This document shows positions 1-64,000 of a stretch of DNA of 64,000 bases, piece after piece (position 1 is the stretch's first letter; the number at the start of each line of letters is the position of its first letter). Origin of the DNA: Victivallis lenta (GTDB lineage: Bacteria > Verrucomicrobiota > Lentisphaeria > Victivallales > Victivallaceae). The stretch is taken from NCBI RefSeq assembly GCF_009695545.1, contig NZ_VUNS01000002.1, positions 310,001 through 374,000 of the forward strand. Direction: 5' to 3'. Both the position numbers and the translations under genes were made by a program. The notes under the pieces are model-generated. The model was given only the letters and a program-made list of their open reading frames with translations. It made no database searches and was not told the origin of the DNA.

Positions 1-456
1 CGCCGCGGCGATGCGCGGCAGCAGCATCCCGCCGAGGCTGTGGCCGAGAACGAAAATCCGGCCCGGATCGATCCGCTCCTGCTTCGCGGCGAACTCGACC
101 GCCAGCACCGCATCGTCGATGACCTCTTCGTCCAGGGAATAGTCGTTCAGCTTTGCGACCCGGGCTCCGTGCGCCCGTGTGCGCTTGTCGTACCGGAGCG
201 TTGCGACGCCGGCGCGCTCGAGATCGCGGGCGATATCGCGGAACGGCCGGTTCGGCCCGAGCGTCTCGTCGCGGTCCTGCGGCCCGGAGCCGTGGACCAG
301 AACCACCAGCGGAAACGGTCCGTTCCCGCCGTCCGGAACGGTCAGCGTCCCCTTGAGCGGCCATTCGGCGCCGAACCCGATCTCCCGCTCCTCCCCCGCG
401 CAGAGAAACGCGCAAAACAGAAACGCGGCGAACAGCAGAATGCCGGATAACTTCAT
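1..456 (-). CDS. Alpha/beta hydrolase (serine hydrolase), 3' end outside window
   Basis: The reading frame opens at ATG 456 and runs off the left edge without a stop, giving 152 residues. It starts with a hydrophobic signal peptide of about 20 residues (MKLSGILLFAAFLFCAFLCA), so the enzyme is exported. The segment HGSGPQDRDE with a following GPN-PF-D pattern is the oxyanion-hole region of dienelactone-hydrolase/S9-like alpha/beta hydrolases, and GHSLGG near residue 142 is the nucleophile elbow. The acid and histidine lie beyond the edge. A purine-rich AAAGGGGA lies upstream of the ATG and a promoter-like pair sits at 478-506. Substrate is unknown; ester or peptide hydrolysis is the family role. 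Confidence 0.85.
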   Translation of the reverse strand, partial: MKLSGILLFAAFLFCAFLCAGEEREIGFGAEWPLKGTLTVPDGGNGPFPLVVLVHGSGPQDRDETLGPNRPFRDIARDLERAGVATLRYDKRTRAHGARVAKLNDYSLDEEVIDDAVLAVEFAAKQERIDPGRIFVLGHSLGGMLLPRIAAA

Positions 457-477
457 CAGATCAATCCCCTTTCCCGT

Positions 478-506
478 AAGATAGCACCGGAAAGCGGAAA
501 GTACAA
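478..506 (-). promoter_or_regulatory. Sigma70-type promoter for the alpha/beta hydrolase
   Basis: On the minus strand TTGTAC is followed after exactly 17 bp by TATCTT, 22 bp before the ATG at 456. The spacing is ideal and both hexamers are near consensus. No experimental support. Confidence 0.5.
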
Positions 507-887
507 ACCGCCGTCCGCAGCTTCGGCGCGCTGTCTTTCTCCCCCGCTTCGATGAAATTCAGCTGTGCGTTCAGGTTTTGCAGTATACATACAATCCGAA
601 GTACCTGCCGAGGCCGTTCCGGAGTACAAATCCGCTGCGGCAGGCAGGAAGAACGCGGTTCCGTGCGGCCGGTCCGGTACGCGACGGTTCCCACGGCGCC
701 GGAACAGCCTCTCGCAGCGTACCGCCCGACAGACGGGCCCCAGGTACAGATCTGCTCTCATGCGCCGTTTCCCTCGCATAAAATGAGACGGGCGCCCGCC
801 ACTGGAAACGGCTGATCTCCCCCCCATCATTCCGCCTTCCATTTGCGGCCGGCATACACCGGAATCCGCTTTTTTCCGGCATTCTGC
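507..887. other. Gene-free stretch
   Basis: About 380 bp between the two divergent promoters. Open frames here are short, lack ribosome binding sites and have arginine/proline-rich translations typical of GC-rich noncoding DNA. I see no RNA gene, repeat or clear terminator. Confidence 0.5.
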
Positions 888-916
888 TTGCACCGGAAGC
901 AAATGCGGATTATATT
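888..916 (+). promoter_or_regulatory. Sigma70-type promoter for the DUF308 gene
   Basis: TTGCAC, 17 bp, TATATT, followed 40 bp later by the start codon. Both hexamers and spacing are good. Confidence 0.6.
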
Positions 917-955
917 TCAAGCAGCGGGAAACACACTTTGGGGAAGGAGACACTT

Positions 956-1549
956 ATGAAACCGCAACCTTATTTCTACTTTTCGACCAATCTGCTGGCC
1001 GGGCACTCGTGGAAATTCATGCTTGCGCAGGGAATCATTTCGATCCTGCTCGGCATTATTTTCGCGCTGAATTTCGGTTCCGCCCTGATCATCTTCGCCA
1101 TCCTGCTCGGCATCATGCTGCTGGGCTGCGGCGTGCAGGGATTCGCGCTGATGGCGCTGAACCGGAAATTCAAGATCGGCTATGCGCTCTACTCGCTCTT
1201 CTGGTTCATCGCCGGCCTGTTCCTGGTGATCGATCCGCTCATGGGAGCAAGTTTTCTCATGATCGTGCTCGGCATCTGGTTCGTCCTGCATGCGATCGAG
1301 CTGTTCACGGCGGCGCTGGCAGACAAACTCCACCCGGTCGGCTTCCGCTGGCTGGTCGCGCTCAACGGACTTGTGACGCTGGCGTTCGGAATCCTGATTG
1401 CGACGAGTTCGATCGCGGCGATCGGATTTTTCAACCTGCTGTTCGCGTTTTTCCTGATCTTCTACGGAGCGATCACGATCGGTGTGGCGATGAGATTCCG
1501 CAGAATCGGCAAGGCGGCGAAGGCGGAAACAGCGGAGGAAACGGAATAA
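956..1549 (+). CDS. HdeD/DUF308-family membrane protein
   Basis: A 197-residue integral membrane protein with about six hydrophobic helices arranged as three two-helix repeats, the pattern of the HdeD/DUF308 family (short membrane proteins, in E. coli linked to acid resistance at high cell density). The helices contain Gly-rich stretches such as LLGIIF, ILLGIMLLGCG and IVLGIWFVLHA. The C-terminal tail is charged and cytosolic-like. The ATG at 956 is preferred over an in-frame TTG at 938 because GGAAGGAG lies 8 bp ahead of it. The gene stands alone with its own promoter and terminator. Molecular function is unproven for the family. Confidence 0.8.
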   Translation: MKPQPYFYFSTNLLAGHSWKFMLAQGIISILLGIIFALNFGSALIIFAILLGIMLLGCGVQGFALMALNRKFKIGYALYSLFWFIAGLFLVIDPLMGASFLMIVLGIWFVLHAIELFTAALADKLHPVGFRWLVALNGLVTLAFGILIATSSIAAIGFFNLLFAFFLIFYGAITIGVAMRFRRIGKAAKAETAEETE

Positions 1550-1575
1550 CCATCCGGTAAAGCGGATGGGAATGA

Positions 1576-1613
1576 AAAGCGGGCCGGGGGGAAAACTCCG
1601 GCCTGCTTTTTTC
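1576..1613 (+). terminator. Rho-independent terminator after the DUF308 gene
   Basis: An 11-bp stem (AAGCGGGCCGG pairing with CCGGCCTGCTT, one G-U pair) with a 10-nt loop is followed by a run of T. It lies 27 bp after the stop codon. Confidence 0.8.
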
Positions 1614-1666
1614 TGCGGAATATGAGTTTTCACGCAAAAAAGAAGGAGAGAGGGGAGGAAAAGGGG

Positions 1667-1695
1667 TTGACAAAGGGGGATTGATGCGTCATAAT
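1667..1695 (+). promoter_or_regulatory. Strong promoter TTGACA-17-CATAAT (orphan gene 1)
   Basis: Perfect -35 TTGACA at 1667-1672 and CATAAT at 1690-1695 with a 17-bp spacer. The sequence right after the -10 (AATATGTACCAC) recurs almost unchanged after the promoter at 2329-2357. Confidence 0.75.
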
Positions 1696-1750
1696 ATTAA
1701 TATGTACCACAAGAGTGTCGCTGCAGGCTTTCCGAGTAAGGATCTACCCG

Positions 1751-2128
1751 ATGACAAACCACGATTACACCCTTGAGCTGCTCGGAGAAAACCCGAAGTT
1801 CGAGCTCATTCTTCCCGTCGGCGAACAGATCGACCTCGAACTGATTCCCTGCGGCACGGCAGGCGGCCGTAAATCCGCCGATTGGCACCGGCTTATCGTC
1901 TCTGCGGCGGGGCAGTATTGTTTCCGTTTATCCTCCCGGCAGGGGGAAGTCACTTTTGAAATCCATTCCCCCGACGGCGGCAGTCTCGCCCGGACGACGG
2001 CAAGTCCGAAAAACGACGGCAGCATCGACGGCATCGAACTGGCGCCGGGCGAATACGCCCTGTCGATCACGTCCCCGGCCCCGGAACCGGTCGGTTATAC
2101 ACTGAAACTCTCCGGGCGGATCGCCTGA
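1751..2128 (+). CDS. Small orphan beta-domain protein, copy 1 (PPC-like)
   Basis: A 125-residue protein with no signal peptide or membrane segment. Start ATG 1751 is chosen because TAAGGA lies 8 bp ahead; an upstream GTG in frame has no ribosome site. It is a clear paralogue of the protein at 2408-2773: both share an AGG-aDW-RLvVSA-G-Y-FRL core and end in an ELA-G-YALS strand pair plus a Y-LkL/YaLL strand. This ending resembles bacterial pre-peptidase C-terminal (PPC) beta-sandwich domains, which normally sit at the end of secreted enzymes. I do not recognise a named family. Function unknown; expected to be cytosolic and well expressed from its promoter. Confidence 0.7.
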   Translation: MTNHDYTLELLGENPKFELILPVGEQIDLELIPCGTAGGRKSADWHRLIVSAAGQYCFRLSSRQGEVTFEIHSPDGGSLARTTASPKNDGSIDGIELAPGEYALSITSPAPEPVGYTLKLSGRIA

Positions 2129-2328
2129 GGCCTCCCGCACTCCGTCACACCGGGCCGCCCCGGATCCTGTACCGGAACGCGAGAAGCGGAAAGAAACGCC
2201 TCCGCAGACGGCGGGAACCGTTGCCGGGCAGGGATGCTGTGATTTCCTGTGCCCAATGGATTCTTCGGGTTCGGATGAGTTTCATCCACCTCCGGAGCTA
2301 ATATTTTTCAGAAAATCATCACAGCAGC

Positions 2329-2357
2329 TTGACAAAAGAGTCCCAAAATCGCATAAT
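2329..2357 (+). promoter_or_regulatory. Strong promoter TTGACA-17-CATAAT (orphan gene 2)
   Basis: TTGACA at 2329-2334 and CATAAT at 2352-2357, 17-bp spacer, followed by AATATGTCCCAC, matching the element at 1667-1695 and its downstream sequence. Confidence 0.75.
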
Positions 2358-2407
2358 AAATATGTCCCACATTTATGTACATCCGTTTTGAAAAGGGGAA
2401 GCTGCCG

Positions 2408-2773
2408 ATGACCGGCGAGGACGAACTCAAATTGATCGGGAAAAACGCCCGCTTCGAATTATCCCTGCCGGAAACCGGCGCCCGGGAACTGGTTCCGCGC
2501 GGAATCGCCGGCGGAAGAATGCTCGCCGACTGGCGACGGCTGGTCGTCTCCGCAACCGGCCGCTACCTTTTCCGCCTCCGCGCGGAAACCGGTCCGGTCC
2601 GCCTCGAACTCTTTGCGCCGAACGGCCGTTCCCTGCTCCGGCTCCAGGCCGAGCCCGGCGCAGAGGAAGAGAGCTGCGCCATCGAACTGGCCCGCGGCTC
2701 CTACGCGCTCTCCGTCCAGTCCGACGCCTCCGACCCAACCGCCTATGCGCTCCTGGCCACAGCCGCCCCCTGA
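2408..2773 (+). CDS. Small orphan beta-domain protein, copy 2 (PPC-like)
   Basis: A 121-residue paralogue of the preceding gene, similarly without export signal. Alignable blocks include GKNARFELSLP (copy 1 GENPKFELILP), GIAGGRMLADWRRLVVSATG and a C-terminal ELARGSYALSVQSD. Start ATG 2408 has AAAAGGGGA 9 bp ahead; an in-frame ATG at 2375 is less likely. The two genes are separately promoted tandem duplicates that have diverged to roughly 40 percent by eye. The predicted all-beta fold resembles PPC domains, but no catalytic residues can be named. Confidence 0.68.
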   Translation: MTGEDELKLIGKNARFELSLPETGARELVPRGIAGGRMLADWRRLVVSATGRYLFRLRAETGPVRLELFAPNGRSLLRLQAEPGAEEESCAIELARGSYALSVQSDASDPTAYALLATAAP

Positions 2774-2850
2774 CCGTTCATACGGCGCCTCCGCACGGAT
2801 GCGGGAGCCCCTCTCCGGCGCCTGCGGTTCCGGCCGGCACGGCTCTCTTC

Positions 2851-3507
2851 CTATGCGTGCGGGGGAGCGGCGTCGCGCCGGGGCGCGCGCTCCTTCTTTT
2901 CGAGCAGGAAAACGCACCCGACCGCAAAGAGATTCGGCCAATAGCGGGTCAGCAGCGGAAACGAGTGGCCGATCGGAATTTCCTGAATGATTCTGATGCC
3001 GAGATGCCTGCAGAGCCGGCGGAAATCCTTGATCGTGCCGTGGTGAATATTCGGCGTATTGTACCACTGGTACGGAATCTGATTGGTCCGCGGCATAGTT
3101 CCCAGCGTCAGCAGCTGCATCCGGCAGGTGATGAAGCCGAAATTGATGAAACTGACTGCCGCGAGCTTGCCGACCCGGACGATTTTCCGCATCAGCTGGT
3201 CGGGGCGGCGCATCTGCTGGAGCGTCTGGCTCAGGATCACGAGGTCGAACGAATTGTCCTCGGCGAAATCCAGCTCGTCATCAAGGTCGCTCTGGACGAC
3301 CGGAACGCCGTTGGCGATGCTTTCGGCGAGAAGATCCGGGTCGATCTCCATGCCGAGCACTTCGGCGCCGTGTTCGTTTTTCAGCATTTTCAGGAAGCTG
3401 CCGTCGCCGCAGCCGAGGTCGAGCACGCGGAAACCCGGTTCGACCAGCTCCGCGATGATCGCGAGATCCGGACGGTTCCGGAGTTCGGAATGGTAGTTTT
3501 TAGCCAC
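2851..3507 (-). CDS. metW: MetW methyltransferase-like protein
   Basis: A 218-residue class I SAM-fold protein with motif I VLDLGCGDGSFL near residue 29. MetW proteins are normally encoded just after metX and act with it in homoserine O-acylation in methionine synthesis; that arrangement is present here. Start GTG 3507 is preferred because GGAGG lies 6 bp ahead, and it makes the start overlap the end of metX by 8 bp (the metX stop TAA is inside codons 2-3 of metW). Longer upstream frames would simply run through metX. The C-terminal part (PYQWYNTPNIHHGT) is the usual MetW signature region. Confidence 0.88.
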   Translation of the reverse strand: MAKNYHSELRNRPDLAIIAELVEPGFRVLDLGCGDGSFLKMLKNEHGAEVLGMEIDPDLLAESIANGVPVVQSDLDDELDFAEDNSFDLVILSQTLQQMRRPDQLMRKIVRVGKLAAVSFINFGFITCRMQLLTLGTMPRTNQIPYQWYNTPNIHHGTIKDFRRLCRHLGIRIIQEIPIGHSFPLLTRYWPNLFAVGCVFLLEKKERAPRRDAAPPHA

Positions 3508-4621
3508 GGCGCACCTCCAGTCGATTGCGCAGGAAGTCGCGGACCATGCGTCCGAGCGCATCGACCTCCAGCAGAAACGCATCATGCCCGTACCCCGACT
3601 GAATTTCGCAGAACGACACATTGAGCCGGTTTTTCAGCAGGGCGTTGACGATTTTCCGCGACTCCGCCGTCGGAAACAGCCAGTCGCTCGAAAACGAGAC
3701 GACCAGAAAGGCGGCCTTCGCGGCGGAAAAGGTCTTCGCCAGATCGCCGCCGCTGCGGCGGGCCATGTCGAAGTAGTCCATCGCCCGGGTGATATAAAAA
3801 TAGCTGTTCGCGTCGAAGAGCTCGACGAACCTTCTCCCCTGATGTTCCAGATAGCTCTCGACCGCGAAGTCGCGCTGAAAGTCAAAGCTGTAGCTGTCGG
3901 CATCCTGAAGCTCGCGCCCGAACTTGCGGCTCATGGATTCGTCGGAGAGATAGGTGATGTGGGCGAGCATGCGCGCAGTCGACAAGCCGCCCTCCGGCAC
4001 CCGGTCGGCCGAATAATTCCCGCTGTTCCAGCGAGGATCGTTCTTGATCGCCTCGCGGCCGACCCAGTCGAATGCGATGCACTGGGGGGAAAGCTGCGAA
4101 GTCGTCGCAATCGGCACGACGCTGTCCACCATATCCGGAAAATTGATCGCCCATTCAAGCGCCTGCATACCGCCCATCGAACCGCCGATCACCGACAGCA
4201 ACCGCCGCACTCCGAGAAACTCCACAAGGCGCTTCTGGGCGCGCACCATGTCGCGGATCGTGATCACCGGGAAGGTCAGGTTGTACGGATTGCCGGTGTC
4301 CGGATCGATCGACCGCGGACCGGTGGAACCGGCGCAGCTGCCGATGACGTTGCTGCAGATTACGAAATACCGGTCCGTGTCGATCGCCTTGCCGGGACCG
4401 ACCATATCGTCCCACCAGCCCGGTTTCGGGTCGTTCTCGGTGTAGCGGCCGCAGACGTGGGCGTTGCCCGAAAGCGCATGGGTGATCAGAACCGCATTGT
4501 CCGCCTCCGGCGTCAGCGTTCCGACCGTCTCGTAGCGGATGTTGACCTGCTTGAGCTCGCGGCCGCAATCAAGCGGCAGCGGCTCAGCAAGCAGGAAATT
4601 CTGTGGCGTGGTGATGAGCAA
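3500..4621 (-). CDS. metX: Homoserine O-acetyltransferase MetX
   Basis: A 373-residue alpha/beta hydrolase-fold acyltransferase that acylates L-homoserine, the first committed step of methionine synthesis. The nucleophile elbow GGSMGGMQ puts the catalytic serine near residue 148; the C-terminal YGHDAFLLE supplies the catalytic histidine. HALSGNAHV and NVIGSCAGSTGP are family signatures. The best start is TTG 4621, 10 bp after GAGGAGGG; no ATG is available nearby. Acetyl versus succinyl specificity cannot be settled by eye. It forms a two-gene unit with metW under the promoter at 4663-4691. Confidence 0.9.
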   Translation of the reverse strand: MLITTPQNFLLAEPLPLDCGRELKQVNIRYETVGTLTPEADNAVLITHALSGNAHVCGRYTENDPKPGWWDDMVGPGKAIDTDRYFVICSNVIGSCAGSTGPRSIDPDTGNPYNLTFPVITIRDMVRAQKRLVEFLGVRRLLSVIGGSMGGMQALEWAINFPDMVDSVVPIATTSQLSPQCIAFDWVGREAIKNDPRWNSGNYSADRVPEGGLSTARMLAHITYLSDESMSRKFGRELQDADSYSFDFQRDFAVESYLEHQGRRFVELFDANSYFYITRAMDYFDMARRSGGDLAKTFSAAKAAFLVVSFSSDWLFPTAESRKIVNALLKNRLNVSFCEIQSGYGHDAFLLEVDALGRMVRDFLRNRLEVRRG

Positions 4622-4662
4622 CTTGATGAGGCCCTCCTCTGATATCGGTACTCAAATTACGT

Positions 4663-4691
4663 AATATACACGGCGGAGGCCTGCAAATCAA
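4663..4691 (-). promoter_or_regulatory. Promoter for metX-metW
   Basis: Minus-strand TTGATT, 17 bp, TATATT, ending 42 bp before the metX start. The leader is too short for a SAM riboswitch and none of its conserved pairing is seen. Confidence 0.6.
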
Positions 4692-4744
4692 GTTCAAACA
4701 TCACGTTTTTGCGATTTCGCTCCGCGGCCGGCGGCCGGGCGGAA

Positions 4745-7588
4745 TCACTTTTCTGCTCCAGGCAGAAGTTTATCGAGCAGCTTCGCACATGCCATGCCGG
4801 CCACCGATTTGCCGAGCTCCGGCAGCTTCTTCTGCGCCTCAAGCTCCGCCCCGAGTCCGGGCCAGGCGGGAGAGAGTGCAAGCGGTTTGCCGCCGCTGCG
4901 CGCCAGCGCCTCTTCGGCGGCCTTCCGCGCCTCCTCGAAACGGTTCTGCTTCAGGTAAGCGAGTATTTTCACCGCGTCGCTTTCGGCCGAAGCCGGATTC
5001 ATGGCAACGATCTCCAGCGCCTGCGCACAGCTGCCGGTCTGAATGTGTCCGAAGGCCATCTGCAGCGGCAGCAGCCGGTTGCCGGTATCGATCTCGGAGA
5101 GCTGGCGGTAATACCAGAGCGCGCTGGTCCAGTCGCCGTTCGCGGCCGCCTCGGCCGCGGCGGTCGACATGAAGGCGGCCAGCTCGCGCTGCTCGGAGAG
5201 CTGTTTGCCGAGTTTCGGTTCGAGCCCGGCATCGGGCCCGGCCCCGAGCAGCCGCGCCTGCCGGTAGAACTCGGCGGCCTCTTTCTCCTTACCGTCCGCC
5301 AGCCGCAGCCGGGCCAGGCCGAGCAGCGGCTCCGGCGAAGCCGGGTCCAGCTTCGCCGCCAGTTCGAAACCGGCGGCGGCATCCGTCTGCCGTCCGCTGC
5401 CGGCAAACGCTTTCGCGCGGGCCATCTGGAGCCGGAAATCCTTCGGACGCTCCTTCAGCGGCGTTTCGAGCACACCGAGCGCATTGCCGAATTTACCGAG
5501 TCCGATCAGCGCTTCGGCGCGGGCCGCGGCAACCACCGGATCGTTCGGATTGCGGGCCGACGCCTTCGCCAGCAGCGGTTCGGCCCGGGCGAACTCCTCG
5601 CGCCGCAGATAGAGATTGCCGAGCCGCAGCGCCGCCTCGGCGTTGCCGGGCTCGGCGGCAAGCGCAGCCTCATAATTCCAGATCGCGAGCTCCCAACGTT
5701 CCGCGGCCTCCTCCCGGCGGCCGGCGGCAAGCAGTTCCGCCGGCGTCCGGTCGGCGGGCGCGGCGACGCCCGAAACAGCCGGAACCGGTTCGGCCGGAAC
5801 CGCCGCGGCAACCGGGCGCGCTTCAAGCTCACCCTTCAGTCTGGAGACCTCCTCCGCCAGCGACTGATTCCGCTTCTGCTCCGCAAGGAACTTCGCGGCA
5901 ACGGCCTCCAGCTCCTTCAACCGCGTCTGCGCGGCCGCCAGCGCCGTCTTCGACGCATTCAGCTCCTCCGCCGCCTTGCGGCCGGCGGCAAGCTCCTTCT
6001 GCATCGCCTGAAAATTGACCTGCAGCGTCTTGAACTCCGGCTCGAGTTTTCCGAGCCGCGCCAGACCCTCCCCGGCCTTTTTGAGCTTCTCTTCGGCAAG
6101 CAGGAGAGCGGACTTCTTCCCGGCGAGCTCCGTCGTCGCGGCCGCCAGCGCCTTCTCCTGAGAACTTTTCTGGTCGAGCAGCACTTTCAGCTCCCGGTTC
6201 TGGGTTGCGAGCTGCTCCTTGAGCGCTTTGATCTCCGCAGCCAGCTCGCGGTTCGCGGCGTCACCCGCTTCGATGCTCTTCGACACGGCCGAATCGCGGT
6301 TTTTCAGCTGCTCTTCGAGTTTGGCGCAGCGCTCGCTCCAGCTTTTCATATCGCCCTCGAGCTTCACGTTGCGCTCGCGCAGGTTCCTGAGTTCAACCGA
6401 CGAAAGCTCTCCGGAGGCTTTTTCGAGCTCAAGCTGCTTCGTCAATGCGGCATTCTCCTTTTCGACCGCAAGACGGAGCACTTCGATCCTCTGAAGCGCT
6501 TCGCGCTGCTGAACCAGCTCAAGCTGTGCGGCGCGATGCTGGTTTTTCAGCGTAAGCGCCTCGACGGCGGCGGCTTCGAGCGCCTTCCCGACAGCAGCGG
6601 CCTCCTCCTTGAGTCTCTTGTTCTCGGCCAGCATCTCCGCACTCAGGCCGGAGCCGCCGCCTTTGACGGCATCGGCGAGGCGGCGGTTCAGAACCGTAAC
6701 CTCGGCGGTGCGCGCGGTCAGACTCTCCTCGGCCGTTTTGAGCTTCAGGCCGGTTTCGGCGGCAGCGGCTTCGGCGGCGGCCAGCTGCTTGACCGAATCG
6801 TCCTTATAGCGGCGCAGCTCCTCGAGTTCGCGGGTGATGCGCAGGACGTCGGCCGCGCTTTTGCGGGACTCCGCCTCGGCGAAGCTTTTCTGCCGGTCGA
6901 GTTCAATCAGGTCCTTGTCGAGCTTCTGGCCGCGCGTCTCCGCCAGCTGCAGGCGCTTGGCCAGCTGCCCGGAATTCAGCTTCTCTTCGACGAGCTGCTT
7001 GCGGAGCTCCTCGAGCCGGGCGTCCGGCTCCTGCAGTTTTCTCTCCTGCGCCTTGTTCAGCTGTTCGAGCAGCGTACACTTCTCCTGCAATACCCGCTGC
7101 TCCCGCAGCAGCTTCAGGGCATCGACCTCGCTGGCCTTCAGCCGGTCGTTCTCTTTGCGCAGCAACTCGTTCTCCGCAGTCAGGTCGAACAGCTTCTTGC
7201 GGAAAAGCTCGAGCTCGTTCTTCCGGCTCTCCTGCTCGACGAAGTCGATGCCGCCGGGCGCGGCCGGAACCTCGGGCTCCGGTGCGGAGGGCGCGGCTTC
7301 GGCACCGAGCAGCTTCCGGACATTCGCGATTTCGCGCTCGCTGTCGGCGATCCGGGTCCGGATGACGTTCTGATCCCAATCCGGCCGCGTCCGCTGGATT
7401 TCACGATACAGTTCAAGCGATTTCTGAAAAAACTCAAGCGCCCGCGTATACTCGCCGCGGTCACGCGAAGCCTCGCCTTTCAGGTAAGTTTCATATCCCT
7501 GCCGCCAGGTGTCCCAGGCATTTTTGGCGGCGCCGGACAGAAACGGCACGGCGGCCGCCAGCAGAGCCAGCAAAATAACGCGTCTCAT
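4745..7588 (-). CDS. Exported coiled-coil/TPR protein
   Basis: A 947-residue protein beginning with a signal peptide (MRRVILLALLAAAVPFLSGA). After a short TPR-like region (residues about 30-80, RGEYTRALEFFQKSLELY) comes a coiled coil of roughly 470 residues (about 120-600), rich in Glu/Lys/Ala/Leu heptads. It ends in several TPR units (from about 650), for example WELAIWNYEAALAAEPGNAEAAL. The layout suggests a periplasmic scaffold. The ATG overlaps the hflX stop in ATGA, and TCTGGAG lies 8 bp upstream, so translation is coupled to hflX. No enzymatic motif is seen and the specific role is unknown. Confidence 0.75.
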   Translation of the reverse strand: MRRVILLALLAAAVPFLSGAAKNAWDTWRQGYETYLKGEASRDRGEYTRALEFFQKSLELYREIQRTRPDWDQNVIRTRIADSEREIANVRKLLGAEAAPSAPEPEVPAAPGGIDFVEQESRKNELELFRKKLFDLTAENELLRKENDRLKASEVDALKLLREQRVLQEKCTLLEQLNKAQERKLQEPDARLEELRKQLVEEKLNSGQLAKRLQLAETRGQKLDKDLIELDRQKSFAEAESRKSAADVLRITRELEELRRYKDDSVKQLAAAEAAAAETGLKLKTAEESLTARTAEVTVLNRRLADAVKGGGSGLSAEMLAENKRLKEEAAAVGKALEAAAVEALTLKNQHRAAQLELVQQREALQRIEVLRLAVEKENAALTKQLELEKASGELSSVELRNLRERNVKLEGDMKSWSERCAKLEEQLKNRDSAVSKSIEAGDAANRELAAEIKALKEQLATQNRELKVLLDQKSSQEKALAAATTELAGKKSALLLAEEKLKKAGEGLARLGKLEPEFKTLQVNFQAMQKELAAGRKAAEELNASKTALAAAQTRLKELEAVAAKFLAEQKRNQSLAEEVSRLKGELEARPVAAAVPAEPVPAVSGVAAPADRTPAELLAAGRREEAAERWELAIWNYEAALAAEPGNAEAALRLGNLYLRREEFARAEPLLAKASARNPNDPVVAAARAEALIGLGKFGNALGVLETPLKERPKDFRLQMARAKAFAGSGRQTDAAAGFELAAKLDPASPEPLLGLARLRLADGKEKEAAEFYRQARLLGAGPDAGLEPKLGKQLSEQRELAAFMSTAAAEAAANGDWTSALWYYRQLSEIDTGNRLLPLQMAFGHIQTGSCAQALEIVAMNPASAESDAVKILAYLKQNRFEEARKAAEEALARSGGKPLALSPAWPGLGAELEAQKKLPELGKSVAGMACAKLLDKLLPGAEK

Positions 7589-8874
7589 ATCGTATACTCC
7601 AGAAATTTATGCCGGTGCACCGGGCCGATGGTGAAAACCAGCTCGAGCTCTCCGGCTTCGTCATAGCGCTCCTCGTAGATCCGGCCGCTGGCGTGAGCGA
7701 GCGCGGCCAGATCGTGCCGCCCGGGCGGAAGCTTGACCCGGAGCAGCTGGAAATTCTCGGCGGCGATGGCGGTCAGCCGCGCCTTCAGGGCATCGACTCC
7801 CTCGCCGGTATGGGTTGAAATGTAATACGCTCCCGGAAAGAGTCCGTTCAGCCGGGCCAGCAGCACAAGCTCCGCGTCGCGGTCCAGCAGATCGAGCTTG
7901 TTGAAGACAACGATGATCTTCTTCTCATCGGCGCCGAGCTCCTTCAGCACGGAGAGCGTCGTCTCCCACTGGGCGTCAAGCTGGCCGGACGAAATATCGA
8001 GGACCAGCAGCAGGAAATCGGCGAGCACCGCCTCTTCCAGCGTCGACTTGAACGCCTCGACAAGCGAATGCGGCAGCTTGCGCACGAATCCGACCGTGTC
8101 GGTCAGCAGCACCTCGAGATTCTCCCCGAGCGGAACCCGGCGCGTCGTCGGGTCGAGCGTGGCGAAGAGCTGGTCCTTGACCAGCAGCTCGGAACCGGAG
8201 AGCGCCTGCAGCAGCGAGGACTTCCCGACATTCGTATAGCCGACGATCGCGCCGTGCGGCACGAGGTTGCGCCGCCGGGACTTGCGCTGGGTTTCGCGCT
8301 GTTTGCGGACCGTTTTGAGCTCTTCTTCGAGCTGCCGGATGCGGCGGCGCAGGAGCCGGCGGTCGGTTTCGATCTGCGCCTCGCCCTCGCCGCGGGTCGT
8401 CGCGCCGCCGCCGTGCTGGCGGGAGAGGTGGGTCCAGGCACGGGTCAGCCGCGGCAGCGAATATCGGGTGCGGGCGAGCTCGACCTGAAGCACGGCCTCG
8501 CGGGTCGAAGCGCGTTCGGCGAAGATATCGAGGATGACCTCTTCGCGGTCGATGACGCAGCTATGGGTCAGCCTCTCCCAGTTGCGCTGCTGAGACGGAG
8601 TGAGCGGATTGTCGAAAATCAGGCAGTCGGCCTCGCACTCCTGCAGCAGCTGCGCGATTTCCCGCGCCTTGCCGGTACCGACGCAATACTGCGGCATGGG
8701 GGAGTGGAGATTGACGACGACCGGTTCGAGCGGAACGATATCGAGATTCCGGACCAGATCGGCCAGTTCATCGAGATGTTCTTCCACCTCGGCCGCAGTC
8801 TCATCCGGAGTGCGGATGCCGACGAGCAAAGCGCGTTCGACCTTCTTTCGGGAGTCTTCTGCCATATCGATCAT
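7585..8874 (-). CDS. hflX: GTPase HflX
   Basis: A 429-residue GTPase of the HflX family, which binds 50S subunits and rescues or splits stalled ribosomes. The N-terminal HflX domain includes PQYCVGTGKA; a helical linker with RGEGEAQIETDRRLLRRRI precedes the G domain. G1 is GYTNVGKSS (about residue 210), G3 DTVGFVRKLP and G4 NKLDLLD. ATG 8874 gives the length reported; ATG 8865 (MAEDS) is an equally possible start as neither has a clear ribosome site. The stop overlaps the next gene by 4 bp. Confidence 0.93.
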   Translation of the reverse strand: MIDMAEDSRKKVERALLVGIRTPDETAAEVEEHLDELADLVRNLDIVPLEPVVVNLHSPMPQYCVGTGKAREIAQLLQECEADCLIFDNPLTPSQQRNWERLTHSCVIDREEVILDIFAERASTREAVLQVELARTRYSLPRLTRAWTHLSRQHGGGATTRGEGEAQIETDRRLLRRRIRQLEEELKTVRKQRETQRKSRRRNLVPHGAIVGYTNVGKSSLLQALSGSELLVKDQLFATLDPTTRRVPLGENLEVLLTDTVGFVRKLPHSLVEAFKSTLEEAVLADFLLLVLDISSGQLDAQWETTLSVLKELGADEKKIIVVFNKLDLLDRDAELVLLARLNGLFPGAYYISTHTGEGVDALKARLTAIAAENFQLLRVKLPPGRHDLAALAHASGRIYEERYDEAGELELVFTIGPVHRHKFLEYTI

Positions 8875-8987
8875 ATGAGGACAAATTCTTTCTGATGGAA
8901 ACGATTACACATTTCTTAACAATACACCGTTCCGCGGGATTTTCCAGAAGGAAGGCGGAAAATATATGGAAAAACCCTCCCTCCCGA

Positions 8988-9016
8988 TTGCGAAAAGCCG
9001 CAATCCGGGCTATAGT
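8988..9016 (+). promoter_or_regulatory. Promoter of tRNA-Leu
   Basis: TTGCGA, 17 bp, TATAGT, with the mature tRNA 5' end 13 bp after the -10. Confidence 0.7.
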
Positions 9017-9028
9017 AAGCCTCCGGAC

Positions 9029-9112
9029 GCGCGAATGGCGGAATGGCAGACGCCCCGGATTTAGGTTCCGGTGCCGCAAGGCGTGGGGGTTCAAATCCCC
9101 CTTCGCGCACCA
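9029..9112 (+). tRNA. tRNA-Leu (anticodon UAG)
   Basis: Acceptor stem GCGCGAA pairs with TTCGCGC. The D stem is GGC/GCC. The anticodon stem CCGGA/TCCGG closes the loop TTTAGGT, giving anticodon UAG, which reads CUN leucine codons. A long class II variable arm (GCC-GCAA-GGC) and T stem GGGGG/CCCCC with loop TTCAAAT follow. The CCA end is encoded in the DNA. Confidence 0.97.
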
Positions 9113-9503
9113 TAATTCAACCTCAGATATACGAACTGCCTGCAATAAAAACATTATTTTTTCACGGGCTGAATTGCGGCAGTTTTGCAGCCGAAAAAGT
9201 TTTTCGAAGGGATGGCGTTGCCGGCGGATGTTTTTCCGGAATTCTCAATGAACTCAGGCGGCTGAATGAGAACCTGAAAACAAGCAGACAGCCCGAACTA
9301 CGCAAAATGCGGAAAAGCGCCGGTTCCATTTCCCGGCGATGGAGCCATCGACAGATTCCATCGCATGTCCTCGCGGAATTTTCCCGGCACGGCGGAAATT
9401 TCCGTCGGCCGCAAGCGGCGAAATATTTCCGGGCGGCCGGAGTGGAATTCAGCCGCGAGTCGTGGTATTTTATCGGAACAGACACAATATACAGGAAAAA
9501 GCC
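9113..9503. other. Gene-free stretch after tRNA-Leu
   Basis: Nearly 400 bp with no convincing gene. An imperfect inverted repeat at 9134-9186 (AACTGCC-GCAA against TTGC-GGCAGTT, one bulged base, then TTT) could be a weak terminator or processing structure for the tRNA transcript. A poor -10 (CAATAT) lies at 9485-9490 before the next gene. Otherwise I see nothing. Confidence 0.4.
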
Positions 9504-11081
9504 ATGAATCATGCGGGAAGATGGGCCGCCGCCTTGTGCTGCGCGGCGGCGACTCTGTACGGCGCCGAGTGGCGGCAGTCGTTCGACGGCGAACCTTACA
9601 CCTGCGCCATGCCGGCTGACAAGGCGTGGGCGTTGAGCGACCAGCTCGAAAGCACGTTCGCCGACGGTGTCCGCGGCCGGGCTCTGGACCTCAGTTCCGC
9701 AGCCGGAAAGCGCCGCCCGGTGCGCATCGAGCCGCCGTTCTCCTGCAACCGGGATTTCTCCGTCTCGCTCTGGGTCAAAAGCGCTCCCGGCGCGATTCAG
9801 GGCACGCCGATCGCCGCCAACGGGACGCTCCGGGAATCCGGCTGGCAGATTCTCGCCCGGGAGAACGGCAGCTGGGCAGTCAAGCTCCGCAGCGGCGAAA
9901 CCTCTTTTGAATACGCGCCTCCCCTCCGGAAAATCAACGACGGCGCGTGGCATCAGCTCGCCTTCACCATCGACACCGGGCGCGGCCTCGCGCGCTTCTA
10001 CTACGACGGCCGCTGCGTCGCCATCTACAACATCGACGGTCTCGGACCGCTCGATTCCGGCAAATGGACGGTGTTCGGCGGCAGCGACGATTCGTTCGAC
10101 TCGGGCGACGCCGGCATGATCGAGGCGTTCAACGGCTGCATCGACGAGCTGTACCTCTCCGACACGGTGCGGAGCGATGCCGATCTCGCCGCCGAATTCG
10201 CCGCGCTGCAGCCCGGCCGGGTCCGGCCGGTCCCGGTGCTGGAGGGCGACCGGGTCCGCTGCATGGTCTGGAATATCTGGCACGGCGGCCGCCACACCGG
10301 CAGGCACGTCGGCCCGCAGCGCATCGTCGAAATCATGAAGTCGATCGATCCGGACGTGATCGGAGTCATCGAAACCTACGGTTCCGGCGCGATCCTCGCC
10401 GACGGAATGGACTATCAGCTTTATCTGATCAGCAGCAACCTCTCGATCCTGAGCCGCTATCCGATCGCGGAGGCGATCAAAATCTTCAAGCCGTTCAACT
10501 CCGGCGCGGCGGCGATCGACTTCGGCAGCGGCCGTTCGATGGTGCTGAACGTATCGTGGCTGAACTACCTGCCCGACTTCGCCGCTCAGATCGCCGAAGG
10601 GAAAGCGACTCCGGAATCGCTCCGCGCCGGAGAAGCGGCCACCCGCGAGCCGGAGATCCGGCAGATTCTGGAAGAACTCAAGCCGTTCCGCGACAACGCC
10701 GCGCGTGTGCCGCTGGTGGTGGCGGGTGACTTCAACGTCGCCTCGCACCTCGACTGGACCGAGGAGAACCGGGACCTTCACCGCGGTTTCGCCGTCGACT
10801 GGCCGGTAAGCCGGCGCATGGAGGAGGCCGGTTTCACGGACACCTTCCGCGCGCTGAATCCGGATGTCCGCCGGAACGAGGCGCTCTCCTGGTGCGTCTG
10901 GGCCACGGTTCCGGGAGGCCGTTACCAGACCTATACGCTCCAGGCCCGGATCGACTACATCTACCTGCTCGGAGCCCGGGCGGTCGAAAGCCGTTACCTC
11001 GGCACGCACAAGGCGCTTTTCCCATCGGATCACGGGACGTTCTACACCGACTTCCTGCTGCCGGACGCGTCCAGACCCTGA
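9504..11081 (+). CDS. Exported LamG-like / endonuclease-exonuclease-phosphatase protein
   Basis: A 525-residue protein with a signal peptide (MNHAGRWAAALCCAAATLYG). Residues about 25-245 form a LamG/concanavalin-like jelly roll (SLWVKS, GAWHQLAFTID, CIDELYLSD). Residues about 255-525 form an EEP-fold hydrolase with the expected order of motifs: VWNIWHGG, IETYG, GDFN, ARIDYIY and PSDHG, including the divalent-metal and catalytic Asp/His residues. The EEP superfamily contains DNases, sphingomyelinases and sugar-phosphate phosphatases, so the substrate is open. Start ATG 9504 has AGGAAAA just ahead; longer frames upstream lack a site and would bury the signal peptide. Confidence 0.8.
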   Translation: MNHAGRWAAALCCAAATLYGAEWRQSFDGEPYTCAMPADKAWALSDQLESTFADGVRGRALDLSSAAGKRRPVRIEPPFSCNRDFSVSLWVKSAPGAIQGTPIAANGTLRESGWQILARENGSWAVKLRSGETSFEYAPPLRKINDGAWHQLAFTIDTGRGLARFYYDGRCVAIYNIDGLGPLDSGKWTVFGGSDDSFDSGDAGMIEAFNGCIDELYLSDTVRSDADLAAEFAALQPGRVRPVPVLEGDRVRCMVWNIWHGGRHTGRHVGPQRIVEIMKSIDPDVIGVIETYGSGAILADGMDYQLYLISSNLSILSRYPIAEAIKIFKPFNSGAAAIDFGSGRSMVLNVSWLNYLPDFAAQIAEGKATPESLRAGEAATREPEIRQILEELKPFRDNAARVPLVVAGDFNVASHLDWTEENRDLHRGFAVDWPVSRRMEEAGFTDTFRALNPDVRRNEALSWCVWATVPGGRYQTYTLQARIDYIYLLGARAVESRYLGTHKALFPSDHGTFYTDFLLPDASRP

Positions 11082-11139
11082 TCTCTCCGCAGCACACGGA
11101 TTCAACCGCAACTTAACACACGTGAATGGAAAATAAAAA

Positions 11140-12777
11140 ATGAAACCCGAAACCCTGGCCGCCGCCGAACACTTCATCGAGAACGAAACCGAATTCCACC
11201 TCGGTTTCCTGCCGACCGAACAGTCCAACCCGAAAACGCGCAGCATGGAAGCCGATTTCGCGCGTTCAACCGCCGACGGCGTCCGCACACTCCAGAAACC
11301 GGACCGCGACGTGCTCGCTATGGCCGAACGCGTTCTCGGGTCCCCCGCCTTCGCCCGGATGGCCGACGACGGCATCCGCACGGTCCGCAACGGTGGGCGC
11401 ATCGTCTTCTCCGGCTGCGGCGCAACCGGGCGGCTCAGCATCCTGCTCGAATCGATGTGGCGCGAATACTTTGCTCCGGCGGGCGATCCCCTCGCCGATG
11501 CGGCCGCCGGCATCATGACCGGCGGCGACTATGCACTGGTCAAGTCGGTCGAGGCGTTCGAAGATTATCAGAACTTCGGCAGGCGGCAGGCGGCCGACCT
11601 CGGCATCGGCCCGAAGGACATGCTCGTGGCCATCACCGAAGGCGGTGAAACCAGCTCGGTCATCGGCACGGTCAAGGAGTCGGCCGAACGCGGCGCGGCG
11701 GTCTATCTGCTCTTCAACAATCCGGCCGCGCTGCTGCGCGAACGGCTCGTCCGCTGCCGCGAGGTCATCGACGACCCGCGCGTGACGGTGCTGGATCTCT
11801 CCTGCGGACCGATGGCGCTGGCCGGTTCAACCCGTATGCAGGCGACAACCAGCGAGCAGCTCGTCGGCGGCGCGCTGCTCGAAACCGTCCTCGCCGGCCT
11901 GGAAGGGCGCCCGGCTCCGGAGTTTGCGGCGGAATTCGGCCGCGTGCTCGACCACCTCGAATCGGAGGAGTCGGTCCGGCAGCTCGCCGAAGCCATCGAC
12001 TTCGAAGCGGAGCTTTACCGCGGCGGCGGCAAAGTGACCTACCTTGCCGACGACTATCTGCTCGACATCTTCACCGACACGACCGAACGCTCCCCGACCT
12101 TCATGCTGCCGCCGTTCCGCCGGAACGACGACACCGCCTCCCCGATGCCGTGGGCCTTCGTCAAGAATCCGCTTCACACCACGCGCGGCACCTGGCGGAA
12201 CATGCTGCACCGCGCGCCGCGCTGCCTGAACTGGACCCGGCAGGACTACATCGCCATGGAGTCGCCTCAGAAGATCGTCGACAATCCGCCGCAGATCGAT
12301 GCGGAGGCGCTCTACCGCTTCGAAGTCGGCAACGAGCCCGCACCGGAGCGGTTCGCCGGCGCCGCCTCCGGCGCCATACTCGTCGAGGTGGCCGGGAGCG
12401 CGGGCAACGCCGCGCTTGAAGCGGCCGCGAAGCAGTGGAAAGTGATTCGGAAGCTCGAAATTTCCTCCGGAGCATCCGATTCCCCGCTCCACCTCATGAA
12501 CCATATGGCGCTCAAGCTCGCGCTGAACACCATCTCGACCGGCACGATGGCACGGCTCGGACGGGTGGCCGGGAACTGGATGAGCTGGGTCAGCATCTCG
12601 AACAAGAAGCTGATCGACCGCGCGATCCGGCTCGTCTCCGAACTCGGCGGAGTTCCGTACCGCGAAGCGTGCCTCGCCCTCTTCGAAACCGCCGCCGAAA
12701 TGGAGTCGGAGGATTGGAGCGGCCGCGAGAAGCCGTCGCCGGTTCAGCTTACCCTGGCCCGGCTCCGCCGCGGCTGA
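11140..12777 (+). CDS. SIS-domain protein of the MurQ/GCKR-like family
   Basis: A 545-residue protein with two predicted SIS (sugar isomerase) domains. SGCGATGRLS at residues 91-100 corresponds to the GAGTSGRL motif of N-acetylmuramate-6-phosphate etherase MurQ. AITEGGETSSV and GPMALAGSTRMQATTSEQLV match the later MurQ motifs. MurQ is about 300 residues; the extra 200 residues and second SIS-like half resemble the glucokinase regulatory protein layout. It may act on phosphosugars (MurNAc-6-P or fructose-P) as enzyme or sensor. The start ATG lacks a strong ribosome site, though AATGGAAA lies close. It follows the EEP gene by 58 bp and may share its transcript. Confidence 0.7.
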   Translation: MKPETLAAAEHFIENETEFHLGFLPTEQSNPKTRSMEADFARSTADGVRTLQKPDRDVLAMAERVLGSPAFARMADDGIRTVRNGGRIVFSGCGATGRLSILLESMWREYFAPAGDPLADAAAGIMTGGDYALVKSVEAFEDYQNFGRRQAADLGIGPKDMLVAITEGGETSSVIGTVKESAERGAAVYLLFNNPAALLRERLVRCREVIDDPRVTVLDLSCGPMALAGSTRMQATTSEQLVGGALLETVLAGLEGRPAPEFAAEFGRVLDHLESEESVRQLAEAIDFEAELYRGGGKVTYLADDYLLDIFTDTTERSPTFMLPPFRRNDDTASPMPWAFVKNPLHTTRGTWRNMLHRAPRCLNWTRQDYIAMESPQKIVDNPPQIDAEALYRFEVGNEPAPERFAGAASGAILVEVAGSAGNAALEAAAKQWKVIRKLEISSGASDSPLHLMNHMALKLALNTISTGTMARLGRVAGNWMSWVSISNKKLIDRAIRLVSELGGVPYREACLALFETAAEMESEDWSGREKPSPVQLTLARLRRG

Positions 12778-12787
12778 AGCACGGCGG

Positions 12788-13237
12788 TCAGCGGGTCACG
12801 TCGAACCGGTAGCGGACCGTCTGTTCCGGCTGCGGATTCTTCTCCCACTCCCGGATGCAGTTGCCGACCACGTAGATCGACCCCGGACGCGCCGCTTTGA
12901 CCATGACCTCGCGCACACCCGGCGCTCCGGCCAGCCGGGTATTCGACGCGAGATAACGCTCTCCGACCAGCTCGACCGCCTGCCCGCTCTTCGGCTGCGG
13001 GCCGCGCTTGCCGTTGTCGAGCTTGAAGTACCAGCTGTAACCGGTAGTCGGATTCTCCTTCAGCGTGATCTTCGCATACTGGCCGACCCGGAGCGGAACT
13101 GCGTCGCCGGATTCCTGAATCGTCAGCGTAACCGACGGCGCCGGGAAATCAAGCGCCTTCTCTTCGGACGGCTGCGAAGCGCAGCCCGCGAACAAAGCGG
13201 CGCAGACGGCAGCGGCCGGAATCAGAAAATATTTCAT
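12788..13237 (-). CDS. Chagasin/I42-type protease inhibitor lipoprotein
   Basis: A 149-residue protein with a lipoprotein signal ending in LFAGC (lipobox cysteine at residue 19). The mature part contains ENPTTGYSWYF, the NPTTG loop of inhibitor family I42, a GVRE-containing second loop near GAPGVREVMVKA, and a final beta-rich segment. I42 proteins inhibit papain-like cysteine peptidases; here the inhibitor would be anchored on the periplasmic side. ATG 13237 follows AGGAAGGAGG at 9 bp. It has its own promoter (13275-13303) lying over the end of the upstream gene. Confidence 0.82.
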   Translation of the reverse strand: MKYFLIPAAAVCAALFAGCASQPSEEKALDFPAPSVTLTIQESGDAVPLRVGQYAKITLKENPTTGYSWYFKLDNGKRGPQPKSGQAVELVGERYLASNTRLAGAPGVREVMVKAARPGSIYVVGNCIREWEKNPQPEQTVRYRFDVTR

Positions 13238-13274
13238 ATCGAACAGCCTCCTTCCTGTAAATTCACTCTTTCAT

Positions 13275-13303
13275 ACAATAGCACGGCTCAGCTGTTTCCG
13301 CAA
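13275..13303 (-). promoter_or_regulatory. Promoter of the I42 inhibitor gene
   Basis: Minus-strand TTGCGG, 17 bp, TATTGT. The -35 lies inside the last codons of the upstream HPr-kinase-like gene. Confidence 0.5.
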
Positions 13304-14148
13304 TCGAAACAGTTCCAGAATGCTCCGTCCAGCGTCGCTTCGAGCCGCCGCACCGGCAGTTCGCGGCAGAGGCGGCGGCCGAATTCAAAGCCCCGCAGCT
13401 TGAGCGCCCGGGCCTCTTCGGCCGGGACTCCCTGTTCCAGGATGTAATGCAGAAACACAAAGCTCTGCGAGATGCCGAGCACCTGCTGAACCGGCGACAG
13501 TGCGGCGACCGCGTCGCGCTGCGACTGCGCCAGCAGGAAAACCCGGTCCACCGGCACCGCCCGGCCGCCTTCGCAGCAAATCTCCGGCAACCGGCGGAAC
13601 CAGCGCGACCAGGTCGGCAGAGGATGGGCGAAATAACCGGAACCGTGCCGGATCAGCAGCAGCGCGTCGTCGCAATGTTTCTCCCACTCCGCATCGGGCA
13701 GCCGCCGGATGCTCGTGCTCTTTCCGGCTCCGCTCGCGCCGCAGATCAGGATGCCGCGATTGCCTTTCGAGGCGACGGCGCCGTGCACCAGCGCCGCATC
13801 GTCCCCCGCCAGCAGCCACGCCAGCGGCAGGAACGAGATGCTGCGCCGGAAAAACAGAAGCTCGCGCGGCGTCTCCGGGTCGCGTTCGAGGTAAAAATGC
13901 AGTTCGGCATTCCCCGGCCGGACCACCCGGAAAAGACCGTGGAAGAGCTGCGGCCACAGCGCCGGCGACGGCACATCGCCGGGCGGCGCGCCGTCATGCA
14001 GAAACGCGCCCGCCTCCGCCGGAACCCCGCCCGCGAAGCTTTCCCAGCCGCAACACGCCGCGATCTTCGCCAGCAGCCGCGCGCTTCGCGCTCCGCAGGA
14101 GCTCCAGCCGATGGAGCGGCCGTTGCAAAAGGACAAACGGTAATCCAA
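13288..14148 (-). CDS. HPr-kinase-like P-loop protein (ScmC-like)
   Basis: A 286-residue protein with a Walker A motif GASGAGKST at residues 137-145, preceded by the VHGAVASK strand typical of HPr kinase/phosphorylase C-terminal-like proteins, and a following CDDALLL motif in the place of the HPrK metal-binding aspartates. No N-terminal HPrK domain and no HPr-binding signature are seen. Its length and C-terminus (RELPVRRLEATLDGAFW) are reminiscent of ScmC from the SynChlorMet peptide-maturation cassette, but no radical SAM or PqqD-like partner is in the window. It lies 22 bp after the MFS gene in the same orientation. Substrate unknown. Confidence 0.65.
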   Translation of the reverse strand: MDYRLSFCNGRSIGWSSCGARSARLLAKIAACCGWESFAGGVPAEAGAFLHDGAPPGDVPSPALWPQLFHGLFRVVRPGNAELHFYLERDPETPRELLFFRRSISFLPLAWLLAGDDAALVHGAVASKGNRGILICGASGAGKSTSIRRLPDAEWEKHCDDALLLIRHGSGYFAHPLPTWSRWFRRLPEICCEGGRAVPVDRVFLLAQSQRDAVAALSPVQQVLGISQSFVFLHYILEQGVPAEEARALKLRGFEFGRRLCRELPVRRLEATLDGAFWNCFDCGNS

Positions 14149-14170
14149 ACGATCTCCCTTCCCCCTCTTC

Positions 14171-15394
14171 TCAAACCCGCTTCTTCCGCGCGATTTTCGG
14201 CGGGACGATCCGCGCCGTCGCGACGATCAGCGGAACCAGGAGCAGAAACAGCAGTCCCGACCCGAAAAATACGTAACGGACGGTGCCGAACCATCCGGCG
14301 ACGATGCCGCCGAGGTAGGCGCCCGATATCCAGCCGACCGCCTTCGCGCAGGCCGCCCAGCCGAAGTAGCTGCCGTGCTCGCGCTCCGGCGTCGCGCCGG
14401 CCAGCCACGCCTGAAAGAGCGGTTCAACGCCGCCGATCGCCAGAATCATCAGCGAACGCTCGACGAGCAGCCCGGCGACATGGTGGCTCATGCTCTGCAC
14501 GATCCGCAGAACTGCCGCGATCACGATCGCCGCGACCAGCACCCGGATGAACGGCAGCCTTCCGGCCAGAAAACCGAGCAGCAGCCCCGAAACAATACCG
14601 GCCAGAGAACAGAATCCGCTGATCCAGCCGCTCCACGAAAGCGCGTCGGGGCTGTGGTCCATGATCTCCATCACGAGCTGCGGCAGAAACGGATTGTCGA
14701 ACTCCCGCGCCAGCCCGAGGCAGATGAAGAGCACCATCAGATACCAGATCACGCCGAAGCGCGGAATCCGCCAGCGGATGCTGCGGACACGTTCCCGAAG
14801 CGTCTCGGTCCGCGTGAAATTCTCGCGCCCCCAGATCAGTACGAGCATGCCGGAGACGAAAAGCAGCACGCCGCTGCCAGCAAAGGTCCAGTTGAACCCG
14901 AAACGCTGCACCAGGCCGCCGCCGAGAAACTGCCCGGCCATCATTCCGCCGAACAACGCCGAAGCAATCGCGCCGAGAGCGAAGGAGCGGTGCTCCTTCG
15001 GCGTCGTGCTGATGATCAGCGTCTGAGCGGCGGAAACCGTACCGGTCAGCGCGCCGAGGAAGAGCCGGTGCACGATGATCAGGTCCGGAGATGTGATGAC
15101 CGCCAGCAGCGGCATCAGGAGCGCGCCGCCGAAGTTCGCGCGGATCAGCATCATGCGTCTCCCGTAGACGTCGGCGACCATTCCCCAGATCGGGGCGAAA
15201 ATGCAGAAAGTCAGATTGCCGGCCACGCTGAAGAGCGCGACATAATGGCTGAGCTCCTCGTCTCCGGTAACCCCGAGCTGGCGGAAAAAAAACGGCATGA
15301 ACGTATAAGCCGAACTGAACGACGCCATCGAAATGAACTGCGAAAGCCACACCACCGCGAGGTTGCGCTGCCAGCTGCCGGAAATCTGATTCAT
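14171..15394 (-). CDS. Major facilitator superfamily transporter
   Basis: A 407-residue polytopic membrane protein with about 12 helices. The loop GMVADVYGRRMML between helices 2 and 3 matches the MFS motif G-x-x-x-D-x-x-G-R-R. A central cytosolic loop (GRENFTRTETLRERVRS) divides the two halves. It resembles drug/sugar efflux-type members; the substrate cannot be told. The ATG lies 1 bp after the upstream stop, so it belongs to the minus-strand run with the kinase genes. Confidence 0.85.
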   Translation of the reverse strand: MNQISGSWQRNLAVVWLSQFISMASFSSAYTFMPFFFRQLGVTGDEELSHYVALFSVAGNLTFCIFAPIWGMVADVYGRRMMLIRANFGGALLMPLLAVITSPDLIIVHRLFLGALTGTVSAAQTLIISTTPKEHRSFALGAIASALFGGMMAGQFLGGGLVQRFGFNWTFAGSGVLLFVSGMLVLIWGRENFTRTETLRERVRSIRWRIPRFGVIWYLMVLFICLGLAREFDNPFLPQLVMEIMDHSPDALSWSGWISGFCSLAGIVSGLLLGFLAGRLPFIRVLVAAIVIAAVLRIVQSMSHHVAGLLVERSLMILAIGGVEPLFQAWLAGATPEREHGSYFGWAACAKAVGWISGAYLGGIVAGWFGTVRYVFFGSGLLFLLLVPLIVATARIVPPKIARKKRV

Positions 15395-15395
15395 C

Positions 15396-17033
15396 TCAGG
15401 ATGCCTGCGTCCTCTTTCCGGCTCCGGCCGATTCGCGCAGAATCCGGCTGAGCAGAGCGAAATTCACCGGAACATTCAGCAGGAAAACCCGGTCGAGCAT
15501 CTGAAGTTCATTGCGCAATTCGTCGGGGAAACTGCTGCTGATGACCACGGCGGCCAAATCGCGCCGCCCCGAAACCCGGCGCAGCTCCCCGATGAGCTCG
15601 GACAGCTCGCAGTTCTTCAGCGTCGGCGACAGGATCAAACCGTCGAAACTCTCCTGCCCGGCCTGTTCGACCAGCTCCTCCGCCGTGCTGAAACTGCAGA
15701 CCTCGATGTTTCCGGCGCCCAGCAGCCGCCGCAGCAGAAGCGGCGCATCGGCGACTTCGGTGCCGTGCAGCACACGCAGCACTCTCCCCTGCCCGGGCTC
15801 CTCCGGCTCCTCCTTTGCGTGCGCGCCTCTCTTGACCGGAGCACGGCCGCTGCTGTGCACGCGGCGACTCTCGCCGCCGGTCGCCGCGCAGCTGTCGGAG
15901 AGCTCGAAGCGGAGCACGGCGCCGGCCTGCGCCGAGGATGAAACCCGCAGCACGCCGCCGAGCTTGGCGGCGAGATCCCGTGCGAACACCAGCCCGAGGA
16001 TCGGCACCGAAAGGGCATCGGCCGCGACGCCGTCCGCCCCGTCGCTCTCCTCGAAACGGCGGTACTGCTCCGCCAGCGGCTCCCGCAGCGGCGCATGCTT
16101 CGAATCGCGCACTTCGAAAATGATCTTGTTCTCTTCGTGCAGGCAGGAGACCACAAGCGTCTCTCCGGCGGCAGCGGCCCGGCCGACTGCCAGAATCATG
16201 ATGATCAGCAGCTGGTGCAGCAGCTCGCGGTCGAGCACGAGCCGCTCCGGCGCGCTCGCCGAAAAATGGTTGACCAGCATGACCTCGCGCTCCTGCAGCG
16301 AAATCTGGTTGAAGGCGACCAGTTCGCGCATGAATTCAGCCGTGTCGAATTCGACGACCTCGGCGCGTTCCCAGCGGTCGCGGTCCAGCTCCGCGATGTC
16401 GACCAGGCGGTCGATCTGGCGCGAGAGAGCGCCGACGCGGTGGCCGGTCTCTTCGAGCAGCCGGCCGATTTCGGCGCGATCCGGCTTCCCGCTTTCGAGT
16501 TCGAGCATCAGAATCCGGCTGAATCCCTTGATGGAGCCGAGCGGGATGCGCATTTCAGGCAGCATGCGCGCAATGATCTTGAGCTGGAGCAGACTGTACG
16601 ATTCGGCGCCCCGGCGCATGTCCGCTTCGCGCGACAGACTCAGCTTGAGCTTGCTGTTCAGATTCTGCTGCCGGTCGCGGAGCAGGTTCAAAGCCGTGTA
16701 CAGCGTCTGGATTTCGTCGTTCGCCTTGCGCTCCTCCGAAAGCCGGTCGGGGAACTCGCCGTTGGCCAGCTTGTCCGCAAATTCCGCCGCGATGCGCACC
16801 GGCAGCACGACCTGCCGGATCACCCGGATCAGGATCAGGACCGTGATGAAAAAGCCGAGCAGCACACCGCCCAGGCCGAGAATCGCCACCCAGTCGCCGA
16901 GATTCGTATCGACCCGGGAGCGGTAGATATTGGTCAGCTCCGGCAATCCGAGAATCACGATCGGAATCGCGCAGACTCCGCACAGAAAGCCGAGCAGAAA
17001 AATACACGTCGAAATTTTTCGGACTATCTTCAT
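15396..17033 (-). CDS. Degenerate hybrid histidine kinase (no phospho-acceptor His or Asp)
   Basis: A 545-residue membrane protein. Two transmembrane helices (about 10-32 and 48-72) flank a very short periplasmic loop; a HAMP-like segment follows (73-125). The dimerisation helix has ML-PEMRIPLGS at residues 157-167 where active kinases have SHELRTPL, so proline 159 replaces the phosphorylated histidine. The ATPase-like domain (about 250-390) lacks an evident N-box asparagine and has DSKHAP in place of D-x-G-x-G. A receiver-like domain (430-540) has GLILSPTL where the phospho-aspartate is expected. It therefore looks like a pseudokinase scaffold or sensor. It lies 23 bp after a Ser/Thr kinase gene. 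Confidence 0.75.
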   Translation of the reverse strand: MKIVRKISTCIFLLGFLCGVCAIPIVILGLPELTNIYRSRVDTNLGDWVAILGLGGVLLGFFITVLILIRVIRQVVLPVRIAAEFADKLANGEFPDRLSEERKANDEIQTLYTALNLLRDRQQNLNSKLKLSLSREADMRRGAESYSLLQLKIIARMLPEMRIPLGSIKGFSRILMLELESGKPDRAEIGRLLEETGHRVGALSRQIDRLVDIAELDRDRWERAEVVEFDTAEFMRELVAFNQISLQEREVMLVNHFSASAPERLVLDRELLHQLLIIMILAVGRAAAAGETLVVSCLHEENKIIFEVRDSKHAPLREPLAEQYRRFEESDGADGVAADALSVPILGLVFARDLAAKLGGVLRVSSSAQAGAVLRFELSDSCAATGGESRRVHSSGRAPVKRGAHAKEEPEEPGQGRVLRVLHGTEVADAPLLLRRLLGAGNIEVCSFSTAEELVEQAGQESFDGLILSPTLKNCELSELIGELRRVSGRRDLAAVVISSSFPDELRNELQMLDRVFLLNVPVNFALLSRILRESAGAGKRTQAS

Positions 17034-17056
17034 CGCGCGTCAGACTCCTTCCGCCG

Positions 17057-18076
17057 TCATGAGTTGCCTTTGCCGAACCGTTTCAGCAGCCGGCTGAAAA
17101 GCGCTCTGGTTTCCGTTCCCTGCTCCGGCTCCGCCGCCTGCGGGTCCGCCTCGCGGCGCAGGACCCGGATGATCTCCGCGTACTCCGGCCGCTCTTCGGG
17201 CGAATAGGAGAGCATGCGGTCAACCAGGTCCGACAGCAGGAAGGAACAGCCGCCCGGCAGATTCGCCAGCGGCGGATAGGCCTTCTTGTGCCGCCGGTCC
17301 AGCAGGTCCTCCGGCTCCCCGACCGTGCCGAACGGCGTATTGCCGGAGAGCAGCTCGTAAATCGTCGCCCCGAGGCTGAAGATATCGCCGCGGTAATCCT
17401 CCGCGCCGAAAAACAGCCGCTCCGGGCTCACATAGGCGGGGCTTGCAAAGCCGCCCCGCACCGCGCTGAACCCTTTTTCTGCCGAAACGTCGGCAAGGTC
17501 GAAATCGCCGAGCTTCGCTTCGCCCTCCTTCGTCAGCAGGATATTGCCGGGCTTCACGTCGTGATGCGCCACGCCGCGGCTCCGGGCGTAGGCCAGTCCC
17601 TCGGCAACCGTGGCCAGCTGCGCCAGAAGCAGCGGCCGTTTCGGCAGTGTGCCGGCCTTCAGATGACGCTCGAGGCTGCCGCCGTCCATATACCGCATGG
17701 CCATGAACGCCTGGTCGTTCCAGACGCCGCAGTTGTAAACCGGGATGATGCCGGGATGGCTCAGCCGCGAAACGACCTTCGCCTCCTCAAGAAAATTGAC
17801 GACCTGCGCCCTGATGTCGTCGTTGGAGGGATTCAGAATCTTCACCGCGACGCGCCTGGCCAGCTGCGGATCGATCGCCCGGTAGACGCACGACATGCCG
17901 CCCTGCCCGCAGAGCGACTCGAGCAGATAACGCTCGAACCGCATCGGCACACGCAGCACCGTCCCGCACTCGGGGCAGGCGACCTTGCTGAACGGCTCAA
18001 GCCCGGTCATATCGAGCTTGGCCTTGCAGCCGCGGCAGAACACCTTGATCGGCTCTTCCCCTTCAGTTTGCGGCAT
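17057..18076 (-). CDS. Ser/Thr protein kinase with N-terminal zinc ribbon
   Basis: A 339-residue Hanks-type kinase without a membrane segment. Cysteines 14, 17, 34 and 37 form a C-x2-C/C-x2-C zinc ribbon. The kinase domain has the Gly-rich loop GQGGMSCV (57-64), the VAIK-type lysine at 79, catalytic loop HHDVKPGN (161-168), DFD (181-183) in place of DFG, and SPE in place of APE. It should be catalytically able; the HRD arginine is replaced by His, so activation-loop control may differ. ATG 18076 follows GGAGGAGT at 6 bp and overlaps the end of the YycJ-like gene by 14 bp. The adjacent pseudokinase is a plausible partner. Confidence 0.88.
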   Translation of the reverse strand: MPQTEGEEPIKVFCRGCKAKLDMTGLEPFSKVACPECGTVLRVPMRFERYLLESLCGQGGMSCVYRAIDPQLARRVAVKILNPSNDDIRAQVVNFLEEAKVVSRLSHPGIIPVYNCGVWNDQAFMAMRYMDGGSLERHLKAGTLPKRPLLLAQLATVAEGLAYARSRGVAHHDVKPGNILLTKEGEAKLGDFDLADVSAEKGFSAVRGGFASPAYVSPERLFFGAEDYRGDIFSLGATIYELLSGNTPFGTVGEPEDLLDRRHKKAYPPLANLPGGCSFLLSDLVDRMLSYSPEERPEYAEIIRVLRREADPQAAEPEQGTETRALFSRLLKRFGKGNS

Positions 18077-18881
18077 ATCCGTACTCCTCCGCCACCATGT
18101 GGTCGAACAGGTCGACCGGACCGACCGGGCGCTCCTGCGAAAGCACCTCGAACCTCAGGTCGGTACGCCCGAGCTCGCGCAGCTTCGTCTCGAACAGATT
18201 CCGGACCAGCTCCGGGCAATTGCATTCGCTCGACAGATGGGCGAGCATCAGCACCGAAGTCCGCGGCGTCAGCAGCTCCTCGAGCGCCTTCAGCGCAACC
18301 ACGTTGTCGAGATGGCCGTGGCGGCCGAGAATGCGGCGTTTCAGGTAGATCTGCCGATCCGAATCGCGCAGCATCTTCGCGTCGTAGTTGCTCTCGAGGA
18401 TCAGCGCGCTGCAGTCGCAGAGCCGCTGCCGGGCCAGCGCGTTGACGTCCCCGAGGTCTGTGGCGATGCCGACCGTGCAGCCGCCGCGCCGGATCACGAA
18501 ACCGACCGGACAGACCGCATCGTGCTGCACCGCGAACGGAGAGATTTCGAAGCCGGCGATATGGAAATCCTGCCCCGGTTCGAACTCAAGCACGCGGTCG
18601 GGAAGCTTGCCCTTCCGTTTCAGGTAGGCCGCAGTCGGCCCCGCCGCGCAGAGCGGAATCGACAACTCGTTGCAGAAGACCCGGCACCCCTTCGAATGAT
18701 CGTCGTGCTCGTGGGTCAGGAGCGCGGCACGGATTCCGGAAGGGTCGATCCCGAGCTTTTCCATGCGGCAGCGGAGTTCCTTCCGCGAAAACCCCATGTC
18801 GACGATAACCGCTCCTTCCTCGCAGGAGAGAACGAGGGCATTGCCCCGGCTCCCGCTGCCGAGCACACTCAACTTGACCAT
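18063..18881 (-). CDS. MBL-fold hydrolase, YycJ/WalJ-like
   Basis: A 272-residue metallo-beta-lactamase-fold protein. The N-terminus LGSGSRGNALV, the metal site THEHDDHSKG and a later LESNYDAKML segment are hallmarks of the YycJ (WalJ) group, linked to DNA exonuclease activity and, in Firmicutes, encoded beside the WalRK two-component genes. Here it heads a minus-strand run with a Ser/Thr kinase and a degenerate histidine kinase. No strong ribosome site precedes ATG 18881. Confidence 0.85.
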   Translation of the reverse strand: MVKLSVLGSGSRGNALVLSCEEGAVIVDMGFSRKELRCRMEKLGIDPSGIRAALLTHEHDDHSKGCRVFCNELSIPLCAAGPTAAYLKRKGKLPDRVLEFEPGQDFHIAGFEISPFAVQHDAVCPVGFVIRRGGCTVGIATDLGDVNALARQRLCDCSALILESNYDAKMLRDSDRQIYLKRRILGRHGHLDNVVALKALEELLTPRTSVLMLAHLSSECNCPELVRNLFETKLRELGRTDLRFEVLSQERPVGPVDLFDHMVAEEYGYAAN

Positions 18882-18983
18882 GACTGAAATTTGTCCCGAT
18901 TTTCTGAAAAACCGCCGGATATCGGCGAATTTTGTTTTTTTAACGAAAAAATACTGTTTCCGGCTGGAAAAATACCATTTTCA

Positions 18984-19012
18984 AATTTAAATTCTATTCG
19001 GGCAAAAAGCAA
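18984..19012 (-). promoter_or_regulatory. Possible promoter for the YycJ-kinase-MFS run
   Basis: Minus-strand TTGCTT, 17 bp, TAAATT, within the unusually AT-rich divergent region between this run and rpoN. It would give a leader of about 95 nt. Confidence 0.4.
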
Positions 19013-19053
19013 ATGTTTTTCGCCTGAAAGCGCAAGTTTTTTCAACCATTGTT

Positions 19054-19059
19054 CATAAT
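19054..19059 (+). promoter_or_regulatory. rpoN: -10 element of rpoN (CATAAT)
   Basis: TTCATAATATA matches the CATAAT -10 seen elsewhere in the window, but no good -35 is found at 17 bp. The -10 ends 8 bp before the ATG, and no ribosome binding site fits between, so a leaderless transcript is possible. Confidence 0.35.
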
Positions 19060-19067
19060 ATACCGCC

Positions 19068-20480
19068 ATGTCCGGAAATCAGCAAACATTAAGTACAACT
19101 TTACGGCAGGAACAGCAGCTCTCGGCGCGTCAGCTCCAGAGCCTCGAACTGTTGAACCTGCCGCTGCTCGAACTCGAAGAACGGCTGATGCAGGCGATGG
19201 CGGCCAATCCGCTGCTGGAGGCGGAAAGCGCCGACGACCTGCCGGAACCCGAGCCCCCCGCCCCGGCCGAAGCCGAGGACGAGGCGAACTTCGATGCAGA
19301 AGCGGCCGAGGCCGACGAATGGCGCGACGACCTGCCGCTGCCCTCCGACAACTGCGCCCGGGACGACGACGCCGAACGCCGCGAATATCTGCTCAACTCG
19401 CTGACCGATGCGCCGACGCTGCAGGAACAACTGCTGCAGGAGCTGGCGCTTTCGGACGCACCCGCGAACCTGCGGCGGGTCGGCGCCGAGATCATCGGCG
19501 GCATCGACGACTCCGGCTATCTGCGCAGCACCGTGCCGGACATCGCAATGTCCACCGGCGAGCCGGTCGAAGTCGTCGAAAAAGCGCTCGAGCTCGTGCA
19601 GGGATTCGATCCGCCCGGCGTCGGCTGCCGTGACCTTCCCGAATGCCTGAAGCTCCAGCTCAGGCGCAAGAACGCGCTGACCCCGGTGCTTGAAGAGATT
19701 CTCGACCACCACCTCGAGGAGATCGCCCGGAATCATCTGCCGCAACTGGCCAGAACGCTCCGGATTTCGCTCGACGAACTTTACGGCTGTCTCGGGGAGC
19801 TGCGCAAACTCTCCCCTTTTCCGGGTTCGGCCCTCGCGCCGGAGCACTCCGAATTCGTGGCGCCCGAAGTCGAAATCGTGAAATCCGGCGACGGCTATGC
19901 GGTACACTCCTGCAAGGGCGCCGCGCCGCGCCTGTTCCTGGCGGAGCGCTATCTTAAAATGCTCGAAACGCCGGATCTCTCCGGCGAGGATCGCGCCTAT
20001 CTGCGCGAAAAGCTCCAGCAGGCCAGGGACCTCATGCGCGCGCTCGAACTGCGCCAGAGCACGATCGTCCGCATCGCGGAGGTCATCGCCCGGACGCAGC
20101 GCGATTTCCTCGCGGAAGGCGTCGAGGCGCTGCATCCGCTGACCATGCGGCAGGTCGGCGAGGAACTCGAACTGCACGAGACCACGATCAGCCGGGCGGT
20201 GGCCAATAAATATGTCCGTACGCCTCAGGGGATTTTCCCGCTGAAATTCTTTTTCAGCGCCGGCTTCACCTCCGAAGACGGCGCCGAGTTGTCGAACCGG
20301 GCGGTCATGGAGAAAATCCGCGAGCTGATCCAGAAGGAGCCCCCGGCCAAACCGCTCTCCGACGAACAGCTCGCGCAAATGCTGAAGGCCGGCGGCATCG
20401 CCGTTGCCCGGCGCACGGTCGCCAAATACCGCGAAGCGCTCGGAATTCCGTCGTCGAACCTGCGCCGGCAGCACATCTGA
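19068..20480 (+). CDS. rpoN: RNA polymerase sigma-54 factor
   Basis: A 470-residue sigma-54. Region I is Gln/Leu-rich (TLRQEQQLSARQLQSLELLNLPL), region II is an acidic Pro/Glu/Asp stretch (about 50-105), followed by the core-binding domain, a helix-turn-helix (MRQVGEELELHETTISRAV) and the RpoN box ARRTVAKYREAL near residue 447, which contacts the -24 element. It would direct transcription needing bEBP activators; none is encoded in this window. The start ATG lies just after a -10-like element. Confidence 0.96.
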   Translation: MSGNQQTLSTTLRQEQQLSARQLQSLELLNLPLLELEERLMQAMAANPLLEAESADDLPEPEPPAPAEAEDEANFDAEAAEADEWRDDLPLPSDNCARDDDAERREYLLNSLTDAPTLQEQLLQELALSDAPANLRRVGAEIIGGIDDSGYLRSTVPDIAMSTGEPVEVVEKALELVQGFDPPGVGCRDLPECLKLQLRRKNALTPVLEEILDHHLEEIARNHLPQLARTLRISLDELYGCLGELRKLSPFPGSALAPEHSEFVAPEVEIVKSGDGYAVHSCKGAAPRLFLAERYLKMLETPDLSGEDRAYLREKLQQARDLMRALELRQSTIVRIAEVIARTQRDFLAEGVEALHPLTMRQVGEELELHETTISRAVANKYVRTPQGIFPLKFFFSAGFTSEDGAELSNRAVMEKIRELIQKEPPAKPLSDEQLAQMLKAGGIAVARRTVAKYREALGIPSSNLRRQHI

Positions 20481-20518
20481 CCCCCGTCCCGGCCAACATG
20501 AAAGGAGCATGCTGCCTG

Positions 20519-21259
20519 ATGAAAGAAAACAAATACGACGACGAGACGTTTTTCGGCAAATACAGCCGGATGGCCCGGTCGACCGAAGGACTGCGCGGAG
20601 CCGGGGAGTGGCATGAATTGCGCAAACTCCTTCCTGACTTCCGCGGCAAGCGCATCCTCGACCTTGGTTGCGGCTTCGGCTGGCACTGCCAATACGCAAT
20701 CGAGCACGGTGCAACATCAGCGGTCGGCATCGACATTTCGCAAAAAATGCTGGATGAAGCCCGGCGGAAGTTCCCATCGCCGGCCATCCGTTTCCTCCGC
20801 ATGCCGATCGAAGATTACGACTACCCGCCGGAACAGTTTGACGCGGTGCTGAGTTCCCTTGCATTCCACTACATCGAATCGTTCGACGACATCTGCCGCA
20901 AGGTCGCCCGGACTCTCTTGCCGGGCGGCAGTTTCGTCTTCTCGGCAGAGCACCCCGTCTTTACGGCCGAGGGCAGCCAGCAGTGGATTCGCGGCGATGC
21001 GGGTGAACCGCTCCACTGGCCGGTTGACAACTACTATATCGAAGGGAAACGCAGTGCCGTCTTCCTCGGCGAGCCGGTCGCCAAATATCACCGGACGCTG
21101 ACCGCCTACGTGAACGGCCTGCTGGCGGCCGGCTTTGAAATCACAGGGCTGGTCGAACCGCAGCCCGAAGCGGCGCTGCTCGACACCGTGCCGGGCATGC
21201 GCGACGAACTGCGCCGCCCGATGATGCTGATCCTCTCGGCCGTCAGGAAGCAGGCCTGA
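20519..21259 (+). CDS. Class I SAM-dependent methyltransferase
   Basis: A 246-residue methyltransferase with motif I ILDLGCGFGWH near residue 46, an acidic motif II end (AVGIDIS), and the post-motif FDAVLSSLAFHYI. A UbiE/biotin-synthesis-type small-molecule methyltransferase is the closest look-alike, but the substrate is unknown. ATG 20519 is chosen because AAAGGAG lies 11 bp ahead, while the in-frame ATG at 20498 has no site. It follows rpoN by 38 bp. Confidence 0.82.
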   Translation: MKENKYDDETFFGKYSRMARSTEGLRGAGEWHELRKLLPDFRGKRILDLGCGFGWHCQYAIEHGATSAVGIDISQKMLDEARRKFPSPAIRFLRMPIEDYDYPPEQFDAVLSSLAFHYIESFDDICRKVARTLLPGGSFVFSAEHPVFTAEGSQQWIRGDAGEPLHWPVDNYYIEGKRSAVFLGEPVAKYHRTLTAYVNGLLAAGFEITGLVEPQPEAALLDTVPGMRDELRRPMMLILSAVRKQA

Positions 21260-21456
21260 CCGCCGGCTTCTGCATGATGAATCCCGCCAGACAGGAACAG
21301 ACGCCCCTTCCGACATCGGGAACGAAGTAATTCAGGCGGATTCCGGTTTCGCGTTCTGGTGAACCGCTGTGCGGGAACTGCCGATCCGGAGATTCCGCCG
21401 CCATTCGCGTCTCTCCCCCCCGATCCGGATTCACGCAGCCTCCGGGCAGATACGCC

Positions 21457-21497
21457 GCGGGACCCGAAGGGGGACGAATGCCCCCTCCGAGTCCCGC
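21457..21497 (-). terminator. Strong hairpin after the flavin-FeS operon
   Basis: GCGGGAC pairs with GTCCCGC, with a nearly continuous inner stem of about ten pairs (GGGGG against CCCCC). It lies 16 bp past the stop codon at 21513 on the minus strand. There is no T-run after it, so it may be a stabilising or Rho-assisted end. Confidence 0.4.
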
Positions 21498-21512
21498 AGA
21501 ACAGTCAAAAAC

Positions 21513-23540
21513 TTACTTCTTGATGCGCCAGTCGAGGGCGCCGACCGGACAGGCGTTGATGCATTCGCCGCATTCAGCGCAGCTGTCGGGGAAGCCCTTG
21601 TCGAAGGCGGTTCCGACGCAGGTGAAGAATCCGCGCTTCTTGGGCGACAGGAGAGTCCGGTTGACGACCTCCTTGCAGACCTTCACGCAGACGCCGCATT
21701 TGATGCATTTGCCGCGGTCCTGAATGATGGACGGGTGGCGGATGTCATAGCTGACCGGCAGACGCTTGCCCTTGATCGCGTCGGCCTTGCAGCCGTAGGT
21801 ATCGCCATGCTCGCGGAGTTTGCAGTCCTTCTTATCGGTGCAGCTGCATTCGATGCAGCGCTGCCCTTCGTGCATGATCTGCTCCTTCGTCATGGTCGCC
21901 GCGACCTCCTTGAAGGAGTTCTTGCGCAGCTCGAGGCTGATGAGCTTCTGCTGCTCGCGCGGGTCTTCGGAGACGTCGTCGCGCAGGAAAACGAGGTCCT
22001 CCTTCGCGAGATTCTGCCACTTGCCGCGGCTGACGTAGACGGTATGCTCCACAGGAAGCTCCCTGCCGAGCAGCTCATTCGCAATTTCGAGCGCGGCCTG
22101 GCGGCCCGAGGCGACGCCTTCGACCACGGTTGCCGCACCGGAGAGACAGTCGCCGGCGGCATAAAGCCTGTCGCCGAAGCAGCAGCTGTTCTCCTTGACG
22201 TCGACGTTGCGGAAACGGTTGGTCGGGATGCCGTCCGGAACGACGGTCCCCTGCCCGATCGCCGCGATGATGGTGTCGGCTTCGGTCTCGAATTCGCTGC
22301 CCGGAATTTCAACCGGCTTGCGGCGCCCGGAGGCGTCGGGTTCGCCGAGCTCCATGCGGCGGCAGGTCATGACCAGCCGGCCGTTCCGCTTTTCGACCTT
22401 GACCGGGGCGACGAGGAAATGGAAATTCACACCCTCTTCACGCGCCTCGTGAATCTCGATCTTCTCAGCCGGCATTTCGGCCTCGGTACGGCGGTAGAAG
22501 CAGTTCACGTCGGGGCTGCCGAGGCGAACGCTCGTGCGCACGCAGTCCATGGCGGTATTGCCGCCGCCGACCACGATGACCTTGCCCGGGTTCGGCGCCG
22601 AGTTGCCGTTGGAGGCGACTTCGTACAGGAACTCGATGCCCTGCTTCGCCAGCTCCTCGCCCTCGCAGCGGAGACCGGAAGCTTTCCAGCAGCCGACCGC
22701 GACGACGACCGCGTCAAACTTGCTCTTCAGCTCGTCGAGCGAAAGGTTTTCGCCGAGTTTTCTGCCGAATTCGAACTTGACGCCCATCTTCGGAAAGTGC
22801 GCGAGCTCGCGGTCGAGCGTCGCCTTCGGCAGACGGTATTCGGGAATGCCGTAACGCAGCATGCCGCCGGCCTTCGGCTGGGCTTCGAAAATCGTCGATT
22901 CGATCCCCTCGAGACGCAGATAGTACGCGGCGGAAAGTCCGCCCGGCCCCGCGCCGACGATCGCGACCTTCTTCCCGGTGAGCTCCGGAAGCTCTTCCAT
23001 GTACTCATCGTAATAAAGGTCGGCCGCAAGGCGCTTGAAATCGTTGATCGCGACCGGCTCGCCGTAGACATTGCGGCGGCAGTCCTTTTCGCAGAAACGC
23101 GGGCAGACGCGGCCGATCGACATCGGCAGCGGAATCCGCTTCTTGATGATCTGCAGACTGTGCAGGAATTCACCCTTGCGGCCGGCGCGGACATACTCTT
23201 CGACATTCGCATGGGCCGGACAGGCCATCGTGCACGGCGCCTCGCAGTCACCGGTGTGCTCGGAGAGCAGGAGCGACAGCGCGGTCTTGCGCATATCCAG
23301 CACTTCGGGACTCGACGCCTCGATCTCCTGCCCCGGAGCGGGCACCGCGGCGCAGCTCGGCATATACCGGCCGGTCTTCCTGTCACGGACCACGCAGACG
23401 AAGCAGCTGGTGGTTTTGGAGATACGGCTTTCGCGGCAGAGCGTCGGAATCTTAATTCCGTTCGCGGTCGCAACTTCAAGGATGGTCTGGCCGGGTTCCG
23501 CCGTAACCGTCCGGCCGTCCAGAATAAATTCGATGCTCAT
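21513..23540 (-). CDS. Multi-FeS NAD(P)H:acceptor flavoprotein (NfnB/GltD-type, StnC-like)
   Basis: A 675-residue flavoprotein. Residues 1-75 are a [2Fe-2S] domain with C35, C46, C49, C63. Next is a GltD/NfnB-type N-terminal [4Fe-4S] region (HTGDCEAPCTMAC and CPRFCEKDC), an FAD site VAIVGAGPGGLSAAYYL and an NAD(P)H site VIVVGGGNTAMD. The C-terminus carries two [4Fe-4S] ferredoxin motifs (CIKCGVCVKVC, CAECGECINAC). No H-cluster cysteines are present, so it is not a hydrogenase. Start ATG 23540 overlaps the NuoF-like stop in ATGA. With its two partners it matches the subunit set of Sporomusa-type electron-bifurcating transhydrogenase (Stn). Confidence 0.8.
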   Translation of the reverse strand: MSIEFILDGRTVTAEPGQTILEVATANGIKIPTLCRESRISKTTSCFVCVVRDRKTGRYMPSCAAVPAPGQEIEASSPEVLDMRKTALSLLLSEHTGDCEAPCTMACPAHANVEEYVRAGRKGEFLHSLQIIKKRIPLPMSIGRVCPRFCEKDCRRNVYGEPVAINDFKRLAADLYYDEYMEELPELTGKKVAIVGAGPGGLSAAYYLRLEGIESTIFEAQPKAGGMLRYGIPEYRLPKATLDRELAHFPKMGVKFEFGRKLGENLSLDELKSKFDAVVVAVGCWKASGLRCEGEELAKQGIEFLYEVASNGNSAPNPGKVIVVGGGNTAMDCVRTSVRLGSPDVNCFYRRTEAEMPAEKIEIHEAREEGVNFHFLVAPVKVEKRNGRLVMTCRRMELGEPDASGRRKPVEIPGSEFETEADTIIAAIGQGTVVPDGIPTNRFRNVDVKENSCCFGDRLYAAGDCLSGAATVVEGVASGRQAALEIANELLGRELPVEHTVYVSRGKWQNLAKEDLVFLRDDVSEDPREQQKLISLELRKNSFKEVAATMTKEQIMHEGQRCIECSCTDKKDCKLREHGDTYGCKADAIKGKRLPVSYDIRHPSIIQDRGKCIKCGVCVKVCKEVVNRTLLSPKKRGFFTCVGTAFDKGFPDSCAECGECINACPVGALDWRIKK

Positions 23541-25261
23541 TGTTCGGAACCTTTCTTGACCCGGTGAATGGTCTTCTTGGGGCAGACGTCCTTGCAGGCG
23601 TTGCAGCGGGTGCATTTGTCGTTGTCGATCACGAAATCGTCGGAAATCGCGCCGACCGGACAAGTCTTGATGCAGAGCTTGCACTTGATGCAGTTCGTCT
23701 TGTCGAGGTACATGTCGACGAGCGCGTTGCACTGCAGCGCGTCACACTGATGATCCTTCACGTGCGCTTCGTACTCATGCCGGTAATAGCGCAGCGTGGC
23801 GAGAACCGGGTTCGGCGCGGTCTGTCCGAGGCCGCAGAGCGATCCCATGCGGATCTTCGGGCCGATATCTTCGAGGAATTCGAGGTCGGCCATCTCGCCC
23901 TTGCCGGCGACGATGCGCTCGAGCGTCTCGAACATACGGGTCGTGCCGACGCGGCAGAACGTGCATTTGCCGCAGCTTTCCCGGTGCGTGAAGTCGAGGA
24001 AGTAACGCGCGGTCTCGACCATGCAGCGGTCCTTGCCGATCACGATCATGCCGCCGGAACCCATGATGGCGCCGAGCTTCTTGAGCGAGTCGTAGTCGAC
24101 CGGCGTATCGAAAAGCTCGACCGGGATGCAGCCGCCGGAAGGACCGCCGGTCTGGACCGCCTTGACCTTCTCCGGGTCCGCGCCGCCGATATCGAAAACG
24201 ATTTCGCGCAGCGTGGTCCCCATCGGAACCTCGACCAGACCCGGATTCTTCAGGTCGCCGGCCAGCGCGAAAAGCTTGGTTCCCTTGCTGCCTTCGGTGC
24301 CGATCGAAGCGAACGCCGCCGCTCCCTCGCGCAGAATCAGCGGAACGTTGCCGAAAGTTTCGACGTTGTTGATCATCGACGGATGGCCCTGCCAGCCGCG
24401 GTCGGTCGGGAACGGCGGGCGGAAACGCGGCGTGCCGCGCTGCCCTTCGAGCGACGCGATGAGCGCGGTCTCTTCGCCGCAGACGAAAGCGCCGGCTCCC
24501 TCCTTGATGATGATCTCAAGCTCGCGCCCGGCGATGACATTGAGCTTGTGCTCCTGAATCTGGGCGATGGCGATCTTCAGGTGCTTGATCGCCATCGGAT
24601 ACTCGGCGCGGCAGTAGATGAAAAGCTTGGTCGCGCCGGTCGCATAAGCCGCGATCAGCATCCCCTCGAGAACCTGGTGCGGAACCGATTCCATCAGCGA
24701 ACGGTCCATGAACGCGCCCGGGTCGCCCTCGTCGGCGTTGCAGATCAGAATCTTCTCGGGCGTATCCTTCGCCGCGAGGAAGCTCCACTTCGTGCCGGTC
24801 GGGAAACCGCCGCCCCCGCGGCCGCGCAGGCCCGAAAGCTTGACTTCGTTCACTACCTCGGCCGGCGTCATCGACAGCGCCCGCTTGAGCCCGTCATAGC
24901 CGCCGTTCTCGACGTAATCCTCGAAGCGGGTCGGGTCGATCCGCCCGGCCAGCGCCAGAACCTTGATCAGCTCCTTCGCCTTGCGCGCCGGCGGAATCTC
25001 GAACCGGTCCTTCTCGCCGAGCGAAAGAATATTGTCGATATAGCCGTTTTCGGCCTTCACATTGCGGTAAAAAACCGAATCCCCGCCGTCGAGCACGACT
25101 TCGACCATCGGCTCGGCATAGCAGTGCCCGAGACAGCCGGTGCCTTCGACCGGAACCGATTCGGAACGGGAACGCAGGAGTTCGAGCACCGCATCGGCGC
25201 CCGCGGCCACGCCGCAGCTTGCGACGCCGACCCGGATCTTCTTGATTTTCGCCTGGCTCAT
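23537..25261 (-). CDS. NuoF/HydB-like flavoprotein subunit (StnB-like)
   Basis: A 574-residue protein in the NuoF/HydB family. An N-terminal thioredoxin-like FeS domain shows Cys in ASCGVAAG and GCLGHCYAEP (only three obvious cysteines). The FMN site is GLRGRGGGGFPTGTKW and the NADH region GAGAFVCGEETALIASLEG. A [4Fe-4S] set CGKCTFC with a later SLCGLGQ follows, and two C-terminal [4Fe-4S] motifs (CIKCKLCIKTC, CTRCNACKDVC). ATG 25261 overlaps the previous stop in ATGA. It should hold the FMN where NADH electrons are split or merged. Confidence 0.88.
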   Translation of the reverse strand: MSQAKIKKIRVGVASCGVAAGADAVLELLRSRSESVPVEGTGCLGHCYAEPMVEVVLDGGDSVFYRNVKAENGYIDNILSLGEKDRFEIPPARKAKELIKVLALAGRIDPTRFEDYVENGGYDGLKRALSMTPAEVVNEVKLSGLRGRGGGGFPTGTKWSFLAAKDTPEKILICNADEGDPGAFMDRSLMESVPHQVLEGMLIAAYATGATKLFIYCRAEYPMAIKHLKIAIAQIQEHKLNVIAGRELEIIIKEGAGAFVCGEETALIASLEGQRGTPRFRPPFPTDRGWQGHPSMINNVETFGNVPLILREGAAAFASIGTEGSKGTKLFALAGDLKNPGLVEVPMGTTLREIVFDIGGADPEKVKAVQTGGPSGGCIPVELFDTPVDYDSLKKLGAIMGSGGMIVIGKDRCMVETARYFLDFTHRESCGKCTFCRVGTTRMFETLERIVAGKGEMADLEFLEDIGPKIRMGSLCGLGQTAPNPVLATLRYYRHEYEAHVKDHQCDALQCNALVDMYLDKTNCIKCKLCIKTCPVGAISDDFVIDNDKCTRCNACKDVCPKKTIHRVKKGSEQ

Positions 25262-25710
25262 TTGTTCTCGTACTCCTTCAGGATTTTGATCATGCTCTTG
25301 CGGTCGAGCTTCCCGTAGACACGGCCGTTGACGCTCATCACGGGAGCGAGGCTGCAGCAGCCGAGGCAGGCGACGGTTTCGAGGGAGAAGTGTCCGCGCG
25401 CATCGGTTTCGCCCGACTTGATGCCGAGCTCGCGGGTCAGCCACTCCTCGACCTGGGTCGAACCCTTGATATGGCAGGCGGTGCCGTCACAGACCGCAAT
25501 CTTGTATTTACCCGGCTTGACCCGTTTGAACTGAGCGTAGAAGCTCAACACGCCCTCGACCTCGACCACCGGGATGCCGAAGTAGTCGGCGATCGCGACG
25601 ATGCTTTCGTCGGAGACGTAACCTTCGACCCCCTGAACCGCCTGCAACCCCTTGATGAGGTTCGACGGCTCCCGGCCGACCTTCTCCAGAAACGCGTACT
25701 TTTGATTCAT
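25258..25710 (-). CDS. NuoE/HydC-like [2Fe-2S] subunit (StnA-like)
   Basis: A 150-residue thioredoxin-like ferredoxin. An N-terminal helical bundle (about 1-70) is followed by the [2Fe-2S] ligands CDGTAC and CLGCC, the usual C-x4-C ... C-x3-C set of NuoE/HydC. ATG 25710 is preferred (CAGGAG 12 bp ahead) over a GTG at 25734. It is the first gene of a three-gene unit with both downstream partners overlapping by 4 bp, implying a fixed complex. Confidence 0.88.
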   Translation of the reverse strand: MNQKYAFLEKVGREPSNLIKGLQAVQGVEGYVSDESIVAIADYFGIPVVEVEGVLSFYAQFKRVKPGKYKIAVCDGTACHIKGSTQVEEWLTRELGIKSGETDARGHFSLETVACLGCCSLAPVMSVNGRVYGKLDRKSMIKILKEYENK

Positions 25711-25799
25711 TACCCTTTGAAACTCCTGTTTCACCTATTCCGGAAGCGGACCGCCGGGCACGGCAGCCCCCTCCCTACTGCATTTTAGATTGTCTGCAA

Positions 25800-26690
25800 C
25801 TACCTTTTCTGGACCGCGAGAACGCCTTCGCGCCCGGGAAATTCGGCGAGCTCCATCTCGCCCTCCGGCGCCTCATCCTTCACGCGGGCCGCAAGCTCGC
25901 CGAGCGGAATCACCTCGTACCCCGCCGCGATCACCCGCGTCAGATACTCGTCGAACATCGGCGCACATTTGCCGCCCTCGGCCTCCGCATGGACGGTCAG
26001 CACATTCGGGCGCTCTTCGGAGAGCAGCCCGATCTGGCGGTCATTGTAATTTTCGTTCGTGACCCCGTCGCGCCCGAGCGCTTCGTCATAAGTCGGCAGC
26101 GTGACCGGAATCTGAAGCTGCCCGAGCCGCTTCCCGTCCACCACCGGGTAGAACGGAGAGACGCCGCGGCAGTCGCTGTTGTACTCGAACGGAAAGCGCA
26201 TCTTGACCTCGAGCAGCTGCGCATTGGCCCGCCACCCCGGCGCGGCGCTGGTCCGCACGATTCCGCCGGTCACCCCGGCCAGGAAAGCGAGCCCCTTCTC
26301 AAGCTCGTTCGCCATTTCGGCCGCGCTCATCTTCATGAGCTTCGCCTGCGCCTTGTGGTGATCCCAGGCGTGAAAGCCGATCTCGTGGCCGGCCTCCATC
26401 GTGCTGCGGATCACATCCGCATATTTCTTCCCGATCTTCGGTCCGGGCCAGGCGGTTCCCATCAGGATGATTTCGGGTCCGTAGAGCCCGGCCGCGTCGG
26501 TACGCAGCATCTTCCAGAGGAACGACGGTTTCAGCAGCCGCCACAAATGGCGGCCCATGTTGTCCGGTCCGACCGAAAAGTAAAACGTCCCTCGGACGCC
26601 GTGTTTCTTCAATATCCCGCAGAGACGCGGAACGCCGCGGCCGGTGCCGCGGCAGGTATCCACATCGATGCGGAGCGCAATCGTTTTCAT
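25800..26690 (-). CDS. arnD: ArnD: Ara4FN-phosphoundecaprenol deformylase
   Basis: A 296-residue polysaccharide deacetylase-fold enzyme. RIDVDTCRGTGRGVP carries the metal-binding aspartates, and GPDNMGRHLWRL, LYGPEI, GTAWPG and GHEIGFHAWDHH are ArnD-specific stretches. ArnD removes the formyl group from undecaprenyl-phosphate-Ara4FN before transfer of Ara4N to lipid A. It starts 6 bp after arnA. The other arn genes (arnB, arnC, arnT) are not in the window. Confidence 0.9.
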   Translation of the reverse strand: MKTIALRIDVDTCRGTGRGVPRLCGILKKHGVRGTFYFSVGPDNMGRHLWRLLKPSFLWKMLRTDAAGLYGPEIILMGTAWPGPKIGKKYADVIRSTMEAGHEIGFHAWDHHKAQAKLMKMSAAEMANELEKGLAFLAGVTGGIVRTSAAPGWRANAQLLEVKMRFPFEYNSDCRGVSPFYPVVDGKRLGQLQIPVTLPTYDEALGRDGVTNENYNDRQIGLLSEERPNVLTVHAEAEGGKCAPMFDEYLTRVIAAGYEVIPLGELAARVKDEAPEGEMELAEFPGREGVLAVQKR

Positions 26691-26696
26691 CGCCGC

Positions 26697-28691
26697 TCAG
26701 TCGAGGTTGAATTCGCCGGACTTGATCGCTTCGGCCAGGAAGAAGTCGAGCGTGGTTTCGATCGACTCCTCAAGCTGGATTTTCGGCTCCCAGCCGAGCA
26801 GCCGCTTCGCGTTTTTGATCGACGGAACCCGGTGCTGCACATCCTGATAGCCCTTGCCGTAGAACGCGCCCGACTCAACCACGAGATAACCCGCAAACGG
26901 CGGGAACTTCGAACGCAGCGGATGCTTGTCGAACTTCTCGACGAGCATTTCGGCCATCGCCTTGATGCTCGCCTCGTTCTCGGGATTGCCGATGTTGATG
27001 ATCGCGCCGGCGCACTTGTTGTCCTTGTTCTCGATGATCCGGAAAAGCGCTTCGATTCCTTCGGAGATGTCCACGAAGCAGCGCTTCTGTTCGCCGCCGT
27101 CGATGAGCTGAATCGGAGACCCCTGCACGAGATTCAGGATCAGCTGCGTGATCGCGCGGGACGAACCGATGCGGGCGCTGGTCAGGCTGTCGAGCCGGGG
27201 TCCGATCCAGTTGAACGGACGGAACAGCGTGAACTGCAGCTGCCCCTTCGCTCCGTAGGCCCAGATCACGCGGTCGAGCAGCTGCTTGCTGGTCGAGTAG
27301 ATCCAGCGCTGCATGCGGATCGGGCCGGTGACCAGCTTCGAGTTGTCCTCGTCGAACTGCGGGTCCTGGCACATGCCGTAGACCTCGCTGGTGGACGGGA
27401 AGATGATCCGCTTGTTGTATTTCACGCAATAACGCACGATCCGCAGATTCTCCTCGAAGTCGAGTTCGAAGACGCGCAGCGGATTGCGGGTGTACTCGAT
27501 CGGCGTCGCGATGGCGACCAGCGGCAGGATGATGTCGCATTTGCGGATGTGGTACTCGATCCATTCGCGGTGGATCGAGATGTCGCCCTCGCGGAAGTGA
27601 AACCCTTCACGGCCGAGCAGATGATCGATGTAGTTGCTGCGCAGGTCGAGGCCGTAGACCTCGTATTTGCCGGAGTCGAGCAGCCGCTCCGAAAGATGGC
27701 TGCCGATGAAGCCGTTGACGCCGAGGATCAGGACCGACTTCTTGCGTCCCTGCTCGCGCAGCTTCTTCGGATTCGCGCCGAACACCATGTTCGGAACGAT
27801 GCGCGCCTCGGCCGCCAGCTGGTCGCCGGTCATGAAAACGCCGGTTTCGAGCTGGGCGGTCCGAATCCGGAGCGCTCCTTCACCGCAGGCGATCGTGAAC
27901 GGCGCGGCGGAAAGCACGGTACCGGGAGCCGCCTTGCGGTCCTGGTCCGCCACGTCGGCCGACCAGAAGAAGCATTTGCGGTCGCCGATGTAGCTGAATG
28001 CGCCCGGATACGGTTTGGTGACCGCGCGGATCAGGTTCCGGACCTCCTTCGCGCTTTTCGTCCAGTCGATTTCACCGTCGGCGGGCTTGCGGCCGCCGAA
28101 CGTGGTCGCCTTCGATTCATCCTGCGGCGTGCGCGACGCGGTTCCGGCCGCGATCTTCGGCAGCTCCCGGTCCAGCAGGACCTTCGCCGCTTCGGCGGCC
28201 TTGTCGAAAACCGTCTTCGCGGTATCGTCGTCGGTGATCGCGAACTTCTCCTGCGAAATAATGTCGCCCGCGTCGGCCTTCTTCGTCATGTAGTGCAGCG
28301 TCACGCCGGCTTCGGTTTCGCCGTTGATGATCGCCCAGTTCAGCGGCACGCGGCCGCGGTATTTCGGCAGCAGCGAGCCGTGCAGGTTGATCGCGCCCTT
28401 CGACGGAATCGAAAGGATCTCCCCGCCGAGCATGTCGCGGTAGTAGAACGAAAAGATGTAATCCGGCTTCATCGCCCGGATGCGGTTCACCCAGACCGGA
28501 TGATTGACGCTCTCGGGAGCGAACACCGGAATGTCGTACTCGCCGGCCAGCTCCGCAACCGAACCGAACCAGATGTTCTCGTCCGGGTTGTCCTGGTGAG
28601 TGAAGACCGCACTGATCTCGAAGCCGTTCTTCCGCAACGCTTCGATCCCGGCGCGCCCGATATTATGGTACGCAAGCACAACACACTTCAT
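26697..28691 (-). CDS. arnA: ArnA: bifunctional UDP-GlcA oxidase / UDP-Ara4N formyltransferase
   Basis: A 664-residue fusion of the usual length (E. coli ArnA is about 660). The N-terminal formyltransferase shows [12 protein letters not shown] and ADAGDI with the Asn, His, Asp catalytic set. The C-terminal NAD-dependent decarboxylase shows [18 protein letters not shown] and the Y-x3-K pair in YSTSK. ATG 28691 has AAAGG 8 bp ahead; an upstream frame extension is not supported. It opens the arnA-arnD pair for 4-amino-arabinose lipid A modification, which lowers cationic peptide binding in other diderms. Confidence 0.94.
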
Positions 28692-28746
28692 TGGCGAAAC
28701 CTTTCCATAACGGTTTGAAAACACAAAACAGCGTCTATAATATAAA

Positions 28747-28790
28747 CCCGATTCCTGTAATTTACCACAAGGGAAGTTACAAAAATCGGG
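28747..28790. promoter_or_regulatory. Inverted repeat between glmM and arnA
   Basis: Arms CCCGATT and AATCGGG enclose a second nested pair (GTAA/TTAC on the minus strand). It is followed on the minus strand by TTTATATTATAG, a possible -10. It may end glmM transcripts or act as an operator for arnA. Confidence 0.4.
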
Positions 28791-28834
28791 GATTTGTCCG
28801 TCGCACGCGCGGATAGCGGCCGCCGCAGGGCCGG

Positions 28835-30184
28835 TCAGTTCAGCTCCTCGCGGGCTGCGGCCGACAGCCGCTCGATCCAGACCCGGACATCGTCGCTCTG
28901 CTCGGCTTCGACAAGAATCCGGATCTTGTTCTCGGTTCCTGAGTAACGCACGATCGTGCGCCCGGATTCACCGAGCGCCTCGCGGCATGCATCGATCTCG
29001 GCAGGCAGGCGCGAAAGCTCCGCGAACGGCGTTTTCCGGGCGACGCCGAACGAACGGATCTCCTGCGGAAACACATTCATGAAGCCGGCCAGTTCGGCGA
29101 GCGGCTTGCCGGTCTGCTTCATGAGTTTCAGCACATGCAGCGCCGAAATGATGCCGTCGCCGGTCGTGGCGTAGTCCATGAAGATGATATGGCCGGACTG
29201 TTCGCCGCCGACGTTGAAACTGCCGCCGCGCATGCGTTCGATGACGTAACGGTCGCCGACGTCGGTGACCTCGACGTTGATTCCGGCCTGCTTCATCGCC
29301 CGCATGAGCCCGAGGTTGCTCATGCCGGTCACCACGATGGTGTCGGAGGCGAGCTTCCGCTCCCGCTGATAAGCGAGCGCCAGCATGCCGATGATGCGGT
29401 CGCCGTTGACCTCTTCGCCGTTCGCGTCGCAGAAGATGACCCGGTCCGCATCGCCGTCGAGCGCGATTCCGGCATCGGCCCGATGCTCTCGGACAAGCCG
29501 GCCGATGTTTTCCGGATAGAGCGCGCCGCAGCCGTCGTTGATATTGAGCCCGTCCGGACGGACCGCGGTCTCGATGACCTCGGCGCCGAGTTCGCGGAAG
29601 ATCAGCGGCGCGATCGAATAGGCCGCGCCGTTCGCGCAGTCGAGCACGATCCGGAGCCCGCGCAGGCTCAGATTCTGGATGGAGCCTTTCGCATACTCGA
29701 TATAGCGGCCGCGCGCATCCTCGATGCGGTAGGCTTTGCCGATGTTTTCGCAGGGAACGCCCTCTTCCGCGAGCGTGCCTTCGAGCATCTCCTTTTCAAT
29801 CTCAAGCTCGACCGAATCCGGCAGCTTGAAGCCGTCCTCGGCAAAAATCTTGATGCCGTTGTCGCAGGCCGGGTTGTGGCTGGCGGTAATCATGATGCCG
29901 CAGACCGCGCCCATCGACCGGGTCAGGTGGGCGACGGCCGGCGTCGGCATCGGGCCGACCGCGAGGACATCCATCCCCATGCTCAGAAGCCCGCTCGTGA
30001 TCGCGTTTTCAAGCATATAGCCCGAAATGCGGGTGTCTTTGCCGAGCACGACGCGCTTATGACCGGAACCGCCGCCGAGCACCTTCGCCGTCGCCTTGCC
30101 GACAAGCATCGCGATCTCCGGCGTAATCGGGTACTGGTTGGCCTTGCCGCGGATTCCGTCCGTTCCGAATAATTTTTTCTTCAT
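28835..30184 (-). CDS. glmM: Phosphoglucosamine mutase
   Basis: A 449-residue alpha-D-phosphohexomutase. It opens with [10 protein letters not shown]. The phosphoserine loop is TASHNP at residues 100-105 and the Mg site DGDADR. The C-terminal phosphate loop [10 protein letters not shown] is present. GlmM converts glucosamine-6-P to glucosamine-1-P for UDP-GlcNAc, needed for peptidoglycan and LPS. It lies 18 bp after holB in the tmk-holB-glmM run. Confidence 0.95.
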
Positions 30185-30202
30185 ATGAGTTTCACTTCTT
30201 CC

Positions 30203-31261
30203 TTATTTCATAGCCGCGCTGACTGCGAACGAACGCAGCGCGAGCTCTTCATTGACATTGAACCGGAGCGTGAACAACAGTTCGTCCGCCTCCTTCAGCA
30301 CGAGCTCCCCCAGATCGGGCGGCACGCCCGACGGCGGCCCGTCAGGAAACAGCTCCGGATTCGGCAGCTCCCCGAACGGAATGCCCGACGAAAGCAGATA
30401 CAGCTCCGACGCAAAACTGTGGATCGCGCTCAGAAAGAGCCCGCGCTCCTTCATATAAGCACCGTATCCGGCATCGAGCGCCTGCGCCTCGACGCGCTTG
30501 ACGAACGCGGCGTCGCCGGTCTGGGCCGCCGCATTGAGCCGCCCCTCCCACTCCGCGGCGGTACGCCCGGTCGCATCGCTGTTGAGTCCGGCGGCGACCC
30601 GGCAGATCGCGGCGGCCTGCTCTTCGGCGAGCGCGAGGTCGCCGCGCGCCTTCGTTACCAGGAGATTCAGCGCCCCGATCAATTCCGCGGCTCCGGGGAA
30701 CGAATATTCGCAGCGGTTGGTCAGCAGCGGCAGCAGCTGGCAGCGCGACCGGGTGGTCGGCAGCAGCGCGGCCGGATTCCCGGTCGCCAGGATCAGCAGC
30801 GTCTCCGGCGGCGGCTCCTCGAGCGTCTTGAGCAGCGCGTTCTGCGACTCCTCGTTCATGCGGTCCGCGTCGAAAATGACGCCGACCTTGCAGCGCCCCC
30901 CCGACGTGCTGGTCAGATGAAACTGTTTTTCAAAATAACGCAGCGTGTTCGGTTCCGGATTGGTCCGGTCGCCGATCTTGACTTCATACATCTTGCCGAC
31001 CGGGGTCAGCGTATAAAATTCCGCGTAATTGCGCTCCTCGATCTGGCGGCAGACCCGGCAGACGCCGCACGGCCTGCCGTCGCGGCTCTCCGGGCAGGCC
31101 GCCAGCTGCGACAGCACGGTCGCAAATTCGCGGCGGGCACGCTCGGTGTCGGCCTGCAGCAGAAAGGCGTGAGAGAGCCTCCCGTTCCTCCGGGCATTTT
31201 CGAGATGGCGCAGAATAACCGGATACCGTTCGAGATAGCTGTTATACAAGCTGGTCGACAA
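30203..31261 (-). CDS. holB: DNA polymerase III delta-prime subunit
   Basis: A 352-residue clamp-loader subunit. The zinc module has Cys spacing C-x8-C-x2-C-x2-C (CPESRDGRPCGVCRVC). DADRMNEESQNALLKTLEEP and the SRC motif in TTRSRCQLLPL are typical. The Walker A loop is degenerate, as expected for delta-prime, which does not hydrolyse ATP. TTG 31261 is the annotated start and overlaps tmk by 20 bp; the site AGGA is close to it, so a start a few codons later is possible. Confidence 0.85.
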   Translation of the reverse strand: MSTSLYNSYLERYPVILRHLENARRNGRLSHAFLLQADTERARREFATVLSQLAACPESRDGRPCGVCRVCRQIEERNYAEFYTLTPVGKMYEVKIGDRTNPEPNTLRYFEKQFHLTSTSGGRCKVGVIFDADRMNEESQNALLKTLEEPPPETLLILATGNPAALLPTTRSRCQLLPLLTNRCEYSFPGAAELIGALNLLVTKARGDLALAEEQAAAICRVAAGLNSDATGRTAAEWEGRLNAAAQTGDAAFVKRVEAQALDAGYGAYMKERGLFLSAIHSFASELYLLSSGIPFGELPNPELFPDGPPSGVPPDLGELVLKEADELLFTLRFNVNEELALRSFAVSAAMK

Positions 31262-31901
31262 TGGTCCTGATCTCCTCGTGAATAATCTCCGGCGCGCGGT
31301 TCGCGCCGACGGTCCGGACCCGCTCCGGCTCGCGGCGGGCGATGGCGAGAAATGCTTCGCGCACCCGCAGGTGAAACTCCAGCTCCTCTTCCTCGAACCG
31401 GTCGTGCTCGCCGCGGGTCTCGGCCCGGACGCTCGTGCGGGCGAAGCCGGCCTCGGGCGGCAAATCGAGCAGGATCGTCAGATCCGGCACGCACTCCGCC
31501 ACGGCGAAGCTGTTCAGAAACTCGATGGCGGGCAGCTCGATGCCGCGCGCGCCGCCCTGGTAGGCGGTGGTCGAATCCGAAAAACGGTCGCAGAGGACGA
31601 CCTTGCCGGCGGCCAGCGCGGGACGGATCTTCTCGCGCACATGCTGGGCGCGGGCGGCCTCCATCAGCAGCAGTTCGGTGCTGGCGTGCATCTTCTCGGG
31701 GCCGTCGAAGTTCTTGACGAGCGTCCTCAGCTGTTCGGCCAGCGGCGTTCCGCCCGGCTCCCGGGTAACCAGCGTTTCGCGGCCGCGCGACTCCAGATAC
31801 CCGGCGAGAAGCCGGACCTGGGTGCTTTTCCCGGAGCCTTCCGGCCCTTCGAATGTGATGAAAAATCCTTTGTAAGAGTGTTTCAGTGGTCTCTGTTTCA
31901 T
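31242..31901 (-). CDS. tmk: Thymidylate kinase
   Basis: A 219-residue dTMP kinase making dTDP. The P-loop FEGPEGSGKST, the DR(F/Y/H) motif in DRFSDST and the TREPGGTP motif are all present. The tmk-holB order is common in bacteria. ATG 31901 follows AAGGAA at about 12 bp. Confidence 0.94.
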   Translation of the reverse strand: MKQRPLKHSYKGFFITFEGPEGSGKSTQVRLLAGYLESRGRETLVTREPGGTPLAEQLRTLVKNFDGPEKMHASTELLLMEAARAQHVREKIRPALAAGKVVLCDRFSDSTTAYQGGARGIELPAIEFLNSFAVAECVPDLTILLDLPPEAGFARTSVRAETRGEHDRFEEEELEFHLRVREAFLAIARREPERVRTVGANRAPEIIHEEIRTIVDQLV

Positions 31902-31928
31902 AAAATCTCGCTTTTTCCTTGCAAAAAG

Positions 31929-31957
31929 AAGATAGCTCCATTTGCCGGAAAGTTCAA
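31929..31957 (-). promoter_or_regulatory. Promoter for tmk-holB-glmM
   Basis: Minus-strand TTGAAC, 17 bp, TATCTT, 28 bp before the tmk ATG. Its -35 overlaps the -35 of the divergent promoter. Confidence 0.55.
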
Positions 31958-31982
31958 CCGGTGATATATTTTACGATATGAT
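31953..31982 (+). promoter_or_regulatory. Possible promoter for the AICAR transformylase run
   Basis: TTCAAC, 18 bp, TATGAT. The -35 shares bases with the tmk -35 on the other strand, so the two may compete. Confidence 0.35.
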
Positions 31983-32012
31983 TTTTTTCAACATTCATCG
32001 GAAAATGAGATC

Positions 32013-33131
32013 ATGGCAAAAGAATTGACCCGCGACAGCTACCTGTCGAAGCATGTCGGCGACTTCCCCTCCGAAGTCACCATCGGCACGAAACGTTACG
32101 TCAAGGTGGACGACCTCCGCTACGGCACGAACCCGCACCAGGCCGCCTGCTACTACAAACCGGCGGACGAAGCCTGCGCGATCGGCGACATGCAGATTCT
32201 GAAGAACGGCAAGAGCGGGCTTTCGCAGACCAACCTCGAAGATATCTCCTACGCGCTCAACATCGTGAAGTTCTTCGACGACACGGCCTGCGCGGTCATG
32301 AAGCACGTGAATCCGTCCGGCGCGGCGGTCGGGCTGCCGGGCGAAAGCGTGAAGTCGGTCTACCTGAAGGCGCGCGACGCCGACGCCCGCGCCGCCTTCG
32401 GCAGCGTCATCGCCTTCAATACCGAGGTCGACGCCGAAACCGCGCGGGAGATCATGAGCACCTTCGCCGAATGCGTCGTCGCCCCGTCCTATGCGCCGGG
32501 CGTGCTCGACATCTTCAACGACGGCGAAACCTACAAGCTCAACAAACATATCCGGATCATCCGCTGCGGCGCGATTTCATCGCTGCCGCGTTTCGTCGGC
32601 GACGCGGGCCCCGAGCACAATACGATGAAGGTGCTCGCGGACGGCTCGCTGGTCGTGGCCCAGCCGCTGCTGACTTCGCTGCACGGCGTCGGGGACCTGG
32701 TTCCCGCCGAGGCCGAAAACAAGCGCTGCGGGTTCCAGAAGTCCGCCGTCGAAGCGACGGAGCAGCAGAAGCGCGACCTTGTCGCGGCCTGGTGCATCAA
32801 CCTCAGCGTCCGGTCGAACGGCGTCGTGATCGTGAAGGACGGCCAGACGCTTTCGGTCGGCACCGGCGAGCAGGACCGGGTCGGGGCGATCGAACAGGCG
32901 ATCGCGAAATTCGGGCAGAAGTACTCCGGCAGCGGCGTCCTCCGGGACGCGGTCATGTCCAGCGACGGCTTCTTCCCGTTCGAGGACGGTGTCGAAACCG
33001 CGGCCAGGGCCGGAATCACGGCGATCATCGCCCCGTCGGGCTCGCTGCGCGACGCGGACGTCATCAAACGCGCGAACGAACTCGGCGTGGCGCTCTACTA
33101 TGCGCCGGAACGCATTTTCTCGCATCACTGA
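32013..33131 (+). CDS. purH: Stand-alone AICAR transformylase (PurH formyltransferase domain)
   Basis: A 372-residue protein equal to the C-terminal formyltransferase half of PurH, which formylates AICAR with 10-formyl-THF in purine synthesis. LRYGTNPHQAA, MKHVNPSG (usual KH-x-NPCG, Lys-His kept, Cys replaced by Ser) and SSDGFFPFEDGV are diagnostic. The roughly 200-residue IMP cyclohydrolase domain is missing from its N-terminus and not found next door, so the second step needs another gene. GGAAAATGAG precedes the ATG. Confidence 0.88.
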   Translation: MAKELTRDSYLSKHVGDFPSEVTIGTKRYVKVDDLRYGTNPHQAACYYKPADEACAIGDMQILKNGKSGLSQTNLEDISYALNIVKFFDDTACAVMKHVNPSGAAVGLPGESVKSVYLKARDADARAAFGSVIAFNTEVDAETAREIMSTFAECVVAPSYAPGVLDIFNDGETYKLNKHIRIIRCGAISSLPRFVGDAGPEHNTMKVLADGSLVVAQPLLTSLHGVGDLVPAEAENKRCGFQKSAVEATEQQKRDLVAAWCINLSVRSNGVVIVKDGQTLSVGTGEQDRVGAIEQAIAKFGQKYSGSGVLRDAVMSSDGFFPFEDGVETAARAGITAIIAPSGSLRDADVIKRANELGVALYYAPERIFSHH

Positions 33132-33169
33132 GTCCATCGGCTGAAACCAATCAAATAAGGAACCGTTTT

Positions 33170-33865
33170 ATGGCGAAGAAGGAAATCGACAAAAAGGCGC
33201 TGAACGCCGAGATCTCCAAGGCGATGATGAACGATTTTGAACGGGTCGGAATGGGATTTGTCACCTACTGGAAGCTGATCGCCTGCGCGGCCGTCGGCCT
33301 CGCCGTGCTGATCGCCGCGATCTGCTGGGCCGCCTCTTACCAGAGGAGTTCCGCGAAGAACGCGCGCGAAGCGCTGTCCGGCGCCAGAACGGCGGACGAA
33401 CTGGCCGCCGCGCTGGCTTCCTACGGCAGCTCGCCTGCCGCGCCCGCCGCCCATTTCCGGCTTGCCGGGCTCTATCTTCAGGACAAGAAATTCGACAAGG
33501 CGCTCGAGGAGCTGAAGCTGGCCGAAGGCGGCAGCGACCCGTATACGGCCGGCAATATCGCAATCACCGAGGGGTACGTGCTGGAGCTTTCCGGCAAGCT
33601 TGACGACGCGGCGGCGAAATTCGCCGCCGCCGCCGGCGACACCGCGCTCCCCGCTCCGATGCGCGCCGAGGCACGGTTCGCCGCGGGGCGGCTTTACGCG
33701 CAGCAGAAACAGCTCGACCGCGCCATCGCCCTCCTGTCGGCGGCCGGCAGCCCGGAAGATATGCGGAGCGTCACCGCCACCTGGGATGAATTTTCCGCAT
33801 CGCTGCTCCGGGCGATCAATGCGGGCGAATACGGGCCGCTCAAGCCGGCGGAGCCGAAGCTGTAA
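33170..33865 (+). CDS. Membrane-anchored TPR protein (YfgM-like)
   Basis: A 231-residue protein with a cytosolic N-terminus, one transmembrane helix at about 39-58 (IACAAVGLAVLIAAICWAA) and an exported TPR-like domain (LYLQDKKFDKALEELKLAE, LYAQQKQLDRAIALL). This is the layout of YfgM, the SecYEG-associated chaperone partner, although sequence identity cannot be judged here. ATG 33170 has AAGGA 8 bp ahead. It sits 38 bp after the transformylase. Confidence 0.7.
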   Translation: MAKKEIDKKALNAEISKAMMNDFERVGMGFVTYWKLIACAAVGLAVLIAAICWAASYQRSSAKNAREALSGARTADELAAALASYGSSPAAPAAHFRLAGLYLQDKKFDKALEELKLAEGGSDPYTAGNIAITEGYVLELSGKLDDAAAKFAAAAGDTALPAPMRAEARFAAGRLYAQQKQLDRAIALLSAAGSPEDMRSVTATWDEFSASLLRAINAGEYGPLKPAEPKL

Positions 33866-33876
33866 TTCCGCAGGTC

Positions 33877-34638
33877 ATGGAGCTCACCCGCAAACAGGAA
33901 TCGCTGATCCGTTCGCTTTACACCCGGCACGGCCGGCGTAAAGCGGGGCTCTGCGTCTGCGAAGGATTGCGGGCCGCGGGGGAACTCTTCATGCGGGCGC
34001 CGGAACTGGTCCGCTTCACCGTCGCGACGGAAGCCGCGGCCGGAGAGCTGGCGATTCCGGGAGAACTCCACCGGGTTCCGGAGGGAAAACTGCGGGAGCT
34101 GGCCGGAACGGTCAACTCGCAGGGGATCCTCGCCGTCGCCGCGATTCCGCCCGAACCGGACGCCGCGGAGGCTCCGGCCGATCCGTTCCTGCTCGCGATC
34201 GACCGTCTCGGCGACCCCGGCAACTTCGGCACGATCTGCCGGACGCTGCGGGCGGCCGGGCTCACCGAACTCTGGTATACGAAAGGTTCGGTCGATCCGT
34301 ACGGCGACAAGGCGATCCGCTCGGCGCTCGGCGCGCAGTTCGCGCTGAAGCTCCGCGGCTTCGACGACCTCGAGGCGCTGCGGGCGGCCGCACAATCGTA
34401 CGGCTACCCGTCCGTCTGGCTGACCGATCCGCACGGCGGGGAGAGCTGCTTCTCCGCCGCGAAACTGTACGAGCGCAGCGTGATCGTGATCGGCGGCGAA
34501 GCGAACGGCGTGACTCCGCTTGCGGGAGCGCAGCGGGTCATGATTCCGATGCCGGGCAACTACGAATCGCTGAATGCGGCGCAGGCCGCCACGATTTTTC
34601 TGTTTGAATATGTGCGAAGAACAATGAACACGGAGTGA
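33877..34638 (+). CDS. SpoU/TrmH-family RNA 2'-O-methyltransferase
   Basis: A 253-residue SPOUT enzyme. An N-terminal substrate-binding domain of about 95 residues precedes the knot domain with motif 1 DRLGDPGNFGTICRT, motif 2 IGGEANGV and motif 3 IPMPGNYESLNAAQA. These enzymes methylate ribose 2'-OH in rRNA or tRNA; the target is unknown (RlmB-like by layout). The gene follows by 11 bp. Confidence 0.9.
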   Translation: MELTRKQESLIRSLYTRHGRRKAGLCVCEGLRAAGELFMRAPELVRFTVATEAAAGELAIPGELHRVPEGKLRELAGTVNSQGILAVAAIPPEPDAAEAPADPFLLAIDRLGDPGNFGTICRTLRAAGLTELWYTKGSVDPYGDKAIRSALGAQFALKLRGFDDLEALRAAAQSYGYPSVWLTDPHGGESCFSAAKLYERSVIVIGGEANGVTPLAGAQRVMIPMPGNYESLNAAQAATIFLFEYVRRTMNTE

Positions 34639-34639
34639 A

Positions 34640-35788
34640 ATGACGGTCATGCCGGTCTGGTGCCAGATTTATTTGTTCGCGTTTCTTGCCGGAGCCGTGT
34701 CGACGCTTTTCGACACGCCGGTTTTCGGCCGGATCGCCCGGAAGTTCGATTTCATGGACAGGCCGCAGGCCAACCACAAAGGACACGGCCGGGCAACCCC
34801 GCTCCTCGGCGGGGCCGCCATGTTCACGGGCTGGCTCTTCTGCCTGGCGGCGGGGCTGGGCGCGGCGTTTTTCGTGCAGCTGCCCGGCTTCAGCGAAGCG
34901 GTTTCAGCTCACCTGGCCGGCATCAACTCCACGCTGCCGCAGCTCGGATTTCTCGTGCTCGGGGCTTTTCTGGCCGTCCTGCTCGGGCTGGTGGACGACA
35001 AGTACGCGCTTTCGGCGGCCGCCAAGTTCGGCGGCCAGTTCCTGATCGCGCTGCTCGCGGTCGGACTCGGCGGAGTGCGGGTCAACATCTTCTTCACGAA
35101 TCCGGTGCTGGTCTGGGGCGCGTCGGTCTTCTGGCTCATGCTGCTCATGAATTCGATCAACTTCTTCGACAACATGGACGGGCTCGCGGTCGGCACGATC
35201 ACGATCGCCATGGGCTTCTTCTGCGTGATCGCGGCGTTGAACAACCAGTATTTCATCGCGGCGCTCGCGGCGATGAGCTGCGGCGTCACAGCCGGATTCT
35301 GGTATTACAACACCTCCCCCGCCATGATTTTCATGGGGGATTCCGGCAGCCATTTCCTCGGCTACCTGGCGGCGGTGATTTCGGCGGGGGTCAGCTGGTT
35401 CGGCATCGATTACTCGCTGTCGCGCTTTCCGATCCTCATGCCGCTCTTCATCCTCGCGCTGCCGCTTTTCGACACGGGCATGGTGGTGCTGATCCGCACC
35501 TGCCGGGGCAAGCCGTTCTGGATCGGCGACCACAACCATATTTCGCACCGTTTCGTCCGCATGGGGCTGTCGCGGCGGCAGGCGGTGCTGCTCGTGCACC
35601 TGATGGCGCTCAGCGTAGGGCTCGGCATCCTGCCGGTATTCTGGGGAGATTTCCGCACTGCGGCGATTCTGGTCGCCCAGGCGTTCCTGTTCCTGCTGGT
35701 CGTTTCGATTCTGCAATTCGCACTTTCCGACCGGCAGGACACCCGCGAAAAAGTTCAACCCGACGAAACGAAAGAGAAAAAGCCATGA
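34640..35788 (+). CDS. WecA/TagO-like polyprenyl-phosphate HexNAc-1-P transferase
   Basis: A 382-residue membrane enzyme with about 11 helices. GLVDDKY holds the Mg-binding aspartates, NFFDNMDGLA is the central motif, and IFMGDSGSHFLGY and GDHNHISHRF are the later cytosolic motifs of the MraY/WecA superfamily. WecA-type enzymes start O-antigen or teichoic acid chains on undecaprenyl phosphate; the HHR-like motif favours WecA over MraY. It begins 1 bp after the methylase stop and overlaps the deaminase by ATGA. Confidence 0.87.
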   Translation: MTVMPVWCQIYLFAFLAGAVSTLFDTPVFGRIARKFDFMDRPQANHKGHGRATPLLGGAAMFTGWLFCLAAGLGAAFFVQLPGFSEAVSAHLAGINSTLPQLGFLVLGAFLAVLLGLVDDKYALSAAAKFGGQFLIALLAVGLGGVRVNIFFTNPVLVWGASVFWLMLLMNSINFFDNMDGLAVGTITIAMGFFCVIAALNNQYFIAALAAMSCGVTAGFWYYNTSPAMIFMGDSGSHFLGYLAAVISAGVSWFGIDYSLSRFPILMPLFILALPLFDTGMVVLIRTCRGKPFWIGDHNHISHRFVRMGLSRRQAVLLVHLMALSVGLGILPVFWGDFRTAAILVAQAFLFLLVVSILQFALSDRQDTREKVQPDETKEKKP

Positions 35789-36255
35789 CCAGTCACAAAC
35801 GTCCGAGCTGGGACCGCTATTTCATGGATATCGCACATGTGGCGGCCAGCCGCAGCAACTGCTCGCGGCGGCAGGTCGCCGCGGTGCTCGTCCGGGACTG
35901 CCGGATCATCTCGACCGGTTACAACGGCACGCCGCGCGGAGTGCGGAACTGTTCCGACGGCGGCTGCCCGCGCTGCAATTCCGACACGCCGTCCGGCACA
36001 AACCTCACCCAGTGCCTCTGCAGCCATGCCGAGGAGAACGCGATCGTGCAGGCCGCCTATCACGGCATCGCCGTCAAGGGGGCGACGCTCTATACGACCT
36101 TCAGCCCGTGCCTGCTTTGCGCGAAGATGATCATCAACGCCGGAATCAAGGAGGTGGTCTATCACACGCGCTACTCCATCGACGACGTGTCGCTCGCGCT
36201 GCTGCACGAAGCCGGGGTCGTCGTCCGCCCGCTCGCGGAGGAAGACGATGAGTAA
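35785..36255 (+). CDS. dCMP deaminase (ComEB family)
   Basis: A 156-residue zinc cytidine-deaminase-fold enzyme. HAEEN holds the zinc histidine and catalytic Glu; SPCLLC gives the two zinc cysteines. Additional Cys/His residues in CPRCNSD and CLCSHAEEN are usual in dCMP deaminases, which make dUMP for thymidylate, a fitting partner for Tmk. ATG 35785 overlaps the WecA-like stop by 4 bp. Confidence 0.9.
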   Translation: MTSHKRPSWDRYFMDIAHVAASRSNCSRRQVAAVLVRDCRIISTGYNGTPRGVRNCSDGGCPRCNSDTPSGTNLTQCLCSHAEENAIVQAAYHGIAVKGATLYTTFSPCLLCAKMIINAGIKEVVYHTRYSIDDVSLALLHEAGVVVRPLAEEDDE

Positions 36256-36742
36256 GAATCCGGCGGACGGCATCATGACGCTCGAAGAGGCGAAAGCGTG
36301 GCGGGCCCGGCTGCGGCGGGAGGGAAAACGGCTGGTCGTCACAAACGGCTGCTTCGATCTTCTGCACCGCGGCCATGCCGAATATCTTTACGAGAGCCGG
36401 GAGCTCGGCGACGCCCTGCTGATCCTGGTGAATTCCGATGCAAGCGTCCGGAACCTGAAGGGGCCGGAGCGGCCGCTGGTCGATGAGTACAACCGCTGCT
36501 ACCTGCTCTCGGCGCTGGCCTGCGTCGACGCGACGGTGGTGTTCGACGGAAAACGGTGCGACCGCGAACTGCGCGAGCTGGCCGCCGACCTCTACGTGAA
36601 AGGCGGCGACTATACGCTCGACAAGCTCGACCCGGCCGAACGCGCCGCGCTCGAGGCGGCCGGGACGAAAATCTGTTTCAAGCCGTTCATTCCGGGTTTT
36701 TCGACCACCCGCATCGTAGAAAAGATCCGGCGGAGCCTGTAA
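36248..36742 (+). CDS. rfaE2: D-glycero-beta-D-manno-heptose 1-P adenylyltransferase (HldE C-domain type)
   Basis: A 164-residue nucleotidyltransferase. TNGCFDLLHRGHAEYL contains the HxGH site and FSTTRIVEKI is the closing segment of the RfaE/HldE adenylyltransferase domain. It makes ADP-heptose for LPS core. The kinase half of HldE is not attached and not nearby. It overlaps the deaminase by 8 bp. Confidence 0.9.
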   Translation: MSKNPADGIMTLEEAKAWRARLRREGKRLVVTNGCFDLLHRGHAEYLYESRELGDALLILVNSDASVRNLKGPERPLVDEYNRCYLLSALACVDATVVFDGKRCDRELRELAADLYVKGGDYTLDKLDPAERAALEAAGTKICFKPFIPGFSTTRIVEKIRRSL

Positions 36743-36790
36743 GAGACGCGCCCCCTCCTCCGCCGCGCATGACGCCGAACGGCGGCCGGG

Positions 36791-39235
36791 CTATTTCCGC
36801 CCGGCGCGATGCAGCCGGATGTTCCGGAGACGCAGCGCATTCAGCACGACCGTCACCGAACTCGCCGCCATCGCGGCGGCTCCGACCACCGGCGAAAGCC
36901 GCCAGCCGAGCAGCACGTAGAACGCGCCCGCCGCCAGCGGAATGCCGACCGCGTTGTAGAAGAACGCCCAGAACAGATTTTCCCGGATGATCCGCATCGT
37001 GGCCCGGCTCAGCTCGATTGCGGCGGGAACTTCGTCGAGGCCGCTCTGCATCAGGACCACGTCGGCCGACTCCATCGCAACGTCGGTGCCGGAGCCGATC
37101 GCGATGCCGACGTCGGCCTGCGCCAGCGCCGGAGCGTCGTTGATCCCGTCGCCGACCATGGCGATGACCTTCGTTCCGTCGGCCTGCAGTTCCCGGATGA
37201 TGCCGGCCTTGTCGCCCGGCAGGAGCTCGGCCCGGAAGCTTGCAAGATGCAGTTCGTCGGCCATCGCCCGCGCGGCCGGCAGGTTGTCGCCGGTCAGCAT
37301 GACGGTTTCGATTCCGAGCGCGTTGAGCCGTTCGACCGCATCGGCAGCTCCGGGCTTCAACCGGTCGCCGATGCCGATCACACCGGCGGGACGGCCCTCT
37401 TCCGCCGCGTAAACGAGCGAGAGTCCGGCCGGAACGCCGAGCTTTTCAAAGGCGGCCGGATCGATTTCTTCGGTTTTCATAAGCCGGGCGTTGCCGAAGA
37501 GCCACCTCTTCCCGGCGATCACGGCCGATACGCCGTAACCGGGGCGGTCCTCAAATTGCCCTGCGGACGGGAGCGGAAGCTTTTCGGCTTCAGCCTTGCG
37601 GACGACCGCTTCCGCCAGCGGATGGCTCGAATTCTTTTCCGCCGCAGCAGCGGCCGCAAGCACGCCGCCCTCCGTAAAACCGTCGGCGGCGCGGACCAGA
37701 TTCACAACCGGTTCGCCGACAGTCAGTGTGCCGGTTTTGTCGAAGACGACCGCGCTGATCTTCCCGGCGTTTTCGAGCACGGCGCCGCTCTTGATCAGGA
37801 TGCCGGAGCGGGCGCCGCGGCCGATTCCGACGATGATCGCGATCGGTGTGGCGAGCCCGAGCGCACAGGGACAGGCGATGACCAGCACCGCCAGCGCGAA
37901 TTCAAGCGCCGCCGCGAATCCCGCTCCGGCCAGCAGCCAGGCGAGCAGCGTGACGAGCGCGATCGACAGCACGCACCAGACAAAGTAACCCGAGATGCGG
38001 TCCGCGAGGCGGGCGATCGGCGGACGCGACCCCTGCGCATCCTCGACGAGTTTGATGATGCGCGCGAGCGTGGTTTCGTCCCCGACCCGGGTCGCCTGCA
38101 TGACGATGGAGCCGTTCCGGTTGATCGAGCCGCCGGTCAGCGGATCGCCGGGAACCTTGTCGACCGGCATCGACTCGCCGGAGAGCATCGACTCATCCAC
38201 CGACGTCGTGCCTTCGACCGTCGTGCCGTCGACCGGAATCCGGGCGCCGGGCTTTACGCGGAGCAGGTCGCCTTTGCGGACGAAGGCGGCCGGAATTTCA
38301 CGCTCGCGGCCGTCCTCAATCCGGATCGCCGTCTCCGGCGCGAGGCGCATGAGTTCGCGGATCGCGCCCGAAGCCTTGCGGCGCGAGCGTCCCTCGAGAT
38401 ATTTGCCGAGCATGATCAGCGCGACGATCATCCCGGCCGTGTCGAAATAGAGGTGGCCGAACCGGCCTTCGGCGCAGAGCCACAGCGAATAGACGATCGC
38501 GGCTCCGGTGCCGGAGGCAATCAGCGAATCCATGTTCGGGCTGCCGCGGAAAAGCGCCCGGAAGCCGCTCGTGTAGAAACGGAATCCGGCGACGACGACC
38601 GGCAGCAGCAGCAGGATCTGAATCAGCGCATTCCACTCCGGTTTCAGCGGGAAGAACGGCAGATGCAGCATCTCATACATTGCGACATAGCTCAGCAGCG
38701 CCGCAAAGACGATCGCCGCCGTGAAGCGGAAGGTCTCCCGGCGGGCTTCGGCCTCCTCTTCCGGCGCGGCAGTCTGAACCGGGAGCGCCGGAACCGGTTC
38801 CGCCCCGAATCCGGCCTTCCTGACCGCATCGGCGACCTGCTCCGGCGTGAGCTCCGGCGCGGCTTCGAGCGTCAGGCGGTTCGCCGCGAAATTCACGTAG
38901 ACATCGGAGGCGCCCGGCAGCTTTTTCACGGCGCGCTCCACGGCCGCTGCGCACGACGCGCAGTGCATGCCGGTGACGTCGAAACTCAGCTTGCGTTCCG
39001 CCGGTACGGCAGCCGTCCCGGCGGGATGCGCCGCCTTCGCCCCGAATCCGGCCTTCCTGACCGCATCGGCGACCTGCTCCGGCGTGAGCTCCGGCGCGGC
39101 TTCGAGCGTCAGGCGGTTCGCCGCGAAATTCACGTAGACATCGGAAGCGCCCGGCAGCTTTTTCACAGCGCGCTCCACGGCCGCCGCGCACGACGCGCAG
39201 TGCATGCCGGTGACGTCGAAACTCAATTTGCTCAT
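36791..39235 (-). CDS. copA: Copper-type P1B ATPase with duplicated HMA domains
   Basis: An 814-residue heavy-metal exporter. Two HMA domains (residues about 3-68 and 82-147) each have GMHCASC. The membrane CPC motif is in ACPCALGLATP; phosphorylation site DKTGTLTVGE; hinge GDGINDAPALAQAD. The CPC and the later membrane residues fit Cu(I) export to the periplasm. The HMA domains are encoded by near-identical DNA (see repeats). ATG 39235 follows AAGGAG at 11 bp. The gene is 6 bp downstream of a small Cys-rich membrane protein. Confidence 0.93.
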   Translation of the reverse strand: MSKLSFDVTGMHCASCAAAVERAVKKLPGASDVYVNFAANRLTLEAAPELTPEQVADAVRKAGFGAKAAHPAGTAAVPAERKLSFDVTGMHCASCAAAVERAVKKLPGASDVYVNFAANRLTLEAAPELTPEQVADAVRKAGFGAEPVPALPVQTAAPEEEAEARRETFRFTAAIVFAALLSYVAMYEMLHLPFFPLKPEWNALIQILLLLPVVVAGFRFYTSGFRALFRGSPNMDSLIASGTGAAIVYSLWLCAEGRFGHLYFDTAGMIVALIMLGKYLEGRSRRKASGAIRELMRLAPETAIRIEDGREREIPAAFVRKGDLLRVKPGARIPVDGTTVEGTTSVDESMLSGESMPVDKVPGDPLTGGSINRNGSIVMQATRVGDETTLARIIKLVEDAQGSRPPIARLADRISGYFVWCVLSIALVTLLAWLLAGAGFAAALEFALAVLVIACPCALGLATPIAIIVGIGRGARSGILIKSGAVLENAGKISAVVFDKTGTLTVGEPVVNLVRAADGFTEGGVLAAAAAAEKNSSHPLAEAVVRKAEAEKLPLPSAGQFEDRPGYGVSAVIAGKRWLFGNARLMKTEEIDPAAFEKLGVPAGLSLVYAAEEGRPAGVIGIGDRLKPGAADAVERLNALGIETVMLTGDNLPAARAMADELHLASFRAELLPGDKAGIIRELQADGTKVIAMVGDGINDAPALAQADVGIAIGSGTDVAMESADVVLMQSGLDEVPAAIELSRATMRIIRENLFWAFFYNAVGIPLAAGAFYVLLGWRLSPVVGAAAMAASSVTVVLNALRLRNIRLHRAGRK
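38801..38993. repeat. HMA-domain direct repeat, unit 1 (encodes second HMA)
   Basis: A 193-bp unit matching 39038-39230 with five base differences, all silent at the protein level. The offset is 237 bp (79 codons), so the reading frame is kept. Confidence 0.95.
39038..39230. repeat. HMA-domain direct repeat, unit 2 (encodes first HMA)
   Basis: Partner of 38801-38993. The 44-bp segment between the units encodes the linker between the two metal-binding domains. Confidence 0.95.
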
Positions 39236-39241
39236 AAAGAC

Positions 39242-39403
39242 TCAGCGCTCCTTGAATTTCTTCGCCGGACAGCTTTTCGAGCAGCTGCCGCAGTTGCACT
39301 CGCCCTTACGGAATTTCCGGATCAGCAGATAAAGCGCGCCGAGCGCCAGCAGTCCGACCAGGATTTTGTCCCAATGATGGATGAAGCCGAAATAGAATTC
39401 CAT
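39242..39403 (-). CDS. Small Cys-rich membrane protein (FeoB-associated type)
   Basis: A 53-residue protein: a short N-terminus (MEFYFGFIHHWDKI), one transmembrane helix (about 14-30), a basic stretch (RKFRKGE) and a Cys cluster with the pattern C-N-C-G-S-C-S-K-S-C. This matches the FeoB-associated Cys-rich membrane proteins in size and layout. GGGAGG lies 9 bp ahead of ATG 39403; an ATG at 39409 is possible. The four cysteines could bind metal for delivery to or from CopA. It is the first gene of the copA unit. Confidence 0.75.
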   Translation of the reverse strand: MEFYFGFIHHWDKILVGLLALGALYLLIRKFRKGECNCGSCSKSCPAKKFKER

Positions 39404-39424
39404 GATCATGATCCTCCCTTACGC

Positions 39425-39440
39425 ATTAGCTGTACCTAAT
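39425..39440. promoter_or_regulatory. Operator-like palindrome at the copA unit start site
   Basis: ATTAG and CTAAT arms separated by 6 bp lie 1 bp past the -10 of the copA promoter, at the expected transcription start. The TTAGGT half resembles DtxR-family iron/manganese boxes. It does not contain the TACANNTGTA core of CopY boxes. Confidence 0.5.
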
Positions 39441-39441
39441 T

Positions 39442-39469
39442 ATTATAGTATTTTCCGTTAAAAAATCAA
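39442..39469 (-). promoter_or_regulatory. Promoter of the Cys-rich protein-copA unit
   Basis: Minus-strand TTGATT, 16 bp, TATAAT (perfect -10), 39 bp before ATG 39403. Confidence 0.65.
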
Positions 39470-39587
39470 GCGTTCCGGCGGAAAATGCACGGAAAACCCC
39501 GGCGGCGGCGGTACAGTTCCGGATCGGCGGCCGGTTTCCGAACACAGTTGAAATCCTGTTTTTTTCCGGTTATTATTCAAAATCGAC

Positions 39588-39616
39588 TTGACATTTTCTG
39601 TAAAATGAGTCATAAT
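39588..39616 (+). promoter_or_regulatory. Promoter TTGACA-17-CATAAT of pseudopilin A
   Basis: Perfect -35 at 39588-39593, CATAAT at 39611-39616, 17-bp spacer. It is overlapped by the inverted repeat at 39593-39629. Confidence 0.8.
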
Positions 39617-39629
39617 ATTTACAGAAAAT
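39593..39629. promoter_or_regulatory. Operator-like perfect inverted repeat on the pseudopilin A promoter
   Basis: Two 12-bp arms, ATTTTCTGTAAA and TTTACAGAAAAT, are perfect reverse complements separated by 13 bp. They cover the spacer and the transcription start. A single related palindrome (ATTTACAGTAAAT) sits at the same place in the LacI gene promoter, so the LacI-family protein encoded next door is the likely binder. Confidence 0.6.
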
Positions 39630-39690
39630 AAAAGTAGTTTTACAGCAAAACCAAAAAAAACACCAACAGGTCAAATAAGGAAAACCCGAG

Positions 39691-40506
39691 ATGTCTGTCC
39701 GAATCAAAACCATGGCAGGGAGAAAAAACATGAAGGAGATGAACCGGAAAAACGGAGTGCGGCGCCCCTCCCGTTTCACATTGATCGAACTGCTCGTGGT
39801 GATTGCGATCATCGCGATTCTCGCGTCGATGCTGCTTCCGTCGCTGCACAAGGCGCGGCTGCGGGCCTACACGTCGAAGTGCAAAGGCAACATGAAGAAC
39901 CTGGTCTCCGGAATTCAGTTCTACGCCTCGGATTACAAAGATCAGATGCCGTGTCACGGCGGCCGCGCGACGGTGGACGGCGACTACAATTCGACCTGGT
40001 GGATGTGGCAGCTCAGGAACCATTACGGCAGCGGGGACAAAATATTCGCCTGTCCCGGTAATGTGGTCCGTCCGGTGACGACCCTCGAAAACTTCGTCCC
40101 GGGACTCGGCTGGATCGGAGATTCCCAGCGGATGGATTCCGGCCGGACGAATTATTCGATCAACGGGCTGCTGTCGATGCAGAAAAAGTGGAACCGGAAC
40201 GGCAACTCCGGCAAGGTCAGTAAATTCGATATTCCGAGCCGAAGCATCATGGTGCTCGAATACCATGTGCCGACCTTCGTCGACGGCACGAAGAAATACA
40301 ACAGCAGCCTGAGCCGTTACGGCGCGGAGTTCAACCTGCGGGACCACCAGAATACCGGCTCAAATTTCGCGATGGCCGACGGCCACCTCGAAACCCTTTC
40401 GTTCGGAGCAAACCCGCGCGGCCTGGTGTTCGCCCCGCTTGAAAGCTGGCTGCGTCCGGTCGAAGACTACTGGCGGCCGCTCTGGATTTCGGGGCCACCG
40501 AACTGA
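39691..40506 (+). CDS. Pseudopilin A (prepilin-type N-terminus, H-X9-DG-like)
   Basis: A 271-residue protein (or 258 from ATG 39730; both starts have ribosome sites). [21 protein letters not shown] is a class III prepilin signal and N-terminal helix; residue -1 is Arg, not the usual Gly. The C-terminal region has a DH-x10-DG segment ending [10 protein letters not shown], close to the H-X9-DG motif of this pseudopilin family, and a Trp-rich end. It is probably an outward-facing surface or periplasmic fibre component. It is directly followed by a LacI-type regulator with a similar operator. Confidence 0.85.
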
Positions 40507-40544
40507 CACGAATCATTTTTTCAGATAAAATATCGGATGAAGGC

Positions 40545-40573
40545 TTGACATCCGGCGAAACATAAGTCATAAT
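40545..40573 (+). promoter_or_regulatory. Promoter TTGACA-17-CATAAT of the LacI gene
   Basis: TTGACA at 40545-40550, CATAAT at 40568-40573, spacer 17 bp. The context AAGTCATAATATTTACAG is nearly the same as at 39607-39624. Confidence 0.78.
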
Positions 40574-40586
40574 ATTTACAGTAAAT
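40574..40586. promoter_or_regulatory. LacI-type operator ATTTACAGTAAAT
   Basis: A perfect 13-bp palindrome immediately after the -10 of the LacI gene, matching the arms at 39593-39629. Binding here would block initiation, suggesting autoregulation. Confidence 0.6.
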
Positions 40587-40612
40587 TTCAGAAAAAATGT
40601 CTGGAGATGGAA

Positions 40613-41671
40613 ATGGCAGTTAGACAACCGGTGACATTGACTCAGGTGGCGGAGGCCGCCGGAGTGTCGATCGCAACCGTGTCCCGGGTTCTGAACCGTC
40701 GCGGACAGGTTGACGAGCACACCCGCCGCCGCGTCATGACGTCGGTGGAGAATCTCGGGTATGATGCGAGTTCGATTGCGAGGAAGCGCGAGGCGCGGAT
40801 CGAGCAGCGCATGTTCAATGTCGAACTTCTGCTCTGCCCGCTGGCCGAACAGAAGAACATGCTGCTCCTCGACTTCATGGCGGAGGCGCTGCGCGGCGTG
40901 CAGAGCTTTTTCAGCCGGCACGGCAATGTGCGGATGAATATCTGCACATGGGAGCCGGACGAGATCATGCACCACGAGGAAAACGAGATGATTTTCAACC
41001 GCCTGGTCAATGCGGACGGCGTGCTGGTGATCGGCAATCCGGCCAGCGAAATCATCGACCGGCTGGTGGAGGCCGGCGTCATGCCGGTGCTGATTTCGAC
41101 CGACCGGCAGGATATCCCGCTGAACTCGGTCTGCTTCGACGATTTCGCCGGCGGCGTGATGGCGGCCCGGCATCTGGTGGAGTGCGGTTTCCGGAGGATC
41201 GGATTTCTCTGCGGCTCCGACAAAGCCCGTTCGTTCCTGCGCCGCCGCAGCGGCGTGATGGTCCAGACGATCGATTCGCTCGGATTCGAGAACTTCGAGA
41301 GCCGCACCCCGAAAACCTCCGACGACAGCGAGGTCGCGGTCTGTTTCCGCGAATGGCTCGAATCGGGGCACTGTCCGGAGGCGATCATCACTTCGCACGC
41401 GAGCGCGGCGGCGGTGGTCTGCCGGGAGCTGAAGTCGTGCGGACTCTCCTGCCCCGAGGATTACAGCATCATCACATTCGACGATACGATAGACAATGTT
41501 TTCGGACTCGAAATCACGCACCTGCACATCTATCCGCGCGAGCTCGGAATCAAATCGGCCCAGCGCATTTACCAGATGATGAGTTCGAGCGGCAAGGATG
41601 ACCGCCCCTATAAAATCGTGCTCCCGCTTGAGTTGACGATGGGGAATTCCGTGAAATGCCGGGCGAAATGA
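40613..41671 (+). CDS. LacI-family transcriptional regulator
   Basis: A 352-residue regulator. The N-terminal helix-turn-helix VTLTQVAEAAGVSIATVSRVLN (residues 7-28) and hinge are typical; the rest is a periplasmic-binding-protein-like ligand domain (ADGVLVIGNPAS, FDDFAGGVMAARHLV). ATG 40613 is 6 bp after GGAG; ATG 40607 is too close. Ligand is probably a sugar. It should bind the palindromes at 39593-39629 and 40574-40586 and control itself and pseudopilin A; effects on module B downstream are possible. Confidence 0.92.
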   Translation: MAVRQPVTLTQVAEAAGVSIATVSRVLNRRGQVDEHTRRRVMTSVENLGYDASSIARKREARIEQRMFNVELLLCPLAEQKNMLLLDFMAEALRGVQSFFSRHGNVRMNICTWEPDEIMHHEENEMIFNRLVNADGVLVIGNPASEIIDRLVEAGVMPVLISTDRQDIPLNSVCFDDFAGGVMAARHLVECGFRRIGFLCGSDKARSFLRRRSGVMVQTIDSLGFENFESRTPKTSDDSEVAVCFREWLESGHCPEAIITSHASAAAVVCRELKSCGLSCPEDYSIITFDDTIDNVFGLEITHLHIYPRELGIKSAQRIYQMMSSSGKDDRPYKIVLPLELTMGNSVKCRAK

Positions 41672-41897
41672 TCCGGCGCAGCATAACGATGAATGCGTGA
41701 TGCAGACGAAACAATACGGCCCGATATGGAAAAAACGCGGTCGGCTCCGTATAAAGGAAAAAATCGGCAGTGGGAGAAATGGAAAAGCGTCGCGGCCGGA
41801 GGCCGGGAAATCGGATCTCTTTTCATTGCGTCAAATCGCAGTCGGTATTCTTTAGAGTCGCACCCGACCTATTCATCATTATGTGACGGAGGAAGCC

Positions 41898-42677
41898 ATG
41901 AAGAAAAATGCCGCCTTTACACTGATCGAACTCCTGGTGGTGATCGCGATCATCGCAGTTCTCGCCTCGATGCTGCTGCCGGCGCTGCAGAAGGCGCGGA
42001 CATCCGCCCATGTGACCAAGTGCAAGAGCAACATGAAGCAGATGGCGCAGGGACTGATTCTCTATACCGGCGACTTCAACGACCAGTTTCCGACTCACAA
42101 GGGACTGCCGGCGCCGACGGATAAAGAGCAGGGAGACGGCATCAAATACCAGTCGACCTACTGGATGCACTATTCGATCGAACGCTACGGTTTCGGGGAA
42201 AAGATCTTCGCCTGCCCGTACAACGGCCACAATCCGGTCAGCGACAATACCGACGGCTGGCGCCTCGGCCTCGGCCTCGGCAAATTGAAGGACTGGTGCA
42301 TGACCGACAACAGCAGGACCTTCTATTCGATGAACGGCCGGCTGCTCATGCACGTGGACCAGTGGAAAAAACCAAATGCGGGCGGGAAGGTCTCGCGCTG
42401 CGACGCCCCCTCCAAAACCGTGGCGGTGCTGGAGTACGGGACGCCGACCTGCATCGACGGCGTGTCGAACCTGAAAAACACGTCGTCGCGGATTGCGACG
42501 TCCGAAAATTCGATCCGCGACCACTTCGGCGCCTCAAGCAATTTCGCGATGGTCGACGGTCACGTCGAAGGGCTCGGCTATATGCAGAACCCGAACCGGA
42601 TCCACCTGGTTCCGCGCCGCGACCTGCTGGTCCCGACCGACTGGTACTGGGGAACGGTCTGGCAGCTGGCGCTTTAA
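41898..42677 (+). CDS. Pseudopilin B
   Basis: A 259-residue pseudopilin with a very short leader, MKKNAA, before [20 protein letters not shown]. Residue -1 is Ala. The C-terminus has [19 protein letters not shown], the H-x10-DG version also seen in pseudopilin A, and ends in [12 protein letters not shown], again parallel to A. GGAGGAAG lies 5 bp ahead of the ATG. It heads the enzyme run 42740-48929 and is likely co-transcribed. Its promoter is not clear. Confidence 0.85.
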
Positions 42678-42739
42678 GACGGATATCCGATCAGGATTTG
42701 CCTGACATGCAAAAACGTTCATAAGGGAGGAAACACGAT

Positions 42740-43675
42740 ATGAGCTGGAAGGAGCTGACGCTCTGCGCCGCCATCTTCGCCGGGACGTTCGGCCACGCCG
42801 CCGAACAGGCGAAAATCAAGGCCGGAGACGATTACACGCTGGAGTTTGCGAAAGACAAACTGTTCATCCAGGACAGTCAGAATCGCCGCAGAATGCTGAT
42901 CGGGAAACTGTTCTACACCTGGACGCCGCAAGCCGCGACGCCCGCCTCCGCCGAGGTCGTCGACGACAATACGATGAAGATCGACTATGCGGTCTCGGTG
43001 CCGGACGACCCGAAAAAGACGCCGGAACAGAATGCGAAGGCGAAGGCCGACGCCGAAGGCATCACGCTTTCGGCGCTCTGCACGACCGGCGACAACCGCG
43101 TGAAGATCGTCTACACGCTCGTCTCCCCGAAGGTCAGGCCGGACGGCATGATGATGGAGATTCTCGGGCAGGACGGCACGGCCAAGAAGCCGAATTACGA
43201 GGCGACGGTCTGGAAGGTCCGCCCCTTCGGCGGCCGGCTCTCTCCGGCAAAAGGCGGCACCTTCCGCCCGTTTGCGAACGGGAACGAAACCTTCTGGCTC
43301 AGGCTGCCCGGCAATGCGGGCTGGAGCAGCGGCTGGGCCGAACACGGCGGCTTCCGGAAGAACGGCGACGGCACCTATACGTCGGAACTCGATTTCATCA
43401 TCACGCCCTCCGACTTCTCCGGCGCCGACGTCGCGGCGGTTTTCCGCAACGACCCGGTTTCGATGAGCTTCACGGAAAACGAACTCGTCATCCGCAACCT
43501 CGGCTACAAGGCGGTCAGGGACGCCGAACTGTCGCTGGACGGCAAAGACCGGACCGTCTCGTTCGAGCCCGGCGAAGTAAAAAAATTCGCATTTGAACCC
43601 GGCGGCTCCGCCGTTTCCGCAACCCTGAAAATCGGCGAAAAGGTCTACGCCGCCGCTCAGAACCCAAAGAAATAA
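42740..43675 (+). CDS. Exported beta-domain protein, paralogous to the N-terminus of the next gene
   Basis: A 311-residue protein with a signal peptide (MSWKELTLCAAIFAGTFGHA). It has no recognised catalytic domain. Its central and C-terminal parts align with residues about 20-270 of the next protein: F-PFANGNETFWLRL against FRSFRNENTALWLLL, GWAEHGGF against GWSEHPGF, and a following TSELDF/TASLEF strand. Spacing and arrangement suggest a stand-alone copy of a carbohydrate-associated beta-sandwich. It starts 62 bp after pseudopilin B with GGGAGG upstream. Confidence 0.65.
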   Translation: MSWKELTLCAAIFAGTFGHAAEQAKIKAGDDYTLEFAKDKLFIQDSQNRRRMLIGKLFYTWTPQAATPASAEVVDDNTMKIDYAVSVPDDPKKTPEQNAKAKADAEGITLSALCTTGDNRVKIVYTLVSPKVRPDGMMMEILGQDGTAKKPNYEATVWKVRPFGGRLSPAKGGTFRPFANGNETFWLRLPGNAGWSSGWAEHGGFRKNGDGTYTSELDFIITPSDFSGADVAAVFRNDPVSMSFTENELVIRNLGYKAVRDAELSLDGKDRTVSFEPGEVKKFAFEPGGSAVSATLKIGEKVYAAAQNPKK

Positions 43676-43684
43676 TCCGGCTTC

Positions 43685-45853
43685 ATGATGAAAAAATTTC
43701 TGCTGTTCGCTGCCGCCCTGCTCGGGGCGGCCGGGGTCTTTGCGGCCCCTGAATCCCAAATCGTCTATCCGGAATACGCGGTGCTCGCTTCCGGCGGGGA
43801 CATAATCGTCCGCGACTATGAGGGAACCCCCGTCCTGAAGATCGGCAAGCTCGACTTCGCGTGGTCTTCCCCCGTCGCGGTTCCGGTCAGGGTCGAGCAG
43901 ACCGCGAAGGACACGTTCAAAATCGTCTACCGCATCGACCGGGACGACTCCGGCAAGGTCGCCCTCGAAGGTACGCTCAGGGCGCTGCCGGACGGCCATA
44001 TCCGGCTCGACTGGCGGCTCGACGCGCCGAAGCCGGTCAAAACCGGCGGCATCATGCTCGAACTCCTGCCGCTGAAGGGGACGGAGAAGTCGGCGAAGGT
44101 CTACAAGTCCGGACTCTGGACCCGTCATGAGCACGGCGGCATTCCGTTCGAAGTGCGCGACGGCTATTTCCGGAGCTTCCGGAACGAAAATACCGCGCTC
44201 TGGCTGCTGCTCGGCGGCAACGCGAACTATTCGAACGGCTGGTCCGAGCATCCGGGCTTCACGAAGAAGGAAGACGGAAAGTTCACGGCTTCGCTCGAAT
44301 TCCTGGTCTGCGCGCCGGAACTGGAGGATTACGAGGCGGTTGCGCTTTTCCACAAGCGCCCGCTCGGGCTGCGGCTCTCGACGGAGAAGCCGTTCAACCT
44401 CTGGGAATCGGGCTCTCCGGAGCTGAAAGTCCAGGTGTCGAATCCGTACAACCGCCCGAAACAGGGCGTGGCGTTCGAGATTATCGGGCGCGACTTCGAC
44501 GGAAAAACCGTGTTGAAAGAGTCCAAGCAGCTCATGCTGAAGCCGTTCGAAACGAAGGAACTCACGTTCCGGCTGCCGGAAGCGGAGCGGACGATCTATT
44601 TCGTCGAGGCGAAGGCCGTCATTCCGGGGGAGAAGGAGATTTTCAGCCGCACGAATCTGGCGATCCTGCCGCCGCACGAGTATCGGCATCGGCGGGAGAG
44701 CAAATTCGCATTGTCGGCCTACTTCATGATCCCGTCCGAGAAGGATGTGTATGCGCTGATGCAGCGCATGGGGGTCCGGATTCTTCGTCACGGCGACAAC
44801 CGCGTGACCGGACAGTACGGGATTCTGGCGCTCGACCATGCAGGCATCGGCCCGGACGACTCCCCGGCGCAGGCGGCGAAACGGATCGGCGAGATGGTCA
44901 GACGCGCCGCGGAACGGCGGAATCCGGAGATCGAATTCTGCAACGAGTGGAACATGAGCGCAAAAAGCGCCGAAGAGAAGCGGCGCCGCGCCAGACGTTA
45001 CGTCGAACTCCTGCGGGAGCTCAAAAAGGTACGTGACGAACACGATCCGGAGCTCAAAATCATCGGCATGGGTATGGCCGGAGCCGACACGGCGTTCCTG
45101 AAGCTCATGGCCGAAAACGGCGCAGTTCCGCTGATGGACGGCGGAGTGGCGATGCATCCCGGCCGCGGCAACATGACGCCGGATTATGAGGGCGACGGCT
45201 GGACCTACCTCGGCGCGATCCGCCGCTGGCGCAAGGCGATGGATGAACTCGGCATCAAGACGATGCATCTTTCGGAGGTCTACGCCGCCACCTGTCCGAA
45301 CGACTCCTGGAAGGATTCGTACCGGCATGCGGCGGAGAACGTGATCCTGACCTACGCGATCGGCCTGGCGGAAGGAGCGGAGTCGATCCAGTTCTACCAG
45401 CTCCACGATTCGGTCTGGCACGACCTCGGCGGCGTGAACCACAAGGACAGCGAATACCACTACGGGCTGCTGATGCGGGACGGCACGGTCAAGCCGTCGC
45501 TGCTCGCCTACGCGGCCGTCGCCGAAGCGCTGGACGGCGCGAAGTTCGTCAAATACCTCGATTTCGGCGGCAAGGTACGCGGCATCGGCTTTTCGACGCC
45601 GCGCGGGCCGCTCGCATTCGTCTACGACCGCACCGACGGATTTTTCCTGACCGAGCGGACGAAGGAGTTCGCCGGCACCGAGCCGTGGGTCGACACCTGG
45701 AAGAGCCGCCGGAAGGCGGTCTTCGACGCGGCCGGCGACACCGTCACGGTCATCGACCCGATCGGCCGCGCGAAGACGGTCCGGGCGGTCAACGGCAAAG
45801 TGACACTCGAGCTTTCCGGCGCCCCGCTCATGGTTTACGGAATCAGATTTTAA
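43685..45853 (+). CDS. Exported clan GH-A-like glycoside hydrolase with N-terminal beta-domain
   Basis: A 722-residue protein: signal peptide (MMKKFLLFAAALLGAAGVFA), the beta-domain shared with the preceding gene (about 20-300), then a TIM barrel-like region. CNEWN near residue 420 fits the acid/base glutamate at the end of strand 4, and HLSEVYAAT near 530 fits the strand 7 nucleophile of clan GH-A. The barrel is followed by a short C-terminal beta-domain. Family (GH39-like or other) cannot be fixed by eye. It starts 9 bp after the paralogue and 13 bp before the GH42-like gene. Confidence 0.7.
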   Translation: MMKKFLLFAAALLGAAGVFAAPESQIVYPEYAVLASGGDIIVRDYEGTPVLKIGKLDFAWSSPVAVPVRVEQTAKDTFKIVYRIDRDDSGKVALEGTLRALPDGHIRLDWRLDAPKPVKTGGIMLELLPLKGTEKSAKVYKSGLWTRHEHGGIPFEVRDGYFRSFRNENTALWLLLGGNANYSNGWSEHPGFTKKEDGKFTASLEFLVCAPELEDYEAVALFHKRPLGLRLSTEKPFNLWESGSPELKVQVSNPYNRPKQGVAFEIIGRDFDGKTVLKESKQLMLKPFETKELTFRLPEAERTIYFVEAKAVIPGEKEIFSRTNLAILPPHEYRHRRESKFALSAYFMIPSEKDVYALMQRMGVRILRHGDNRVTGQYGILALDHAGIGPDDSPAQAAKRIGEMVRRAAERRNPEIEFCNEWNMSAKSAEEKRRRARRYVELLRELKKVRDEHDPELKIIGMGMAGADTAFLKLMAENGAVPLMDGGVAMHPGRGNMTPDYEGDGWTYLGAIRRWRKAMDELGIKTMHLSEVYAATCPNDSWKDSYRHAAENVILTYAIGLAEGAESIQFYQLHDSVWHDLGGVNHKDSEYHYGLLMRDGTVKPSLLAYAAVAEALDGAKFVKYLDFGGKVRGIGFSTPRGPLAFVYDRTDGFFLTERTKEFAGTEPWVDTWKSRRKAVFDAAGDTVTVIDPIGRAKTVRAVNGKVTLELSGAPLMVYGIRF

Positions 45854-45866
45854 GGAGAATCGACTT

Positions 45867-48800
45867 ATGAAACTACGACTGACCCTGGCCGCGCTGGCGG
45901 CGGCCTCGGCGGCATTCGCGCTCGATCCGCTCGAAAAGGCCGACGCCTGCTCGACGCAGCTTTCGCCGGAGCTCGTTCCTGCGGAGGGCTATTTCCCGAT
46001 CGGCGTTCTCGGCGACCACCGTTTCCGGCTGCTGCCGTTTGCGGGGCTGAATCTCTGCGAAACCTCGCACTGCTGTTACGAATTCAAGGACGGCAAACCG
46101 TGCGCCTACCGGAAGGCCGGGAATGGAAAGGGGCTCTTCTTCTTCAACGTCTGGGCCGCGCACACGGTCTACAACTCATCGGAAACGAAGCACTACGGGA
46201 CGATCAAGCGCCCGGTCAGCGACTCCGGCAGGGAATACGGCCGCCAGATGATCCGCTACTTCGACCCGGCCACCCGCCAGTACGTGCTCGACGCCGCCGC
46301 CGCGACGGTCGACTCCGTCATGAAGCAGGGAGACCGCGGCAGCGTCTTCATCTGGGGGATCGACAACGAATGGGAGCCGCCGCTCGACTATTCGGAGGAG
46401 GCCGTAACGGCGTTCCGCGCATTTCTCGAAAAGGCGTATGGCGGCGACCTTTCGAAACTGAACCGCGCCTGGGGCGAAACGTACAAGGCGTTTGCCGACG
46501 CGCAGCCGCCGAAGGTCGCCGAATACACCCTGAAGCCCGGCGCGTGGCTCGACTGGCGCCGGTTTCAGGAGGAGGCTTACGCCGATTTCATCCGCGACTA
46601 CTTCAAGGCGATTCAGGAACGAGACCCGGACCATCGCGCCGTCGTCACCAAATCGACGCAGTGCACGATCGAGATGCAGTCGGTCGTCCGCAACCGTGCG
46701 CTGAACCACGAAATTCTCGCCGACCGCACCCGTGATCTCAGCAAGGGATGGTACGGCATCGACCAGTACGGCCACGGCGACCGCAACACCTACGAGATGA
46801 ACTATCTTTACCACTGCATCCTGCCGAACGACCCGGCGGAGCGCAAGTTCCGTTACGGCGTATTTTCCGGCGAGGCGAACAATCACGCCGGTCCCGGCTG
46901 GCAGTTCGCGCAGAGCTACTGGCGGCTGCCGTCGAACGGCTACAAAGGCGGCAACTTTTTCGTGCTCGGATACTTCGGCGCAAAGAACGACTATTCGACC
47001 TTCGGGCTCACGGCTCCGGACGGCGTGCGCCGCAGCCGCTTCCACTACCTGACGCGCTATGCGGCGATGATCCACCGCTCCGAACCGTTCTGGGCGAAGG
47101 CCGAACCGGCCGCCGGCGTGCCGCGCATCGCAATGCTGATGCCGCAGCGCGACATTCTGCTTGCGAACGACACCGGCGTCAGCCGCTGGGATTATTCGAC
47201 CAACAACCGTCTTTCGGTCTACAGCCATCTGCGCAACGCCGGCTACTGGGTCGATGTAATTCCGTACGGAAAGCTCAATCCGGCTTTCCTGAAGCAGTAC
47301 GGCGCGCTGTTCCTGGTCGGCGCCGAACACCTGAGTCCGAAGGAATGCGCCGACATCGAAGCATTCGTGCAGGCCGGCGGCAAACTCTATTCCGACATGC
47401 GCGCCGGCAGTTTCGATGAACACCATCTCGAAGCTCGCGGGCTGGAAAAGGTGCTCGGGCTCCGGCACAAGGGCGTCTATACCGGCATCGAGGTTTCGCC
47501 GGACGACGTCTGGTACAACACCGAATACGGCAACGTGATCCGCGGCGACGGCAAAATCCTGTATGAGACGACGACCGGGAAGCTGCTGAATGCGGAGGAT
47601 CTGTTCCACAACGCGAAGGCCGCCCAGGTGGTCGGCAACGATTACGGCAAAGGGAAATCGTTCTGGTTCACCACCCGCCTCGGCGCGCTGCGCCCCGAAT
47701 CGGTCGAACCGATGGTGGTGTCGAACTTCTTCGGCGGCTGGCTGAAGCGGGGCGGAGTGAAACCGGCCTATGCGCATTCGACCGCCGGCGGAGACCGGCT
47801 CCGGGTCGAGCAGCCGCAGATGACGGCGGACGGCAACCTCGCAATCGCCGTCGCCGGCGCGACCCGCTTTGCACTTCCGGCCGGAACGCTGACCGTCGCG
47901 CTGCCCGCCGCCGCGAAATTCACGCACGCCTTCTGGGCTCCGGCCGAAAGCGCGCTGCTCGAGAAGGTCGCGTTCACCCGCACGGCCGACGGCGCGGCGT
48001 TCGCGCTGCCGGAGGTAAAGACCGCCGGAATCCTCTACTGCTTCACGACGCCGGAACCGCTGCTCGGCATTGCGGTCCTGAATCCGCGGCATGCCGCGAA
48101 GTCCGACCCGGCGACGCCGGAGCTTGTCCCGGGCGAAACGGTGAAGGTGAAAGTGCAGCTGGCGAACCCGGGGACGACCGAACTTGCGGCGGGCGCCGTG
48201 ACGCTTCGCGCGCCGGCGGACTGGAAGGCGGAACCGGCGAAGTTCGACACTGCCGCCCTGAAGCCGGGCGAACTGCGCGAATTCACCTTTCAGGTCACGA
48301 TTCCGGAGTCGAGCGCCCATTTCCGCCCGAATTTCGTCTATCCGCTGGTGGCGGAGTTTACGGCCGGGGGAGCGCGCACGGGGGTGATTCATCAGTCGGT
48401 CGGCATGCGGCTCGACCCGAAGAAGTTCGACCACCTGCTTTCGGACAACGCCACGGACGGCCGCTTTCCGCGCGATTTCGCGATCCGGACCGGAGCCGAA
48501 TATATCTACAACTTCCCGGAGGAACTGCCGGACGGACAATATGTCAAGGACCCGAGCTCGAACAAAACGCCGGGCCGCTCCGGAAACGGGCTGACCGACG
48601 GGCTCGACTGGTGGAGCCGCCGCGTCACCTTTGCGATGCCGGAGGCGGAGGTCGTGTTCGACCTGAAGTCGGCATATGAGGTCACCGCCGTCAATCTGCG
48701 AAAAGGCGCACCCGCTTTTCCGAACGGCATTGAAGTCGAAGTCAGTGAGGACGGAAAGAGTTTCCGGACAGTTGCGAAAGCGCCGAAGCCCGATTGGGAC

Positions 48801-48929
48801 GAGGGCGGCTGGACAATGGTGAAAACGGAACCGGCGAAAGGCCGTTACGTTCTCGTCCGGATCAAGTACCCGACCGCGAAGGGCGGCTATCTCGACGAGC
48901 TGGAGATCTACGGCCGCCCGCTGAAATAA
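45867..48929 (+). CDS. Exported GH42-like glycosidase with discoidin-like C-terminus
   Basis: A 1020-residue protein with a signal peptide (MKLRLTLAALAAASAAFA). The barrel has WGIDNEWEPP (acid/base Glu near 167), the helix AFRAFLEKAYGGDLSKLNRAWG that matches the GH42 pattern after the catalytic Glu, and FSGEANNHAGP near 335 for the nucleophile. A flavodoxin-like trimerisation-type domain (about 415-600) follows, then a NEW3-like beta-sandwich (about 750-810) and a discoidin/F5-8C-like domain (about 930-1020). GH42 enzymes are mostly beta-galactosidases. AAGGAG precedes the ATG. It is the last gene of module B. Confidence 0.75.
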   Translation: MKLRLTLAALAAASAAFALDPLEKADACSTQLSPELVPAEGYFPIGVLGDHRFRLLPFAGLNLCETSHCCYEFKDGKPCAYRKAGNGKGLFFFNVWAAHTVYNSSETKHYGTIKRPVSDSGREYGRQMIRYFDPATRQYVLDAAAATVDSVMKQGDRGSVFIWGIDNEWEPPLDYSEEAVTAFRAFLEKAYGGDLSKLNRAWGETYKAFADAQPPKVAEYTLKPGAWLDWRRFQEEAYADFIRDYFKAIQERDPDHRAVVTKSTQCTIEMQSVVRNRALNHEILADRTRDLSKGWYGIDQYGHGDRNTYEMNYLYHCILPNDPAERKFRYGVFSGEANNHAGPGWQFAQSYWRLPSNGYKGGNFFVLGYFGAKNDYSTFGLTAPDGVRRSRFHYLTRYAAMIHRSEPFWAKAEPAAGVPRIAMLMPQRDILLANDTGVSRWDYSTNNRLSVYSHLRNAGYWVDVIPYGKLNPAFLKQYGALFLVGAEHLSPKECADIEAFVQAGGKLYSDMRAGSFDEHHLEARGLEKVLGLRHKGVYTGIEVSPDDVWYNTEYGNVIRGDGKILYETTTGKLLNAEDLFHNAKAAQVVGNDYGKGKSFWFTTRLGALRPESVEPMVVSNFFGGWLKRGGVKPAYAHSTAGGDRLRVEQPQMTADGNLAIAVAGATRFALPAGTLTVALPAAAKFTHAFWAPAESALLEKVAFTRTADGAAFALPEVKTAGILYCFTTPEPLLGIAVLNPRHAAKSDPATPELVPGETVKVKVQLANPGTTELAAGAVTLRAPADWKAEPAKFDTAALKPGELREFTFQVTIPESSAHFRPNFVYPLVAEFTAGGARTGVIHQSVGMRLDPKKFDHLLSDNATDGRFPRDFAIRTGAEYIYNFPEELPDGQYVKDPSSNKTPGRSGNGLTDGLDWWSRRVTFAMPEAEVVFDLKSAYEVTAVNLRKGAPAFPNGIEVEVSEDGKSFRTVAKAPKPDWDEGGWTMVKTEPAKGRYVLVRIKYPTAKGGYLDELEIYGRPLK

Positions 48930-48979
48930 CCGCCCCCCCGACACGCCAGACGTCACCCGGCATCAGGCAGCACGGCAAA

Positions 48980-49017
48980 CGAAGCGCCACTGAATGTTTC
49001 AATGGCGCTTCGTGCTT
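48980..49017 (+). terminator. Terminator-like hairpin after module B
   Basis: A perfect 10-bp stem (CGAAGCGCCA with TGGCGCTTCG) and a 13-nt loop are followed by TGCTTT. The U-tract is weak. The remaining 100 bp up to the ROK promoter show nothing further. Confidence 0.6.
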
Positions 49018-49144
49018 TCCTGCGACTCCTGCTGACCGGCCCTGAAAACCCGGCAGCGAGACCGGGCCCCCTTCCTGATGCGATTTGAAAAACAACGCAT
49101 CATGTACGAGCGCAAGAAAAAAGCAAAAAAAATTTTAACCGGTA

Positions 49145-49173
49145 TTGCTTTTTATGCAGAAATATGTCATAAT
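49145..49173 (+). promoter_or_regulatory. Promoter TTGCTT-17-CATAAT of the ROK gene
   Basis: TTGCTT at 49145-49150, CATAAT at 49168-49173, 17-bp spacer, with the recurrent ATGTCATAAT context. Confidence 0.68.
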
Positions 49174-49197
49174 ATAGTAAAGTCTAGTTTACTATAT
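49172..49197. promoter_or_regulatory. Operator-like palindrome at the ROK gene start site
   Basis: Perfect 10-bp arms ATATAGTAAA and TTTACTATAT flank a 6-bp centre. It overlaps the end of the -10 and the transcription start, the expected position of an autoregulatory repressor site. Confidence 0.6.
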
Positions 49198-49225
49198 AAA
49201 TAAAACATAACAGTGGAAACAGATT

Positions 49226-50455
49226 ATGATAAAGCTTTCGGAAGAAAATCCGGTCATGGCCGGCAGCAGTGCGCATACGGTACTGCGCCTGTTCTACGAG
49301 AACGGCCCGGCATCTCAGATGGAGATCGCCCGGAAACTGAGGATCACCAAAGCCGCCAGCAATCAGCATTTCTCACGGCTGATCGAGGAAAATTACATCA
49401 CGGAGTCCGCCGTTCAGCCGAATCCGCGCGGCCGGCCGTCACAGGTGTGGCAAATTGATTCCGCACGTAACTTTTTTCTCGGCCTTACCGTGGAAGACGG
49501 TGCGCTGGGAGCGGTTCTGACGGATTTCAGCGAGAACGTCCTGATTCGCGCCAATCGTCATCTCCACGATCGTGCCGATCAGACCGCACTGCTGAAACTG
49601 CTGGATGATCTGCTGAAAACCATTCTGAACAAGATCTCCAAACTCGGCGGACGGCTGCTGCAGTGCTTTGCGGCAATCCCGGGAATGATCGATCAGGAAG
49701 GGCTTATCACCAACTGTCCCAATTTCCACGCTCTTGACGGACTGAATCTCGATCAACTGCTGGCCGAACGCTACAGCATTCCGGTTTTCAGCGATGCCTG
49801 CAGCAATGCCTATATCGCGGCGGAGTGCCGCAATATCAGCCAGGATTCAACCATCATGATCCTCAACTGGTCCGACGGGATCGGCCTTTCCGTCATCTGC
49901 AACGGAGTTCCCCTTCAATGGCCGGCCGTCAATGTCAAACGATTTCGCGGTCTCTGGGATTTCAGCCATATCCGCATCGTCAAAGAGGGGCGTCTCTGCC
50001 ATTGCGGTAAAAGGGGATGCCTGGAGGCTTATTACGGCGGAAATGCGCTGGTGGAGCTGAATCCGGAACTTCATGTATCTTCCGCTGAAGAACTGGCGAA
50101 TGCCGTCATCAACGACGCCGCCGGAGCGCGCCGGGTCGTCTCCGAAGCAGCGGCCGCGCTGGCGGAACAGTTGTATTGGGTCATCGAACTCTTCGGAATC
50201 GACACCGTCATTTTCTCCGGGACTCTGGCTTCCGCATTTGAATATTACCATCGCGCCTTCTGTGATCGGTTGAAAAGTTTCTACACGGACGAGGAATTTG
50301 CCGTCTTCTCCATTCGACAGGGAGACCCTTCTCCGGAGAATATTCAATTAGGCGCGGCTTTAGTGGCCAAAAATTTCTTCTTTTATCCGCAGCGGCTGCG
50401 CAATTCGCGCGGAATCTGGAATAAAACCGGTAAATTGAATCCTCTGTCCAAATGA
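49226..50455 (+). CDS. ROK-family transcriptional regulator
   Basis: A 409-residue regulator of the NagC/XylR type. A winged helix (residues about 15-75, SQMEIARKLRITKAASNQHF and the wing RGRPSQVW) precedes a ROK sugar-kinase-fold domain with the zinc motif CHCGKRGCLE near residue 258. The kinase GE-x-GH element is replaced by GLWDFSHI, fitting a sensor rather than an enzyme. Codon use is less GC-biased than in flanking genes. It begins module C and likely controls itself through the palindrome at 49172-49197. Confidence 0.9.
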   Translation: MIKLSEENPVMAGSSAHTVLRLFYENGPASQMEIARKLRITKAASNQHFSRLIEENYITESAVQPNPRGRPSQVWQIDSARNFFLGLTVEDGALGAVLTDFSENVLIRANRHLHDRADQTALLKLLDDLLKTILNKISKLGGRLLQCFAAIPGMIDQEGLITNCPNFHALDGLNLDQLLAERYSIPVFSDACSNAYIAAECRNISQDSTIMILNWSDGIGLSVICNGVPLQWPAVNVKRFRGLWDFSHIRIVKEGRLCHCGKRGCLEAYYGGNALVELNPELHVSSAEELANAVINDAAGARRVVSEAAAALAEQLYWVIELFGIDTVIFSGTLASAFEYYHRAFCDRLKSFYTDEEFAVFSIRQGDPSPENIQLGAALVAKNFFFYPQRLRNSRGIWNKTGKLNPLSK

Positions 50456-50609
50456 AAGAAGATGATGCAGCAACATCCCCAATCCATAAATCGTTGAAGT
50501 ATCATGAGTGAGAGCTGAGGCTGTGAAATTCCGGATGCGTCCGGAGTGAAAACAGCCAGGTACGATATCATAATTGAAATCAAGCACATTACCGAAAGGA
50601 AAACGGCTC

Positions 50610-51338
50610 ATGCAAAGGAAATCTTTCACCTTGGTAGAGTTACTGGTCGTGATTGCGATTATCGCCATTCTCGCTTCCATGCTGCTGCCCGCACTGAATA
50701 AATCACGTGCCGCCGGCCACGCGTCCAAATGCCTCAGCAATATGAAGCAACTCGGACACGGTTACAGTATGTATGCGCTGGACAATCGGGATTTCGTGCT
50801 CCCGACCCGTAATGCGCCGGCCGCATTCGACCAGATGCGTCTTTGGACCAATGCCATTCTGGAAGGAAATTTTCTCCCCAATAAGCTTGATGCGGATTAC
50901 ACACCGCCGGGAGTGTATCTATCCAAAAATCTTCTGCTCTGTCCATCGAGTAACTTCGACACGATGGAAGGAAATAACTATATGTGGAGTCCTGATTACG
51001 GTTATAACGATGCGGTCATGCGCGACTGCCCGGGAATGTTTGGAGAAAGCGCCTGGCACAGCGCACGAATCAATACCGCAGGCAATCCGGGGAGAAAGGT
51101 GATGTTCATCGACGCCGTCAATACCGGCACCCCCGATAATCACCGGGGGTGCTGGATCTTCCGCCCGGGAGACATTTCCGCGGCAAATGAACGACCGGAC
51201 ATCCGGCATAACGGGGCAGCCAACGCGCTGTTTCTTGACGGGCATGTCGCCGCACTGCGTCCCGCCACCCCCGGCCAGCCTTATTCCGGACAACTCGATC
51301 CGGACGAATATCCCGATGAACTTACAAAATGGAAATAG
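50610..51338 (+). CDS. Pseudopilin C (canonical H-X9-DG)
   Basis: A 242-residue pseudopilin, leader MQRKS before [20 protein letters not shown]; residue -1 is Ser. The C-terminus [18 protein letters not shown] is a canonical H-X9-DG element. AAAGGA lies 9 bp before the ATG. A CATAAT (50569-50574) could be its own -10, but the -35 (GTGAAA) is poor. It ends just as the GH110-like gene begins. Confidence 0.87.
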
Positions 51339-51349
51339 CAGGCGGCTCA

Positions 51350-53635
51350 ATGAGAAAAAAGTCATTTTGGAGGCTATGCCTGCCGGCCGCCTGCCTCATG
51401 GCGGCGGCACTCCGGGCTGACGTTCTTCCCGAACTGCATCCGCATGCCGTGCGTGCCGCTGCCGACGGCACTTTTACCATCGACTCTGCGAGCCTTCCCG
51501 GGGGCTGGTCGCGGCTGTATGCCGATCTCCCCGGGAAATTGGAACCCGGCAAACGGTATACAGCTACCGCTCAAATCGACCTGAAGGAACTGGGAGATGA
51601 TTCCCGGCTGCTCTTTCTGATCCGCCCGGCCGCCGCACCTGACCACACCGCCGACATCGTTTCCCGGGAATACTCCCGCCCGGGCGAATATCGCTTCAAA
51701 GCGGAATTTACCGTACCGGGAAACATCCGGGATTACACATTCCAGATTCATGTCCGTAATAAAGTGAAAGCCGTCTTGTCCGATGTGCGGGTTGTCGCCG
51801 GAAATCCGGATGACGTGCGAATCGATGCCGCGGCCGGAAACACCGGCGATTTTGTCCTGCCGCCTCTGCCGACCGGTTCGCCGGAATTCAAAATCAACCT
51901 GCCGGTTCCGTCCGGAAAGGTTATCGACGCCGCAGCATTCGGAGTCTCCGAAAGCAATGACGACAATACCGCGCAGTTGAACGCAGCCATAAGGGCGGCA
52001 GCCGAACAGGAAGCGGATTTGCGACTCTCTCCGGGAAAATACTTTTTCCGGAGCGACCGCCCGGTTTCCTTCTCCGGCTTGAAAAATTTCCAGTTCGACG
52101 GCGGCGGTTCCATACTGGTCTTCCATAAAAAGCACAACTCCCTGCTGACCATCGACCGCTGCCGCACCGTCGCCTTTCGCAATTTCTCCATCGACTGGGA
52201 TTGGGATGCTGCACCGCTGGCCAGTTATGTCCGGCTGGTGAATGCCCATCCGGAAGGAGCCTACATCGATTTTGAATTCATCGACTATAAGGAGTTTCCG
52301 GTAAAAAAGATCCGTGTCGCCGACATAGACTCCGTCGACCCGGAAACCATGTCCGTTGGAGTAGAGGGCGGCGTCAACCGTTATTACGAATTCAGTCCGG
52401 GGCAGAAGTCCCCGGAGTCGGAATGGCTCGGCCCCAACCTGCTTCGCTTCCATGTCCGCACGCCGGAACTGGCCGCCGACTGGCTCGACCGCGCCGCCCG
52501 GCGGGAACTTTTCCGGATGCGTCATTACGTGTACGACATGATCGGGGTGGATATGCATGACAACACCCATCTGACACTCGAAAACGTCAATGTCTATTCC
52601 GCTCCGGCCCATGCGTTCGGAGTCGGCGGGCATCAGTCTTACTGGCAATTTCTCAACACCAACGTCATCCGTCCCCCCTACGCGCCCCGGCGCCCCATCA
52701 CCTGCAGCGCCGACCATCTTCATATTTCGCAGTCCAACGGTTACTTCAAAATGATCGGCTGTGATTTTTCCTTCGGCGGCGACGACTGCCTCAATGTGCA
52801 TGACTGCTCCGGCTTCGCACTGCGTCGGGATGACCATACGCTCAAGCCCTGCATGCAGGACTGGTATTTTCAACTCTTCAAGGCCGGAGACCGGATTGAG
52901 CTGCGCAATGACGATTTCTCCCCGACCGGTTATATCGCCGAACTCAGGAGCAACAACGGGACGGAATTCATCTTCGACCGGCCTCTGCCGCAGCCGACAG
53001 GACAGGGCTTCGTCATGTTCAATCACAGCTACGACAGCAGCAATGTAATCATCCGGAACAACAAATTCCACAATAACCGCGCCCGCGCCCTGCTGCTGCT
53101 CGGCCGGAACATCACGGTCGAAAACAACGAATTTTTTCATCAGCAGCAGGCTGCCGTCGAAATCTCCACCGGCTTCACGACCGATGCGTGGAGCGAAGGG
53201 TACGGTGTGGATAACGTGGTCGTCAGGAACAACACATTTTCCGGGCAGAACGGGCTGGAAGCCTCAACAGGAGGCCGGGTCCGGGACTTCTGGATCGGCG
53301 GTTATAACCGCTGGGACCCGCTGGACAGCACCTATCCGATCCTGACCAACATCCTGATTGAGGGGAATCGCTTCGAAAATCCGACCGGCCTGGCCCTCTA
53401 TGCCGCCAATGCCCGGAACGTCATATTCCGCGGCAACACCATTCTCGCGCCGCGGACGAAGCAGCGGAACCTGCCGTACAGAGGGAGCATTTACGCCTGG
53501 AATGCCTCCAATGTGTTCATTCTCGACAATGTGTTTATCCGTTCCTCCGGCGCCAAAACTTATTTCATCGAGTATGATTCTTCCAACAGCTCCGGCATCT
53601 TCGTCCGCAGAAATCGTGTTATTACCCCGAACTGA
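51350..53635 (+). CDS. Exported right-handed beta-helix enzyme, GH110-like
   Basis: A 761-residue protein with a signal peptide (RLCLPAACLMAAALRADV). An N-terminal beta-sandwich (about 30-155) is followed by a pectate-lyase-type beta-helix starting at IDAAAFGVSESNDDNT. Around residues 450-480, TCSADHLHIS and SFGGDDCLNVHD match the region of GH110 alpha-1,3-galactosidases that carries catalytic acids. Coils such as NNKFHNNRARALLLLGRNITVE also fit. ATG 51350 gives the intact signal peptide; ATG 51329 is in frame but overlaps the pseudopilin gene and has no site. It probably cleaves galactosides released or bound by module C. Confidence 0.72.
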   Translation: MRKKSFWRLCLPAACLMAAALRADVLPELHPHAVRAAADGTFTIDSASLPGGWSRLYADLPGKLEPGKRYTATAQIDLKELGDDSRLLFLIRPAAAPDHTADIVSREYSRPGEYRFKAEFTVPGNIRDYTFQIHVRNKVKAVLSDVRVVAGNPDDVRIDAAAGNTGDFVLPPLPTGSPEFKINLPVPSGKVIDAAAFGVSESNDDNTAQLNAAIRAAAEQEADLRLSPGKYFFRSDRPVSFSGLKNFQFDGGGSILVFHKKHNSLLTIDRCRTVAFRNFSIDWDWDAAPLASYVRLVNAHPEGAYIDFEFIDYKEFPVKKIRVADIDSVDPETMSVGVEGGVNRYYEFSPGQKSPESEWLGPNLLRFHVRTPELAADWLDRAARRELFRMRHYVYDMIGVDMHDNTHLTLENVNVYSAPAHAFGVGGHQSYWQFLNTNVIRPPYAPRRPITCSADHLHISQSNGYFKMIGCDFSFGGDDCLNVHDCSGFALRRDDHTLKPCMQDWYFQLFKAGDRIELRNDDFSPTGYIAELRSNNGTEFIFDRPLPQPTGQGFVMFNHSYDSSNVIIRNNKFHNNRARALLLLGRNITVENNEFFHQQQAAVEISTGFTTDAWSEGYGVDNVVVRNNTFSGQNGLEASTGGRVRDFWIGGYNRWDPLDSTYPILTNILIEGNRFENPTGLALYAANARNVIFRGNTILAPRTKQRNLPYRGSIYAWNASNVFILDNVFIRSSGAKTYFIEYDSSNSSGIFVRRNRVITPN

Positions 53636-53655
53636 CAAGTTTAAAGACGTGTCCC

Positions 53656-53685
53656 GCCGCTTTCCTGCCGGGGAAGCGGCTTTTT
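53656..53685 (+). terminator. Rho-independent terminator after module C
   Basis: GCCGCTT pairs with AAGCGGC, extended inward with one mismatch, then TTTTT. It lies 21 bp after the stop. Confidence 0.8.
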
Positions 53686-53694
53686 CATGGCACG

Positions 53695-53718
53695 TTAATT
53701 ATACAATTGAATAATTAA
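53695..53718. promoter_or_regulatory. 24-bp palindrome upstream of the GntR-type gene
   Basis: TTAATTAT and ATAATTAA arms flank A-CAATTG-A, so 22 of 24 positions are symmetric. It lies 88 bp ahead of the -35 of the regulator gene, in AT-rich DNA. Confidence 0.45.
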
Positions 53719-53805
53719 AATCATCAAAAACGAAATCCAAGCTCAAATATCGATTCAGAAACGAACTTATCTGTATTTTTTTCCAATTTTTTTTGGGTTC
53801 GGCTC

Positions 53806-53834
53806 TTGACTTCCGGGAGGATTTATGTCATAAT
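53806..53834 (+). promoter_or_regulatory. Promoter TTGACT-17-CATAAT of the GntR-type gene
   Basis: TTGACT at 53806-53811, CATAAT at 53829-53834, 17-bp spacer. A 10-bp palindrome ATAATATTAT overlaps the -10. Confidence 0.72.
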
Positions 53835-53868
53835 ATTATACAAATGATTAAAAAACGGAGTTTATCCC

Positions 53869-55251
53869 ATGCGGAACACGACTAAAATACAGGAATTCAT
53901 AGAAACGCTCTCCGCGCTGATCCAGGCCGGTGCGCCGGGCTTTCTCGACCGGCTGCCGAGCCGCCGCGAACTGGCCGCCCAATACGGCATCTCGCCCGCC
54001 TCGGTCCAGATTGCGCTGCAGGAACTCGAAAAACGCGGACTCGTGACGAATTATCCGCAGAAGGGCAGCCGGGTCAATCCGCGCCCGGGCTGCGCGGTTG
54101 CGGCCGCAACCGCGCGGGAGGAGGTCATCGAGGTCACGGTGTTCGAAAATCTGCCGCACCAGACCGGCTTCTGGCTCGAACGTTTCCGCTCATTCGAGCA
54201 GAAGAATCCGTCCTGCCGGATTCGGGCGCGGTTCTGCGACTCCGGGTCGTCCGCAATTCCGGCCGGCACCCGGGCGGCGCTCCGCCTGCCCCGGCTGGCC
54301 AAGCGGCCCCCCGCGGTCCCGCTGAACGAAATCTTCGGGAACGACCGGCTCGATGCCGTCCGGAGGGAAGCGCTCGAACAGTTCGCCGACTGGGATTGGA
54401 GTCTCTGTCTGCCGTATCAGGTCCAGATGCACGCATTCGTCTACCGCGGCTCCGACCGGAATCCGCTGGTTCCGGCCGAGGGCGAAACGGTTGCGGCCTG
54501 GCTTGAACGGGTCCGTGCCGCACTCGGCAGACGGAGTCTGCTGCCGCCACGCAACGACTGGCTCGCCGCCGCCTGCGGCGTCGTCGACGCGGTCGGCCGC
54601 ACGCCCGCCGGAATCGAAACGAGCGAAGAGCTTTACAACTATTTCAATGCGCTCGCGTTCTATGCGCGGCAAGATCTGATCAACCATGAGATTTCGCCGG
54701 AGGAACCGCACGCGCCGCTGCTGCAAAGCGGCCGGCTCTCCGGGCTCATCGACTTCACGCACCACTGGAACAGCTTCCGGCTGCTCGAACCCGGAAACGG
54801 GTTTCAGATCGCCCCCCTGCCCTATGCGGCCGGAGCAACCAACGGCGTATTCATCGCCCGCGCCGCCCTGTTCGGCACGGCGACGGTCAGCGCGGCCGAA
54901 CGGAGGTTCTTCGAATATCTCGTCTCCGCCGAATTCCAGCTTGCGCAGATGGATGCGCTGATGGGTCTTTCGCCGTTCGCGGGACAGCTTGAGACGGAGC
55001 TTCTCCGCGCCCCGAAACTCGCGGCGCTGATCCGCCAGTACCGCCGCCAGCCGTTCCGGCGCTGCACAGAGGCGGCCTGGACGGAGCTCGGCGACCTCCT
55101 GATCGATCCGGTCCTGCTGCCGCTGATCGCGGGGGAAATCTCCACGGAAGAGGGCATCCGCACCGCAGCCCCGATCATCGAACGTTTTCACCGCGCCCGG
55201 AATATGGCCCGGAAACATCACCTGCGCGACTTCCTGCGCGAAGTCGTCTGA
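53869..55251 (+). CDS. GntR regulator fused to a solute-binding-protein-like domain
   Basis: A 460-residue protein. Residues about 25-70 form a GntR winged helix ([31 protein letters not shown]). The rest (from about 85) has the size and motif order of family 1 sugar-binding proteins of ABC transporters: a mid-region PLNEIFG-like lobe start, [19 protein letters not shown] typical of the hinge crossing, and [20 protein letters not shown] in the C-lobe. There is no signal peptide, so it is a cytosolic one-component sensor. The ATG has no strong ribosome site (AAACGGAG at 10 bp). Confidence 0.75.
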
Positions 55252-55339
55252 ACGCAGCACACAACCGAATCAGACCCAAATGCAGAGAATACACTTCTCA
55301 AAGACCCCATATTGTCTCAGGAACAGAAAGGAATCCACC

Positions 55340-56059
55340 ATGAAAGTCCCGAAACCGTTCACACTGATTGAACTCCTCGTCGTCATCGCGATCATCGCGA
55401 TTCTCGCCTCGATGCTGCTGCCCGCACTGAACCAGGCGCGGACGCGGGCCAAATCGACCGCCTGCATGAACAACCTCAAGCAGATCGGCGTGGCCCTGCT
55501 GAACTACGATACCGGCGAATGGTTTCCGCCGCGCAAGGACTCCAAAACGGAGTGGTTCTCGTGGGAGGAAAACATCGTCACTGCGGCCGGCGGCGACGGG
55601 CGGCACGACAAACGTTTCTCCACCTCGGTCAAATACCTCGCCTGCCCGCTCGACCCGCTGCCGCCCGCCGGCGGGAAGAAGACCAAGCTCAGCTATGCGT
55701 TCAACAACGGACGCAGCGCCGAAAACGTCCTGACCACCGGAAATTTGCCCATCCCGAACGATCAGGCGTTCCGGCTGGACAGGGTCAAAATCAATTCGCC
55801 CGAACTGGCCGCTTCCAACCAGCGCGGCAATGCCGTACTGCTGGCCGACCGGTATCAGGACGGCGGCGCCTCCCAGAACCAGTACAGCGCCGGGCCGACC
55901 GCCGCATGGTGGGATTTCAAGCCCGAGAACGGCCACCCCGGCCAGGGCGGCGGACGCAATGCGCTGATGTCGGGGCTGAACGTCAAGGCGATCCCGTCCG
56001 CGGTATTCTTCACGGAGTCGCTGAAGCGCAACCTCTTCGACTGGCAGATCGGATATTGA
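55340..56059 (+). CDS. Pseudopilin D
   Basis: A 239-residue pseudopilin with leader MKVPKP before [20 protein letters not shown]; residue -1 is Pro. The C-terminal element reads [21 protein letters not shown], so the Asp of the H-X9-DG motif is replaced by Ser. AAAGGAA lies 7 bp before ATG 55340; a longer in-frame start at 55280 is unlikely. It is followed closely by three exported-protein genes. Confidence 0.85.
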
Positions 56060-56063
56060 TCAG

Positions 56064-59000
56064 ATGATTTTCCATACCATCCGCCTCACGCTCGGACTGC
56101 TCCTGTTCTCCGGCGCCGCAGCAGCGGCGGCCACAATCGAATGCGTGAATGCCGACCCGTCCGGCGCTGCCGCATTCGCGGCCGGAGCCGGGCGCGCAAA
56201 GCTCTCCGCCGCCCGAAGCACCGGGCTCGACCGGCTGCCGAAAATCCTCGTCTGGCAGGCCGACGCCGCCGGAACGCAGCTCGACCAGCCGCGGCTCGAG
56301 GCGATCGCGGAGCACGTCCGGCGCGGCAATGCGCTGCTGATCACGCTCGGGCGCACGCCCGGCAGCGCGGCGTTCCGCTTCACGCCGCTCTCCCCGAGTT
56401 CCGCCTGGCAGAGCCTGATGCAGCTCGGCCATCGCGGCAATGCGGAACCCGGCATCGGAACCGGAGAATACGACCGCGCGTTTTTCCGGAAAGCTCCCGT
56501 GTTCCGCACCGGTTACCGCTGGCGGCTGCGCCCGGTCCACGCGGCGGAACGCGGCGAAACCCGCCTCGAATGCCTTGAACGCGACATTCCGTACCTGAAA
56601 CTTCCGCGCAAGCCGGGCGAGGCGTTCCACAGCCGCCCGCTGCTGAACCGGAACTGGAAAACGCGGCTCAGGGCCGACGACCCTGCCGGAGAATCATTGC
56701 TCATCACCGGGCAGTACGGTGCCGGGCGCGTCGCGCTCTTCGCCTCGGAACTCAATTCCGGCACGCCGGAATTCTGGGCCGACGTCCTCCGTTATCTGGC
56801 CGGAGCCGAACCGGCCGGAGCCGAAGCGCCCGCGATCGCCGGAGTCGAATTCACCGTCGACCGCGACAAGCGCGCGCTCCTGATTTCAGCCGCCAATCCC
56901 GGAAAGAACGCGCTGGCTCTGCCGGTCGTGGTCCGTCCCTCCGGCTGGGACGGCACACTGCTCGATGACCTCGGCGGAACCCTGCATCTGCCGCCGGGCG
57001 GCCGGGGAACACTGCCGCTGCCGCTGCCGGCTCCCGGGCCGCTTTCGCCGCAGCTGCTCGACGCATGCGACGCACTCCAGCTTCGGGCCGCCATCCTCAC
57101 GCCCGCCGGAGACGCCATCCTGGCCGAAACCCGGCTCCCGGCCGATTTCACGCCGGAATTTTCCATACGGCTCTCAGCCGACGAACTCGGCGAAAAGCGG
57201 CGGACGCTGCCGGGGCCGGGACCGGAGCAGCTCCGCATGGAATACCGCGGCGGTTTCCGGGTCTCCAATTACGCCTACCGTCCGGGTGAAACGGCGAAAC
57301 TGACGCTCGAACTCAATCGCAACTTCCGCAATCTCGCCCCGCTGGCCATTTGCTCCGGCCGCATGCTGAACGACCGCGCGTCATCCGGCATGGAGCCGCG
57401 CGACATGATCCGCGATTCGGCGGTCTGGCGCGGGCGCAAGGGCGAAACCAGCCGCGTGACCTTCCGCTTCCCCGAGCCGGTCCGGTTGAGCCGCATCGTC
57501 CTTTCCGGCGCCCATGAGCGGCGCAAAGAGCTGCTGAATACACCCGGCGCCCTCACGCTGCGCGCCGACGGCCGCGAGGTGTACCGGAACGACCGGCTCG
57601 ACGCCGCCTTCCGCCGCCTGCGTGCCGAGCTCGACTTCAAGCCGGCCGAAGCGAAAGAGTGGGTGCTCGAATTTCCGTGGCGCGAAAGCGGCCGCAGGGA
57701 GCTCCGGCGCGTCGAACCGGCGCTCACCGAAATCGAACTGTACGGCGCCGAAACTCCCATTCCGGCCGGAGCGCGGAGCGTGGACCTCACGCTCCGGCTG
57801 CTCGCGCCGGGAAACGCCCCCGTCATCATCGCGTCTCTGCCGGGACTGACGGCCGCGCCGGGCGGACAGCTCCGCCGGGAATTCGCGGTCCGGCTCCCGG
57901 AGCTGCCCGCGCACGGCATCGCACCGTGCCGGATCGAAGCGGTGGACGGCTCCGGCACGGTCGTCGCGGCGCTGCCGCTGCTCGTGATCGACCCGGCCGC
58001 ACCGCTGCGGAACGTCCTCGAAGCCCGCCCGGTCCGCGACACCTTCCGGGTGCAGGCGATCGTGACCCGCGGCGTGCGCTCCTACTTCGCGCTCGGCACC
58101 GGTTCGCGCGACACCCGGGGAAACTGGGGGGAGCCAGAAGACAAGGTCTACTGCTATGCGAACCGGCTCAAGCAGGTCAGCCGCAACGGCTCGATCGCGC
58201 CCGAGAAGCTGTTTCTCACCGAAAACGACTTCAGCCACTACGCGAATCCGTGGGGATGTTTTCCGAACGGACAACGCTTCTTCGAGGCAGCCGCGCCGAG
58301 CCTCGTCGCGCTGAATCGCGGCACTCCGGCATGGGAAAAGGCGAAAACCGTCGATATCTCGAACGGCGACCGCTGGGATACCGGCCCGTCGCTGAATTCA
58401 ATGTATTCGATGCAGGAGATCGTCGAATTCGACCGTCACCTGCGCCGTACCGGCCGCCGGGGACTGACCGGCCGGACCCGCCGGGAGCTGCTGAAGGAGA
58501 TCGAACGCTTTCACAGCCACCCGTTCGCGCGGCGGCAGCTCGACAACTACCTTGCGTCGTTCCGCAGCCTGCGTTCCGCCGTCGAGGGAGAAGGCAAGCG
58601 GATGGTCATGAATGCACAGGGCATCCCGCTCCTGCCGCCGGAAGCCGCGGCCGAGATCGGCGAATGTCTCTCCGGCATGTCCGACGACGACACCTGGGGC
58701 GCGCTTCAGGAGGACTTCGCCCTGACGGCCGGACGGCAGATGATCCACCAGGCCTTCAATCCGGAGTGGCGGCTTCAGGCCAATTTCGTCTGGGGCTGGG
58801 ACAACACGCTGCTGAACAATCCGCACTGGTACGGGCCTGCGGGAACGACCGAAAGCTCCCGCCGCCACCAGCTGGTCCGCGGCTGGCGCGGCACGCTGCG
58901 CTCCGACGGCAGTTACGGCTCGATGCACACTTACGGCTACGGCATGAACGGTTACAACTCCTATGTCCAGACCGCGAACGACTGGCAGCAGAACTGGAAC

Positions 59001-59768
59001 GCAGCCGAACGCCAGAGCCTGATCGGTCCGGACGGAGCGGTCGGCTTCGCGCTGATCGTCGGAACCGACTTTCTGAGCAATCCGGACAAAACCATCTTTT
59101 CGGGCGGCGGCATGGGCGACAGCCGCGAAGCGGATGAGCTGGTCCGCAAACTCGCCGGAGTGATCGGCAAACTGCACAACGCCGGGCTCAGCATCCCGTG
59201 CGCAGCAAATACGGCGAACCTCGCAAAGTCGGGCGAAAGGCTGCCGCTGATCCTGCCGATGCCGTCAACGCTGAACGACGGTGAACTCGCTTCGGTCGCC
59301 GGCCGGGTCAAAGACGGAGACATGCTGATCGTCTTCACCGAACGCAGGCCGCTGCCGCCGCTGCTCGCTCCGCTGTTCCCGGACGGAGCCGGAGACGGCC
59401 GGGTCTCCGCCGGCAGGCACGGCATCGCCGTCGGCATCCGCCCGGAGGAGCTGACCGAAGAACTCGCCGGGGAAATCGTGCGTGCCGCCTACCGCGATCC
59501 GCGCTGCCGTCTGCGCTATCCGGCCGGAAGCGCCGGATACGGCTTCACCTCGGCCGGAAAAACATTCCTCACGGTCGAGGACCTGGCCGAATCCGCCCGC
59601 CGGGTTGAACTGCGGGTCCGGAAATCCCCCGGCGCGCGAAGCGCCGCGGCGACCGGGCTGAACGACCACCTGCCGTTCGCCGTCCGTCAGGAAAACGACG
59701 AATGGATCATCGAAGTGCCGCTCCGCAACGGAGACGGGGAACTCGTCATGCTGGAGGAACTGCCGTGA
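56064..59768 (+). CDS. Large exported protein, unrecognised (1234 aa)
   Basis: A signal peptide (IRLTLGLLLFSGAAAAA) is followed by a region with a glutamine-amidotransferase-like feel (residues about 50-240: ILVWQADAAG, GNALLITLGR, SLLITGQYGAGRVALFASE). Residues about 450-570 look like a discoidin-type sandwich (VTFRFPEPVRLSRIVLSGA, ALTEIELYG). The C-terminal half (about 670-1080) has many aromatic and acidic residues, for example LTENDFSHYANPWG and FVWGWDNTLLNNPHWYG, and could be a barrel-type glycosidase; I cannot name catalytic residues. It starts 4 bp after pseudopilin D and overlaps the next gene. Function unknown. Confidence 0.7.
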   Translation: MIFHTIRLTLGLLLFSGAAAAAATIECVNADPSGAAAFAAGAGRAKLSAARSTGLDRLPKILVWQADAAGTQLDQPRLEAIAEHVRRGNALLITLGRTPGSAAFRFTPLSPSSAWQSLMQLGHRGNAEPGIGTGEYDRAFFRKAPVFRTGYRWRLRPVHAAERGETRLECLERDIPYLKLPRKPGEAFHSRPLLNRNWKTRLRADDPAGESLLITGQYGAGRVALFASELNSGTPEFWADVLRYLAGAEPAGAEAPAIAGVEFTVDRDKRALLISAANPGKNALALPVVVRPSGWDGTLLDDLGGTLHLPPGGRGTLPLPLPAPGPLSPQLLDACDALQLRAAILTPAGDAILAETRLPADFTPEFSIRLSADELGEKRRTLPGPGPEQLRMEYRGGFRVSNYAYRPGETAKLTLELNRNFRNLAPLAICSGRMLNDRASSGMEPRDMIRDSAVWRGRKGETSRVTFRFPEPVRLSRIVLSGAHERRKELLNTPGALTLRADGREVYRNDRLDAAFRRLRAELDFKPAEAKEWVLEFPWRESGRRELRRVEPALTEIELYGAETPIPAGARSVDLTLRLLAPGNAPVIIASLPGLTAAPGGQLRREFAVRLPELPAHGIAPCRIEAVDGSGTVVAALPLLVIDPAAPLRNVLEARPVRDTFRVQAIVTRGVRSYFALGTGSRDTRGNWGEPEDKVYCYANRLKQVSRNGSIAPEKLFLTENDFSHYANPWGCFPNGQRFFEAAAPSLVALNRGTPAWEKAKTVDISNGDRWDTGPSLNSMYSMQEIVEFDRHLRRTGRRGLTGRTRRELLKEIERFHSHPFARRQLDNYLASFRSLRSAVEGEGKRMVMNAQGIPLLPPEAAAEIGECLSGMSDDDTWGALQEDFALTAGRQMIHQAFNPEWRLQANFVWGWDNTLLNNPHWYGPAGTTESSRRHQLVRGWRGTLRSDGSYGSMHTYGYGMNGYNSYVQTANDWQQNWNAAERQSLIGPDGAVGFALIVGTDFLSNPDKTIFSGGGMGDSREADELVRKLAGVIGKLHNAGLSIPCAANTANLAKSGERLPLILPMPSTLNDGELASVAGRVKDGDMLIVFTERRPLPPLLAPLFPDGAGDGRVSAGRHGIAVGIRPEELTEELAGEIVRAAYRDPRCRLRYPAGSAGYGFTSAGKTFLTVEDLAESARRVELRVRKSPGARSAAATGLNDHLPFAVRQENDEWIIEVPLRNGDGELVMLEELP

Positions 59769-60781
59769 AATACCTGTCGAAACTTCTGCTCGCCGCCATT
59801 CTGTGTCCGGCCGTATTCGCCGCACCGGAGCGTTCGCTTGCAATCACCGCCGCGAAAAACGCGCCGCCGGAAGTCCGGACGGCCTTCGAACGCATCGCCG
59901 CGGCGGCCGGAAGCCATCCGCTCCTGAAGGTACTGTCGGAGGGAAAAAACGTCGAAAGCGGCCATTTCAACGAAGCCTTCGCCGCCGGCGACCCGGAGCG
60001 GCTCGCGTACCGCCACCTCGTCGTCATCGGGGAACCGGACGACCCGCTCGTCAGGCGGATTCTGCAGCACGAGGCGCGGTTCGAAAACGGCGCCGTCTAC
60101 GCCTTCGGCTTCGGCCGTTTTTCCGGGAATCTCGGCTGGATCGAGAGCGGCCCGAACCCGTTCCTGCACAGCCGCTATATCGACCGGCCGCCGTTTGAAA
60201 CCGAACTGGTGCTGATCACCGGCACGACGCCGGCCGGAATCGCGGCCGCGGCCGAACGGTTCCTCGATTCGGGCCTCGTCAACGGGCTCGTCGCGGCCGG
60301 ACGCGTCGAACGCCTCGAAACGACGCTGCTCGACCGCGAACCGCTCGTGCACAGGATCGCGCTGCCCGGCTTCGTGCCGCAAAGCGCCGCCGGCTGGACG
60401 CGGATCGGCGTCACCGACTGTTCCGCCGAACCCGGACGCGGCCTCCTCGAACACACAGGCAGCGAACCGCTGCGGGTCTGCGCGGTCAAATACCACCGGC
60501 CCGGCGCCTGGGACGGGGCCGGAGCCGAACACGCCATCGGAAATTACCTCGCCGGACTGCACCGGGCCGCTTACGGCAACACGCTGCTCGTGGCGGAATT
60601 CGCAACCCCGGAACAGGCCGGAACGGCCGCCGTAAAGCTCAATCGCGAAAAGCGGATCGAAACGAGCCGCAAAAACGACGGGAAAAATCCCGAGAAACCG
60701 CCCGTCAACTGCTTCAGCCGCGGCCGTTACCTGCTGATGAGCACCCTGCCGGAATCGTTCAACCGGGAGATCGCAGAATGA
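59765..60781 (+). CDS. Exported protein, unrecognised (338 aa)
   Basis: GTG 59765 overlaps the previous stop by 4 bp (GTGA) and has GAGGAA just ahead, giving a clean signal peptide (MKYLSKLLLAAILCPAVFA). The mature protein contains an alpha/beta-looking section with HLVVIGEPDDPLVRRIL and LVLITGTTPAGIAAAAERFLDSG, which resembles the beta-N-acetylhexosaminidase/alpha-glucuronidase-type N-terminal domain seen in carbohydrate enzymes, but no catalytic motif is identifiable. It overlaps the CBM9-like gene by ATGA. Confidence 0.68.
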   Translation: MKYLSKLLLAAILCPAVFAAPERSLAITAAKNAPPEVRTAFERIAAAAGSHPLLKVLSEGKNVESGHFNEAFAAGDPERLAYRHLVVIGEPDDPLVRRILQHEARFENGAVYAFGFGRFSGNLGWIESGPNPFLHSRYIDRPPFETELVLITGTTPAGIAAAAERFLDSGLVNGLVAAGRVERLETTLLDREPLVHRIALPGFVPQSAAGWTRIGVTDCSAEPGRGLLEHTGSEPLRVCAVKYHRPGAWDGAGAEHAIGNYLAGLHRAAYGNTLLVAEFATPEQAGTAAVKLNREKRIETSRKNDGKNPEKPPVNCFSRGRYLLMSTLPESFNREIAE

Positions 60782-61554
60782 AAATACGCCTTCTGTTTCT
60801 CCTGTTCGCCGCGCTTGTTCCGGCCGGGCTGCCGGCGGCCGCGCCCGCGCCGCCGGAGACCGGTGTACCGTTCCGGGCCGGAGCGATCGAAATCGACGGC
60901 AGGCCGGACGACCCGGGCTGGAAGGCGGCGGCCGTTCTCAAGCTCGACCGCCCTCCCCTCGGAGAACCGGCGGCAGCGCCGGTTCCCTTCACTGAAATCC
61001 GGCTCGCCTACGATGAAACGACGCTTTACGTCGCCTTCGTCTGCCGGGACGACGACATCCGGCCGGCCGCGGGCCCGGACGGGCTGCTGCACACCGGAGA
61101 CGTGGCGGAACTCTTCATCGACGGAACCGGCGACCGCCGCCGGTTCTTCGAGCTCCAGTTCAACCCGGCCGGACTTCTCCGCGGCACGGAGCACTTTTTC
61201 ACCGGAACGGAGCTCCGGCTCGATGCAGACGGCCTCTGGACCGAATGGGACAAGGTCGGGGAACGGCAGGATTGCATTCTTTCCGGGCTCCGCCACGCCG
61301 CCGGCATGCTCCGCGACGGGGAAGGCCGGGTCTGCGGCTGGTTCGTCGAAGCGGCGCTTCCGGCCGAGGAACTGCTGCGCCGCACGGGACGCGGCAGTTT
61401 CGAAGCGGGGAAACGCCTCCTCGCCAACTTCGTCCGTTACGACTACGCCGCGGGAAAAGCGGAGCCGGATATGGTTTTCTGGTCCGCAACCGTCTCCGGC
61501 CGCCCGCACCGTTCGCCGGGGCGTTTCGGAACGCTTCTGCTGCTGCCGCGCTGA
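60778..61554 (+). CDS. Exported CBM9/DOMON-like carbohydrate-binding protein
   Basis: A 258-residue protein with a signal peptide (MKIRLLFLLFAALVPAGLPA). IEIDGRPDDPGWKAA opens the fold and IRLAYDETTLYVAFVCRD, DVAELFIDG and FFELQFNPAG are the characteristic strands of the CBM9-like family. There is no attached catalytic domain, so it is probably a binding or electron-relay-type accessory. It is the last gene of module D. Confidence 0.8.
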   Translation: MKIRLLFLLFAALVPAGLPAAAPAPPETGVPFRAGAIEIDGRPDDPGWKAAAVLKLDRPPLGEPAAAPVPFTEIRLAYDETTLYVAFVCRDDDIRPAAGPDGLLHTGDVAELFIDGTGDRRRFFELQFNPAGLLRGTEHFFTGTELRLDADGLWTEWDKVGERQDCILSGLRHAAGMLRDGEGRVCGWFVEAALPAEELLRRTGRGSFEAGKRLLANFVRYDYAAGKAEPDMVFWSATVSGRPHRSPGRFGTLLLLPR

Positions 61555-61635
61555 CACGAATCCGGCCCCGCGTGCCGCAACTGCGTTTTTTCCGCACAAA
61601 ATCCGAATTTTTCGCGGTTTCCGCTCCGGGAGCTG

Positions 61636-61664
61636 TGGACAAACCGCCGTTTTCGTGTTATGTT
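61636..61664 (+). promoter_or_regulatory. Possible promoter for the 303-aa hypothetical gene
   Basis: TGGACA, 17 bp, TATGTT, 22 bp before the ATG. Confidence 0.45.
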
Positions 61665-61686
61665 AGGCGTAACCACAGGAATTGAT

Positions 61687-62598
61687 ATGAGCAACCCCGA
61701 CGAAGAACTCGATCTGTTCAGCTTTGCCGAAGCGCAGGAGGCCGAAAAGACGGCGGAGGAACCCGCCGCAGCGCCGGCTGTTCCCGCCGCCGGAGCCGAA
61801 GAGACGCCTCCGGCAGCCGATCCGGAGAGCGGACTCACGTTCCCGGCGCGCGTACCTCCGCCGAAAGCGCTGACCCGCAGCGATTTCCAGCAGCTTTGCG
61901 TCGGTTTTCTCGCATCGCTTGCGCCGCATGCCGTCGCCACCTCGGTCCCGGTCCGCCGGTTCAAATACAAGGTCAACGCCGCCGGGTTCTGGCGCGGGGA
62001 AAACGCGCGCAGCAAGGATGTGGTGAAAACCGCCGTCGTGGTTCTCTTCGATCAGGTGGACAACTGTTTCTGCGAATGCGTCGACCAGCAGGCCCTGCTC
62101 GGCGAAATCCACTCGCTGCGCGGCGAAAAGGAGCGGCTCGAAGCCGAAATCCGGGAGAACGAGCCGGAACTCGCTTCGACCGACGATCTCTTCAGCGAAC
62201 TGCGGAGCTGGGATTATGCGTCGAGCCGGAATCCGGCATACCGCAAGCTCCGCGCCAGGCTCGAAAAACTCCAGCACACGCTGCATCAGGGCAGCCGCCT
62301 CGAACGCATCCGCCGGGCCGGGGCCGCCGATCTCTGTTATCTGGCCGTTCCGACCGGACTCATCGCGCCGGATGAGATCGAAGCCGGCTGGGGAATCGTC
62401 TATCTGAACGCGGACCGCAGCTTCACGCTCGTGCGCGAAGCCGAATTGCAAACCGGCGTCGAACCGTGCAATCGCCAGTTCCTCGCGCAGAACATCGCGG
62501 TTGCCGCGACGACGGCGGTTCTGTTCATGGCCGGCGTGGATCGCCGCGGCAAAAGCGTCCGCTTCCGCCGTTTTCCGCGCAAGCGCCAGGTTCAGTAG
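61687..62598 (+). CDS. Hypothetical cytosolic protein (possible MmcB-like C-terminus)
   Basis: A 303-residue protein with no export signal. Residues 1-60 are Ala/Pro/Glu-rich and disordered-looking. A central part (about 60-125) has VRRFKYKVNAAGFWRGENARSKD, a helical coiled segment follows (about 130-215, GEKERLEAEIRENEPEL) and the end carries CYLAVPTGLIAPDEIEAGWGIVY and FTLVREAE. This last part resembles MmcB-type (PD-(D/E)xK-like) proteins, where the nuclease-like fold reads AVP, then a GLI strand and a LVREA helix. ATG 61687 has AGGAA 5 bp ahead. Function unknown. Confidence 0.6.
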   Translation: MSNPDEELDLFSFAEAQEAEKTAEEPAAAPAVPAAGAEETPPAADPESGLTFPARVPPPKALTRSDFQQLCVGFLASLAPHAVATSVPVRRFKYKVNAAGFWRGENARSKDVVKTAVVVLFDQVDNCFCECVDQQALLGEIHSLRGEKERLEAEIRENEPELASTDDLFSELRSWDYASSRNPAYRKLRARLEKLQHTLHQGSRLERIRRAGAADLCYLAVPTGLIAPDEIEAGWGIVYLNADRSFTLVREAELQTGVEPCNRQFLAQNIAVAATTAVLFMAGVDRRGKSVRFRRFPRKRQVQ

Positions 62599-62651
62599 CT
62601 CCTTCTTCCGCCTTCCGTCCGGGAAACCGGCGCCTTTTCCCCGTCCGCCGT

Positions 62652-62680
62652 TGGACAACTTGTCATTCCGCGGTTATATT
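62652..62680 (+). promoter_or_regulatory. Promoter for the ClC channel gene
   Basis: TGGACA, 17 bp, TATATT, 53 bp before the ATG. Confidence 0.5.
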
Positions 62681-62733
62681 AACGCAGAAGAGAAATTCCA
62701 TCCCGCGGCACTTGAGGAGAAGAGGAGGTGTCC

Positions 62734-64000
62734 ATGCGCAAGGAGAGGATTGTATTCGATTACCGCCACTATTTTCTGCGGTCCGTGGTGTTCCTGTATT
62801 ACCATCTCGGCGAAAACGGGTTCCTGATTCTGCTCGGCGTCGTCACCGGGCTGGTGACCGGCGTCGGCGCCGGCGCGATGAAACTCGGTGCGGCGCGGCT
62901 CTCGGAATTCGCCCCGTATCTGCGGGAACACGGATGGCTGCTGCCCGCGCTGCTGCTTCCGGCGGCCGGACTCGCCGGCGCATTTCTGCTGGGGCGCCTC
63001 CTGTTGCGCCGCCGCCCGGCGACGAGCCTCTCGTGGGTCATCTACGATTTGCAGGAGAAGCAGCCCGAAATGTCGTGGCTCGAAACCTTTTCGCATATTT
63101 TCACCAGCGCCGTGACGGTCGGCCTCGGCGGCTCGGCCGGGCTCGAGACGCCGAGCGTGCTGACCGGCGCCGCCATCGGCAGCAAAACCGGCTGGCTCTG
63201 CCGGCTGTCGGTCGACAAGCGCGGAACGCTGATGGTCTGCGGCACGGCGGCGGGCATCTCAGCCGTGTTCGGCAGCCCGATCGCGGGTGCGCTCTTCGCG
63301 CTCGAGGTGGTCTTTCCGCGCCAGGCGCGGCGGCGGCTCGTGCCGATCCTGCTCTCCTCGGCCGGAGCCGCGATCATCGCGGAACTGATCTTCGGCAGCG
63401 GCAGCATGTTCAAGGTGCCGTCCGCGCCGTGGCCGTTCCATTCGCTGCCGTACTTCATTCTGCTCGGCATCCTCTGCGCCTTCGTCGGCGTCTACATCAT
63501 CCAGCTCAACTATCACTTCGGCAACCGGCTCAAAAAGGCGTTTCCGAACCGGTGGGTGCGGCTCGGCATCGGCTGCGCCGGGCTGGCCGGGCTGCTCTGG
63601 CTCTTCCCGATTCTCGCGGGAGACGGCTACAACTTCGTCCAGATGCTCTTTTCGGGAGCCGACAAGAACCATCTGCAATCCTGGAATCACGGCTGCAATC
63701 TTCTGCTGCTGAGCCTCGCCGCAGTTCTGCTCAAGGTGGTCGGCACCGTCTTCACGCTCGAGTGCGGCGGCGACGGCGGCATTTTCGCGCCGACCATGTT
63801 CACCGGCGCCTTCACGGGGTTCCTGCTCGCCCGGCTGGTCAACGACTTCACGGGCCTGGAACTCTCGGAGGCGAACTTCGTCGCGGCGGGCATGTGCGGC
63901 GTCTTCACTTCTTCGCTGCGCGCGCCGCTGACCGGAATCTTCCTCATCGTCGAAGTGACCGGCGACTTCATGCTGATGATTCCGCTCATGATCGTCTCGG
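62734..64000 (+). CDS. ClC-family chloride channel/antiporter, 3' end outside window
   Basis: The frame opens at ATG 62734 (AGGAGG 6 bp ahead) and is open to the right edge, giving 422 residues. Many hydrophobic helices are present. GSAGLETPSVLTGAAIGS takes the place of the G-K/R-E-G-P filter motif with the E-x-P spacing kept, and GGIFAPTMFTGAF is the G-x-F-x-P motif. The early GSGIP motif is poorly conserved. ClC proteins move Cl- (or F-), often in exchange for H+. Whether it is channel or antiporter depends on residues not judged here. Confidence 0.87.
   Translation, partial: MRKERIVFDYRHYFLRSVVFLYYHLGENGFLILLGVVTGLVTGVGAGAMKLGAARLSEFAPYLREHGWLLPALLLPAAGLAGAFLLGRLLLRRRPATSLSWVIYDLQEKQPEMSWLETFSHIFTSAVTVGLGGSAGLETPSVLTGAAIGSKTGWLCRLSVDKRGTLMVCGTAAGISAVFGSPIAGALFALEVVFPRQARRRLVPILLSSAGAAIIAELIFGSGSMFKVPSAPWPFHSLPYFILLGILCAFVGVYIIQLNYHFGNRLKKAFPNRWVRLGIGCAGLAGLLWLFPILAGDGYNFVQMLFSGADKNHLQSWNHGCNLLLLSLAAVLLKVVGTVFTLECGGDGGIFAPTMFTGAFTGFLLARLVNDFTGLELSEANFVAAGMCGVFTSSLRAPLTGIFLIVEVTGDFMLMIPLMIVS

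Follow-up and report, generated by a model that had tools for sequence, protein, structure and literature searches.

A pseudo hybrid histidine kinase family of the Victivallales, often encoded beside a Ser/Thr kinase

Background

What keeps a membrane histidine kinase in a genome once it can no longer transfer phosphate? The role of pseudo-histidine kinases is understood in only a few cases, and those best known from bacteria feed back into two-component signalling. The question is raised by a minus-strand gene (15396..17033) in a 64,000-nucleotide stretch of Victivallis lenta DNA (the window), which a preliminary description, made from the sequence alone, presented as an intact hybrid histidine kinase lacking every phosphotransfer residue. 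We refer to the gene and its 545 aa product as pHK (pseudo hybrid histidine kinase), and follow here its architecture, its relatives, its neighbours and its possible partners.

Architecture and lost catalytic residues

The frame reads as 545 codons from an ATG start with zero internal stops, in agreement with the full-length frame described earlier. Two predicted N-terminal transmembrane helices (residues ~9-30 and ~47-71; 16821..17009, minus strand as for all parts of pHK) correspond to hydrophobic stretches in the sequence and to helices 2-38 and 45-90 of the structural model. They are followed by a HAMP domain (72-105) and signalling helix (106-147; together 16593..16820; Pfam HAMP at 71-121), a DHp-like two-helix domain (148-222; 16368..16592), a HATPase_c-like domain (226-380; 15894..16358) and a receiver-like domain (416-541; 15411..15788). 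The Pfam matches of the window protein all lie below the gathering cut-offs (HAMP 19.9 bits, HisKA 17.5 bits, HATPase_c 17.4 bits) and include zero receiver matches, while Pfam searches of 33 members of the family described below gave HisKA in 26, Response_reg in 23, HAMP in 22 and HATPase_c in nine. Modelling with AlphaFold2 from the family alignment (mean pLDDT 81.6, pTM 0.54) gave, in order, the N-terminal helices, a long helix, the DHp with its two helices, an ATPase-like alpha/beta domain, a linker of low confidence (about 386-412, also taken as 386-415) and a receiver of alternating alpha/beta topology. The best PDB matches of this model with Foldseek were ShkA (top), HK853 and DivL (4q20), and the family profile matches receiver structures, with DivL and RetS structures also among the matches. 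Model and Foldseek thus place a DHp and a HATPase_c fold after the HAMP domain, as in HisKA-type kinases, although the protein's own Pfam matches are sub-threshold. pHK is therefore predicted to fold like a membrane-bound hybrid histidine kinase, and sequence and predicted model together support the earlier idea of a pseudokinase at the membrane.

Active-site positions were read from an alignment of pHK and seven genuine histidine kinases encoded in the same genome. Pro159 (codon CCT, 16557-16559) stands at the position of the acceptor His of the SHELRTPL box, with the neighbouring Glu160 retained, and the N-box Asn is replaced by Ala282. The G1 box keeps Asp310 and has Lys312 and Ala314 for its glycines, and the G2 glycine positions read Val343, Ile345 and Gly347, so that most glycines of the ATP lid (343-347) are gone. 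In the receiver-like domain, Thr425-Glu426 occupy the place of the acid pair, Ser469 (15627-15629) that of the phospho-Asp, Ser499 that of the Thr and Val521 that of the Lys. The substitution at the H box, the erosion of the N and G boxes and the missing phospho-Asp, all proposed in the preliminary description, were in this way confirmed. A structural substitute for the acceptor was also considered and rejected: helix 1 of the DHp contains zero His (those of the protein are at 198, 256, 273, 299, 313, 393, 405 and 423), and the helix-2 residue His198 is not conserved among the aligned sequences. pHK thus has neither the H-box His nor the N-box Asn and full set of G1/G2 glycines of an active HisKA-type kinase, and with Thr425 in its acid pair and Ser469, Ser499 and Val521 at the other three positions its C-terminal domain is a pseudo-receiver under the published definition, in which any of five conserved residues is missing (PMC12632262). 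As strongly as sequence allows, phosphorelay through pHK is excluded.

Absence of the acceptor His is reported for 0.9% of bacterial HisKA domains (PMC12632262). Genuine HisKA domains number at least 17 in the window genome, and the His was kept in all 15 others inspected. One hybrid kinase of this genome (L111, G000:C9:79500-82500) has kept its His and receiver Asp and has lost N-box/G-box residues.

Conservation of the loss within the Victivallales

The pHK family was collected by a search for relatives and then in 289 genomes of the phylum, many of them fragmented assemblies, and is delimited by a score gap between members (>= 244 bits) and ordinary hybrid kinases (<= 207 bits); one further locus (L064, 119 bits) was included because its gene context matches (MFS, PBP fragment, SEDS). 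It comprises 41 members from 23 genera and six families, all in the order Victivallales. With residue positions in distant members taken from MAFFT alignments at 20-30% identity, the acceptor His is missing in 41/41 (Pro in 24), whereas the adjacent position 160 is Glu in 31 and Asp in eight. The N-box Asn is missing in 40/41, and the whole family has lost most of its ATP-lid glycines. The two next scorers outside the family that were inspected (L101 and L102) keep SHEIRTP. In the phylogenetic tree a single branch (length 1.39, support 100/100) sets the genuine kinases apart, and parsimony on this tree requires one change for the His and three for the receiver Asp. Judged from alignment and tree, the loss of the His is single, ancient and common to the whole family. 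With regard to the receiver, the Asp is missing in 31 of the 40 members that have this domain, and the nine relatives retaining it all fall outside the family of the window, the Victivallaceae, which indicates that it was lost later than the His.

The protein is also under purifying selection. Whole-gene dN/dS was 0.08-0.29, with 0.15-0.21 for the DHp and 0.06-0.18 for the ATPase-like domain, and the comparison between the window and L031 gave 0.21 for the DHp, 0.18 for the ATPase-like and 0.25 for the receiver-like domain against 0.74 for the linker, all of these values being approximate given the high synonymous divergence. The best conserved segments of the family are the HAMP domain and signalling helix (per-domain conservation 0.43 and 0.53). 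The simultaneous absence of several catalytic residues could in itself suggest a pseudogene or recent decay, but with the same loss in members across 23 genera, a single ancient change for the His and low dN/dS, this explanation is scarcely credible and was rejected. The claim that pHK is not a decaying pseudogene therefore stands. The preliminary description had named close homologues keeping His or Asp as the sign of recent decay: none keeps the His, and the receiver Asp is kept only in other families of the order. As a homologue of histidine kinases without the residues for autophosphorylation, kept by selection, pHK is a pseudo-histidine kinase. Such proteins are already known, while this family appears to be undescribed, as we found no description of it in the open-licence literature.

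Some unorthodox catalysis might survive, with pHK binding another nucleotide or phosphorylating Ser, Thr or Tyr. The G1-box Asp is retained in 29/41 members, and Ser/Thr/Tyr phosphorylation has been reported for the plant subfamily II ethylene receptors (PMC3485614), but the family-wide loss of the N-box Asn and of most ATP-lid glycines makes this very improbable.

Gene neighbourhood

Directly upstream of pHK, with its end 23 bp away, lies the gene for a Ser/Thr kinase (17057..18076, minus strand; Pkinase 144.6 bits) with an N-terminal zinc ribbon (C14, C17, C34, C37) and a kinase domain at residues 53-303 carrying HHDVKPGN and DFD motifs. Its four-Cys zinc ribbon is conserved, and DFD stands where DFG is expected. 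The start of the kinase gene is overlapped by 14 bp by a gene for an MBL-fold metallo-hydrolase (18063..18881, minus strand; Lactamase_B_2 61.6 bits), and divergent from this operon is rpoN, encoding sigma-54 (19068..20480, plus strand; Sigma54_DBD 205 bits). By synteny, the divergent rpoN, which forms the border, the MBL-fold protein, the Ser/Thr kinase and pHK make up a block found across the order.

On the other side, an MFS transporter gene (14171..15394, minus strand; MFS_1 155.7 bits) starts 1 bp after pHK. An MFS gene adjoins pHK in only five loci (the window, L034, L041, L044 and L064), and the transporter was rejected as a core partner. The same gene run continues with a P-loop protein resembling SynChlorMet ScmC (13288-14148, minus strand; 102 bits, cut-off 125) and ends with a Chagasin-family (I42) lipoprotein-like gene (12788-13237, minus strand); a Chagasin-family (I42) homologue is found directly 3' of pHK in L031-L033.

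In the gene neighbourhoods of the family, no two-component kinase or regulator was found as a conserved neighbour of pHK. This bears on the possibility that pHK acts as RetS or DivL do, dimerising with an active hybrid kinase or binding its regulator and so tuning it. Such a role would fit the retained DHp and ATPase-like folds, the Glu160 position, the DivL and RetS structures among the matches, the supply of genuine HisKA domains in the genome and the receiver Asp of the nine relatives. Next to the missing neighbour, however, the ATPase-like and receiver-like parts of pHK are far more degenerate than those of DivL (PMC4211667), and we regard this explanation as improbable.

The Ser/Thr kinase as candidate partner

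The kinase gene lies directly upstream of pHK in 21 of the 41 loci, spread over four families (f1, f2, f4 and f7), and probably also in L050, where the contig seems to stop inside it. In eight further genomes the kinase is present but detached from pHK. Taking absence to mean no profile match of orthologue strength, pHK occurs with no orthologous kinase detected in 11 genomes, and the kinase without pHK in three, and an obligate pair was therefore rejected. As the kinase without detected pHK occurs in f3, f6 and a genome from another family of the class (G153), it is more widespread than pHK and probably older. A detached kinase usually remains with the MBL gene, and pHK with the PBP fragment and SEDS genes, at times with the MFS gene as well. 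In other families of the order the kinases reach ~1000 aa and have a hydrophobic segment, whereas most Victivallaceae kinases are ~330 aa without one. The kinase is degenerate, with its HRD/DFG motifs lost, in three loci (L049:7746-9365, L062:7627-8610 and L097:4788-5948), where it adjoins pHK and so forms a pair of pseudokinases.

The suggestion that pHK hands over to this kinase is plausible and in part supported: adjacency across four families speaks for it, while the genomes with only one of the two genes, the separate ways of the two genes where the operon splits, the wider distribution of the kinase, its degeneration in three loci and weak rate covariation speak against it. In a mirror-tree analysis the partial r was 0.31 (p=0.04) for pHK and the kinase and 0.83 for pHK and the MBL-fold protein, and hence this approach does not single out the kinase. 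With the widest adjacency, and a membrane segment lost in much of the Victivallaceae, the kinase is nevertheless the best single candidate for a partner.

SEDS polymerase and PBP-fragment genes near pHK

In part of the Victivallaceae the operon runs on into a SEDS polymerase gene and a gene for a transpeptidase-less protein with the PBP dimerisation domain, both assigned by Pfam for representatives and by BLAST clusters for the rest. In 12 loci pHK is accompanied by one or both of these genes, and ten of these loci have no adjacent kinase. All six genes form one cluster in G005, and in L125 (G006, same genus) the MBL, kinase, PBP fragment and SEDS genes directly follow one another, and both pHK and the MFS gene are absent. 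Of 12 genomes checked, 11 contain a third paralogue of SEDS (FtsW/RodA) type (L034:2196-4048, L064, L096, L041; G042:C198, G053:C2, G017:C1, G026:C2), usually beside a protein of 220-260 aa with only a PBP_dimer domain and no transpeptidase.

The association suggests envelope synthesis as the output in part of the family, and it also allows a different explanation, in which pHK acts mainly on this envelope machinery or on the MBL-fold protein and the kinase is a mere co-regulated neighbour. The ten loci without adjacent kinase point that way, as do four loci (L038, L058, L061 and L100) in which pHK adjoins the MBL gene without a kinase, and the MBL-fold protein shows the strongest rate covariation with pHK. 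Against this, the SEDS pair sits elsewhere in the genome outside part of the Victivallaceae, and the window's own genome (G000) contains no third SEDS/PBP-fragment pair, which cannot therefore be the output of pHK there. The MBL gene is also separated from pHK in many Victivallaceae, and its product may simply be a good species clock. We consider this explanation rather unlikely.

Discussion

The account we favour, tentatively and at somewhat less than an even chance, is that pHK is a retained conformational sensor or scaffold that lost phosphotransfer in the ancestor of the family, with the Ser/Thr kinase as likely partner and envelope synthesis as output. It starts from what can be read in the sequences, namely dead active sites, a shared ancient loss, purifying selection, the predicted fold and the gene neighbourhood. 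A membrane-anchored hybrid histidine kinase would have lost phosphotransfer in this ancestor. A sensor or scaffold role is suggested because selection best keeps the HAMP domain and signalling helix, the path of conformational transmission: a signal at the transmembrane region, which we infer, would pass along this path into the DHp/ATPase-like/receiver-like body and change its binding to a partner. The most likely partner would be the zinc-ribbon kinase of the adjacent upstream gene. In most Victivallaceae this kinase has no membrane segment, and pHK might recruit it to the membrane or regulate it there by direct binding. The most likely output would be cell-envelope synthesis.

The family is of wider interest as it spans an order, is under selection and is often encoded beside a Ser/Thr kinase, although its acceptor site and ATP site are dead, as is the receiver in one family. 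It offers a clean natural system in which to ask if a histidine kinase body can signal purely by shape, and if it can control a Hanks-type kinase.

With regard to known systems, ShkA, the top structural match, and CikA resemble pHK in being hybrid kinases whose receiver fold lacks the phospho-Asp, but both have kept an active kinase core (PMC12632262). The neighbouring kinase has its best NCBIfam match in the PASTA kinase family of PknB/StkP type (169.8 bits), but it scores below the cut-off of 450, carries a zinc ribbon and has no PASTA match. The nearest described bacterial case to pHK is DivL of Caulobacter, which likewise has a histidine kinase fold with a replaced acceptor (Tyr550) kept as a regulatory module. 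In DivL, which acts together with CckA and DivK and carries PAS domains, the N, G1, F and G2 boxes are all retained (PMC4211667), whereas pHK has dead ATPase boxes as well, a dead C-terminal receiver, a TM-HAMP input and a Ser/Thr kinase neighbour; with Pro159 in place of a Tyr and no PAS match, it does not qualify as a DivL orthologue.

The nearest functional analogy is provided by the plant ethylene receptors and the Raf-like Ser/Thr kinase CTR1. According to PMC3485614 and PMC3933193, the histidine kinase/receiver region of these receptors holds and activates CTR1 by contact, and phosphorelay is thought unlikely. Receptors and pHK share a partly degenerate, membrane-bound body resembling a hybrid histidine kinase. 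The likeness is one of analogy only: CTR1 works in plants, pHK is linked to its kinase by gene adjacency, and pHK, with two predicted transmembrane helices, has no Pfam match for the ethylene-binding and GAF input domains. Extending this logic, a fully dead membrane hybrid histidine kinase might gate a zinc-ribbon Ser/Thr kinase by contact and, in part of the family, be coupled to the third SEDS polymerase with its partner PBP lacking a transpeptidase, a scheme that we offer as a doubtful bacterial counterpart of the ethylene receptor-CTR1 pair.
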